This document shows positions 1 through 43,651 of a stretch of 43,651 nucleotides of DNA, piece after piece. Position numbers and translations under genes: made by a program. Where the stretch lies: NCBI GenBank assembly GCA_030537135.1, contig JAUNOP010000019.1, forward strand, positions 1 to 43,651, written 5' to 3'. The notes under the pieces were generated by a model. It was not told where the DNA came from. It did no database searches and saw only the letters and a list, made by a program, of their open reading frames with translations. Each line of letters starts with the position of its first letter. Position 1 is the first letter of the stretch. This DNA is from Eubacteriales bacterium (GTDB lineage: Bacteria > Bacillota > Clostridia > Lachnospirales > Lachnospiraceae).

Positions 1-276
1 TTCCACCTGTTTTATCAATAGTTTTCCACTCATGTACTGCTCTTTCGGGTAGAAAGAGCCACTATATCCCCCATAATAATTGAAAAAGTGTACGACTACA
101 TGATTCTGGCTCAAAAAATCCAATAATTTACTGTTTATGCTGATCTCATTCAGGCAATAAATCTCCTTTGTATTTTCAATCGGAATATATACATTGCGCC
201 CCTCCTTACGAAAGCAAAGAGAATTATCCTTTCTCGTCAGCTCTCCCATAGAAGAAATATATTTTGTGCTTCCCAT
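1..276 (-). CDS. cas1: CRISPR integrase Cas1, N-terminal part (type I-B)
   Basis: Only the first 92 codons are inside the window; the gene continues past position 1. Cas1 forms the spacer-integration complex with Cas2. The visible part reads like the Cas1 N-terminal beta-sandwich: an opening MGSTKYISSMGELTRKDNSL, then a G-R-N-V-Y-I-P-I-E strand, an 'INSKLLDFLSQNHVVVHFF' helix-strand and the Y-Y-G-G-Y-S-G-S-F-Y-P loop. The catalytic C-terminal domain is outside. The start is the ATG at 276, preceded by a GGGAAGG ribosome binding site. It follows cas4 in the same direction after a 197-nt gap, wider than the close spacing elsewhere in the operon. cas2 and the main array presumably lie left of the window (inference). 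Confidence 0.9.
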   Translation of the reverse strand, partial: MGSTKYISSMGELTRKDNSLCFRKEGRNVYIPIENTKEIYCLNEISINSKLLDFLSQNHVVVHFFNYYGGYSGSFYPKEQYMSGKLLIKQVE

Positions 277-367
277 TTATGCCTTCCCTTCTCTGAACCT
301 TTATTTTTATTAATAACATTCACCCCATTATTAAGCCTCGCCTTTTCTGCTCAAAGCTCTGTCAACA

Positions 368-493
368 CTATCCGTTCTTTGAAAAATCATTACATAAGCC
401 TTTTTCATACTGTCGAATATGCTTTGTCATCATCATCTGTTCTTCCAAGAAACCTATAAACCTATGTTCTTTGTCAAATATAGCAATATTCAT
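368..493 (-). CDS. possible 41-residue small ORF between cas4 and cas1
   Basis: An ATG at 493 overlaps the last codons of cas4 in another frame and opens a 41-residue ORF that ends at the TAG at 368-370. It begins MNIAIFDKEH, has a Met run (QMMMTKHIRQYEKG) and ends FSKNG. A second frame over the same stretch holds a 25-residue ORF starting MKKAYVMIFQ. I recognise no family. The ribosome binding site is weak. It could be a real small gene, translationally coupled to cas4, or chance coding in a 197-nt gap. Confidence 0.25.
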   Translation of the reverse strand: MNIAIFDKEHRFIGFLEEQMMMTKHIRQYEKGLCNDFSKNG

Positions 494-965
494 AATAAGC
501 ACACTTCTTGCAGCTGTTCTTTCTCAATGCAGGCGGTATAATGTCTCCTGCTATCAATTCTTCTATTTCCGCTATATATTTTATCAGCCTTTCTTCTGCT
601 TCCTCTGTGAGTTCTAGAACTATTGTTTTCTTTCCACTCTTATTCTTCTCTACAAATTCCAATCTTCCCTTTCTATGGATGCCTTTGTCTTTTAATACCT
701 TCAAATAATACAAAAGCTGCCATTTTGCCGCCTCTTCGTCTGCGTCAGATTTCTTAATCTCTGTCAGATATTCTGCTGTCAGCTTATCCAATTTAATATT
801 TTCAATAGCGATCTCTGTATTTTCCTTCTGCGCTTTTTCTTCATGCAATGCTTTTCCTATTTGAACAATCTCACTGTTGTCCTCAAGATTCAGACGGTTT
901 CCCATCAGATAGCATTGTCTCCTGCAATGAAAATAGTAGTTCATTAAAGTCCCATTGACTCTCAT
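474..965 (-). CDS. cas4: CRISPR-associated exonuclease Cas4 (type I-B)
   Basis: Cas4 trims and PAM-selects prespacers for Cas1-Cas2. At 163 residues it has the short length typical of CRISPR-linked Cas4. Visible marks are the N-terminal cysteine (C14, with C18 nearby), an E-I-K-K-S segment matching the nuclease E-x-K motif, the following W-Q-L-L-Y-Y-L helix, and the C-terminal Fe-S cluster cysteines C152, C155 and C161. The start ATG at 965 has a GGAGAGGGT ribosome binding site. It sits 11 nt after cas3, so it is part of the same transcript. Confidence 0.93.
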   Translation of the reverse strand: MRVNGTLMNYYFHCRRQCYLMGNRLNLEDNSEIVQIGKALHEEKAQKENTEIAIENIKLDKLTAEYLTEIKKSDADEEAAKWQLLYYLKVLKDKGIHRKGRLEFVEKNKSGKKTIVLELTEEAEERLIKYIAEIEELIAGDIIPPALRKNSCKKCAYYEYCYI

Positions 966-976
966 ACCCTCTCCTT

Positions 977-3553
977 TTATATAAACTCAACAAACTTTCC
1001 GATTTCTCCCTGAACCTTTGGGCGGTTTAGCTTCCCATTGTCAAAATATTTTTCTCCGTCCCGAATATAAATAATCTCGCCAATCTTGTCGTCATAAGTC
1101 AAATTTAGATTTTTCTCAATCTGATAGATAAAATAGGTCATCAGACTTTTCACTCTCGACAACTTCACCTGTTTTTCAGAATAATCCATTTCGTAATCTT
1201 CCAAAAGCATTCCGTAAGTTCTCCATATCTCCTGTCCACCTATTTCTTCTCCGTTTTCATCGTGTAAAACCCTGGATAAAAATACAGACATGGTCCATTT
1301 ATCTTCCTCTATCAGTTGCATCCGACTGCTTACCTTAGGATAATCCAGTTTTCCCACTCTTTCCTTAAAGAAATCAGAAAGTCCCTCTTCTCCAGTTTTT
1401 CTATTGTAAATGTTTTTTACATTGGTCAGAATCTGTTCATAGTAGGATGGATAATTCTTGTCAATCAATACCTCCCTCATTTTCGGAGTTTCTAATGTAT
1501 ACTCTCTTTCTGCTCGAAGATCTTTTGAATAAACTTTCTTGTAATCATCTATTTTAAAGAAATAAACAACTCCATTTTTCCCAGAAGAACAGGAGCGATT
1601 AATTCTTCCCATGAACTGTTCTTCACTGTCGAGCTTGGAGATATTTTTATATCCTATGTCCATATCAATGTCAACGCCTGCTTCAACAACCTGTGTTGCA
1701 ACCAGAATGATGCCTCCTTTTGCAGAGTCCACCTTCTCAAGAATCCTTCTTCGCTCCATCAGACTGTCATCCCCTGACATATATTCTACATCGCAGGAAA
1801 TGTCCTTATCAGCTTTCAGCCTACGGAAAAATCTCTCTGCTGAATCCTTTGTTATAAATTCCATAAGAATCTTTTTTTTCTTAAGACTCGATTTCTTTAC
1901 ATGCTGCACCAATTTTTCTTCTATATTTGGAGCATTCATAAGTTCAAAGGAAATTTGTACTCGCTCTTTAAAGCAAGGGTGAAGGAAATATTCCTCTCTG
2001 TCCCTTACAAGCTTTACTGCAGGATATGTATCATCAGATAACAAATCAAAGTCTGGAAGAGTCGCAGACATAATAATCAGCTTTATATGCAAAAGATACG
2101 ATATTTCTTTGAAAAATCGTATAATTTCTCCCCAAAGTTTATTTTTATAATTTTGAATTTCATCCAATACTACCACACTGTTCATAAGCTGGTGGAAGCC
2201 AAACGCAGATTCTTTTGTGCTTCCGAACAATGTATCAAATAAACTCACATGCGTTGATACAATCATCGGATAATTTAAAAACTGCCTATCCAGCAATGCC
2301 CTTCCATAATACAGACCCAGCTCCTCTTCTGCTTCTTCTTTCTCCTTCTCTGTCATCTTAATCGGAGTCAGAGAATTAATCACTGCAATATTTTCATAAA
2401 TATCCTCATGACTGCCAAAAATCTTTTGAAGGCATCTTACATTTTGCTCCACAAGGGTGTTAAACGGATAAATATAATAGATTTTCTTCAGACGTTTATC
2501 TGCTCTTATAAGCTGAAAGCTAAGATTTATAGCTGTATTGCTCTTTCCAATTCCTGTCGGGGCTTCCATATAGAACAGATTTTTATCCTGATTTTTTTGT
2601 AATTCCAGCTCTGTTTCTATAAACATTTCTGTCCGAAGCACAGAAATATTCTTCTCTGCACACAGTCTGTGGGAATCCTGTGGATATTTCTCGGTTTGAT
2701 ATGTTCTGATTCTTTGCATAAGCTCTGTGCTTTCATAGGCTTCCATCCATTTTTCTATTTTATCCAGATTTCCCAACTGAGAAATCCTCATTCCCTGCAT
2801 AAAGGATGCCGTCGCATAATAATCTGCTGCCACCAAAACAGAATACAATAGTTTTACATAGGTATACCAGGCAATGCTCTCTTCTATGGAAGCGTTCTGA
2901 TTCAAAACCTCTATTTTTTCTGTTGTTTTTGTGATTATTCTTTCTGTTAGGGAAATCGCCCCCTGATAGGCGCATGGATTATTCTGCAAATCCTTCAGAA
3001 TACTCATACCAATACCATTTTCTAAAGTTCCCAAAAACTCATAAAAGCCTCCGAGGTCGCCGTGGTGTCTGGCAATCACATAAGCATGGTAAACCACCAG
3101 TATTCTGAGAAATTGTTTTTCTTCCTTACTTTTAACAGCCTTCTTCAACTTTTCCATATAATAATCCATATAAATAATCGAGGAGAGCAAGGAGTGTCTG
3201 CTTCCAATACAGGCAAACTGACGAAGTCCTCTGAAATTTTCATTTTGCATTTTCTTGTACTGAAATATTGGATTGATCTTTCCCACGTCATGGAAAAAGG
3301 GAAGTCCTGTAACCATATCCTCCACAAAGTCTTCTGCTTCATTGGAAAGTTTTGGATATACCTGAGCCAGAAAACGCTTTTGAATCTCTGGCATTCCCTT
3401 CTGTTCTCTGATAAAGTCAAAATATTCTGCTGTCGTACACAGATGTTCCAATAACTTTTCTCTTTCAATTATCTTATTTTCTGCGTTTGTTTTGATATGC
3501 GCTTCATATTTCTCAATCTCCTTAAATAAATCTTTAATTATTTCTTTGTTCAT
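977..3553 (-). CDS. cas3: CRISPR-associated nuclease-helicase Cas3 (HD plus DExH, type I-B)
   Basis: An 858-residue single-chain Cas3 that unwinds and degrades DNA marked by Cascade. The N-terminal HD nuclease shows H88-D89 (FFHDVGK), H120, and the ARHHGD segment at 161-166. The helicase follows: Walker A APTGIGKS at 331-338, Walker B DEIQ at 464-467 (the family often has DEVH or DEAH), SATLP at about 496-500, a T-Q-V-V-E-A-G-V-D-I-D motif near 640 and the G-R-I-N-R-S motif soon after. All key motifs are present, so it looks active. The start at 3553 has an AAGGGATAT site. A 159-nt gap with a hairpin separates it from cas5. Confidence 0.97.
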   Translation of the reverse strand: MNKEIIKDLFKEIEKYEAHIKTNAENKIIEREKLLEHLCTTAEYFDFIREQKGMPEIQKRFLAQVYPKLSNEAEDFVEDMVTGLPFFHDVGKINPIFQYKKMQNENFRGLRQFACIGSRHSLLSSIIYMDYYMEKLKKAVKSKEEKQFLRILVVYHAYVIARHHGDLGGFYEFLGTLENGIGMSILKDLQNNPCAYQGAISLTERIITKTTEKIEVLNQNASIEESIAWYTYVKLLYSVLVAADYYATASFMQGMRISQLGNLDKIEKWMEAYESTELMQRIRTYQTEKYPQDSHRLCAEKNISVLRTEMFIETELELQKNQDKNLFYMEAPTGIGKSNTAINLSFQLIRADKRLKKIYYIYPFNTLVEQNVRCLQKIFGSHEDIYENIAVINSLTPIKMTEKEKEEAEEELGLYYGRALLDRQFLNYPMIVSTHVSLFDTLFGSTKESAFGFHQLMNSVVVLDEIQNYKNKLWGEIIRFFKEISYLLHIKLIIMSATLPDFDLLSDDTYPAVKLVRDREEYFLHPCFKERVQISFELMNAPNIEEKLVQHVKKSSLKKKKILMEFITKDSAERFFRRLKADKDISCDVEYMSGDDSLMERRRILEKVDSAKGGIILVATQVVEAGVDIDMDIGYKNISKLDSEEQFMGRINRSCSSGKNGVVYFFKIDDYKKVYSKDLRAEREYTLETPKMREVLIDKNYPSYYEQILTNVKNIYNRKTGEEGLSDFFKERVGKLDYPKVSSRMQLIEEDKWTMSVFLSRVLHDENGEEIGGQEIWRTYGMLLEDYEMDYSEKQVKLSRVKSLMTYFIYQIEKNLNLTYDDKIGEIIYIRDGEKYFDNGKLNRPKVQGEIGKFVEFI

Positions 3554-3618
3554 ATATCCCTTCTTATATTTTGTTTTCCAAAAAGAGTTCTATGGATTTT
3601 TTACAATAGATTTTTCTT

Positions 3619-3702
3619 TGCAAAGCAGGCATTCGCAATACCCACAGGATTCGATGTCTGCTTTGCTGCTTGCTTATAGCCGTATAACTGCTGCGCAGAT
3701 TT
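3619..3702 (-). repeat. intergenic hairpin of a dispersed repeat, between cas5 and cas3
   Basis: In the 159-nt cas5-cas3 gap, a 9-bp stem (GCAAAGCAG with CTGCTTTGC) is extended by a bulged CAT/ATG and CG/CG. Next to it is the segment AGCAAGCAGCAAAGCAGA (minus strand), shared with two other intergenic sites at about 8072-8120 and 35343-35460. No U-tract follows, so it is not a plain terminator. It could act as an mRNA stability or processing element within the cas transcript. Confidence 0.5.
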
Positions 3703-3712
3703 CTTTGACTTT

Positions 3713-4495
3713 CTAAACGAAAAGAATCTTTTTTCCATCCTTTAATTCATAAACAACTTCGTCCTGCACCCTTACAAACATATTTGTATACACATACGTT
3801 TTCATTATATAATGGTTTGTCCAAGCATCCATTCCACACGGCAATGCTTCCTCATATTTAAATTCCCGGAACATGCCTAATTCCAGCTCTTCTTCCTCGT
3901 CCTCATCCAGCTCCACAAACTTCACCAGGTTTTTTGGAACCAGACAGTCAAGCTGCCCTACCGAAAAGTCATTCTCAACAGCCTCTTCTACCTGAACTCT
4001 CGTGATGTCTGCCGGATGGTCATTTCTCCCAAGATACGGATAATAGATGCATCTATGGTTGCATATCGCCTCTCGTATCTTCTCTGCTTCCTCTGAATCA
4101 ATCAATACACAGATTTCCCAGCAAGGGTTCTCAAGCCATTGCTCCTTAACAACAAGATTTCCACCCTGCTCCTTTGAAGCATATCCAACAGAATTATTAA
4201 AAATTTGTATTTTTTTAGAAATAAACCCTTTTCCTTCTTTTTCCGGCAAAATAGATAGTTTCACATTCTTCAGCTTCTCATAGAACTCAGGATAACTCTG
4301 TGTAAGCTCTGTCTTTTTCTTTGTTTTGGCAAAATCCTGCATCTGATTGTAGCCGTTATATCCCAGAACAGCTCCAAAGAGCCCCAAAAGAGCCACCTTA
4401 TGTATATTTCCATAAGAAAAATATCCATAAGAATTCACTTCAGGCTTTCTAAAGCAGGCATTTTTTCCGCTCAGGGTAAACCTCAGTATCTCCAT
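3713..4495 (-). CDS. cas5: Cascade subunit Cas5 (type I-B)
   Basis: Cas5 is the RAMP subunit that caps the crRNA 5' handle in Cascade. This 260-residue protein has the typical start MEILRFTLSGKNACFRKPE followed by an S-Y-x-Y-x-x-Y-G-N stretch and the Gly-rich LLGLFGAVLGYNGY helix that marks the Cas5 N-terminal domain. The ATG at 4495 has an AGAGGT site, and the gene begins 3 nt after cas7, indicating translational coupling. Subtype assignment rests on its neighbours. Confidence 0.9.
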   Translation of the reverse strand: MEILRFTLSGKNACFRKPEVNSYGYFSYGNIHKVALLGLFGAVLGYNGYNQMQDFAKTKKKTELTQSYPEFYEKLKNVKLSILPEKEGKGFISKKIQIFNNSVGYASKEQGGNLVVKEQWLENPCWEICVLIDSEEAEKIREAICNHRCIYYPYLGRNDHPADITRVQVEEAVENDFSVGQLDCLVPKNLVKFVELDEDEEEELELGMFREFKYEEALPCGMDAWTNHYIMKTYVYTNMFVRVQDEVVYELKDGKKILFV

Positions 4496-4498
4496 CTT

Positions 4499-5467
4499 TT
4501 ATACCTCTTTCAGAGTTCGGATATCATAAAGCGTAATGCCCTCTGTGTCTCCTGCCAGTTCTGTGGTATACGGATTGTAATACACATCTATCTTTCTGAT
4601 TTTTATTTCCAGCGCCTTTATCATATCGATAAATTCCAGAGAAATCACATTTTTGTTCCCATTTTTCTCAAATCGAATATACTCAGATAGGTTCGGAAGA
4701 TATGTGTCAATATCTGTTTCCACAAAAAGGGCAAATTCATTTTCGCATCCAACCTTTGCATTTGTCGCAAATGCGGTGGCAGATACCAGTGCGGTTCTTC
4801 GGAAGTTCTGGTAATCCTCCTCTGTATAACCTTCTGTCATGCCCAGTTCCATAAATTCCTTATAGGCCAGAGGATTAATGACAAACGGATAAAAATAGTG
4901 TGCTTCATTGCTCACGATTTTGGTTCCCAGCGTGGAATTCTTGGCTTCTTTTTCAGCTTCACCTTTATCATCTCCTTTGCCTTCCTTCTTTGCATCACGG
5001 AACGGTGAAAGAATCTGCTGTTCCTCAGGAGTTGTTCCTTCATATTTATTAAACCCCTGTCCTATCTGTACTGCTCCTGTTATCGAAACATTGTAGCCAG
5101 GTTCTGCAAAAGTTGCTCCAAAATTCTTGACATCCACAGCAGACATAAGATTTCTTAGCACCTCTTCAATATTTTTGCACTCCTTCAAATCCTTTACCTC
5201 GAAAATCTGCTGATAGCGTTCCTTCAGGGTTTTCGGAACCAGAGAAGTCTCCCCTTTTTTCCCTTCTCCGGAAATCTTGAAGGACTTGATATAGAGAACC
5301 TTTTTCCCTTCATTCTCCCACATCTTTTTCATAGGGTATTTGAGCGCCTTATCACTTCCAAAGGTCTCCCCCGTACTGATTGTCTTGGGATATCCTGAGA
5401 AGTCAGCGTTCCAGTTCGCCATGATAGACACTATCCCAAGCACACCATATACTCTTTTATTCATCAT
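4499..5467 (-). CDS. cas7: Cascade backbone subunit Cas7 (type I-B)
   Basis: Cas7 forms the helical backbone of Cascade along the crRNA. The N-terminus RVYGVLGIVSIMANWNADF followed by a gYPKTISTGETFGSDKALKYPM stretch matches the family pattern of the Csh2/Csd2-like Cas7 group. The open frame reaches to 5539, but the good ribosome binding site GGGAGG lies just before the ATG at 5467 (a second ATG follows at 5464), giving 322 residues and an 11-bp overlap with the end of cas8b. Residues about 175-200 are a Lys/Glu-rich insertion (KKEGKGDDKGEAEKEAKN). Confidence 0.92.
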   Translation of the reverse strand: MMNKRVYGVLGIVSIMANWNADFSGYPKTISTGETFGSDKALKYPMKKMWENEGKKVLYIKSFKISGEGKKGETSLVPKTLKERYQQIFEVKDLKECKNIEEVLRNLMSAVDVKNFGATFAEPGYNVSITGAVQIGQGFNKYEGTTPEEQQILSPFRDAKKEGKGDDKGEAEKEAKNSTLGTKIVSNEAHYFYPFVINPLAYKEFMELGMTEGYTEEDYQNFRRTALVSATAFATNAKVGCENEFALFVETDIDTYLPNLSEYIRFEKNGNKNVISLEFIDMIKALEIKIRKIDVYYNPYTTELAGDTEGITLYDIRTLKEV

Positions 5468-7229
5468 TTTCTTTTCCTCCCTTATAAATAATATTGTCAC
5501 AGGCATATCCCAGAATAATCTTTTCCTGATTAATTTCACCCTCTAACTCATAACCCTCTATCATAGCCAGAAGATTCTTTACACGCCTGGAGTTATCAGA
5601 AATAGCATAATTATACTTTTTGTAAAGCTGTAAAATCTTTTTCTTAATTACCTCATTAGAGCCTGCATTCAAAAACGGGTTAATAAGAGACTGATTCTTA
5701 TCCTTGGATTTGTTCAAGGAAATCAAAAACGAAGCCATCTGCCCCACTGCAAAGAAATATTCTTCGTCATTTGCCAGAGGAATTACAGTAGATGCTAAAA
5801 TCTTCTGTTTCATAATATCTGTGAATTTGGAAATGGTTTCTGCCATGTTTTTCTCTCCTTTCTTATTTTCCTCTCCTTCTGTTTCGAAATATTGCTGAAA
5901 TGAATACATCAAATTGAGCTGCCATATAGCTCTTTCACGATATCCATACAGCAGAGAATTTTTTATAAGACTGCGCGCTATCTTATTGATTCTGCCGGCA
6001 AATCCTCTGTCAACTCCCTTATTCACCCAGTCAAAAATAGTGTTTCTTGCAAAAAGTATATTCTGCTTGAGAATTTCATTATTGATATTTATTTCACTGG
6101 CTTCTGCAAAATAACAGCCTTCAAGGTAATTAGAAAAAAATACTCTGCTAATCAATGCACCTATCTCTGTTCTTTTATCGTAAGCGCGGTAATCTCTCTC
6201 ATACTCTGGATGACGACAATATTTTATTTCTATAATCTCCTCAAATAAAAAGTCTCTTTTCAGGCGTTTTTGATACTGAACGAGATTATCCTGATTTAAG
6301 ATTTCTGCTTCATTTTTTCCTTTTCTGATTCGAAGATAATAGCCAGATTCTACTTCCTCAGGGCTGTCTTCTTTTGAGAAAGAATAAATCTTTCCAAGCT
6401 TCGTATCTATGTACACACTGTACTCTCCCTTGCATGCCAGGTTCATCAGATAGTCAAAGAACATCTTCTGAAGCATCACACTCTCCCCATCCAACAGATA
6501 TGGTGCAGGATATTTTCGGGTTTTTATAGATAGAAACGGTTTTTTAGAGTTCATTCCTACATTGTTATCTGGAAGCCCATAAACTATATTTTCAATTTCC
6601 ACGTTGTATTCATTACTGTTATAGATATTGGGCAAAAAATAGCGCCGCCCTTCGCGCTCATAGACATCTTCCTCGCCTTCAAAGAAAATCTTCAGATAAT
6701 CTTTTCTACTCATATCTACCTCATGCAGTTGGAAGATATGAGCTTTGATCCAGTTTTTCTTTTCTTCTACTTCTTCTGGATTAACACTCCCTTCTTCCTG
6801 TTCAAATAGCTGATATATTCTGGAAGCCTCTTTTGATTTTGCATATTTTCTCTTTAGAGGGTTCATAAGAATTTCGTAGTATGTGTCAATTATCTCATTT
6901 GTCAATTTTCCTGAAAGAATGCTGTCTTTTTTGACCCAAAAAGACATATAATTATTAGAGTGAATTATTTTTTTCGGATCTACAGGCTTATTCATGGAGA
7001 CAAGCTGACTGTAATAATCATAAAAGCAGATTTGTGAAAAATATAACTGACTGCTGCAGTACAGTTCCTTTGTCTTTTTGTCTACGCGAATTTCAACAGG
7101 CTCTCTGCATTGTCCATCTTTTCCAACTATCAGATAAGTGCCGTCAGCAGGTATATAAGAATCCAGAATCAATCCCATTCCTTTGTCCTGTAATTGTCTT
7201 TCAAAAATCTCTATACATTCCTTTAGCAA
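5457..7229 (-). CDS. cas8b: Cascade large subunit Cas8b (Csh1/TM1802-like)
   Basis: A 590-residue protein in the large-subunit position between cas6 and cas7. Cas8b recognises the PAM and recruits Cas3. Sequence conservation in this family is low. The N-terminal GTYLIVGKDGQ...PVEIRVDKKT pattern, the L-L-D-G-E-S segment near 250 and the gene order support the TM1802/Csh1 type. The start codon is TTG at 7229, chosen because a strong AGGAGGTGATTC site lies at proper spacing and no ATG does. The last codons overlap cas7. The call as type I-B large subunit is firm by context, but the exact subfamily is an inference. Confidence 0.85.
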   Translation of the reverse strand: MLKECIEIFERQLQDKGMGLILDSYIPADGTYLIVGKDGQCREPVEIRVDKKTKELYCSSQLYFSQICFYDYYSQLVSMNKPVDPKKIIHSNNYMSFWVKKDSILSGKLTNEIIDTYYEILMNPLKRKYAKSKEASRIYQLFEQEEGSVNPEEVEEKKNWIKAHIFQLHEVDMSRKDYLKIFFEGEEDVYEREGRRYFLPNIYNSNEYNVEIENIVYGLPDNNVGMNSKKPFLSIKTRKYPAPYLLDGESVMLQKMFFDYLMNLACKGEYSVYIDTKLGKIYSFSKEDSPEEVESGYYLRIRKGKNEAEILNQDNLVQYQKRLKRDFLFEEIIEIKYCRHPEYERDYRAYDKRTEIGALISRVFFSNYLEGCYFAEASEININNEILKQNILFARNTIFDWVNKGVDRGFAGRINKIARSLIKNSLLYGYRERAIWQLNLMYSFQQYFETEGEENKKGEKNMAETISKFTDIMKQKILASTVIPLANDEEYFFAVGQMASFLISLNKSKDKNQSLINPFLNAGSNEVIKKKILQLYKKYNYAISDNSRRVKNLLAMIEGYELEGEINQEKIILGYACDNIIYKGGKENDE

Positions 7230-7241
7230 AGAATCACCTCC

Positions 7242-7934
7242 TCACAGCCACCTATAGTTTACAAACCCGAATCCCCGGCTATTCATCTCAAGCACTCCTG
7301 TTCCCAAGGCCATGTAAGCCAAATCCTGAGCAATTGGATGATTGGAAATATGCATAAGAAATTTGTCGCCCAGTAGTTTTATGTTCTTATATTCTACTGC
7401 AATTGGCACATTATTTTTAAACTCCAGAAAGGTACACAGCAAAAAATTTTCATCAATCCTTTCTCCCCCCAAAAAATTCCACTTTTTTATTAAATTAATT
7501 TTCAGGCGATCCTCAAAATCATCTATTGTCATATATTTTCTCCAATACCCCAGCTCATCCTTCAGGACGGCTGTTGTTATATTGTAAATGTAGTCTATAT
7601 GTTTCTTGGGAATCATACGAATCTCTGCTGTCAGACCTTTCATTTCCTTTGTATAATTATTCGCGCATACCTCAAGAAAATGAGCTGCCATTCTTGCATC
7701 TATTGTTCGTATTGTAAGAGTGTAAACATTTCCTTGTTTATATACCTTGTCCCTTTCAATGGGATACGGCAAATCGTAGACGTAATTCTTGAAAATATTT
7801 TCCTTATGCATTTGTATGAAGTGTTCATTCTTTCTAAAGCTAAAATCTATAAAAGATGTTACGGCTGTCTGTATCCGATTGACAGAGATGTCTTGAAGCA
7901 AATAGAGCTTAAGTCGTATCTGCCAGACTTTCAT
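7242..7934 (-). CDS. cas6: CRISPR pre-crRNA endoribonuclease Cas6
   Basis: Cas6 cuts repeat RNA to release crRNAs with an 8-nt 5' handle. It is 230 residues, the usual length, with a RAMP ferredoxin-like start (VWQIRLKLYLLQDI) and the Cas6 glycine-rich C-terminal signature GTGVLEMNSRGFGFVNY. It is the first gene of the operon, preceded by an AAAGGAGGA site and the promoter at 7967-7995, and followed 12 nt later by cas8b. It would also process the degenerate repeats at 8124-8274 if they are transcribed (inference). Confidence 0.93.
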   Translation of the reverse strand: MKVWQIRLKLYLLQDISVNRIQTAVTSFIDFSFRKNEHFIQMHKENIFKNYVYDLPYPIERDKVYKQGNVYTLTIRTIDARMAAHFLEVCANNYTKEMKGLTAEIRMIPKKHIDYIYNITTAVLKDELGYWRKYMTIDDFEDRLKINLIKKWNFLGGERIDENFLLCTFLEFKNNVPIAVEYKNIKLLGDKFLMHISNHPIAQDLAYMALGTGVLEMNSRGFGFVNYRWL

Positions 7935-7966
7935 GGAAAAATCCTCCTTTCATTTTTTCTGATTTA

Positions 7967-7995
7967 AGAATACCGTAGCTTCCAGAAAATGTCAA
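7967..7995 (-). promoter_or_regulatory. promoter of the cas operon
   Basis: On the minus strand, -35 TTGACA (7995-7990) and -10 TATTCT (7972-7967) are separated by exactly 17 nt. Transcription would start near 7960, leaving a leader of about 26 nt before the cas6 ATG. A very AT-rich block (about 7996-8026), resembling an UP element, lies directly upstream and contains the protospacer-like sequence described at 8004-8028. Confidence 0.8.
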
Positions 7996-8003
7996 TATAA
8001 TAA

Positions 8004-8028
8004 AAATTATATATTTATTTTTTATTGA
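8004..8028 (-). promoter_or_regulatory. protospacer-like site with TCA PAM upstream of the cas -35 box
   Basis: Read on the minus strand from 8025 to 8004, this 22-nt stretch matches the start of the 24-nt interval at 8178-8155 at 20 positions, mismatching only at positions 12 and 18; positions 1-11 are identical. The preceding trinucleotide (8028-8026) is TCA, a PAM reported for some clostridial type I-B systems. A Cascade complex bound here would reach the -35 box at 7990-7995. Both sequences are pure A/T, which lowers the weight of the match. See findings. Confidence 0.55.
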
Positions 8029-8071
8029 GTTTTTTAGTAACACCTCAATTTTCTCTTCAATGTTTCCTGAT

Positions 8072-8116
8072 AGCATGTAGCAAAGCGGAAATTTGTATTC
8101 CGCTTTGCTACATGCT
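8072..8116. repeat. perfect 18-bp inverted repeat between the degenerate array and the cas promoter
   Basis: The arms at 8072-8089 and 8099-8116 are exact reverse complements over 18 bp, with a 9-nt loop. No U-tract follows on either strand. The right arm carries the AGCAAAGCGGA core also seen near 3657-3690 and 35343-35385. It may end or protect a transcript coming from the repeats at 8124-8274, or be a copy of a small mobile or REP-like element. Confidence 0.7.
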
Positions 8117-8123
8117 TATTTGC

Positions 8124-8269
8124 ATTCAAATACATCCTTATGTTATTATTGATTCCAAATAATATAATTATTTTTTATATTCAAAAACATCTTTATGTTA
8201 TTATTAATCCAGAGGTTCAGGGGTATCAGAAAAATCCTAAACATATTCAAATACATCTTCATGTTATTA
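8124..8269 (-). ncRNA. putative CreR-like guide RNA regulating the cas operon
   Basis: Inferred transcript from the promoter at 8276-8304 through the degenerate repeats. The second interval (8178-8155, read on the minus strand) would be the guide. It pairs with the region just upstream of the cas -35 box with a full seed and a TCA PAM, but diverges after about 22 nt. Limited complementarity directs binding without cleavage in known crRNA-like regulators (CreA/CreR). The 5' end would fall within the first repeat, and the perfect hairpin at 8072-8116 could mark the 3' end. Transcription is not shown by the sequence itself. Confidence 0.5.
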
Positions 8270-8274
8270 CGTTA
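8124..8274 (-). CRISPR. degenerate three-repeat CRISPR mini-array (crRNA-like locus)
   Basis: Three imperfect copies of a roughly 31-nt repeat start on the plus strand at 8124, 8179 and 8245, each opening ATTCAAATACATC (8179 has one A change) and continuing with TTATGTTATTATT. The copies at 8124 and 8179 agree at about 27 of 32 positions. The copy at 8245 agrees for about 25 nt and then diverges, as terminal or pseudo-repeats do. On the minus strand the unit ends GATGTATTTGAAT, the style of type I-B repeats whose last 8 nt form the crRNA handle. Intervals are about 35 nt (8211-8244) and 24 nt (8155-8178). The cas6-proximal position and shared strand link it to the operon. Confidence 0.7.
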
Positions 8275-8275
8275 T

Positions 8276-8304
8276 ATTTTCTTAAATCTCATTCCAGCTT
8301 TCAA
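8276..8304 (-). promoter_or_regulatory. possible promoter of the crRNA-like locus
   Basis: On the minus strand, -35 TTGAAA (8304-8299), a 17-nt spacer and a weak -10 GAAAAT (8281-8276, four of six consensus positions). It sits just after the stop codon of the upstream pseudouridine synthase gene and would start transcription near 8269, at the edge of the first degenerate repeat. A weak promoter would suit a low-level regulator. Confidence 0.35.
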
Positions 8305-8314
8305 TCCCTGCCCA

Positions 8315-9178
8315 TTAAAAAGGAGGCTCGCACAGCAATTCTATCTTTTCTCCTGTAAAAGGCTGGACACACACAATCCTCCATGCATGAAGACAGATTC
8401 CACTGCCCCTTCTCTGTCCGGCTCCATACAGAACATCTCCTGCAATCGGATGCCCTATAGAAGACAGATGCACTCGAATCTGGTGCATACGCCCTGTATC
8501 AATGCGGCACAGTACGCGCGTAATACTCTCCTGTCTTTCCAATACCTGTACTCGTGTAACAGCTTCTTTTCCTTCTGGGTGTACCTGCATCTGTCCCCTC
8601 TTTTCGGGATTCTCCTGAACAGGGGTTCTTATCAAAATTTCAGCCTGCTCTATGCTTCCCTCAACGTCGGCAATATATTCCTTGCAGTATTCCCCATTTT
8701 TTCTCTGAGCTGTCAGACGGGAGGCTGCCATCTGATTTTTCGCAAACAGTACAATCCCAGAAACCTCTCTGTCCAGCCGTCCCACTGGTCTTATTCTTAC
8801 ACAAATCCCCTGACTTTCAAAATAAGCTGCTACCTGATTCGCAAGCGTATCCTCATAATGCCCTCCGGCAGGATGGCAGACTAGACCAGCAGGCTTTTTT
8901 ACAGCCAGTAAATCCTCATCCTCATACAGGACTTCCAGAGGCTTCCTCAATGGCAATATTTGCCGGGAGCCAATATTCTTCTCTTCCAGAGGAACCACAA
9001 GAACATCCCCTGCCTTCAGTGTATAATCACACCTCTGCTGCTTCCCGTTTACACGGAAACCACCTGCGCGAAATTTTGCCTGACTTACCTGCTTTTTGGT
9101 GAACCCGGCTTTTGCCCTTAAATATTTCTCAATTGTCCAGTCGTGTTCTGCAATGGAAAATTCAAGCCTTCGTTCCAT
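8315..9178 (-). CDS. RluA-family 23S rRNA pseudouridine synthase
   Basis: This 287-residue enzyme would isomerise uridine to pseudouridine in large-subunit rRNA. An S4-like RNA-binding part (about residues 13-75, KKQVSQAKFRAGGFRVNG) precedes the catalytic domain. The active-site motif is RPVGRLDREVSG with the catalytic Asp near residue 137. The M-H-Q-I-R-V-H-L segment near 230 and the A-G-D-V-L-Y-G ending are typical. It begins 3 nt after the oxidoreductase stop with only a weak Shine-Dalgarno, suggesting coupled translation. Which uridine is modified cannot be read from sequence. Confidence 0.9.
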   Translation of the reverse strand: MERRLEFSIAEHDWTIEKYLRAKAGFTKKQVSQAKFRAGGFRVNGKQQRCDYTLKAGDVLVVPLEEKNIGSRQILPLRKPLEVLYEDEDLLAVKKPAGLVCHPAGGHYEDTLANQVAAYFESQGICVRIRPVGRLDREVSGIVLFAKNQMAASRLTAQRKNGEYCKEYIADVEGSIEQAEILIRTPVQENPEKRGQMQVHPEGKEAVTRVQVLERQESITRVLCRIDTGRMHQIRVHLSSIGHPIAGDVLYGAGQRRGSGICLHAWRIVCVQPFTGEKIELLCEPPF

Positions 9179-9181
9179 CTC

Positions 9182-10165
9182 TTACTCGCAGGGAAAAGTC
9201 ATATTCCAGCTTCTCCGAATACAATCCAGGAGCTTCATTACCTGAAGCGTCGTCTCATGGGGCATCTGAAAGCACTCCAGTTCTCCTCTTTCCAATGCGT
9301 CCCTGCATGCAAGTACCTCATATTCATAGCCTGTAATCTGCTCAGGAACCACATATCTTGCTGTAAGCTCTCTATTCAGATTATAAACGCGGATTTCTTC
9401 GGGATTATTGATATTCTGAACCTCCAGATAGCCTTTTTCTCCAAAGATTACGCCCTCTCTGTCTGTCAAAGCAAGCATATTTGCATGGAGAACTGCCATT
9501 CTGCCGTCCTTCCAGGTCAGAGTAATACTGTCCATGTAATCAATCCCCTTTGGTGAAAATACGGCAGAAGCCTGCACAGCATCATAGTCGTCCCCAAAAG
9601 CCATAAGCGCAAAATTAATCGGATATACCCCCAAATCCAAAAGCGCCCCTCCTGCCAGAGAAGGCTCCTGCATCCTCTCCACATGGGGCAGGACATATCC
9701 CAGATTAGCGGTAAGAGAAGTCGCCTTTCCGATTATTCCTTCTTCCAGGAGCCTGCCAAGCATAGACCTGGAAGGCATATAACGAGTCCAGATAGCTTCT
9801 GTAAGAAGAAGCCCCCTTTCTTTTGCCATGCGCTGAATCTCCTCAGCCTGGGCTGCATTGACTGTAAAAGCCTTTTCGCATAATACATGCTTGCCATGCT
9901 CCAAGCACAGCTTTGCATGAGCATAATGATGAGAATGAGGTGTGGCAATGTAAATTAAGTCCACCTCCGGGTCTGATACCAGCTCCTCGTAAGAGCCATA
10001 AGCCTTGGAAAAGCCATACTGCTTAGCTAAAGCCTGCGCCCTCTCCAGGCTGCGGCCTCCCACAGACCATGCCTGAATTCCCGGAATTTCCTTTTTTATC
10101 ATTCCTGCAATCGTCCGAGCCATAGTGTGGGCAATATTGCCCGAACCTAATAATCCAATTTTCAC
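9182..10165 (-). CDS. Gfo/Idh/MocA family NAD(P)-dependent oxidoreductase
   Basis: A 327-residue oxidoreductase. The N-terminal Rossmann fold begins KIGLLGSGNIAHTMAR (G-x-G-x-x-A type). The diagnostic IYIATPHSHH and LCEKAFTVNAAQA (E-K-P-like motif) follow at roughly 68-105, and the C-terminal GFO_IDH_MocA fold includes GGALLDLGVYPINFA. The open frame extends to 10237, but the GTG at 10165 has an AGGAGG site 7 nt upstream, while the extension runs through a tandem repeat, so I use the GTG. Substrate is probably a sugar or dihydrodiol derivative. No pathway partners are adjacent. Confidence 0.88.
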   Translation of the reverse strand: MKIGLLGSGNIAHTMARTIAGMIKKEIPGIQAWSVGGRSLERAQALAKQYGFSKAYGSYEELVSDPEVDLIYIATPHSHHYAHAKLCLEHGKHVLCEKAFTVNAAQAEEIQRMAKERGLLLTEAIWTRYMPSRSMLGRLLEEGIIGKATSLTANLGYVLPHVERMQEPSLAGGALLDLGVYPINFALMAFGDDYDAVQASAVFSPKGIDYMDSITLTWKDGRMAVLHANMLALTDREGVIFGEKGYLEVQNINNPEEIRVYNLNRELTARYVVPEQITGYEYEVLACRDALERGELECFQMPHETTLQVMKLLDCIRRSWNMTFPCE

Positions 10166-10191
10166 TTTCTTCCTCCTAACCTGGACAAAAC

Positions 10192-10307
10192 CAGAAACAA
10201 AATTTCGCTTTTTACGTAAAATTTCATTGTCAAACACCTAAGCAGCGCAAATCAGAAGCAAAATTTTGCCATTTTACGCAAAATTTCATTATTAAGCGCC
10301 TAATCAA
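10192..10307. repeat. tandem imperfect direct repeat with internal hairpins
   Basis: Two units of about 55 nt, beginning at 10192 and 10253, are alike at about 45 positions. Both contain CAAAATTT...TTTTACG.AAAATTTCATT and end near CCTAA.CA. The second unit folds as AAATTTTGC/GCAAAATTT with an 8-nt loop; the first is a weaker version. They fill the gap between the LCP gene and the oxidoreductase, and the second reaches into the last codons of the LCP gene. They may be a terminator or operator pair, or a local duplication. Confidence 0.6.
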
Positions 10308-11775
10308 GTGTGATTTGTTCATTATTATAAACCTGTGCAATCAGTTCCTTGGCCTTATCAACTGTAGTATAATCAGGAACCATAACATAAGCTCCTACAC
10401 TCATAGAATAAGGAACCTGCGTATCTCCTGTTCCGTCTACACTGTAGCTTACCACATTCCAGTCCCCTCCCTCGGAAAGCTGTTCCTTTACAAGACTGGA
10501 GATGATACTATAAGGCATATCCGTCTCAAAGGAGCCTTCAATTCCTTCCATAACGGAGGAATAGTTTTTCAGAAGGTCTGGCGACAGGGCTTTCTTAATT
10601 ACGCCAGTAATCACGGCCATCTGATTGCGCCCTCTCTGACGATCCCCCTCTGAAAAAGCATATCTTTCCCGGCTGAATATCAAAGCCTCTTCACCGCTTA
10701 GATAATTAACTCCCTGATTGAAATGATAGCCCTCTATATTCATACTGTCAAATTCATAATCTGAATTTACCTCAATGCCTCCCAGAGCATCAATAATGGC
10801 TTCAAAACCACTGAAATTAATACGGAAATAATAATTAATCGTAGTATCATACAGCATCGCCAGCGTATCCTTAGATACATCCACTCCATAAATACCCGCA
10901 TGCGTAAGCTTATCCGGCACGCCTTTGGAAATGGAAAGAGGAATAAAATAATCTCTTGGCGTAGATAAAAGCAGAATCTGGCGAGTAGCTGTATTTACAC
11001 AGGCCAGAATATTTACATCGCTTCTGCTGTTTGCAATCACATTTTCCCTTGTGTCGATTCCGCTGATATATATGGTAAAAAGCATACCCTGCTTATTTCC
11101 GCTTGTAGTTTTCTCAGCATGAATGGTTTCCTTTTCCTCACTCTTCTGCTCAATTTTCTTTACACTGATTTCGCGAACCTCTGATTCAAAGCTCTCGTAT
11201 CCCTCCATCTCTGTCAGGACATCCAGATAAGCCTGATTCAGCACAATAGCCTGAGCCTCATCATTTTTAAGTCCGTCCGCAAGCTGTGTAAGTCCTTCAA
11301 ACTCCATGGTAGCCAGATGAATATCCAGCTCATCCTCAAGCTCTCCCAGCACCTTGACTGTATTATCTCTGTCCAGATTCTGCAAAAATCCAAAGGTATA
11401 GTCTGCTGCATCGTTCACAGACTGCGCGCCGTCCTCTGCCCTCACATAAACAGCCACATTCGCCACCTCTGTCCGTATATTGGAAATGGCATTCAGTGTT
11501 GAAGTGGTACGATACAGATACATACCTGCCACAGCCATTCCTGCGGTAAGTATAATCGCCAGCAATGTTCCTGCCGCAAATCGTACCGTATGGTGCAGCT
11601 TCCATACAAGATATCCAATCAATATGGTGAAAAGCAGCAGTATCCCTCCTCCGAGTATCAGATATTTTTCCGGAATCAATCCTGTGTAAAACAAAAATCC
11701 CAGAAAAGCGATAACTACTAAAAGAAAGATTCCTGTAATAAACTTTCCCGGAAGCCTATCCAGCCTTCTTCTCAT
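10300..11775 (-). CDS. LCP (LytR-CpsA-Psr) family cell-wall glycopolymer ligase
   Basis: LCP proteins transfer undecaprenyl-linked glycopolymers onto peptidoglycan, outside the membrane. Of 491 residues, the N-terminus has hydrophobic segments at about 12-32, 37-58 and 64-88, giving a membrane anchor. A linker follows, and the LCP domain starts near 230 at GIDTRENVIANSRSDVN. Key features are LLLSTPRDYFIP, the INFSGFEAIIDALGGIEV stretch and the E-G-D-R-Q-R-G-R-N-Q arginine motif. The ATG at 11775 has an AAAGGAG site. It follows tmk by 30 nt. Confidence 0.92.
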   Translation of the reverse strand: MRRRLDRLPGKFITGIFLLVVIAFLGFLFYTGLIPEKYLILGGGILLLFTILIGYLVWKLHHTVRFAAGTLLAIILTAGMAVAGMYLYRTTSTLNAISNIRTEVANVAVYVRAEDGAQSVNDAADYTFGFLQNLDRDNTVKVLGELEDELDIHLATMEFEGLTQLADGLKNDEAQAIVLNQAYLDVLTEMEGYESFESEVREISVKKIEQKSEEKETIHAEKTTSGNKQGMLFTIYISGIDTRENVIANSRSDVNILACVNTATRQILLLSTPRDYFIPLSISKGVPDKLTHAGIYGVDVSKDTLAMLYDTTINYYFRINFSGFEAIIDALGGIEVNSDYEFDSMNIEGYHFNQGVNYLSGEEALIFSRERYAFSEGDRQRGRNQMAVITGVIKKALSPDLLKNYSSVMEGIEGSFETDMPYSIISSLVKEQLSEGGDWNVVSYSVDGTGDTQVPYSMSVGAYVMVPDYTTVDKAKELIAQVYNNEQITLD

Positions 11776-11805
11776 GGGTATTCTCCTTTCTCTTCTGTCT
11801 TTCTC

Positions 11806-12465
11806 TTATTTTAAAACAAAATATTCGCAAACCCTTTGCCAGATTTCCTCTGAAATCCTCTGAGGAGTCTGAGAGCCGTCAATCATAATGATGTTTTCGC
11901 TGTCCTTGAGCCTTTCAAAGGCTTCCAGATATTTCTCTCTTACCCTTACAAGCATGGATTTTTTCTCAAATAGTTCTTTATGAAAACGATTTCTGGAAAT
12001 TCTCTCCAGGGCAATATCTGGATCAACATCAATAAAAATCGTTGCCGTAGGCTTTAAAATAGCGCTGCTCTGCTCATTGGCCTGGACAACCCATTCCATA
12101 GGCATATCCACACTATGATAGGCATAAGAAGAAAAATAATAGCGGTCTGAAATCACAGAAATTCCGTCTGCAATCTTTGCAGCAATTCCGTCCACTTCAT
12201 TTAGGAGATGATCGAGCCTGTCTGCTGCGAATAATGCTGCAATTACCCTGTTATCTGCCTTTATCCGTCCTGTCATAATCTGGTGAATCAAAGAACCTAT
12301 CGGAGAATCCGTAGGCTCCATAGTTGTGTAGAAGCGTACTCCCCGTTCCCTCAGCTTTGCAGCAAGCATCTGAATCTGCGTACTTTTTCCGCTTCCGTCA
12401 ATTCCCTCAAATGCAAGAAAAGCTCCTGATATCAGATTTTTTTTACTTATCTCCTGTATTTCCAT
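11806..12465 (-). CDS. tmk: thymidylate kinase
   Basis: Phosphorylates dTMP to dTDP. The P-loop FEGIDGSGKST is at about residues 17-27, the substrate motif EPTDSPIG and the DRYYFSSYAYHS motif (DR-Y/H) follow, and the length (219 residues) is normal. The open frame runs back to 12588, but the first 41 codons lack family similarity. The ATG at 12465 follows a GGAAAGGACG site and gives a standard N-terminus. It is unusually distant from its upstream neighbour (391 nt), so it probably has its own promoter. Confidence 0.92.
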   Translation of the reverse strand: MEIQEISKKNLISGAFLAFEGIDGSGKSTQIQMLAAKLRERGVRFYTTMEPTDSPIGSLIHQIMTGRIKADNRVIAALFAADRLDHLLNEVDGIAAKIADGISVISDRYYFSSYAYHSVDMPMEWVVQANEQSSAILKPTATIFIDVDPDIALERISRNRFHKELFEKKSMLVRVREKYLEAFERLKDSENIIMIDGSQTPQRISEEIWQRVCEYFVLK

Positions 12466-12856
12466 TTTCTTATCGTCCTTTCCAGTAATAGAATCTATTG
12501 ATGTTGGAGGCAAAAGCATTTGACCGGAGAATCCCAAAGTCATTTTTTTCAGGCAAGCGTAAAGCATATGACCTTTTGACTCTGGCATTATCTTTTTATA
12601 CTATAACAAATTTAGAAAAAAATATCCAGTGCTGTATATAAGAAAGTTAATTTCTTACTTTCATATGTCCGTCCGCTTTATGGCCGGCATTATTGGAATA
12701 TGATTTAGATTCGCAGGCACGCCCAGAAGCAGCCTCTTCCCTGTCAGAGAAGAGGCTGCTTCTATATAAAGTCAAAAATTCTCACTGGTTCTCTTTTCTT
12801 GGCTCAAATCTGCTCAATAACTGCCCCAAAATACTTGCTCAGGCACAAAATGCTCC
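12466..12856. other. 391-nt intergenic region upstream of tmk
   Basis: It holds a strong hairpin (12725-12763), a smaller inverted repeat (TAAGAAA/TTTCTTA near 12641-12659) and, on the minus strand, an AT-rich TATAGTATAAA stretch near 12596-12606 that could be a -10 region for tmk without a clear -35. No convincing gene is seen. The upstream extension of the tmk frame (12466-12588) is open but not conserved-looking. Confidence 0.5.
12725..12763 (-). terminator. 15-bp perfect hairpin downstream of the PEP-binding protein gene
   Basis: The arms at 12725-12739 and 12749-12763 pair perfectly over 15 bp around a 9-nt loop. It lies about 95 nt after the stop of the 12857-15433 gene. No U-tract follows on either strand, so it may be a Rho-type, processing or stability element rather than a simple intrinsic terminator. 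Confidence 0.45.
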
Positions 12857-15433
12857 TTATCCCAGAACACACAGGAGATGCTCGTCCTTCATATCATGGT
12901 ACACAAAGCACTCCCTTTCGCTTACATCGTACACACCTATAATGCTTTCCAGGCCTCTTCCTTCTGGATAAAATTCCAAAAGGCAATTCTCCAGGGACTG
13001 AAGCCGCTCTGGGTGAAAGGCCTTTGTTTTTTCATCGTCAAACACGGCTCCATACAGAATGTTCGCCTCCACCAGATCCTGAAAGATATGGCTTCCATAG
13101 GAAAGCTCCGGCATATAGCCGGCTCTGCTCTCTGATACCTCGCAGATCATGGCAAACTCGCTGATATCTGCAAAGGAGGTGGGAACCCCAAGCTCTGGCG
13201 AGGAGGTACAAATACGCCCTGGCACAAAAAGCATAAGGTGCCTGCCCTTTTCCCGAAAATACCAGTTTACAGCTCCTATTGCACGGGCAATCCGATATTT
13301 CTCCTTATATTCCATCTGGTAATAAGCCAGAGCATCCACCACCACTGCATAGTCCATCTGAATATGCGTGGACAGCCCCATGGATGCGCTCCTGCACTCC
13401 AGCACCACCTTATCCCTGGAAATATCTTCCGGAATCACAACTGCCTCCTGATCCTTTGCCACCTGAAGAGGTCTGCATTGCAGAAGGTTTATCACATATT
13501 CCCCTGTCTGAGACGCATTGATCGTATATTCCACATCCACAGGATATTGATACTCTCTCTGAATCAGGGAAAGAATATCCTTCATGTCCTGCATAAGCTC
13601 CTGATTTTTAACAAGCCCCTTGCAGGAAACAAAGAGAATATCTCTCCATTCTCCTCTCTCCCGGAACATATACTCAGCGTCAAAGTCATGCTCCAGAACC
13701 ATATTTTTCAGATATCTTGGGAGCTTTTCCTGAATCTGGTACAGATCCTTGCTCTCTACCTTCCGAGATATCATATCAATCACATCGATTTTTCTCTGGG
13801 AAAACTGATGCTTCTGCGTACTGGTCACAGCAGCCGTAAGCTCTGGCTGATCAAGACTAATGAGACGCGGATAGGAACCCTGCGTTCTGTCAACCGCGCC
13901 TGTTCCAAGTCCCATCACCAGTCGGAGCATTCCTGCCTTGGGGTCAATGGATTTCATAAAACGATAGGGACTATAGGAATATCCCACGCCTGCTGCACAG
14001 GGCATAAAGAAATCCTCATATCGGGAGCCGGAAACCCTCTGCACCAGAAGAGCCATCTGTTCATCCCTTCCTTCGAGTCCTCTTCTCAAGCGATAATCCA
14101 GAGCAGATTTGCTCATAGTACTTGCATACACAGTACGGATAGCTTCCTCAAAATCGTGAAGGCGTTCCTCTGGTGTTCCGGCATTTGAGCAGAATACAGA
14201 CTCATATTTTCCTGCAAACGCATTTCCAAAGCCATCCTCCAGGATGCTGCTGGAACGTACAATAATCGGGTCCTGACCATAATAATCCAGGAGCTGGCGG
14301 AACTGTTCCCTCTCTGACTCAGAAAACTGTCCTGTGCGCAGACACTGCGCAAAGGTTTCTGACAGACTGAAATATTCTTCCTTTCTCCTCTGGCGGATGC
14401 GGATATCCCAGAAATTATTGTATACAATATAGGAGTAAAAGACGTCTGAGCCAATATAAAAGGAATCGTGAGGCTCTAATCTCTGGTAAAGGTCTGGTCT
14501 CCTGTTTTCAATCAGCTTACGCGCAAGCAGCATTCCACAGGCCTTTCCGCCAATCATCCCTGTTCCCACCATGCGGCTTCTGACCTGAAAATAATCCTCA
14601 GGCTTAAAATTCGCCTTAATCAGCTCCCGCATTTTCTTGTCTCTGGTCATCATAATGTTGCACATCCGTCCGCAGGCCTCAGACACATCCATTCCCTGTC
14701 TGTGCATCTGCGCGAGCAAAGCAAAGAAGCGGTCCCAGCTGTCAGTATTCTGGTCGTCGCTTGCGGCCTGCTGAATATTCATGACCTGGTAGAATCGGCT
14801 TACCTGCACTCCCTCTGTAAGAGGCCGGAACTTTCCTGTTGCCTTCTCATAGATATGCGGAAGAAACATAGTTTCTGAATACCGGTTCCACACCTTCAAA
14901 GGCCGGACATATACCTGATTGCCGTCTGTATAAACATCAGAAAAAAGCTGCGTGGTATCTCGAATCTTTGCAATTGCCTTAAAGGAATGCTTGCCTCGAA
15001 TAACAGGAAAAAAGGCTACTGTGTCCAGCTGAAACAGAAACGGGCAGGTCACGCGGAAAAAATTACCCATCATCAAATCCGTTGCCCATGCGGTCTGAAG
15101 CTCTGAAAGACAGTCAAACACATAGAAGGCGTCTCGCCCTTCCTTTTCAATCAGGTTATGGATTTCTACGGTAAAATTCTCAAACCGGTGAGAGAGCTCC
15201 ACCGGCACAATTTTCACTCTCTCCTGCTCTTCTACAAGAGGCGGATGGGATGCAAACCGCACATAAATCATGTTGCGGCCATCCTTTACCGCCTGACGCA
15301 CGTAAGGGTCCACAAACAGCCGGAATTCCTCCAGACTCCCCACCTGCCAAACCACATTGTCACCAAGCCGGATGTTGTCCAGTGCGCTGTCCATTTCCGG
15401 AATTCCTGATAAAACCCGTTCAAATGCTGCCAT
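12857..15433 (-). CDS. pyruvate/PEP-binding (PPDK_N) ATP-grasp protein with KaiC-like N-terminus
   Basis: An 858-residue protein. The N-terminal 170 residues (SGIPEMDSALDNIRLGDNVV, then VFDCLSELQTAW near 105-116) resemble a KaiC/RecA-like fold whose Walker A is lost (GSLEEF where GxxGSGKT would be). Residues about 290-695 are a PPDK_N ATP-grasp domain: GTGMIGGKACG, IIVRSSSILEDGFGNAFAGKYES near 390-412, closing with LLQCRPLQ. The phosphohistidine and PEP-barrel domains of PEP synthase are absent. Its place after ppx and ppk1 suggests a link to polyphosphate or nucleotide phosphate metabolism (inference). The ATG at 15433 has a GGAGAGGAG site. Confidence 0.8.
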   Translation of the reverse strand: MAAFERVLSGIPEMDSALDNIRLGDNVVWQVGSLEEFRLFVDPYVRQAVKDGRNMIYVRFASHPPLVEEQERVKIVPVELSHRFENFTVEIHNLIEKEGRDAFYVFDCLSELQTAWATDLMMGNFFRVTCPFLFQLDTVAFFPVIRGKHSFKAIAKIRDTTQLFSDVYTDGNQVYVRPLKVWNRYSETMFLPHIYEKATGKFRPLTEGVQVSRFYQVMNIQQAASDDQNTDSWDRFFALLAQMHRQGMDVSEACGRMCNIMMTRDKKMRELIKANFKPEDYFQVRSRMVGTGMIGGKACGMLLARKLIENRRPDLYQRLEPHDSFYIGSDVFYSYIVYNNFWDIRIRQRRKEEYFSLSETFAQCLRTGQFSESEREQFRQLLDYYGQDPIIVRSSSILEDGFGNAFAGKYESVFCSNAGTPEERLHDFEEAIRTVYASTMSKSALDYRLRRGLEGRDEQMALLVQRVSGSRYEDFFMPCAAGVGYSYSPYRFMKSIDPKAGMLRLVMGLGTGAVDRTQGSYPRLISLDQPELTAAVTSTQKHQFSQRKIDVIDMISRKVESKDLYQIQEKLPRYLKNMVLEHDFDAEYMFRERGEWRDILFVSCKGLVKNQELMQDMKDILSLIQREYQYPVDVEYTINASQTGEYVINLLQCRPLQVAKDQEAVVIPEDISRDKVVLECRSASMGLSTHIQMDYAVVVDALAYYQMEYKEKYRIARAIGAVNWYFREKGRHLMLFVPGRICTSSPELGVPTSFADISEFAMICEVSESRAGYMPELSYGSHIFQDLVEANILYGAVFDDEKTKAFHPERLQSLENCLLEFYPEGRGLESIIGVYDVSERECFVYHDMKDEHLLCVLG

Positions 15434-15558
15434 AAGATGTCTCCTCTCCTTCTTCTTACTTCACGCATCTGTACTTTCTCCGGTCACTCATCCACTTAGA
15501 TATATAAAGTATTATACAAAATCAGCGAGGTTATTTCAACGAATTAATCAATATTTTC

Positions 15559-17712
15559 CTACGGCTCCTCCACATCTCCCAGCGGCTCTGCCGGAATAAA
15601 CACACGGGTTTTGTCCGGAGCCTTGTGAAGCGCCGCCGCCTTTTCCTGAGCCTCTATGCAGAACTGCATCTGAGAAGAAATTAATGTCTTTCCTCTCTTA
15701 TCCTTTTTCACATACATACCATCTGGCTGGAGAATATGCGCCTTCACATTATCCCTAAATTCCACATCCAGAATGTGCTTGATTTCACTGCGTATCTGCT
15801 CGTCCTCCACAGGGAAGACAATCTCCACACGACGATCCAGATTTCTTGGCATCCAGTCTGCACTTCCCATATAGATTTCCTCTGTCTCATTGTTTCCAAA
15901 GTAGAAGATACGGCTGTGTTCCAGAAAATCTCCCACAATCGAGCGCACATGAATATTTTCGCTGATTCCCGCAATTCCTGTCTTCAGACAGCAGATGCCT
16001 CGAATCAACAGATAAATCTTTACTCCACAGGAGGATGCATAGTAAAGAGCTGCGATAATCACCGGGTCGCACAGAGAATTCATTTTCGCTACAATGTAAG
16101 CTGGTATTCCCTTCTTTGCATTTTCTGCCTCTCTCTCAATCAGACTCAGGAAGCGGTCTTTCATCCAGATAGGAGCAACTACCAGCTTGTTCCATTTCTT
16201 TGGCTCCGAATAGCCGGAGAGCATATTGAACACAGCTGTTGCATCCTCGCCAAACCGCTCGTCACAGGTGAAAATGCCGCAGTCTGTATAGAGCTTTGCC
16301 GTGGAATCATTATAGTTTCCAGTTGCCAGATGAACATATCTGCGGATTCCTGTCTCCTCTCTTCTGACAACCAGGGTAATCTTGCTGTGAGTTTTGAGTC
16401 CCACCAGTCCGTAAATTACATGGCAGCCGGCCTTTTCCAGCATCTTTGCCCACACAATATTGTTTTCCTCATCAAAACGAGCCTTCAGCTCCACAAGCAC
16501 AGACACCTGCTTGCCGTTTTCTGCTGCCTGCGCAAGAGCCGCAATAATCGGAGAGTGCCCGCTGACACGGTACAAAGTCTGCTTAATGGCCAGAACATCC
16601 GGATCCTTGGAGGCCTGCCGCACAAAATCCACCACAGGGTCAAAGCTCATATAAGGATGATGCAGGAACACATCTCCTTTTCTGATAACCTCAAAAATAT
16701 CCGTATCATGATAAAAAGCAGGAACAGGAGCCGGCGTATAGCGAGGAGCCTTAAACTTGTCGTAGCCCTCCACTCCATATACCTTCATCAGCATAGTAAG
16801 ATCCAGAGGGCCATTGATATAGAAAATGTCCTCTTCCTTGATGGCAAACTCTTCTTTCAGAATCTTGAGCAGTCTCTCATCCATCTTTTCTTCCACTTCA
16901 AGACGGATAACCTCTCCCCACTGGCGCTTTTTCAGCTGCTTCTGAATTTCTACAAGCAGGTCCTCTGCTTCATCCTCATCAATGCTCAGGTCAGCGTTTC
17001 TCATGATTCTATAAGGATGCGCACATACCACGTTATAGCTCAAGAACAGCTTGCCAATATTTCTCTCGATAATCTCCTCCAGAAGAATCACCGTTGTCTC
17101 CTCCTGTGACGCAGAGGGAACAATCACAATTCTCGGAAGCACGGACGGAACCTGGACAGTTGCAAATACCAGCGTTTCCTTGCCCTTTTTCTTATCCTTT
17201 TTGGAAATCAGGGCACCGATATTCAAGGTCTTGTTGCGAACCAGCGGAAAGGGTCTGGAGGAATCCATGGCCATAGGCGTCAGCACAGGGTACACATTAT
17301 CCTCAAAATAGCTATCCACAAAGGCAGCCTGCTCCTTTGTCAAATGCTCATGTTCTGTAATCACATGAAGGCCTGTCTTCTCCAGCGCCGGCAAAAGAGA
17401 GCGGTTGTAGGTATTGTACTGAGTGCGTACCAACTCATGCGTCTGCTGGGAAATGGCAGAGAGCTGCTCCTTGGGAGTCATTCCCGCAATGTCTACCCTG
17501 TCATATTTGGCATGAACCTGGTCCTTGAGGGAGGCAACTCTTACCATAAAGAATTCATCCAGATTTGACGCTGTGATGCTGAGAAATTTCAGTCTTTCAA
17601 ACAGCGGAAGACTCTTGTCTCTTGCCTCGCTCAGTACTCTTTCATTAAATTTTATCCAGCTTAGTTCCCGATTTACGTAGTACTGCGGATTCTCATACTG
17701 TTTCAGATTCAT
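15559..17712 (-). CDS. ppk1: polyphosphate kinase 1
   Basis: Makes inorganic polyphosphate from ATP, reversibly. At 717 residues it has the usual length and all four domains: the N-terminal NRELSWIKFNERVLSEA, the head domain with P-M-A-M-D-S-S-R-P-F-P, and two PLD-like catalytic domains with the autophosphorylated His in GLKTHSKITLVVRRE (about residue 440) and the G-N-Y-N-D-S-T-A-K-L-Y-T-D motif. The C-terminal HSRIFYFGN and M-G-S-A-D-W-M-P-R-N-L-D-R-R-V-E segments are intact. The ATG at 17712 has an AGAGGTG site. ppx ends 11 nt upstream. Confidence 0.97.
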   Translation of the reverse strand: MNLKQYENPQYYVNRELSWIKFNERVLSEARDKSLPLFERLKFLSITASNLDEFFMVRVASLKDQVHAKYDRVDIAGMTPKEQLSAISQQTHELVRTQYNTYNRSLLPALEKTGLHVITEHEHLTKEQAAFVDSYFEDNVYPVLTPMAMDSSRPFPLVRNKTLNIGALISKKDKKKGKETLVFATVQVPSVLPRIVIVPSASQEETTVILLEEIIERNIGKLFLSYNVVCAHPYRIMRNADLSIDEDEAEDLLVEIQKQLKKRQWGEVIRLEVEEKMDERLLKILKEEFAIKEEDIFYINGPLDLTMLMKVYGVEGYDKFKAPRYTPAPVPAFYHDTDIFEVIRKGDVFLHHPYMSFDPVVDFVRQASKDPDVLAIKQTLYRVSGHSPIIAALAQAAENGKQVSVLVELKARFDEENNIVWAKMLEKAGCHVIYGLVGLKTHSKITLVVRREETGIRRYVHLATGNYNDSTAKLYTDCGIFTCDERFGEDATAVFNMLSGYSEPKKWNKLVVAPIWMKDRFLSLIEREAENAKKGIPAYIVAKMNSLCDPVIIAALYYASSCGVKIYLLIRGICCLKTGIAGISENIHVRSIVGDFLEHSRIFYFGNNETEEIYMGSADWMPRNLDRRVEIVFPVEDEQIRSEIKHILDVEFRDNVKAHILQPDGMYVKKDKRGKTLISSQMQFCIEAQEKAAALHKAPDKTRVFIPAEPLGDVEEP

Positions 17713-17723
17713 TTTCTACACCT

Positions 17724-19256
17724 CTATATCTTTCTTTTTCTGCGAAGCACCAGACGGATTCCAAATACTTCCTCGAAAAATTCTACTTTATCCTTTAAAA
17801 GTCCCATTTCCAGAGAAAAATCTCTGCTGGAGTCAATAATAAGCTGAAGCGCCCCATCCTTAAAAACAGCCCGGAGCTTTTCCACCTTTTGATAATGGCT
17901 TCTGTCCATGGCATTGGCAAGGCGGAGAATTGCTGTGAGCTTTGCCACCAGAATATAATTTTCCCTGTCCATGCCTGCAGTGTCAAATCCATCATAATGA
18001 GCCATGCTGGTAGAATTATAGCGCACTGTATTTGCAATAATCTGTCTCTCCTGTGTAGACAGACCAATCACCTCTGTCTCCATAATAATTCGATAAGAGC
18101 ACTCCGCCACATCGCTCATGCTGATATATTTTCCGCAGTCATGAAGCTGTACGGCAATCTGAAGAAGAAGCCTCTCCCTCGGTCCCATTCCATGAACCTT
18201 CTTCATGCTGTCAAAAATGGTAAGAGCCAGCTCTGTTGTTCCCCGGATATGCTCCTTGTCTGTGGAATAGCGCTTGCTGATGCTCCGGCATGCCACCAGA
18301 ATATCATTTTCAAATTTATGGACACTCTTAAGGAATTTCTTCCTCTCCCCATAATCATAGGCAATTCCATCCACCAGAGCCATACCAGGAGACCAGATGG
18401 CCTCTGCATTGAACAGCTCCATAAAGCTCTGATAGATCACCATGGTTGGAACCACCAGCGTGGCATACTCAGGGTCAATCTCCATCTCCTGCGCAAGCAT
18501 GTAGGCAGGTTTATTGACAATAGCCTCGTACCTTGCCTCAAACTCTGCCTTTGTAATAATTCTGTCCTTCAGCTCTTCATGGAAAATAGTGTCTGTCAGA
18601 AAGTCTCCAAGAAGGATAATGTGCTTTACCTCTCTCTCCTTCAGATAAAGTCTCTGGAAATTTGTGAGGTCGTTTCGGATAAATTCCTTTACAAGCTGAT
18701 CATAATGAATCGTCTGCTTCTCAAGATTCCGAAGTCTCTCGCGGATGCGCAGGCTTCCCATTTTCAGATTCTGCGTGGATACCAGGGCATCCTTATCAAA
18801 CAAAGATACCTGAATGCTTCCTCCGCCCACATCCAGAATGGCAGTACCCTTTTGAATCATTTTTTTAAAGCCATTTTCCATTGCAGCAATAGATTTATAT
18901 CCCAAAAAGTGCTGCTCTGCATTGCTCAGCACCTCAATGCGGATACCTGTGCGGCGGTAAATCTGTTCAATGATGATCACTGGATTTTTCAGCTCACGGA
19001 AGGCGCTGGTTGCGCAGGCTCTGTAATCCTCCACACCGAACTCCTTCATAATGTCCTGAAAGCCGGTCAGAATCTCACATAAATCATCCACCACCGACTG
19101 CTCCAGTCGTCCGGCAGCATAGGCTCCCTTGCCAAGCTCCAGCCTGTACCGGACATAGTTTAATTCATGAAGTCCCAGCTTCTTTGACATCTCAAAGATT
19201 TTCATGCTGACCTCATAGGCCCCCACATCAATGGCGGCAAATGTTGTAACTGCCAT
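17724..19256 (-). CDS. ppx: Ppx/GppA exopolyphosphatase family protein with HD-like C-terminus
   Basis: Hydrolyses polyphosphate or pppGpp; the balance between the two is not readable from sequence. The N-terminal ASKHA fold starts TTFAAIDVGAYEVSMKIFE, with TSAFRELKNP (the family's T-SA-R motif) and AILDVGGGSIQ. The C-terminal part contains an HD-domain signature, IAVQLHDCGKYI, and a helical region. The open frame starts at 19301, but the ATG at 19256 follows an AGGTGG site and gives the standard N-terminus (510 residues). It is paired with ppk1 in the classic arrangement. Confidence 0.92.
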   Translation of the reverse strand: MAVTTFAAIDVGAYEVSMKIFEMSKKLGLHELNYVRYRLELGKGAYAAGRLEQSVVDDLCEILTGFQDIMKEFGVEDYRACATSAFRELKNPVIIIEQIYRRTGIRIEVLSNAEQHFLGYKSIAAMENGFKKMIQKGTAILDVGGGSIQVSLFDKDALVSTQNLKMGSLRIRERLRNLEKQTIHYDQLVKEFIRNDLTNFQRLYLKEREVKHIILLGDFLTDTIFHEELKDRIITKAEFEARYEAIVNKPAYMLAQEMEIDPEYATLVVPTMVIYQSFMELFNAEAIWSPGMALVDGIAYDYGERKKFLKSVHKFENDILVACRSISKRYSTDKEHIRGTTELALTIFDSMKKVHGMGPRERLLLQIAVQLHDCGKYISMSDVAECSYRIIMETEVIGLSTQERQIIANTVRYNSTSMAHYDGFDTAGMDRENYILVAKLTAILRLANAMDRSHYQKVEKLRAVFKDGALQLIIDSSRDFSLEMGLLKDKVEFFEEVFGIRLVLRRKRKI

Positions 19257-19352
19257 ATCTTTTCCACCTTTTCCTCTTATATTTCCGGGTGATGAATTCA
19301 CCCGATGTTTCCGGTCGTCTCTTTCCCTGTTTACGCTTCTTCAGAAAAGCTC

Positions 19353-20732
19353 TTACAAATCCTCTCTCTGCTGTCCCAGAAGATAGTCAATGAACTGCTG
19401 CGCGGTTCTTCCTGTAAGGCCTCCGTGAGAAAGCTCCCAGCGGTTCGCTTCCAGGAGGAGCTTTTCCTCTTCCATCCTCACTCCATTGCGTACTGCCAGA
19501 GCCTTTACAATTTCCTGGAATTCCTTTTTCGTAGGCGCTCCAAAATAAATCGTCACTCCAAAGCGGTACACCAAAGACAGCTTCTCCTGCACTGTGTCAG
19601 AGGAATGCAGATCATCGTCATCCATAAGCTCCAGCTTATCGCTCGCTCTCTCTCTAACAAGATGGCGGCGGTTACTGGTGGCATAGATAAGAATATTGTC
19701 CGGCTTTTTCTCAAGTCCTCCTTCAATCACGGCCTTCAGGTATTTATATTCTATTTCAAATTCCTCAAAGGACAAATCATCCATATAGATAATGAATTTG
19801 TAATTGCGATTCTTAATCTGCGCAATAATATCATTAAGGTCTACAAACTGATGCTTATAAACCTCTATAATCCGAAGCCCCTGGTCATAATATTTATTCA
19901 AAATTCCTTTGATGCTTGATGATTTTCCTGTTCCTGCATCTCCGAACAGAAGGCAGTTGTTTGCCTTTCTTCCCTGCACAAAGGCCTCTGTGTTATCAAT
20001 CAGCTTCTTCTTGGGGATTTCATATCCCACCAGATCCTCCAGCCTCACATGAGCAATTCTGGTAATCGGAGCAATCACTGCCTTTCCATTCTGGTCATGT
20101 TCAATACGAAAGGCCTTGTGAAGTCCAAGCTTTCCCACCCCAAAATCCTTGTAGAACTGTACCATATCCTCCTGGAATTCTTCTACTGTTTTGGTTCTGG
20201 AAAGGCGCACACTCATCTCACAGATGCGGTCGCGAATCCGCTTATTAAACAGCTTGCTTCCTGCATCCACATTTTCATAATCCGATAAAAGCATTCCGTA
20301 GGAGGTTCCAAGCAGCTCGTCAAGCTCTGTAAGCTCAAACAGGTAAAATTCCCTGAAAATGGAAAAATCGTGAGCAGCAAGCTGATTAATGCTTCCCTTC
20401 ACAGCTCCCCGAATTTCACATGCCGTGCTGAAGGCATTCTCATGATTTACCAGAAGAAAGGTCAGATAATTATGCCACAGATTTCCGGAAAAGCCATAGT
20501 CTGCGGCAAGCTCTACCAGAGCGTTCACGCAGGCGCAGAAAACTTCTGCGTATTCTGTCCTTTCTTTTTTTTCCAGGTGCCTGGAATGTTCCGTTTCTTT
20601 GGAAGGATATTTCCCTTCTATATGCTCTCGCAAAAGCTTCTCCCTGCACAGCTCTATCAGTTCTGCCATGCTCTCCAGAAGCTCTCCATGTTCAAAATTC
20701 CGATATAAGATACATTCTTGTATTCTGCCCAT
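19353..20732 (-). CDS. DUF815-family AAA+ ATPase
   Basis: A 459-residue ATP-binding protein. The AAA core has Walker A LLFGDAGTGKSSSIK (about 263-277), Walker B FIIYMDDLSFEEFE, a sensor-1 Asn in IYATSNRRHLVRE, and a C-terminal lid with GLTGRTAQQFIDYLL. The helical N-terminal half is specific to DUF815. Function is unknown for most members. It sits between pheA and ppx, with 22 nt to the former. The ribosome binding site is weak (AAAAGAGAG). Confidence 0.85.
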   Translation of the reverse strand: MGRIQECILYRNFEHGELLESMAELIELCREKLLREHIEGKYPSKETEHSRHLEKKERTEYAEVFCACVNALVELAADYGFSGNLWHNYLTFLLVNHENAFSTACEIRGAVKGSINQLAAHDFSIFREFYLFELTELDELLGTSYGMLLSDYENVDAGSKLFNKRIRDRICEMSVRLSRTKTVEEFQEDMVQFYKDFGVGKLGLHKAFRIEHDQNGKAVIAPITRIAHVRLEDLVGYEIPKKKLIDNTEAFVQGRKANNCLLFGDAGTGKSSSIKGILNKYYDQGLRIIEVYKHQFVDLNDIIAQIKNRNYKFIIYMDDLSFEEFEIEYKYLKAVIEGGLEKKPDNILIYATSNRRHLVRERASDKLELMDDDDLHSSDTVQEKLSLVYRFGVTIYFGAPTKKEFQEIVKALAVRNGVRMEEEKLLLEANRWELSHGGLTGRTAQQFIDYLLGQQREDL

Positions 20733-20754
20733 CTTTTTCTCTCTTTTCTTCTGT

Positions 20755-21888
20755 TTAATAATTTCCCAAAATCCGACAGGAATTGGCCTCCTGGGTGATT
20801 CCCCGGATGGCGTTTACCACTGCCGCCTCCTCAAGGTTCCCCTCAAAATCCACAAAAAATCGATACTCCCAGTTTCTCCCCGGAATTGGACGGGATTCAA
20901 TCTTTGTCATGTTCAGGCCATTGTAAATAATATGTGACAGCATATTGTACAAGGTTCCTGTCTCGTGAGGCAGCTCAAAGCAGATGCTGACCTTATGAGA
21001 GCCCTTCTCATAAACCGGCTCTCTTCCCAAAATAATAAATCTGGTAAAGTTCTCACCATTTGAGCAAATGTCCTCATCCAGCACCTCCAGTCCAAAGAGG
21101 CGTCCTGCCTCTCTGCTTGCAATGGCAGCCTGACATACAAGTCCCTCCTCTGCCACCTTTTTAGCAGAACCCGCCGTATTCACAGCCTCAAAGGTCTCCC
21201 ACTGGGGATGCTGCCGAAGATAAGGGCTGCACTGGGCAAGAGCCTGCGGATGAGAATACACCTTTGTCACATCTGATTTGGATGCTCCAGGAACTCCCAA
21301 AAGCACATGCTTAATCCGAAGGAACTGCTCTCCCACAATAAAAAGCTGGTATTCTGCCAGCAAATCATAAATGTCCGCCACAGTTCCTGCTGTGGAATTT
21401 TCAATGGGAAGCACTGCATAATCTGCCTTTTTGGCAACAATTGCATCCATAGCGTCCCTCCATGTTTTTACATGGAAGCTGGTAATCTCATCTCCGCCAA
21501 AATATTCTCGCATGGCAGCATAACTGTAAGCGCCCTCCACTCCCTGAAACACAACTCTTGCCCCATTCATAGGGAGAGCGTCCACGAATTCATAATCGGT
21601 TCTGTGTGGGATTCCATTCTCCGTGAGAAGCTGGTATTGCCGCTTTCTGCTGATTGCCATAATCTGCTGAAAAATCTCCTGCACACCAAGGCGGTTAAAG
21701 TCTCCTTCTGCCTGCGCTTCCAGGCATTCCAGCTTATTCTTCTCCCGCTCAGAGTCAAGAACCGGCTTCCCTGTATGTATTTTATACTCTGCCACCTGTT
21801 CGCAGACCTGCATTCTTCTCTGAAATAATTCCACAATCTGCTTATCAATTTTATCAATTTCTCTTCTGCAATCCTGTAAGTCGATCAT
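20755..21888 (-). CDS. pheA: bifunctional chorismate mutase / prephenate dehydratase
   Basis: Converts chorismate to prephenate and then phenylpyruvate for phenylalanine. Residues 1-85 are an AroQ chorismate mutase (LQDCRREIDKIDKQIVELFQRRM). The prephenate dehydratase follows from about 108 (VVFQGVEGAYSYAAMREYF) with the catalytic T-R-F in ENFTRFIILG, and the ACT regulatory domain (about 300-377) has G-T-L-Y-N-M-L-S and the ESRP Phe-binding motif. All three parts are complete in 377 residues. Phe feedback inhibition is expected from the ACT domain. Confidence 0.96.
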   Translation of the reverse strand: MIDLQDCRREIDKIDKQIVELFQRRMQVCEQVAEYKIHTGKPVLDSEREKNKLECLEAQAEGDFNRLGVQEIFQQIMAISRKRQYQLLTENGIPHRTDYEFVDALPMNGARVVFQGVEGAYSYAAMREYFGGDEITSFHVKTWRDAMDAIVAKKADYAVLPIENSTAGTVADIYDLLAEYQLFIVGEQFLRIKHVLLGVPGASKSDVTKVYSHPQALAQCSPYLRQHPQWETFEAVNTAGSAKKVAEEGLVCQAAIASREAGRLFGLEVLDEDICSNGENFTRFIILGREPVYEKGSHKVSICFELPHETGTLYNMLSHIIYNGLNMTKIESRPIPGRNWEYRFFVDFEGNLEEAAVVNAIRGITQEANSCRILGNY

Positions 21889-22107
21889 ATGCTCAACCTT
21901 TTCTCTTCCTAACTATTATTTCAAATATGTCCCATCTCTCAAAGGATATGTATCTGCCTCATACCCTCACAGATATGAAAAAAATGCCACTTTTGTCATT
22001 TTTCTCAGAATGGGCGCCGTATTTTCAATAATTATAGTACAGACGTATGCTTTTTTCAAGATTGGTTATATTAAATTCAGGTTAACAAAAAAACACAGGA
22101 GGTATCA

Positions 22108-22494
22108 ATGAAGCATCCCTTTTTATTATGCGGAAGCGTGGGATGGTGCCTGGAGGTATTCTGGACCGGCTGCCATTCTCTGTTCAAGGGAGAGCCTACC
22201 ATGATGGGAAATTCTTCTCTTCTTATGTTCCCCATCTATGGCATGGCCTTTCTCATAAAGCCCCTCTCCAGTCTCATAAAGCGCCTTCCCCTGCTGCTGC
22301 GCGGCTCTATCTATGCGGCAGGCATTTTTTTTACCGAATATACCACAGGGTCTATGCTTAAAAAACATAACATGTGTCCCTGGGATTACAGCAAGGCTCC
22401 TCTTAATTACAAAGGACTCATTCGTCTGGATTATGCTCCGGTCTGGTTTGTCACAGGCCTCCTTTATGAAAAAATACTTGGCGATTTATCTTGA
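22108..22494 (+). CDS. small CmpB-like membrane protein (putative ABC transporter permease family)
   Basis: A 128-residue membrane protein resembling the C-terminal, conserved part of the ABC_trans_CmpB family: F-T-E-Y-T-T-G-S-M-L and W-D-Y-S-K-A-P-L-N-Y-K-G-L-I-R-L-D-Y are typical. Hydrophobic segments lie at about 5-20, 38-58 and 65-82. Substrate and role are unknown. The ATG has a strong CAGGAGGTATCA site. It is the first gene of the plus-strand block, and the pyrB promoter overlaps its stop codon. Confidence 0.75.
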   Translation: MKHPFLLCGSVGWCLEVFWTGCHSLFKGEPTMMGNSSLLMFPIYGMAFLIKPLSSLIKRLPLLLRGSIYAAGIFFTEYTTGSMLKKHNMCPWDYSKAPLNYKGLIRLDYAPVWFVTGLLYEKILGDLS

Positions 22495-22519
22495 AAAAAG
22501 TCAGCTTCTAGTATATTAT
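22491..22519 (+). promoter_or_regulatory. promoter of pyrBI
   Basis: -35 TTGAAA (22491-22496) and -10 TATTAT (22514-22519) with a 17-nt spacer. The -35 overlaps the stop codon of the upstream membrane protein gene. The start would be near 22526, leaving a leader of about 48 nt. Confidence 0.7.
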
Positions 22520-22524
22520 AGTTA

Positions 22525-22547
22525 GGGTGCCTAAAAGGGGCATTCCC
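22525..22547 (+). promoter_or_regulatory. hairpin in the pyrB 5' leader
   Basis: GGGTGCC (22525-22531) pairs with GGCA and CCC (22539-22542, 22545-22547) around a 2-nt bulge and a 7-nt loop. It covers the predicted transcription start region, 5' of the AGGAGGT site of pyrB. Whether it is an attenuator or only a stabilising 5' stem is open. No anti-terminator or U-tract is seen. Confidence 0.4.
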
Positions 22548-22573
22548 AGAATATAATCATCAGGAGGTATTAC

Positions 22574-23494
22574 ATGAGACATTTAATGAGTCCATTGGAC
22601 TTCTCTGTTGAGGAATTGGACCAGCTCCTCAATTTGGCAGCAGACATTGAGGCAAATCCCAGAAAATACGCGCATACATGCGATGACAAGCGTCTGGCTA
22701 CCCTGTTCTATGAGCCAAGTACCCGTACGCGGCTTAGCTTTGAGGCTGCCATGATGAATCTCGGCGGCAAAGTACTTGGATTTTCTGACGAAAAGTCCAG
22801 CTCTGCGACAAAGGGAGAGAGTGTGGCAGATACCATCCGCGTAACATCCTGCTATGCAGATATCTGTGCTATGCGCCATCCAAAAGAAGGAGCACCCCTG
22901 GTTGCATCCATGGCTTCCTCCATTCCTGTTATCAATGCCGGCGACGGAGGACATCAGCACCCTACCCAGACATTGACTGACTTGCTGACTATCCGTTCTC
23001 TGAAAGGACATTTTGATAATCTCACCATCGGCTTATGCGGCGATTTGAAGTTCGGGCGTACCGTTCATTCGCTCATTGAAGCCCTGGTTCGCTATTCCAA
23101 TGTAAAATTCATCTTAATTTCCCCTGAGGAGCTTCGTGTTCCCAGCTATATCCGAGAGGATGTACTTAAAAAGAAGCATATCGCATATAAAGAGGTGGAG
23201 CGCCTTGAGGATGCCCTGCCTGAACTCGATATTCTCTATATGACCCGCGTACAAAAGGAACGTTTCTTTAATGAAGAGGACTATGTGCGCATGAAGGACT
23301 TCTATATCCTTGACAGAGCAAAGATGGCTCTTGCCAAAGAGGATATGTACATTCTGCATCCGCTGCCTCGTGTGAATGAAATCTCGGTGGAAGTGGATTC
23401 TGACCCCCGTGCTGCTTATTTCAAGCAGGCACAGTATGGCGTATACGTTCGTATGGCACTGATTCTTACATTATTGGAGGTAAAACTGCCATGA
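22574..23494 (+). CDS. pyrB: aspartate carbamoyltransferase catalytic subunit
   Basis: Condenses carbamoyl phosphate and L-aspartate, the first committed step of pyrimidine synthesis. It is 306 residues. The carbamoyl-phosphate signature [12 protein letters not shown] is near residue 48, with [19 protein letters not shown] at about 135 and the H-P-L-P-R motif near 264, all intact. The ATG has an AGGAGGTATTAC site. Its end overlaps the pyrI start by 4 nt (ATGA), coupling the two subunits. Confidence 0.97.
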
Positions 23495-23952
23495 CAGATG
23501 CAAAAACAGATTTAAAATTAAATATCGGGAAAATCAGAGAGGGCTATGTTCTCGACCACATCAAGGCCGGCAAAGCTATGACCATCTATCATGACCTGAA
23601 GCTGGACAAGCTGGACTGCACTGTAGCAATTATCAAAAATGCCCAAAGCAATAAGATGGGAAAAAAGGATATTATTAAGGTAGAATGTCCGATTGAGAAT
23701 TTGGATTTGGAAATTCTCGGCTTTATTGACCACAATATTACCGTGAACATTATTAAAGACGGAGAGACTGTAGAAAAGAGAAAGCTGAGCCTTCCGAAGC
23801 AGATTGTCAATGTAATCAAATGCAAGAATCCCCGCTGCATTACCTCTCTTGAGCAAGGTCTTGATCATGTATTTATTCTGGCTGACCCTGAGAAAGAGGT
23901 TTACCGCTGCAGGTACTGTGAGCAGAAATACCGCGGTAGCCGCAAGAGCTGA
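23491..23952 (+). CDS. pyrI: aspartate carbamoyltransferase regulatory subunit
   Basis: The 153-residue regulatory chain binds nucleotides (N-terminal half) and zinc (C-terminal half). Visible parts are [10 protein letters not shown] near 14-23, K-K-D-I-I-K-V-E near 55, and the four zinc cysteines C-K-N-P-R-C and C-R-Y-C. Presence of pyrI means a dodecameric enzyme with CTP/ATP control, as in enteric bacteria. The gene ends 9 nt before the terminator stem. Confidence 0.96.
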
Positions 23953-23960
23953 TTTTTATA

Positions 23961-23991
23961 AAAGGCAGGTTCAAAAGAACCTGCCTTTTTT
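23961..23991. terminator. bidirectional terminator between pyrI and rnpB
   Basis: A perfect 12-bp stem (23961-23972 with 23977-23988) with an AAAA loop, followed by T on the plus strand and by TTTTATAAAAAT on the minus strand. It ends the pyrBI transcript and the opposing RNase P RNA transcript. Confidence 0.9.
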
Positions 23992-24347
23992 ACGCAAGCA
24001 GAACGATAAGCCGGGTTATGTCATTGGGTGATCATCTATCTAGGCCTGCCGTTACCGACAGGCTCCAGCGACCCACCTGAAAGCACGGCGGGCAGCCGTA
24101 TCGCTTTCTTTTCGGTCTTGCTTCGAATGGAGTTTACATGTGCCGTACCTGTTACCAGGGACGCGGTAGTCTCTTACACTGCCTTTCCACCCTTACCTCC
24201 CTGTCAGGAGGCGGTTTATTTCTGTTGCACTGGTCTGGGAGTTGCCTCCACCGGACGTTATCCGGCATCCTGCCCTGTGAAGCCCGGACTTTCCTCACCT
24301 GACACCTTTCGGTACTGTCAGCCGCGATCACCTGTCCTGCTTGCGCG
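23992..24347 (-). ncRNA. rnpB: RNase P RNA
   Basis: The catalytic RNA of RNase P, about 356 nt, which trims tRNA 5' ends. On the minus strand the 5' part has GAGGAAAGTCCGGGCT (the conserved P4 5' strand and its flank, plus-strand 24286-24302 region), and the 3' end has the CATAACCCGGCTTAT segment (24006-24022). P1 is formed by GCGCAAGCAG near 24345 and CTGCTTGCGT near 23993. No ORF on either strand over it looks real. It is driven by the promoter at 24354-24382 and ends at the shared terminator. Confidence 0.95.
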
Positions 24348-24353
24348 ATTGTT

Positions 24354-24382
24354 ATTTTATCATGTTTTTCCGAGGTTGTAAA
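24354..24382 (-). promoter_or_regulatory. promoter of rnpB
   Basis: On the minus strand, -35 TTTACA (24382-24377) and -10 TAAAAT (24359-24354), 17-nt spacer. The expected start near 24347 coincides with the 5' strand of RNase P helix P1. A small CTGAT/ATCAG stem just upstream may end the preceding kinase gene. Confidence 0.8.
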
Positions 24383-24397
24383 CTGATTTTTTATCAG

Positions 24398-26065
24398 CTA
24401 CACATGAAAGCAGCTTCCTCCGATAAATTCCCGGAGTATGGAATTCTGAGGCACCCCGTCAGATGGCACAGGAACAAAGTAATCAAAGAATTTCAGAAGG
24501 CGCTTTGCCTCCAGATACTCTGGAGCTGTCTTTGGAATTCCGAAAAGAAGAGGCTCAGCATATACCTTCAGACACGCCAGCTCATAAATCAGCGCAGAAT
24601 TGAACATAGCGTCTGCTTCCTCCTGGAAGGGGAAGATATAATTCTCCTCTCCTCTTCTGACGCTTGGCCAGCGGGCAATGGTTTCTCTGGCAGTGGTTCC
24701 TCTGGTACGGGCGTCTCGCACAATACGCCTGATCAGCCTGCCGTCCGTGGTGGGTATTCGATTGTGTTCATCCACATTGAGCTGCGTGAGGGCGCTGATA
24801 TAGATTTTAAACTTGCTCTCCTTTGGAAGAGCATAGCTCATTTTATCATTCAGCCCATGAATTCCTTCTATCACCAGGACGTCCTCTTTTCCAAGCCTGA
24901 GACAATTTCCTCTGTATTCTCGCTTTCCTGTCATGAAATTATATACAGGAAGCTCAATCTGCTTCCCCTGCAAAAGAGCCAGCATATCCTCATTGAAAAG
25001 CTTTACGTCAATAGCCTCCAGACATTCATAATTCTTCTCTCCATACTCATCCAGGGGCGTATCCTCTCTGTTTACAAAATAATTATCCACTGCGATCGGA
25101 TGGGGAGTAAGTCCTCTCGCGGCAAGCTGAATGCAGAGTCTATGTGAAAAGGTCGTCTTTCCAGAAGAAGAAGGGCCTGAAATCATGATAAATTTCCGGT
25201 CTCCTGAGGAAACAATCTGGTCTGCGATATTGGCTATCTTTGACTCCTGCAGCGCCTCCTGAATCAGGAGAAGGTTCTGGATTCCTTCCCTTGAAATCCG
25301 GTCATTGAGTTCGCCCACAGTAGACACTTTAAGCGTCTCTCCCCAATTCTCAGCCTCCATCTGCACCTGAAAAATCTTGTGATGAGGAATAAACGGCTGA
25401 AGGACATCTGGTCTCTGCCTGGAAGGAAGCACAAGAACGAAGCCCTTATCATATGGAACAAGGTCAAAATATCGGATAAAGCCTGTATTGAGCACCATAA
25501 ATCCGTAGAAATAATCGTCAAAGTTGTCGATACTGTAAATATTTACCTTAGAAACCCTCCGATACCGGAAAAGCTTCTCCTTATCGTACATATGATGTCT
25601 GTGAAAGAGTTCAATGGCCTCATCCGTACTCATGCTGCGCTTGCGTATGGGAATCTTTGCCTTTACCATCTCTTTCATTCTGGTTTTTACATGGAACAGA
25701 AACTCTGCATCAACAGAGGTTTTTCCCTTAATGGTAAAATAATATCCCGCTCCTATGGAAAAATGCAGAATCACATCCTCAATATTACTTTTTCCGGCGA
25801 CATCGTAAATAGCCTTCAGAAGCAGCAGGCAGGCACTGCGCTTGTAGGTTTTATGGCCAATATCATCTCTGGCTGTGACAAAGCCTATTGTACAGTCTTG
25901 TTTTAACACCTTGTGAAGCTCTCGAAGTCTTCCGTTCACCATAACCAGAAGAATGGCGTCCTTGTCGTCCCTCTGATATTCCTTCACAATATCTCCATAG
26001 CAGGTTCCTTCTGGATACTCCTTGATTTCCCCTGCTATGCTTACCTTTTTCATTTTTTTGTCCAT
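24398..26065 (-). CDS. TGS-domain nucleoside (uridine-like) kinase
   Basis: A 555-residue protein with an N-terminal TGS domain (about 4-65: I-K-E-Y-P-E-G-T-C-Y-G-D-I), a ThrRS-like second domain, and a C-terminal uridine kinase/PRK-type domain: P-loop GPSSSGKTTF near 290, D-N-Y-F-V-N-R-E-D-T-P, and V-I-E-G-I-H-G-L-N. It probably phosphorylates uridine/cytidine, although the substrate is not proven by sequence. The open frame extends to 26107, but the ATG at 26065 follows an ideal AGGAGG site. This domain fusion is common in Clostridia. Confidence 0.87.
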   Translation of the reverse strand: MDKKMKKVSIAGEIKEYPEGTCYGDIVKEYQRDDKDAILLVMVNGRLRELHKVLKQDCTIGFVTARDDIGHKTYKRSACLLLLKAIYDVAGKSNIEDVILHFSIGAGYYFTIKGKTSVDAEFLFHVKTRMKEMVKAKIPIRKRSMSTDEAIELFHRHHMYDKEKLFRYRRVSKVNIYSIDNFDDYFYGFMVLNTGFIRYFDLVPYDKGFVLVLPSRQRPDVLQPFIPHHKIFQVQMEAENWGETLKVSTVGELNDRISREGIQNLLLIQEALQESKIANIADQIVSSGDRKFIMISGPSSSGKTTFSHRLCIQLAARGLTPHPIAVDNYFVNREDTPLDEYGEKNYECLEAIDVKLFNEDMLALLQGKQIELPVYNFMTGKREYRGNCLRLGKEDVLVIEGIHGLNDKMSYALPKESKFKIYISALTQLNVDEHNRIPTTDGRLIRRIVRDARTRGTTARETIARWPSVRRGEENYIFPFQEEADAMFNSALIYELACLKVYAEPLLFGIPKTAPEYLEAKRLLKFFDYFVPVPSDGVPQNSILREFIGGSCFHV

Positions 26066-26135
26066 AAAGTAGCCTCCTGTCCTGTTCAAAATCAGGCAGA
26101 CCTGCAAGGCCTGCCCTGCCGCGCTGTTCTTTTAG

Positions 26136-26918
26136 CTAAAGTACAGTGTAGGGAACCTTCACCTCTGCTGTTTTCACCAAGAGTCCTGGGAAAGCTTCCT
26201 TCAGAACCTTTTGCATATTTTCCGCAAAAATATATTCTGTTCCATAATGTCCTGCATCTATCACGGCAATTCCCTGTGCCACTGCATCGATTCCTGTATG
26301 ATGATCAATATCCCCTGTTACATACACATCAGCTCCTGCCCGAATGGCTTCCTTAAGGAAGCTCTTGCCTGACCCTGTGCAGATAGCAGCTCTCTTTACC
26401 ATCTGTTCCAGATTTCCATATACCCGTACGTCAGAGAGCTGATACCATTTTTTTATACATTCCGCATATGCTCCAAGAGGCAGCACCTCCTTAAGATTCC
26501 CCACTCTTCCAAAGCCTTCCTCTCTTCCGTCCTGTTCTGAGGTCACAGAGAGAACCTGCTGCTCCTGCAGCTGTATCCGATCTGCGCTTTCTTTTGCCAT
26601 GCCCATCACATCATAGTTCGTATGCATGGCATAATAAGAAATATCTTCCTGAATCAGCCTTAAAATTCTTCTTCCTGTAAATGTATGATTGTTTATTTTT
26701 TTCATTCCTGAAAAAATCATAGGATGATGCGTAATCACCATATCCGCGCCAAAGGCGCAGGCCTGCTCAAGCGTATCCTCTGTAAGATCCAGCGCCAGAA
26801 ATATCTTCTCTACACTTTTCTGGTCGCTTCCAGCCAAAAGCCCCACATTATCCCAGTCTTCTGCACAGGAGGGGGGATATTTCTTTTCCAGAAACGAAAT
26901 TATTTCACTGCATTTCAT
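26136..26918 (-). CDS. Nif3-like dinuclear metal-binding protein (YqfO family)
   Basis: A 260-residue Nif3 family protein: S-C-A-E-D-W-D-N-V-G-L-L-A-G near 17-30, MVITHHPMIF with the metal-binding histidines near 65, Y-A-M-H-T-N-Y-D near 97-104, and V-T-G-D-I-D-H-H and DAGHYGTE in the C-terminal part, which carry the second metal-ligand set. In Firmicutes it accompanies trmK and rpoD as here. It overlaps the end of trmK by 14 nt. Biochemical role is unsettled; a GTP cyclohydrolase-type annotation is not supported here. Confidence 0.9.
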   Translation of the reverse strand: MKCSEIISFLEKKYPPSCAEDWDNVGLLAGSDQKSVEKIFLALDLTEDTLEQACAFGADMVITHHPMIFSGMKKINNHTFTGRRILRLIQEDISYYAMHTNYDVMGMAKESADRIQLQEQQVLSVTSEQDGREEGFGRVGNLKEVLPLGAYAECIKKWYQLSDVRVYGNLEQMVKRAAICTGSGKSFLKEAIRAGADVYVTGDIDHHTGIDAVAQGIAVIDAGHYGTEYIFAENMQKVLKEAFPGLLVKTAEVKVPYTVL

Positions 26919-27603
26919 AATATTCCAGTGCAGCTTCTATTGTCTGCATTTCCTCCTTTATTTCCTTGAGGCGCCTTGCTGCGGCAGATCCCCCTGTTTT
27001 CTCAAGTCTCTCCACAAGCTTTTCCTTTACGCCTCTCTCCTTTAGAAGGTATTCCCTGAGTATGGGATTTCTTTCTCTGAGAAGCAGGCCTCCATAGGCG
27101 TATTCTGCTTCTGTCCAGTCCTGCATGCTTCCTTTTGAAGCCTTCATCAGAAAGTAGAATTTTCCATCCTCCAGAACCGCCCTCTCGCTGGTAATCCGGT
27201 AGCCCCTTTCTCCCAGATAATGCCGAAAATGTCCGATATCAGACTGTGGCTGAAGAATCAGTTCGGAAAATGAATCTCTCACTCCAGCCCCTCTCTCCAG
27301 TATCTGTTCCATAAGAGGGCCGCCCATTCCAGCAATCACCAGAACATCTGCCTCTCCCTCTTTCAGAGCATCCAGACCGTCTGAAAGTCTGGTTTCTATG
27401 TATTGTTCCAATCCATACTGCAAAATATGCCCTCTTGCCCTCTCAAGAGGTCCTTTTCTTACATCCATGGCAATCGCGCCTGGAATCTTGCCCTCCATTA
27501 CCAGAAATACCGGCAGATAGCCGTGATCGCATCCCACATCTGCTATACATCTTCCCTCTGGTACCAGCTGTGCAATTGCGGACAATCTTCTGGATAACTG
27601 CAT
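26905..27603 (-). CDS. trmK: tRNA (adenine-22-N1)-methyltransferase
   Basis: Methylates A22 of tRNAs. This 232-residue protein has the SAM motif I-A-D-V-G-C-D-H-G-Y-L-P near residues 19-30 and V-L-V-I-A-G-M-G-G-P-L (motif IV) near 88-98, as in the TrmK family. A coiled-coil-like C-terminus (about 185-232) is typical. It begins 12 nt after rpoD, consistent with cotranscription. Confidence 0.93.
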   Translation of the reverse strand: MQLSRRLSAIAQLVPEGRCIADVGCDHGYLPVFLVMEGKIPGAIAMDVRKGPLERARGHILQYGLEQYIETRLSDGLDALKEGEADVLVIAGMGGPLMEQILERGAGVRDSFSELILQPQSDIGHFRHYLGERGYRITSERAVLEDGKFYFLMKASKGSMQDWTEAEYAYGGLLLRERNPILREYLLKERGVKEKLVERLEKTGGSAAARRLKEIKEEMQTIEAALEYYEMQ

Positions 27604-27615
27604 ACTTGCCTCCGG

Positions 27616-28743
27616 TTAATCCAGATAATCCTTCAGCTTGCGGCTGCGGCTCGGATGGCGAAGCTTTCTGAGCGCCTTTGCCTCAATCTGACGGATGCGT
27701 TCACGGGTAACATTGAATTCCTTTCCTACCTCTTCCAGAGTACGGGCACGTCCGTCATCCAGGCCAAAGCGGAGACGAAGCACCTTCTGCTCTCTGTCTG
27801 TCAGAGTACTTAAAACCTCTACCAGCTGTTCCTTTAAGAGGGTAAAGGCGGCGGCGTCTGCCGGAACAGGCACATTATCATCCTGGATAAAGTCTCCCAG
27901 ATGACTATCCTCCTCCTCGCCAATCGGCGTTTCCAGGGATACCGGCTCCTGGGAAATTTTCAGAATCTCACGAACCCTCTCCACTGACATATCCATTGCC
28001 TCTGAAATTTCCTCTGGGGAAGGTTCTCTTCCCTTCTCCTGAAGGAGCTGTCTGGAGACGCGGATAAGCTTATTGATAGTCTCCACCATGTGTACCGGAA
28101 TTCGGATGGTTCTCGCCTGATCTGCTATTGCCCTTGTGATTGCCTGACGAATCCACCAGGTGGCATAGGTACTGAACTTGTAGCCCTTCCTGTAATCAAA
28201 CTTCTCGACTGCCTTGATAAGGCCGAGATTTCCCTCCTGGATAAGATCCAGAAACAGCATTCCTCTTCCTACATACCTCTTTGCAATGCTGACCACGAGA
28301 CGAAGATTTGCCTCTGCAAGACGCTTTTTCGCCTTCTCATCTCCCTCTTCCATTCTCTTTGCCAGTTCAATCTCTTCTTCAGCAGAAAGAAGCGGTACCT
28401 TGCCGATTTCCTTGAGATACATGCGGACAGGGTCCTCAATGCTCACGCCCTCTGGAACAGACAGGTCTATCTTGTCCAGCTCCACATCCTCCTCGTCCCC
28501 GAATTTATCAAGATCAAGGTCATCATCCAGAATCAGCTCTCCCATGTCGCTGTCTGTGATTCTCAAAACATCGACGCCGCTGGTTTCCAGAAAATCAAAA
28601 ACCTTTTCCATCTGCTCCACACCCAGAGGCGTATCTTTGAAGAAATCATTAATTTCCTGATATTCCAGAACATTTTTCCGCTTCTTTGCAAACTCCAGAA
28701 GCTCCACCAGTTTTTCGCTGAATTTACCCATACTCATTTCCAT
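27616..28743 (-). CDS. rpoD: primary sigma factor RpoD (sigma-A)
   Basis: The housekeeping sigma factor. Region 1.2 ([15 protein letters not shown]), region 2 with [28 protein letters not shown], region 3 and region 4 (L-R-F-G-L-D-D-G to [10 protein letters not shown]) are all present. The start is uncertain: several in-frame ATGs lie between 28743 and 28815. I take 28743, preceded by GGAAGGATGG (375 residues). The ATG at 28767 would add 8 residues. The longest frame would overlap dnaG. Confidence 0.95.
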
Positions 28744-28783
28744 AGGTTTTTCCATCCTTCCATACATTGTTTTTATTTTATCC

Positions 28784-30574
28784 TTATTCAAAAGAAATAT
28801 ACAGTTCATTTGCATGAAGCCTGAGCTTTTCCAGCTCCCTCTTTTTTTCTACCATTTTCTGAAGCTCTTCCATGGTGGAAGCTGTACGGGTACTCTGCGC
28901 AAGGCTCTCCTCCTTAATGCGCAGTATGGTATCTGCAAAAGCCTTCTTCTGCTCCTCACTGCCCTCCAGAGGAATCTGTGCGTGAAACAAGGAAGATACC
29001 TCTCTCTGCTCCTCGCTGTCAGTAAAATGATTCAGAAGCCGCGCAGGATTGACGTCTCCTTCTCTGTGCTGCTGATACAGCATCTGTGCCACCTGCCTGT
29101 ACAGAGGAACAGTAAAGTCCTCTGGCTGCACATATTTCTCCACAATATCGAAAATCTGAGGCATAGCAGTCAGCCAAGTAAGCATAAGCTTCTGCGCCTT
29201 ATCTCCCCCGCTTTTCTTTTCCTTTTTCTCAGGATTTCCTGTCTTTGGGCGAATTCTCATCTCTGCCGGCGTTCCCTTCAGAGCCTGGGTATTCACCCGC
29301 CTCCTGAGATCCTGGGCATTTACTCCAAAACGCTCTCCATATCCTCGCACAATTGCCTCTATGTACAGGTTTCTCTCCAGCTCGTCCGGAAGCTCCAAAA
29401 GCATCTGCGCACAGCGTTGGAAAAATCCATTCTGCCCCTGCGGCTCGTTCATGGAAAACTCTCTCTCTGCAATGCTCACCCGGAACATAAAGCTGTCCAT
29501 TGCCCTGGAAAGTCTCTCCTCAAAGGCCTCGCCTCCCAGGTTTTTGATAAATTCATCCGGGTCTTTATAAGGTTTAAGATCCACTACCCGCGATTCTACC
29601 CCCGCTTCCTTAAGTATGGGGATTCCACGCAAAGCTGCCCGGACGCCAGCCTCATCACTGTCATAAAGGAGCAAAACCTCCTGTGTATAACGCTTCAGGA
29701 GACTGGCATGCCCCGATGTGAGCGCTGTTCCCAGAGAAGCCACTGCATTAGTAAAGCCGGCCTGATGCATGGCAATCACGTCCATGTAGCCCTCGCATAC
29801 TATAAGATATTTTTTTCTGGTGCTTCTGGCTATATTCAGTCCATACAGGTTTCTTCCCTTGTCAAAAACCTTTGTTTCCGGAGAATTCAAATATTTTGGT
29901 TTTCCATCTCCCATTACTCTGCCGCCAAAACCAATAACCCGGCTGTTTACATCCATAATGGGAAATATCACTCGATTATAGAACTTGTCCGACATCCCCT
30001 TTGCTTCCTCTGCCTGAAAAAGACCAGAGTCGCGCAGCAGACTGTCACTATAATTTTTCTGTTTCAGATACTTGTATAAATCATCCCTATATTTGTTCGA
30101 GTATCCCAGGCCAAAACGTTTGATTGTCTCTTCAAAGACTCCTCTGTCTATAAGGTAGCGCCATGCCTGCTGCCCATTTTCCTTGCGAAGCTGATAATAA
30201 AAATACCTGGCTGCCAGCTTGTTGATTTCCAGAAGCATGGCCTTATAATCAGCGGCAGCCTTTGCCTCCCTGGAATATTCCATCTGAGGCAGCTCTACGC
30301 CGGCTCTGTCCGCCAGATATTTCAATGCCTCGCCAAAGGTAAAATTCTCATATTCCATAATAAAGGTGAATACATTTCCGCCTGCTCCGCATCCAAAGCA
30401 ATAGTACATCTGCTTTCCCGGGGAAACCGAGAAAGATGGTGATTTCTCATTATGAAACGGGCAAAGACCAAAATAAGAGCTTCCCTGTCTCTTCAGCCTC
30501 ACATATTGGGAAATAACGTCCACAATGTCATTTTTTGTTCGTACTTCCTCTATAATATCATCGGAATAACGCAT
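28784..30574 (-). CDS. dnaG: DNA primase
   Basis: Makes RNA primers for replication. It is 596 residues. The CHC2 zinc finger lies near 38-65 ([11 protein letters not shown], then C-F-G-C-G-A-G-G). The TOPRIM core includes V-C-E-G-Y-M-D-V-I near 260 and [12 protein letters not shown] near 305. The C-terminal helicase-binding region is present. The ATG at 30574 follows CGGAGG. It is the first large gene of the dnaG-rpoD-trmK-nif3 operon. Confidence 0.96.
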
Positions 30575-30610
30575 GCTTTTCCTCCGTTTTCGATTGGTGT
30601 TTCCCCACTT

Positions 30611-30679
30611 CTACTGCAAAAATTCCCGATACCTTAAAGGCCTTGGCTTTGCCTCTTCCTGACATTCTCTGATGTTCAT
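30611..30679 (-). CDS. 22-residue leader-like small ORF upstream of dnaG
   Basis: ATG at 30679 with a GGAGGA site 9-10 nt upstream opens a 22-codon frame (begins MNIRECQEEA, ends REFLQ) stopping 36 nt before the dnaG start codon. A -10-like TATAAT lies at 30721-30726. It may be a leader peptide, a small protein, or the decayed start of a lost gene. The dGTPase gene that often precedes dnaG in related bacteria begins with a similar M-x-I-R-E. I cannot decide among these. Confidence 0.4.
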   Translation of the reverse strand: MNIRECQEEAKPRPLRYREFLQ

Positions 30680-30910
30680 GACTTTTGTTCCTCCATAGAC
30701 TGACAAAAACTCTCTTTAATATTATATTCCACAAAAAAACAAAATTTCCTCTTTTTTAAATTTTTTTTGCATTCGACAAGAATTTTCTCTTACGATTCTC
30801 CTGCGACTATTTTGCGAGGCGTTTTCGTGCCTCTAGTACTAAAAAGGCTTTCTCCTACTGCCAGGTAATTGACAAAAGTGATACCCAAAAGAGTATCACT
30901 TTTATTTTTC
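30680..30910. other. intergenic region upstream of the dnaG-rpoD operon
   Basis: Minus-strand contents in order toward dnaG: a hairpin (GAGGC/GCCTC, 30816-30833), a TGTCGAA heptamer at 30778-30772 identical to the Spo0A-box core, an A/T-rich tract, and a TATAAT (30726-30721) with no good -35. The -10 and the small ORF make this the likely operon promoter region. No other gene is seen. Confidence 0.45.
30874..30903. terminator. intrinsic terminator after the small acidic protein gene
   Basis: An 11-bp stem (AAAAGTGATAC at 30874-30884 with GTATCACTTTT at 30893-30903) and an 8-nt loop. The stem itself ends in TTTT on the minus strand, and ATTTTT follows on the plus strand, so it can work both ways. 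It lies 7 nt after the stop codon of the 30911-31066 gene. Confidence 0.75.
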
Positions 30911-31066
30911 TTACTTTTCTTCCTCTCCCTCGCCTCCAGGGCCATCCCTGCGCGGTCTTGTGGATTCTGGAAGCGGTTCTGTAATCCAGGAATCCTTCGG
31001 CAGGTCAATCTCAGGAATATTTCCGTCATCATACACATTTTTAGCGGATTTTTCTTTTTTTGACAT
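30911..31066 (-). CDS. 51-residue acidic, proline-rich small protein of unknown function
   Basis: The frame is open to 31246, but the plausible gene starts at the ATG at 31066 behind an AAAGGA site and ends just before a terminator. The protein begins MSKKEKSAKNVYDDGN, has a middle I-P-E-I-D-L-P-K-D-S-W segment and ends in a Gly/Glu tail (GGEGEEEK). It has no hydrophobic segment, so it is a soluble, probably disordered peptide. I recognise no family. The upstream part of the open frame crosses the tRNA terminator and is unlikely to be translated. Confidence 0.55.
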   Translation of the reverse strand: MSKKEKSAKNVYDDGNIPEIDLPKDSWITEPLPESTRPRRDGPGGEGEEEK

Positions 31067-31198
31067 CTGATGCACCATCCTTTCAGGTTTAGGATATCCA
31101 AAAATCAGAAAATGATACAAAAAATTTGTGATTCCCAGAAAGCAGGCTGGGAGGCAGATTGGAGCAGAAATTCTACAAACCTTGCTGTCGAAACAAAA

Positions 31199-31247
31199 AG
31201 CGAGAGTGCCAAGCCTCCTGTGAATCAAGGCTTTGAACGCTCTCACT
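31199..31247 (-). terminator. terminator of the tRNA-Leu gene
   Basis: A two-part stem (AGCGAGAG with CTCTCACT, one mismatch, and AAGCC with GGCTT) closes a 13-nt loop. On the minus strand it is followed by CTTTTTGTTT. It lies about 20 nt past the tRNA 3' end. Confidence 0.75.
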
Positions 31248-31266
31248 TTCTCTCATTTTTTATTAA

Positions 31267-31351
31267 TGCGGAAGATGGGACTTGAACCCACACAAGCGCA
31301 ATGCTTACAAGATCCTTAGTCTTGCTCGTCTGCCAGTTCCGACACTTCCGC
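31267..31351 (-). tRNA. tRNA-Leu, anticodon AAG
   Basis: An 85-nt class II tRNA. The acceptor stem GCGGAAG/CTTCCGC is perfect, with discriminator A, and no CCA is encoded. The D-arm GGAACTGGCAGACGA is of the Leu type. The anticodon stem CAAGA/TCTTG encloses the loop CTAAGGA, so positions 34-36 read AAG (codon CUU, and others if A34 becomes inosine). A variable arm with AAGC/GCTT and a T-arm GTGGG-TTCAAGT-CCCAT follow. A34 is rare in bacterial leucine tRNAs. Confidence 0.93.
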
Positions 31352-31393
31352 ATGTCGTTGATGTTTTATTGCTCATCGCTTGCGACATGGTGT

Positions 31394-31422
31394 AGTATAG
31401 CAAAGTGCCGGAGAAATGTCAA
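31394..31422 (-). promoter_or_regulatory. promoter of tRNA-Leu
   Basis: On the minus strand, -35 TTGACA (31422-31417) and -10 TATACT (31399-31394) with a 17-nt spacer, and a long A/T-rich run upstream (31423-31470). Start expected near 31387, 36 nt before the mature tRNA. Confidence 0.85.
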
Positions 31423-31480
31423 TAACTTTTTTAAAAAAAATTAAATTTTTTTCTTTTTGTATTTTTAACATACATTTAGT

Positions 31481-32743
31481 TCAATTCAGCTCTGCAATCC
31501 TGCTGACGCCCACATAAATATCCTGTATTCGATACCAGGTTCTATAGTCTACCACACCTGTCACAGGAAGACCGAACACATTTTGAAAAACCTCCACAGA
31601 CGCCCTGGTCGCCTCGTCAAAAACGCCTGTTTCCGGAACCCTTGGAATCGCCGGATATGCTCCTGCAATCACATTGAGCTGCTCTTGCATCTGGAAAACC
31701 TTCTGTCCCTCTGAACCAACCGTCAGATCTACTCTTGGCCAAGAGGCAGGAATGCCTGATATCTCCTCTGCCACATTGATGTACATATTTTCTCCGTAAA
31801 AATATCTCAGAATTTCTATCGCAGAGTAACCCTGATCGCCCAGATATTTTGAGCCCCACTGAGTCATCCAGCCTGGACATTGTACCCTCTGTCCATCGCA
31901 GTACTGAGTCAGGATGGGCTGCCTTACATTTGGTCTCGACAGATAATTTTCAAAAAGCTCATCTACTATTACAGAGATACTGTCAAAAACATTTCTTCCA
32001 GGAATCCATTTATGGTCATATGCTGTGGAAGACGTGATGGTGAAATCATATCCCTTATTTCTATACCATTCTGTGTACACTCTGTTCAAAGTAAAAGACA
32101 TAATTGCCAGCACATTTGCCCGAATCGAATTTGCAGGCCAGGTAGCATAAATCTCGCTGCTCGCTACATTCTTAATGTAATCTCTATATCTCACATAGTA
32201 ATCTCTTGCTGTGGTATCTCCCACAGCCCCGTCATGAACCACAATATATTCTGGAATCACGACCCTGCTAAGTACAATTTCTCCAGACTCGTTCATGGGC
32301 TTAATCTCTTCTTCTGGAATTTTCGGGGGATACTCTGCAAACAGCGTATGAGCAGGAATCACAATGGACTGAAATTCTCCCTGCGGCGTCCTTGGATTCA
32401 TGGAAACAGGCTGTTCTGCGTTTTCTCCAGACAGAATCTCTGTGCCTGTCACTTCCTCCAGCTCAAACTCCGGTGAAGTTACCCGAATCGTATATTCTGA
32501 GTACGGCTGCTCTGGTGAAGGCTCCATACTGTATTCCAGCGCCGGAGCCGGGAGAGACAGTTCGGGCGTTACACCAGAGCTGTCTGTCCGAACCTCCTCC
32601 ACTACACTGTCCGGGTCTCCTGTGTAAGAAATTCTCACAACAGCATCAGGAATCGGGTAATTATCAACTGCTGAAAATACTCGTACTCTCAGGTTTCCCC
32701 TGTCTGTATGCTCCTGCATTGCATGCACATATCCATCTTTCAT
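31481..32743 (-). CDS. SpoIID-like protein with a peptidoglycan-binding domain
   Basis: A 420-residue protein. The open frame reaches to 32866, but a strong GCAGGAGG site points to the ATG at 32743. Residues about 15-65 look like a beta-sandwich domain (NLRVRVFSAVDNYPIPDAVV). Residues about 165-310 carry a SpoIID-like pattern (YIKNVASSEIYATWPANSIRANVLAIMSFTLNR) and a Y-C-D-G-Q-R-V...C-P-G-W-M-T-Q-W-G-S segment. The last 80 are a PG_binding_1 domain (GSEGQKVFQMQEQLN...TGVFDEATRASVEVFQ). No signal peptide. Probably a spore- or cortex-associated cell-wall protein; the catalytic Glu in S-S-E-I suggests SpoIID-type lytic activity (inference). Confidence 0.75.
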   Translation of the reverse strand: MKDGYVHAMQEHTDRGNLRVRVFSAVDNYPIPDAVVRISYTGDPDSVVEEVRTDSSGVTPELSLPAPALEYSMEPSPEQPYSEYTIRVTSPEFELEEVTGTEILSGENAEQPVSMNPRTPQGEFQSIVIPAHTLFAEYPPKIPEEEIKPMNESGEIVLSRVVIPEYIVVHDGAVGDTTARDYYVRYRDYIKNVASSEIYATWPANSIRANVLAIMSFTLNRVYTEWYRNKGYDFTITSSTAYDHKWIPGRNVFDSISVIVDELFENYLSRPNVRQPILTQYCDGQRVQCPGWMTQWGSKYLGDQGYSAIEILRYFYGENMYINVAEEISGIPASWPRVDLTVGSEGQKVFQMQEQLNVIAGAYPAIPRVPETGVFDEATRASVEVFQNVFGLPVTGVVDYRTWYRIQDIYVGVSRIAELN

Positions 32744-32862
32744 AAAGAATCCTCCTGCCATGCTTTGCAGCTTCGTGCTGTAAGGCATAGCATTCTCTTT
32801 ATTTTCCCATTCCTGACAGCATATGAAAAGACATGCCGCTTTGTGCATGTCTTTTTGTTTAT

Positions 32863-34146
32863 TCAAAGGATTTTCATAATGTCCTGATACATCACAACTA
32901 CCATCAGAAGCATCAGAAGCATCAGCCCCGCAAAATGAATCATTCCCTCTGCCTCACGGTTCACAGGCTTTTTACGTATAGCCTCAATAACCAGAAACAC
33001 CAAGCGTCCTCCATCCAGGGCAGGAATCGGAAGGAGATTCATAACACCCAGATTTGCAGACAAAAGAACCGCCATATTCAGCATATTCATCCACACCATG
33101 AGCATTCCCTGGCTTTTGGACTGCTCGTAGGTATCTCCGATAACATCCACCACCCCTACCGGACCGCTCAAATCCTTTATCCCAAATCTTCCGGTTATGA
33201 GCTGCTTAAGGCTCTGCACAGTCGTGCGGATAAAATATTTCACCTCAATGAGCCCATACTTGATAATATCAAAGCCCCTCGCCTTTACACAGGCTGTATT
33301 ACAGGAAAAGCCAAGCATAGGGACGCGGTATTCTTTTGGGGTGATCACGGACTCATACTCCAGACCATCTCTGCTGTAGGTGACAGTAACCGGTTTCTCC
33401 TGCAGCGGATTTTCCTGAATATATTCACTATACGCTTCAATGCTTTCAAAATAAGTTCCATTTATAGATGTAAGAGTATCTCCAGGCTGTATTCCACTGT
33501 CCATCGCAGGCATTCCCTCTGACAGAGAGCTTACCTCCAAAGAGCCGCTCTCAAAGGTCACCCCCATCAAATATCTCACATAATCTTCAGGAACATAGCT
33601 GATTTCATATTCCTCTCCCTCTCTTTCATAGGTAAGAGAAACCGTATCTCCGGAATTTATCGTATAAAGAGTCTGATAGAGATAAACATCCTTTCCAAGG
33701 TCAACCGAGTACCCCTGAAAATTCGTTATCAAATCCCCTTCCTGAAGTCCTGCCTGTGCTGCCGGGGAGTCCTCCTGTACCTGAAGCACAACTGCCGGTT
33801 CATAGCCCACTGCCGCCACAATAATCACTGCGAAAATAAGCGCCAGAATAAAATTAAACACAGGACCTGCCGCAATAATGGAGATTCTTCCCCACACAGA
33901 GGCGCTGTTAAAGCTCCCTTCCTCATTGTCTGAAGAATCCTCCCCCTGCATCATGCAGGAGCCGCCAAGCGGAAACAGCTTAACCGAATATCGGGTGCCT
34001 CCCCTTACTGTGCTTATGAGCCTTGGTCCCATTCCAAGAGAAAATTCTATTACGCCTACTCCATTCTTCTTTGCCAGAAGAAAATGCCCCAGCTCATGAA
34101 ACAAAATCACAGCGCTGAAAATCAAAATCGCAATTATAAATTTCAA
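32863..34146 (-). CDS. rseP: RIP zinc metalloprotease RseP
   Basis: Intramembrane site-2-type protease. The zinc motif HELGH is in the first transmembrane helix (about residues 18-22), PDZ-like domains occupy about 115-195 and 200-275, and the C-terminal membrane part holds LLPIPALDGGRLVF with the LDG motif. The start is TTG at 34146, 1 nt after the ispC stop with AGGTGG just upstream inside ispC; another TTG at 34164 would add 6 residues. Substrates are unknown in this group. Confidence 0.95.
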   Translation of the reverse strand: MKFIIAILIFSAVILFHELGHFLLAKKNGVGVIEFSLGMGPRLISTVRGGTRYSVKLFPLGGSCMMQGEDSSDNEEGSFNSASVWGRISIIAAGPVFNFILALIFAVIIVAAVGYEPAVVLQVQEDSPAAQAGLQEGDLITNFQGYSVDLGKDVYLYQTLYTINSGDTVSLTYEREGEEYEISYVPEDYVRYLMGVTFESGSLEVSSLSEGMPAMDSGIQPGDTLTSINGTYFESIEAYSEYIQENPLQEKPVTVTYSRDGLEYESVITPKEYRVPMLGFSCNTACVKARGFDIIKYGLIEVKYFIRTTVQSLKQLITGRFGIKDLSGPVGVVDVIGDTYEQSKSQGMLMVWMNMLNMAVLLSANLGVMNLLPIPALDGGRLVFLVIEAIRKKPVNREAEGMIHFAGLMLLMLLMVVVMYQDIMKIL

Positions 34147-34147
34147 A

Positions 34148-35290
34148 CTACCACCTGCCTTCAATCCATTGATAGGTTTCCTGCTCTGCTGATAAGATCT
34201 CGTTCAGTCCAGGATTCTCTCTTACAATGTGTCTGTCCATAGACTGCCCGATAATATCATAAATATCCAAAAAGCCTATTTTTCTCTGGAGAAACTTCTT
34301 TACTGCCAGTTCATTGGCAGCATTAAAAACTGTTGGCATGGTTCCTCCCCTTCTGGACGCCTCTATTGCCATGGGAAGTCCGAGAAATGTCTCCATATCA
34401 GGCTCTTCAAAGGAAATCGCCTTTAGTTTGGCAAAATCGAGTCTCTCCCCATCCAGACAGCGCCTCTCAGGATAATACAGTGCATACTGGATAGGCAGTC
34501 TCATATCCGGAGTTCCAAGCTGCGCCATTACTGCCCCATCCTTAAATTCAACCATAGAATGAATGATGCTCTGGGGCTGCACTACCACCTGAATCTGCTC
34601 CAAATCCATGCCAAACAGCCATTTTGCCTCCATAACCTCCAGTCCCTTGTTTACCAGAGTCGCTGAATCCACTGTGATTTTCTGCCCCATAACCCAGTTT
34701 GGATGCTTTAAGGTATCCTCAAGAGTCACATTTTTAAGCTCCTCTCTACTTTTCCCACGGAAGGGTCCCCCTGAAGCTGTTATCAGAAGCTTATGTACCT
34801 GATCTCGCTTTTCCCCGTGAAGAGCCTGAAAAACAGCGCTGTGTTCACTGTCCACAGGAAGGATCTGAACTCCATATTCCTTTGCCATGGGCATGATTAA
34901 ATGCCCTGCTGTTACCAGTGTTTCCTTGTTTGCCAGAGCAATATCCTTTCCTGCCCGGATAGCCTCCATGGTCGGACGGATTCCAATCATTCCCACAATC
35001 GCTGTCACCAGAATTTCTGATTCCTGCATAGAAGCAAGCTCCAGAAGGCCGTCCATGCCGCACACCACTCTTGTGTCTGTGTCCCGAATACGCTCTGAGA
35101 GTTCTCTGGCTGCTTTTTCCTCCCAGACAGCAGCAATTTTCGGTGAGAATTCTCTTACCTGCTCTTCCAGCTTTTTCACGCTCTTTCCAGCACTGATTCC
35201 TACCACCTGAAGGTCTCTGTTTTTTCTTACCACATCCAGAGTCTGCGTTCCAATAGAACCTGTAGAGCCTAAAATCGCTATTTTCTTCAT
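34148..35290 (-). CDS. ispC: 1-deoxy-D-xylulose-5-phosphate reductoisomerase
   Basis: Second step of the MEP isoprenoid pathway, making MEP from DXP with NADPH. The nucleotide-binding motif LGSTGSIGTQTLDVVR is at residues 7-22; LPVDSEHSAVFQ (metal and substrate ligands) is near 144-155 and ITASGGPFRG near 175. All 380 residues are present. It is in line with uppS and cdsA, which use or depend on its product. Confidence 0.97.
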   Translation of the reverse strand: MKKIAILGSTGSIGTQTLDVVRKNRDLQVVGISAGKSVKKLEEQVREFSPKIAAVWEEKAARELSERIRDTDTRVVCGMDGLLELASMQESEILVTAIVGMIGIRPTMEAIRAGKDIALANKETLVTAGHLIMPMAKEYGVQILPVDSEHSAVFQALHGEKRDQVHKLLITASGGPFRGKSREELKNVTLEDTLKHPNWVMGQKITVDSATLVNKGLEVMEAKWLFGMDLEQIQVVVQPQSIIHSMVEFKDGAVMAQLGTPDMRLPIQYALYYPERRCLDGERLDFAKLKAISFEEPDMETFLGLPMAIEASRRGGTMPTVFNAANELAVKKFLQRKIGFLDIYDIIGQSMDRHIVRENPGLNEILSAEQETYQWIEGRW

Positions 35291-35342
35291 CCCTCTATCC
35301 TCTGCTTTCTATTTCTGTTCTTCTCTGTATTCCCAGCCAAGC

Positions 35343-35460
35343 GAAAATCCGCAATCCGCTTCGCTGCTTGCTCATAACCATATATCTTTGCGCACAGCGT
35401 CCGCTCCAAAGGAGCATGTATTACGGGATGCCCATGGGTATAGCTGCTTGCTTGATACGT
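35343..35460. repeat. intergenic repeat-like hairpin region between cdsA and ispC
   Basis: About 120 nt without a gene. On the minus strand it has GAGCAAGCAGCGAAGCGGA, similar to segments at 3657-3690 and 8099-8120, then a small GCTCC/GGAGC hairpin (about 35405-35417). A second AAGCAAGCAGC lies near the cdsA side. It appears to be a member of the same dispersed intergenic family. Confidence 0.4.
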
Positions 35461-36255
35461 TTAAGCTCCCAAAATAGTTCTGGCCAGAAAATAAATTACC
35501 GGCGCTGTAAAAATAACACTGTCAAATCTGTCAAGAATTCCTCCGTGTCCTGGAATCAGCTTTCCATAATCCTTAATTCCCTGGTTTCTCTTAATCGCTG
35601 AAGCAGCCAGGTCTCCGACCATGGAAATGAGCGCGCCCACTGCGCAGATTAAGGCATACTCCCACACTGTGCTGTGAAAAACAGCGGCATAAATTCCTCC
35701 AAGCAATGATGCCCCCGCTACTCCTCCTACAGCTCCCTCTATCGACTTTTTGGGACTTAAAACAGGAGCCATCTTATGCTTTCCAAACAAAACTCCAACA
35801 CAATAAGCACAGGTGTCGCACCCCCAGGAACACAGGAATATGAGCCACACTGCCAGCTTTCCATCCGAAAGCTCCCTTGTGAGATAAATAAAGGACAGCA
35901 TGACTGCCACATAGAGGATTCCAAAAAAAGCAGTCATCACCTGTGATGCCTCGTATTTTGGATATGTAAATACATATACACTCATAAGAACAATCAGAGA
36001 GAGCATAACCCCCATAAACCCATATTTTTCAAAGTCCAATGTCATCAGTACATAATAAGCTGCCGCGCACAGATAACCTGTAATTTCCAGAACTCCAAAG
36101 CTTCTGATATGCAGCTTCATAGCCTTGTACAGCTCCTGCATTCCAATCACAGAAATTGCCATGAGAGTAAATAAAAGCACCGGTCCTCCGGTAATAATCG
36201 TGATAAGGGCGATTGCTACCAAAACAATGCCGCTGATAAGCCTGGTTATGAACAT
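35461..36255 (-). CDS. cdsA: phosphatidate cytidylyltransferase
   Basis: Makes CDP-diacylglycerol from phosphatidate and CTP for phospholipid synthesis. A 264-residue membrane protein with about eight hydrophobic helices. The signature at the C-terminal end is complete: KSIEGAVGG (about 190-198), GDLAASAIKR, and GKLIPGHGGILDRFDS. The ATG at 36255 has a GGAGG site and overlaps uppS by 10 nt. Confidence 0.96.
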   Translation of the reverse strand: MFITRLISGIVLVAIALITIITGGPVLLFTLMAISVIGMQELYKAMKLHIRSFGVLEITGYLCAAAYYVLMTLDFEKYGFMGVMLSLIVLMSVYVFTYPKYEASQVMTAFFGILYVAVMLSFIYLTRELSDGKLAVWLIFLCSWGCDTCAYCVGVLFGKHKMAPVLSPKKSIEGAVGGVAGASLLGGIYAAVFHSTVWEYALICAVGALISMVGDLAASAIKRNQGIKDYGKLIPGHGGILDRFDSVIFTAPVIYFLARTILGA

Positions 36256-36965
36256 GCTCCTTCCTCCTTCACTCCTCCGTACCTTCTGTCTCTCTCATTA
36301 TATTTCTCAATAGCTTTTACTAATTCCTTTCTATGAAAATCCGGCCATGCAACCTCTGTAAAATAAAACTCCGTATATGCAAGCTGCCACAGGAGAAAAT
36401 TGGAAAGTCTCTGCTCGCCGCTGGTGCGTATCAGAAAATCCGGGTCTGGAATTCCCTGTGTATCCAGAAAATCTCCAATCGTACTCTCTGAAATGTCCTC
36501 AGGCAAAAGCTCTCCTGCCTGCACCTTTTGAGCTATTTTCTGGACTCCCCTGCGTATCTCATCCCTGCTTCCGTAATTGAGTGCAATCTGAAAATGAAGC
36601 TCATCAAAATCTTTGGAAAATTCCTCTAATCTTTGAATGCTCTCCTGAATATCTCTGTCAAAGCCTGTCTTGTCTCCAATAATACGCACACGCATCCTGT
36701 TTCTTTCGGAAATCTTAATACATTTCTTTAAGTATCCCCGAAATAGGGTCATTAAATACCCAACCTCTTCCTTTGAGCGCTTCCAGTTTTCCGTAGAAAA
36801 AGCATATACTGTCAGATATTTGATTCCAAGCTCTTTCATATCATCGCAAATTGTTTCCAGATTTTCACAGCCCTTTTTATGTCCATAGCTTCTCGGCATT
36901 CCCTTTGCCTTAGCCCAGCGGCCATTTCCATCCAAAATGATTGCCACATGGTTGGGAACCTTCAT
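36246..36965 (-). CDS. uppS: undecaprenyl diphosphate synthase
   Basis: Builds the C55 lipid carrier precursor from IPP and FPP. The catalytic Asp is in VAIILDGNGRWAKAKG near residue 12, H-G-H-type RSYGHKKGCEN follows, and the C-terminal RTSGEQRLSNFLLWQLAYTEFYF motif is intact in 239 residues. It starts 93 nt after frr; a hairpin lies in that gap. Confidence 0.97.
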   Translation of the reverse strand: MKVPNHVAIILDGNGRWAKAKGMPRSYGHKKGCENLETICDDMKELGIKYLTVYAFSTENWKRSKEEVGYLMTLFRGYLKKCIKISERNRMRVRIIGDKTGFDRDIQESIQRLEEFSKDFDELHFQIALNYGSRDEIRRGVQKIAQKVQAGELLPEDISESTIGDFLDTQGIPDPDFLIRTSGEQRLSNFLLWQLAYTEFYFTEVAWPDFHRKELVKAIEKYNERDRRYGGVKEEGACS

Positions 36966-37004
36966 ATCCCTTCTCCTCCTATCCTCTCCGGTTCTCTTTT
37001 TGGC

Positions 37005-37059
37005 ACAGTACAGCAGTGAGAGAGAGCCTATTTTCTAAGCCCTCTCTCACAAATACTGT
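37005..37059 (-). other. hairpin between frr and uppS
   Basis: A 9-bp stem GTGAGAGAG/CTCTCTCAC (37016-37024 with 37042-37050) inside an outer ACAGTA/TACTGT pair (37005-37010 with 37054-37059). No U-tract follows. It abuts the frr stop and may act as a processing or stability element within the operon. Confidence 0.45.
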
Positions 37060-37610
37060 TATACCGTCATGATTTCCTTTGATTTTGTATCAACAGATGC
37101 ATCCACTTCCTTGATATATTTATCAGTGAGCTTCTGTACCTTTTCTTCAAGCTCTTTTATCTCATCCTCAGACACATCCTGCTTTGCAAGCTTCTTGAGC
37201 GCGTCATTGGCATCTCTGCGGATATTGCGGACAGCTACCTTGGCAGCCTCTCCTTTTTTCTTTACATCCTTAACCAGATCCTTTCTGCGCTCCTCTGTAA
37301 GCTCAGGAAAAATCAGTCGAATCACCTTACCGTCATTGCTCGGATTCAGTCCAAGGTCAGAGCAGAGAATTGCTTTCTCAATGACCTTAATAAGACGGGA
37401 TTCCCATGGCTGAATCTGAATCATGCGCGCCTCAGGCACCGTAACATTTGCTACCTGCTGAATCGGAGTGGGCGCCCCATAATAATCCACAGTAAGCTTG
37501 TCCAGGATATGCGGGTTTGCACGTCCTGCACGGATAGCCGCCAGATCTGCATTAAGGCTTATCATGGTTTTTTTCATCTTGTCTTCATATTTCTGAATTC
37601 TCTCGTCCAT
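37059..37610 (-). CDS. frr: ribosome recycling factor
   Basis: Splits post-termination ribosomes with EF-G. At 183 residues it is standard length, with [20 protein letters not shown] near 26-45, [13 protein letters not shown], and the C-terminal helix of [15 protein letters not shown]. It lies 50 nt after pyrH, the usual order. Confidence 0.97.
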
Positions 37611-37660
37611 TTGTAAAATCTCCCTTTTTATTTTTTATATAGCCTTGCGAGAACAGGAAT

Positions 37661-38356
37661 CTATACAGTCACCCTTGTTCCATGGAATTCTCCATGCACA
37701 GCATTTACAATACTGTTCTCCTCTTCGAGAGCAAACACCAGCATAGGCATTTTCTGCTCCATGCACATGATAGAGGCAGTCAAATCCATAGCTGCAAGCT
37801 TCTTATCCACAACCTCCTGAATATGCACCTCATCATACTTCCTGGCATCTGGGTTCTGCCTTGGATCGCTGTCATAGATGCCATCCACTGCTTTTGCCAG
37901 AAGAATTGCCTCTGCATTGATTTCCACAGCTCTGAGAACGGTAGCCGTGTCTGTGGAAAAGTAGGGATGACCGGTTCCTCCTGCAAAGAAAACCACTCTT
38001 CCCTGGGCAAAGCTTTCCTCAACAGCATCCTTGGAATACATCTTTGTAAAGCCACCGCAAATAAACGGAGTGAAAATATCTGTCTTCATTCCCACATATC
38101 TGCAGATATCTGACACATAAATGCAGTTCATAATAGTTGCCATCATGCCAATCTGGTCTGCCTTGTTTCTGTCAATGGTTGCGCTGGTGCGGCCTCTCCA
38201 GAAGTTGCCTCCTCCAATGACAATCCCCACCTGCGTTCCCTCTTTGACAATCGCCTGAATCTGTTCTGCCACTCCAAGGACAGTCTGCTCATCAAAGCCT
38301 GTTTTCTTTTGTCCGGCAAGCGCCTCTCCGCTTAGTTTTAATAATACACGCTTCAT
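37661..38356 (-). CDS. pyrH: UMP kinase
   Basis: Phosphorylates UMP to UDP; bacterial amino-acid-kinase-family type. MKRVLLKLSGEALAG opens the protein (231 residues), followed by G-I-V-I-G-G-G-N-F-W-R-G, D-Q-I-G-M-M-A-T and A-G-G-T-G-H-P-Y-F-S-T-D-T. The open frame begins at 38371, but the AGGAG site precedes the ATG at 38356. rpsB and tsf, often just upstream in other Firmicutes, are absent here; a lipoprotein gene takes that place. Confidence 0.96.
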   Translation of the reverse strand: MKRVLLKLSGEALAGQKKTGFDEQTVLGVAEQIQAIVKEGTQVGIVIGGGNFWRGRTSATIDRNKADQIGMMATIMNCIYVSDICRYVGMKTDIFTPFICGGFTKMYSKDAVEESFAQGRVVFFAGGTGHPYFSTDTATVLRAVEINAEAILLAKAVDGIYDSDPRQNPDARKYDEVHIQEVVDKKLAAMDLTASIMCMEQKMPMLVFALEEENSIVNAVHGEFHGTRVTV

Positions 38357-38372
38357 TTTTTTCTCCTGCATT

Positions 38373-39350
38373 TTACCAAATCTGTGTTACCGTTTCATTT
38401 CCATTCTCATCAACAGAGGTAAAGACTGTAAATGAATCATAGTAATAATATCCGCCCTCGCCCATATCCGGGTCTGTTCCATAGCTCACGTCATTTGCCT
38501 CGCCCACATTTGGGTCTGCCAAAAGGCTGTCTATACTCTGACCTATGTAGCTCTGGGCAATTTCTCTCACAGTTTGCTGATTTTCAGTTTTCTCATCAGG
38601 GCTTGAGGGAGATACCTGCGGCTCCTGCGCCTCTGGGGTAGGAGTAGGAGTTACCAAAGACGGGTCTGTTGTCTCCATCATATCGTCTGTATCCTCCTCT
38701 TCCTCTTCTGGTTCAGGGGTAGGCGTGAGTATCTCCTCTTCCTCTGACAGCCCCATGCGTGTAAGCACTTCCTGAAGAGTAGAAACCTGTTCCTCTAGAT
38801 CATTGTCATAATAGGTCGCGTAAGGAACCTCTTCCTCATTCAGGTTCAGGGCAACCTCGCCTATTGACTCCAGAGGAAGATTTCTGAAATAATTTTCATC
38901 TGTTCCTGTCTCATCGTTATACACAACTCTCACATCATAGGTGTTCTGCAAAGCAGTCTCTTCTGGTTCATAATAATAATCTGCTTTCTCTCCATCCTCA
39001 AGCGCAAACGTATCTTCGATGAGGTCGCTTCCCCACTCAGTACTGTTATAATCTGAAGAGAAGGGTCTCACATAAAAGCCTGTAATGGTCTTGCCCGTTT
39101 TATTCACAAAGGTCACTTCAGCGGAAGTTGCGATCCTGTCGCCCATGGTCTTATCTGACACAGCAGAAGTCTCATCTGCCTTCACCATATTTATCAGCTC
39201 ACCATCTGCCTCTGCTATGTTCTGTCCTGTAACCGCTGTTGTTGCCTGCTGCTTTACATCACTTTCCGCTGACTCTCGGTCTTTTCCACAGCCTGCTGCA
39301 AGAGAAAGTATGGTGCATCCCAACAAAACGGCAATATATTTTTTCTTCAT
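38373..39350 (-). CDS. predicted lipoprotein with acidic linker
   Basis: A 325-residue lipoprotein: signal peptide MKKKYIAVLLGCTILSL with lipobox LAAGC (Cys21). The region about 70-165 is a beta-rich domain (ATSAEVTFVNKTGKTITGFYVRP). A disordered Glu/Asp/Pro/Thr linker with TPTPEPEEEEEDTDD and VTPTPTPEAQEP runs at about 210-260. The C-terminal 70 residues (YIGQSIDSLLADPNVGEAND...YYYYDSFTVFTS) resemble a SmpA/BamE-like small domain. No named family recognised. It heads the pyrH operon behind a consensus promoter and ends 16 nt before pyrH. Confidence 0.8.
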   Translation of the reverse strand: MKKKYIAVLLGCTILSLAAGCGKDRESAESDVKQQATTAVTGQNIAEADGELINMVKADETSAVSDKTMGDRIATSAEVTFVNKTGKTITGFYVRPFSSDYNSTEWGSDLIEDTFALEDGEKADYYYEPEETALQNTYDVRVVYNDETGTDENYFRNLPLESIGEVALNLNEEEVPYATYYDNDLEEQVSTLQEVLTRMGLSEEEEILTPTPEPEEEEEDTDDMMETTDPSLVTPTPTPEAQEPQVSPSSPDEKTENQQTVREIAQSYIGQSIDSLLADPNVGEANDVSYGTDPDMGEGGYYYYDSFTVFTSVDENGNETVTQIW

Positions 39351-39396
39351 AATCCATCTCCTCCTGACAATATGCCAGTTTACTTCCTTCTCTCCT

Positions 39397-39424
39397 ATTA
39401 TACAGACTCTCCAGTTCTTGTCAA
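39397..39424 (-). promoter_or_regulatory. promoter of the lipoprotein-pyrH operon
   Basis: On the minus strand, perfect -35 TTGACA (39424-39419) and perfect -10 TATAAT (39402-39397), 16-nt spacer. Start expected near 39390, about 40 nt before the lipoprotein ATG with its AGGAGG site. Confidence 0.88.
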
Positions 39425-39499
39425 CTTCCCGTTTGGTTTTTCACATTTTTTTAAGATTTCCTTATTAATTTGTGTAATAATCTGGCTGTACTGCCTTGC

Positions 39500-40096
39500 C
39501 TACTTCTCAGCAATGCTTCTGATAATCTCCGCGCAGCCCTCATATCCCAAGGTCGTCGTATTCAGGCAGAGGTCATAATTTGTAAGCTTCCCCCATTCCT
39601 GTCCAGTATGGAAATAATAGTAATCCTTTCTGTCTCTGTCCTTTCGGTTGATTCTGGAAGGCGCGTCCCTTCTGCTGACCTTATCCACCTCCATAATGCG
39701 CTGAATTCTCTGTTCCATAGAGGAAGCATAAATAAACACACGCACAAGCTCGCATTCGTCTCTGAGAATCCAGTCTGCACATCTTCCCACAAAAATACAT
39801 GGGCCATCCTGCACCAGCTTTTTCATAGTATCCATCTGTGCCTGATAAAGCTTATACGGCATCATAACTCTTTCTTCACTGGTATAGCCATCAGCTATCA
39901 TGGCAATGTTATAAAGAAAGCTGGTATTTTTCTTCTCATCATACTCCTTGAATAATCCAGGGTTGATTCCGTATCTTTCTCCTGCAATCAGCAAAAGATT
40001 TCCATCAAAAAACGGAATTCCCATCTTTTTGGATAACAGGTCCGCCACTTCCCGGCCGCCGCTTCCATACTGTCTGCTTATTGTAATTATCTTCAT
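39500..40096 (-). CDS. cytidylate-kinase-like family protein
   Basis: A 198-residue protein of the Cytidylate_kin2 group, a P-loop fold. ITISRQYGSGGREVADLLSKK is the glycine-rich loop near 4-24 (G-S-G-G-R, a variant of GxxGxGK), followed by P-F-F-D. C-I-F-V-G-R-C-A-D-W-I-L is near 103-114, and SRRDAPSRINRKDRDRKDYY an arginine-rich lid. Substrate is unknown; it is not a normal Cmk because the P-loop lacks the usual Lys-Ser/Thr. The ATG at 40096 follows AGGAG. Confidence 0.82.
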   Translation of the reverse strand: MKIITISRQYGSGGREVADLLSKKMGIPFFDGNLLLIAGERYGINPGLFKEYDEKKNTSFLYNIAMIADGYTSEERVMMPYKLYQAQMDTMKKLVQDGPCIFVGRCADWILRDECELVRVFIYASSMEQRIQRIMEVDKVSRRDAPSRINRKDRDRKDYYYFHTGQEWGKLTNYDLCLNTTTLGYEGCAEIIRSIAEK

Positions 40097-40241
40097 ATAT
40101 TTCTCCTTTCTGCGTTTTTTCTGATAGTCATAGTATACAATTTTTTTAGAAATAACTCAAGAGTTTACATCATTTTTAACAATTTCTATTTTTTTTCATT
40201 TTTTTTGATGATTGTGCTACCTTTTTTTGCGTTTTATGGTA

Positions 40242-40247
40242 TATAAT
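40242..40247 (+). promoter_or_regulatory. possible -10 box for the DUF4358-MBOAT-DHHW cluster
   Basis: A perfect TATAAT sits about 105 nt upstream of the DUF4358 ATG in the divergent intergenic region (40097-40351). No good -35 is seen; T-rich sequence precedes it. The long leader (40254-40351) shows no clear structure. Confidence 0.4.
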
Positions 40248-40351
40248 AAATAGGTTACTGAATCTGACAAAAGCTGACGGAATCTGCCAGGAGACGCCAC
40301 TGCCGCCAGCATTCGCAATCTGAGATTTTTTTATATTGAGGTAAACCACAC

Positions 40352-40834
40352 ATGAAAAAGAAAATTCATCCTCTTATGGTTATTCGCTATCTGATGCTAT
40401 CTGGACTGCTTGCATGTGCTGTACTCTTGCAGCTCGGAAGCAAGGTCAGCAATACACCTGCTGAAACTGTACTTTCCAATGTCGCCGCTGTCTGCGACCT
40501 CTCAGGAGCTGTCCAGTCGGATAATCGAATGTTCAAGCGGCTCTACCAGCTAAACGCAGGGGATTATGAAAATATCATCCTCTACATCCCGGCTTCCAAT
40601 ATGGATGTACAAGAACTGCTTATTGTCAAGCTCCGCGACGCCTCTCAGGCAGAGGGAGTAGAGGCTGCTGTCAACGCTCGCCTTCAGTCTCAGATGGACA
40701 GCTTTGAAGGTTATGGTGTGGAACAATATCACCTGCTTGAGAATCATATCCTTGAGATACAGGGAAATTATGTATTCTATCTGGTTCATTCCAATGCCTC
40801 AAAGGGAAGGGAAGCCTTCCTTGACAGCCTGTAG
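40352..40834 (+). CDS. DUF4358-family protein
   Basis: A 160-residue predicted secreted or membrane-anchored protein. It has a hydrophobic segment at about 10-28 (VIRYLMLSGLLACAVLLQLG) acting as signal anchor; the rest is an extracytoplasmic domain with a helix VKLRDASQAEGVEAAVNARLQSQ and Y-V-F-Y-L-V near the C-terminus. DUF4358 genes are often found in Lachnospiraceae clusters with MBOAT genes. Here it is 44 nt upstream of one. Function unknown. Confidence 0.75.
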   Translation: MKKKIHPLMVIRYLMLSGLLACAVLLQLGSKVSNTPAETVLSNVAAVCDLSGAVQSDNRMFKRLYQLNAGDYENIILYIPASNMDVQELLIVKLRDASQAEGVEAAVNARLQSQMDSFEGYGVEQYHLLENHILEIQGNYVFYLVHSNASKGREAFLDSL

Positions 40835-40878
40835 AAGAACCTGACCCCAACATCATTATTCAGAAAGGATTTATTGTT

Positions 40879-42291
40879 ATGATATTCAGCAGCCTTTTTT
40901 TCCTGTATGTATTCCTGCCGGTTACTCTCATTTTATATTATGTGGTTCCCACAAAGCTTAAGAACACGGTTTTGCTCCTTGTGAGTCTTATCTTTTATGC
41001 CTGGGGAGAGCCTGTATATATTTTCCTTATGATATTCAGTATTCTATTTAACTACTTCAGCGGTATAGAGATTGCCTTCTACAGGGAGGAAAATCGTGAC
41101 AAGGACGCCAAAATCTGCTTTTGGGTAACAACAGTGGCGAACCTTGCTATTCTGGGCTTTTTCAAATATTACGGATTTCTGATCGACAATCTCAATGCAA
41201 TCCTTCCCTTTGAAATTCCGTACCGCCAGCTTGCCCTTCCTATTGGTATTTCCTTCTATACCTTCCAGACCCTGTCTTATGTCATCGACGTTTATCTGGG
41301 TAAGGTAGAAGTACAGAAAAACCTGATTCATTTCGGCGCCTATGTCACCATGTTTCCTCAGCTGATTGCCGGTCCTATTGTAAAGTATTCGGATGTTGCC
41401 GCACAGCTGGTATCCAGAAAGATTTCCTTAAGACGCTTTGGAGACGGTACAGCATGGTTCCTAAGAGGGCTCGGAAAAAAGGTTCTTTTTGCCAACAACA
41501 TCGGTATGGTATATGATGCCATCGCTGCCCTTGCCCCTGACCAGCGTTCTGTGATAACAGCCTGGGTCGGCTGCGCTGCCTATACCTTTCAGATTTACTA
41601 TGATTTCAGCGGTTATTCTGATATGGCCATTGGTCTTGGAAAAATGTTTGGATTTGATTTTATCAAAAACTTTGATTATCCTTATACCTCGTCCAGTGTG
41701 ACAGAATTCTGGCGCAGATGGCATATTTCCCTTGGCTCCTGGTTCCGTGAATATGTATATATTCCCCTGGGAGGAAACCGCTGCTCTACTCTGAAAAATA
41801 TCCGAAACATCTTTGTCGTATGGATGCTTACGGGCTTCTGGCATGGAGCTGCCTGGAACTTTATTTTCTGGGGATTGTATTATGGAATTCTTTTATTTCT
41901 GGAGAAATACACACTGAAGAGCTTTCTTGAGAGGGTTCCTCTCTTTGTAAAGCATATTTATACCATGATTCTGGTCATGATTGGCTGGGTATTCTTCTCA
42001 GCTCCTACTATGGGAAGCGCGACGACTTATCTGGGAAATATGATTGGAATCGGGGGACATGGTTTTATAGATTCCACAGGCTTATACTATCTGGGAAGCA
42101 GCGCTATTTTGTTTATACTGATGAGCTTGTGCGCCGGTCCCCTTGTGTACAGGCTTTTCCGCCATTTTGCACTCTCAGGAGGCAGCTTTAAAACAACCAG
42201 GGTTGTTCTCGTTTACATGGGAATATTCCTGCTTTGTACTGCATACCTTGTTAATGCAACCTATAATCCTTTCCTGTATTTTAGATTTTAG
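40879..42291 (+). CDS. MBOAT-family O-acyltransferase (AlgI/DltB-like)
   Basis: A 470-residue membrane acyltransferase. It has at least eight hydrophobic segments and the MBOAT signature: P-Q-L-I-A-G-P-I-V-K-Y, EFWRRWHISLGSWFREYVYIPLGG near 275-298 and MLTGFWHGAAWNFIFWG with the catalytic His near 317. The fold moves acyl groups, commonly acetyl, across the membrane to a surface polymer. The following DHHW gene probably supplies the extracellular partner (inference by analogy with AlgI and AlgJ/AlgX). Confidence 0.93.
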   Translation: MIFSSLFFLYVFLPVTLILYYVVPTKLKNTVLLLVSLIFYAWGEPVYIFLMIFSILFNYFSGIEIAFYREENRDKDAKICFWVTTVANLAILGFFKYYGFLIDNLNAILPFEIPYRQLALPIGISFYTFQTLSYVIDVYLGKVEVQKNLIHFGAYVTMFPQLIAGPIVKYSDVAAQLVSRKISLRRFGDGTAWFLRGLGKKVLFANNIGMVYDAIAALAPDQRSVITAWVGCAAYTFQIYYDFSGYSDMAIGLGKMFGFDFIKNFDYPYTSSSVTEFWRRWHISLGSWFREYVYIPLGGNRCSTLKNIRNIFVVWMLTGFWHGAAWNFIFWGLYYGILLFLEKYTLKSFLERVPLFVKHIYTMILVMIGWVFFSAPTMGSATTYLGNMIGIGGHGFIDSTGLYYLGSSAILFILMSLCAGPLVYRLFRHFALSGGSFKTTRVVLVYMGIFLLCTAYLVNATYNPFLYFRF

Positions 42292-42308
42292 AAGAAAGAG
42301 GCCAGAAC

Positions 42309-43651
42309 ATGAATGAACAATTTGAAGAACGTGAAAGCCGCAAGGCTCGTATGCGCAGACTGCGCGGTCAACGCGCAAGAAAAATCCATCAATCCCTGAG
42401 CATTGTTTTCTGTCTGACCTTGGTGGTGTTTATAGCCGCAAATCTGCTGAAAAAGGACAGCTCCTTTTCTGACTCTGAAAATAGAATGCTCGCACAGCGT
42501 CCTGAGTTTTCCTTCTCGTCAATCGCAGACGGCTCCTTTATGAAAGATTTTGAATCCTATGTATCTGACCAGTTCTTTATGCGTGACAGCTGGATTAGCC
42601 TCAAGCTCCTGGAAGACAAGCTTCTTGGAAAAAAAGAATCAAACGGCGTTTATCTTGGAAAGCAGGGCTATCTTATGGAAATTCCGGATGCCCCGGACGA
42701 GGAGAATCTCGCCAGAAACCTGCGAGCTATCCAGGATTTTTATTCTCGTCATACAGACCTGAGAATTTCCATGGCTCTGATTCCTAATTCCTTTCATATC
42801 CTGAAGGACAAGCTGCCTGCCAATGCTCCTGTTCGCAATCAGGCAGAGGATATCGCCCGCATCACCGGAACCCTGGGACAGAGTGTAAATTTTCTTGATG
42901 TAAGCCCTGCCTTAGAGAACCATGCAGATGAAAATATTTATTATAAGACAGACCACCACTGGACAACTCTCGGCGCCTATTACGCTTTTTTGTCTATGGC
43001 AGACGGGCTTGGTATCTCTAACCCTATTCAGAATTATACGGTTTACACGGTTGCCAATGATTTTTCCGGTACCCTTGCATCCAAAAGCGGATACCACAAA
43101 TCTCTAGATACGGTCCAGATTTATGCTCCCCAGGACGTAGAGCCTGAATACATTGTCACTTACAGCGATGACCAGACAAAATATTCCTCTCTCTACCGCT
43201 CCGAATGCTTAAATGACAAAGACAAATACACTGTCTTTTTTGGCGGAAACCACGCTACTGTGGATATCGAAACTCCCAATGAAGACAAGCGGGTTCTCCT
43301 GGTATTCAAGGATTCCTATGCCAACTGCTTCATCCCCTTCCTCACTCCCTATTTCCGTGAGATTGTGATGATTGACCCCAGATACTACTACGAAAGCATT
43401 GACCAGGTCATTCAGAGAAAGAATGTCACTGATGTCTTATATCTTTACAATATCAATACCTTCCTTGGAGATTCTTCTCTGGCAGACACCCTTGCCGCCG
43501 ACGAACTCGCGCAGGATGCCCAGACAGAAAATGGCACAACGACTGACACTGGCACCGAAGGCGCTGCTGGCACTGACAGTACTACCGATGCTAACAATAC
43601 CACCGGCGCCGACAGCACTACTGGTACTGACAATACCACTGGAACCGACAG
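42309..43651 (+). CDS. DHHW/AlgX-like extracellular protein, C-terminus cut by window end
   Basis: The frame stays open to the window end (about 447 codons). The start is ATG 42309 behind AGAGG. A cytoplasmic basic N-terminus and one helix (about 28-45) give a type II membrane anchor. The domain from about 55 contains the diagnostic D-H-H-W motif (YYKTDHHWTTLGAYYAF, about residue 215), a G-G-N-H-A-T segment and a V-F-K-D-S-Y-A-N motif, which mark SGNH-like acetyltransferase/esterases of the AlgX/AlgJ type. The last 45 residues are a Thr/Gly/Asp repeat. It is the partner of the MBOAT gene 17 nt upstream. Confidence 0.85.
   Translation, partial: MNEQFEERESRKARMRRLRGQRARKIHQSLSIVFCLTLVVFIAANLLKKDSSFSDSENRMLAQRPEFSFSSIADGSFMKDFESYVSDQFFMRDSWISLKLLEDKLLGKKESNGVYLGKQGYLMEIPDAPDEENLARNLRAIQDFYSRHTDLRISMALIPNSFHILKDKLPANAPVRNQAEDIARITGTLGQSVNFLDVSPALENHADENIYYKTDHHWTTLGAYYAFLSMADGLGISNPIQNYTVYTVANDFSGTLASKSGYHKSLDTVQIYAPQDVEPEYIVTYSDDQTKYSSLYRSECLNDKDKYTVFFGGNHATVDIETPNEDKRVLLVFKDSYANCFIPFLTPYFREIVMIDPRYYYESIDQVIQRKNVTDVLYLYNINTFLGDSSLADTLAADELAQDAQTENGTTTDTGTEGAAGTDSTTDANNTTGADSTTGTDNTTGTD
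43530..43651 (+). repeat. Thr/Gly/Asp-coding low-complexity repeat
   Basis: Imperfect 12- to 18-nt units encode T-G-T-D, T-T-G-T-D-N and T-T-G-A-D-S type motifs at the tail of the DHHW protein. Synonymous changes vary while the Thr/Gly/Asp pattern is kept, indicating selection for the peptide. The stretch continues past the window, so its size is unknown. Confidence 0.75.

Follow-up and report, generated by a model that had tools for sequence, protein, structure and literature searches.

A putative CreR-like guide directed at the cas promoter of a clostridial type I-B CRISPR–Cas system

Upstream of a type I-B cas operon we identified a short array-like unit, on the cas6 strand, whose guide closely matches the DNA just before the predicted cas promoter. 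This unit lies in a window of 43,651 nucleotides (the whole stretch of DNA analysed), which is one contig (C48) of a draft assembly of 103 contigs and 3.07 Mb. We conclude that the locus is probably a CreR unit, encoding a crRNA-like guide by which Cascade would repress its own cas operon, and put the probability of this reading at about 93%. The central proposal of the initial annotation, a CreR-like crRNA aimed at a type I-B cas promoter, finds support in the set of Cas proteins, in the repeats and in the joint change of guide and site among relatives. On sequence evidence alone, guides aimed at the cas promoter of their own locus recur through clostridial type I-B systems.

A mini-array beside a type I-B cas operon

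The operon runs on the minus strand in the order cas6b-cas8b-cas7b-cas5b-cas3-cas4, followed by the start of cas1, within which the contig ends. Its assignment to type I-B rests on Cas6b, Cas8b, Cas7b, Cas5b, Cas3b and Cas4b.

7242–7934, minus strand: cas6b, first gene of the presumed operon
5457–7229, minus strand: cas8b (E 9.7e-169; its overlap with cas7 is an artefact of mechanical ORF ends)
4499–5539, minus strand: cas7b
3713–4495, minus strand: cas5b
977–3553, minus strand: cas3, with HD and helicase domains
474–965, minus strand: cas4
1–261, minus strand: cas1, truncated by the contig end

Upstream of cas6 and on the same strand, the mini-array comprises three degenerate repeats around a 35-nt spacer (S1) and a 24-nt guide.

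8245–8275, minus strand: degenerate repeat R1, 31 nt, with the 3' handle TTTGAAT and 0 mismatches to AACATNANGATGTNTTTGAAT
8210–8244, minus strand: spacer S1, 35 nt, without a convincing target
8179–8209, minus strand: degenerate repeat R2, which would give the guide its 5' handle (psiR1 of the proposed CreR unit)
8155–8178, minus strand: 24-nt guide with a match to the cas promoter region
8124–8154, minus strand: degenerate repeat R3 (psiR2 of the proposed CreR unit)

The initial annotation had described two degenerate repeats here; we found three, together with the additional 35-nt spacer, and its 24-nt interval is right for a 31-nt repeat (a 30-nt repeat would leave 25 nt). The common repeat core occurs with fewer than three mismatches in the whole assembly at R1, R2 and R3 only, and the window's own CRISPR array is absent from the assembly, with no repeat match at fewer than three mismatches outside the unit. 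In layout and 3' handle the window repeats resemble the array repeats of relatives, such as GATAAACAATAACATGAGATGTATTTGAAT in L033, from which they differ by one extra base in the middle. The unit presents degenerate repeats that lie outside an array and adjoin a cas operon, as in CreR. An ordinary array would show conserved repeats and spacers of normal length derived from mobile elements, whereas the guide is 24 nt long, lies between degenerate repeats and matches its own genome.

Searches for a target of S1 in phages and plasmids returned only matches at E of about 1 or worse, and the first 23 nt of the spacer are found nowhere else in the genome that carries it. When TCA was placed before positions 1–17 (ignoring 6 and 12) and up to three mismatches were allowed, the genome held 10 places, including S1 itself, compared with 3 for the reversed control; the best site with TCA had two mismatches, both in the seed. 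A match at 22 of 23 positions in the viral contigs L125 and L126, which are alike over the stretch shown, is preceded by CTT and does not continue, and we regard it as chance. The mini-array could conceivably be a two-guide device, in which the 24-nt guide throttles cas while S1, carried on the same short transcript, directs a second task, immunity or regulation, at a target yet to be sequenced, an idea that we hold to be doubtful. Were it true, a fixed immune or regulatory guide would be tied to the cas feedback loop, or, alternatively, the locus would preserve a step in the passage from an ordinary two-spacer array to CreR.

Guide, target site and predicted promoters

Read on the minus strand, the guide (8178–8155) is ATAAAAAATAATTATATTATTTGG and its site (8025–8004) is ATAAAAAATAAATATATAATTT. 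We confirmed in the sequence that the two agree at 20 of 22 positions, with positions 1–11 all the same, and that TCA precedes the site.

8026–8028, minus strand: TCA, the putative protospacer-adjacent motif (PAM), found at 22 of 22 matches in relatives scored without weights and blind to the PAM
8004–8025, minus strand: protospacer, 20/22 to the guide, with mismatches at positions 12 and 18
7990–7995, minus strand: predicted cas −35 box TTGACA, 30 nt downstream of protospacer position 1
7967–7972, minus strand: predicted cas −10 box TATTCT
8072–8116, no strand assigned: perfect hairpin of 19 bp that stands between unit and promoter (z −9.35; one match in the assembly)

Both matching stretches are nearly pure A/T, and the next best 22-nt matches to the guide in the window, on both strands, reach 17/22 at two places, which would be in keeping with A/T-rich sequences that are alike by chance, next to what is left of a decayed array. 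To set against this, we scanned both strands of 20,000 dinucleotide shuffles of positions 7935–8123. Only 2 of the 20,000 reached 20/22 and 3 matched all 15 core positions (positions 1–17 minus 6 and 12), and none combined the core with TCA. The earlier estimate of a chance match below one in a hundred was, as the shuffles show, a cautious one. The arrangement also recurs in relatives, with guides that are mostly unrelated and a TCA that is constant, and we consider chance an almost negligible explanation.

Across the 3.07-Mb assembly, TCA followed by the guide with at most three mismatches (positions 6, 12 and 18 free) was found at four places, and the promoter site alone had no mismatch; the other three, among them the locus of the guide itself, each had three. 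The DNA of the guide is preceded by AAT rather than TCA, so the guide locus should escape Cascade. Both TCA and TCG are described as functional PAMs of a clostridial type I-B system, weaker than CCN in one species, in the part of PMC8406132 that treats them, and editing work in other clostridia likewise names them as functional (PMC10328091). The window accordingly holds a partial, seed-centred match behind a PAM to the region of its cognate cas promoter, as in CreR, the promoter being a predicted one.

Between positions 7850 and 8420 we counted three promoter-like sites, against 2.8 expected by chance. TTGACA-17-TATTCT, which scores 10/12, is the best of the three and the one directly before cas6; because it is located so that the cas6 start codon follows its −10 box by 33 nt, its prediction as the cas promoter is supported. 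A weak promoter of the mini-array's own (TTGAAA-17-GAAAAT, 8304–8276), proposed in the initial annotation, does not rise above that chance expectation. The hairpin, also noted there, is real and perfect; a role as a terminator in the guide direction is not supported, since the T-run lies on the plus-strand side and, read in the guide direction, the hairpin is not a canonical intrinsic terminator. An Rfam search over 7200–9000 gave three matches with E below 1, all on the hairpin and all below the gathering score. With no unit promoter above chance and the T-run on the plus side, the guide may arise by transcription running on from the RluA-family gene ending at 8315, or from an unrecognised promoter.

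Guides and sites in related loci

To assess how widely the arrangement occurs, we surveyed related cas6 loci. A scan with a single Cas6 protein found no related locus, whereas a scan with a Cas6 alignment gave 77. These, with five further loci and the window, and with two rows dropped, made up 81 distinct upstream regions of at most 1,500 nt each (fewer than 300 nt in two), from Bacillota by record titles and mostly clostridial. Left out were L124 (weak match), L116 (without upstream DNA), the duplicates L041, L043 and L045 as well as L012, L031–L035, L037–L039 and L042, and one unit with a spacer reading N. An array-repeat profile blind to any promoter match located the repeat-like elements; these yielded 60 candidate units, spread over 41 loci, and 171 ordinary-array spacers from 16 loci.

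In a first test, the 15 core positions of each guide were compared with both strands of the locus's own upstream region. At least 14 of 15 matched for 20 of the 60 candidate units, compared with none of the 171 array spacers (two of which reached 13/15) and 19 of 4,800 cross-locus comparisons; 19 of these 20 matches stood behind TCA and one behind TCG. With a threshold of at least 13/15 behind TCA, 22 of the 81 loci matched, the window included. Such numbers bear on the possibility of a self-targeting accident, in which an ordinary spacer was taken from the host's own cas promoter and has since decayed. The normal-length spacer S1 (35 nt) in the same unit would fit that account, but it would need more than 20 loci with the same PAM on the same strand and is at odds with the absence of array spacers at 14/15. 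We find it hardly credible.

Because the first score ignores positions 6 and 12, the second test gave all positions equal weight, was blind to the PAM and required at least 14 of 17 matches on the cas-sense strand among the 60 candidate units. It returned 22 matches, and TCA preceded every one. Mismatches fell at position 6 in 10 of them, at position 12 in 11 and at position 18 in 15; the other positions of 1–15 had three mismatches together, positions 16 and 17 had four each, and the match fades past 18. Within positions 1–15, 21 of the 24 mismatches were at 6 or 12 (binomial 6e-16, a value that serves as a guide only as the loci are related). In type I-B Cascade, as in type I-E, every sixth position is flipped out. 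For type I-E, these positions are described as unpaired (PMC5904413, in the section on this point). The mismatches at 6, 12 and 18, including the two of the window at 12 and 18, would on this basis be an evolutionary footprint of the pairing geometry of Cascade.

The third test used no repeat model and looked for a handle-like 7-mer followed by a 15/15 core that recurs on the cas-sense strand of the same upstream region. It found 17 of the 81 loci behind TCA and none behind each of the other 63 trinucleotides, and added L071, L096, L113 and L123 to the previous 22, for 26 of 81 loci. The combination of handle, 15 core positions and TCA offers a strict signature for finding more such units. Among the 41 loci with candidate units, 19 had no match of at least 13 behind TCA in the first test; they include repeats that adjoin ordinary arrays, and the search without a repeat model recovered two of them (L071 and L113). 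The other 40 loci had no candidate unit, and L096 and L123 were recovered from these in the same way. Near cases were L053 (12/15, TCA), L049 (13/15, TCG) and L104 (15/15, TCG, on the opposite strand and at another promoter).

Guides and sites mostly change together. Each of the 22 guides matched its own site at 14 to 17 of 17 positions, compared with a mean of 7.2/17 when guides and sites were swapped among loci (n=462). L095 and L079, whose Cas6 proteins are 73.5% identical, have guides alike at 5 of 17 positions, and each of the two matches its own site at 15/17 and that of the other at 5/17. Among the 231 locus pairs, L100 and L102, with 97.4% identical Cas6, agree at all 17 guide positions, two pairs (L117/L079 and L070/L061) at 13 and one at 12. 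With one identical guide and two pairs alike at 13 of 17 positions, the matched loci are not all independent. The initial annotation had named, as an outcome that would count against it, relatives in which the repeats persist although the interval no longer follows the promoter. Co-variation of guide and promoter site, a yardstick of that annotation and of our own analysis rather than a published one, is largely borne out in the other 21 matched loci, the window apart. The adverse outcome does appear outside that set, in L067 and in five loci (L036, L040, L055, L060 and L085) whose candidate units lack a match. The guide of L067 resembles that of L071, but its best site behind TCA or TCG reaches only 7/15, and it is apparently a decayed unit.

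Several loci vary in architecture. In L070, RelB/YafQ-type toxin–antitoxin genes (9178–9743) lie between the mini-array and the matched cas promoter, with 987 nt from guide start to site. A protein of the PADLOC candidate defence family PDC-M10B (E 4e-68) is encoded before cas6 in L049 (9528–9989), where the guide (TCG, 13/15) matches a site upstream of its gene; by eye, L030 has a comparable reading frame (627–1085) before its cas6. L121 encodes a small HTH_11 protein, perhaps a second regulator, between the matched site and cas6 (9656–9883). The order is reversed in L110, where the guide unit is downstream of the site, perhaps in the cas leader (251 to 150 nt upstream of cas6). In the region 299 to 97 nt before cas6, L053 has a guide interval of about 35 nt that matches behind TCA at positions 1–5 and 7–14; by eye, this match falls just downstream of the apparent cas promoter, a possible roadblock form.

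L104, from Candidatus Harrysmithimonas galli, differs more. Its guide, some 610 to 280 nt before cas6, matches at 15/15 behind TCG on the opposite strand, and the target is a TATAAT-containing stretch ahead of a 14-codon ORF with a strong ribosome-binding site. By eye, this unit looks like an addiction module of the CreTA type rather than a CreR. The window unit could in principle be of that kind too, a CreA whose guide represses a toxic small RNA or mini-ORF at the same promoter, with repression of cas secondary. CreA and CreR share their anatomy, and the L104 guide, as judged by eye, is aimed at the −10 region of what resembles a promoter before a mini-ORF; in the window, by contrast, the cas6 start codon stands 33 nt after the predicted −10 box. 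We judge a CreTA module in the window to be improbable.

Proposed mechanism and known systems

In 11 of the 22 loci, a promoter scoring at least 10/12 lies near the site, and position 1 of the site precedes the −35 box by 21 to 33 nt. The other 11 have a weaker promoter at an offset of −3 to 51 nt (−10 to 60 searched). For the 10 loci with both a clear promoter and a guide length defined by a second repeat (the repeats of the window being set by hand), the end of the guide is at most 9 nt from the −35 box. The guide interval has a median of 27 nt and a range of 23 to 38 nt in the 17 of 22 loci with a clear second repeat, excluding the window, compared with 36 nt for array spacers (n=167). A simple script, too crude for firm conclusions, detected no terminator ahead of the target in the 21 matched loci that have it downstream of the unit; L104, outside that set, shows one by eye.

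We propose that the unit is transcribed on the minus strand and that Cas6 would cut the degenerate repeats to give a crRNA-like guide of about 24 nt. Type I-B Cascade carrying this guide would pair with the TCA-flanked site that starts 30 nt before the predicted cas −35 box and, to judge from the geometry, its PAM-distal end would abut the −35 box and block RNA polymerase. By analogy with type I-B work in Haloarcula, the site would be repressed and not cleaved, the guide probably being too short and the match too limited to license cutting by Cas3. In that work, 24-nt spacers are reported to repress strongly without interference or priming and 28-nt spacers to cause cutting still (PMC10989794, in the portion on shortened spacers). 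With intervals of 28 to 38 nt, some relatives would need to rely on the limited matching for protection. Repression would be relieved once immune crRNAs take up Cascade or Cascade is disabled, in line with reviews that describe release of CreR repression when Cascade is busy or blocked (PMC12737573, PMC13131331 and PMC12948488, in their passages on CreR). Such a circuit would couple cas output to Cascade load, as the initial annotation had suggested. The feedback would also bear on editing with native type I-B systems, since the available amount of Cascade would depend on it.

The same geometry could be read differently, with the site as a decoy or activating element at which bound Cascade raises transcription or merely insulates it. 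The window site is upstream of the predicted promoter core rather than over it, and the hairpin stands between unit and promoter, both of which would fit such an element. Yet the reported CreR and CreA are repressors (PMC13131331 and PMC12737573, where these treat the two), and the close approach of the guide end to the −35 box, seen in the 10 loci above, points to repression. We regard a decoy or activator as very improbable.

CreRs have been reported to autorepress type I-B, I-E and V-A systems through partial complementarity to the promoter (PMC13131331, in its account of CreR). The window unit resembles them in its degenerate repeats by the cas operon, its partial complementarity to the cas promoter and its type I-B effector, as these features are outlined in PMC13131331, PMC12737573 and PMC12948488; it differs in having an extra spacer of normal length and a third repeat. 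CreA of the haloarchaeal type I-B CreTA likewise has two degenerate repeats around its guide (PMC9458426) and an 11-nt seed match to its promoter (PMC10989794), and the window guide also matches at positions 1–11; the parts of these sources on CreA have it repress a toxic RNA gene, whereas the predicted target promoter of the window precedes cas6. The shortened spacers used for repression in Haloarcula hispanica were 24 nt long, as is the window guide, but were designed crRNAs in an archaeon and not a natural cas regulator (PMC10989794, in the same portion).

The primary paper on CreR is reportedly that of Liu et al. (2023, Cell Host Microbe). As the window unit has those features of CreR that can be examined in DNA, it is probably a further CreR, of a kind already known.
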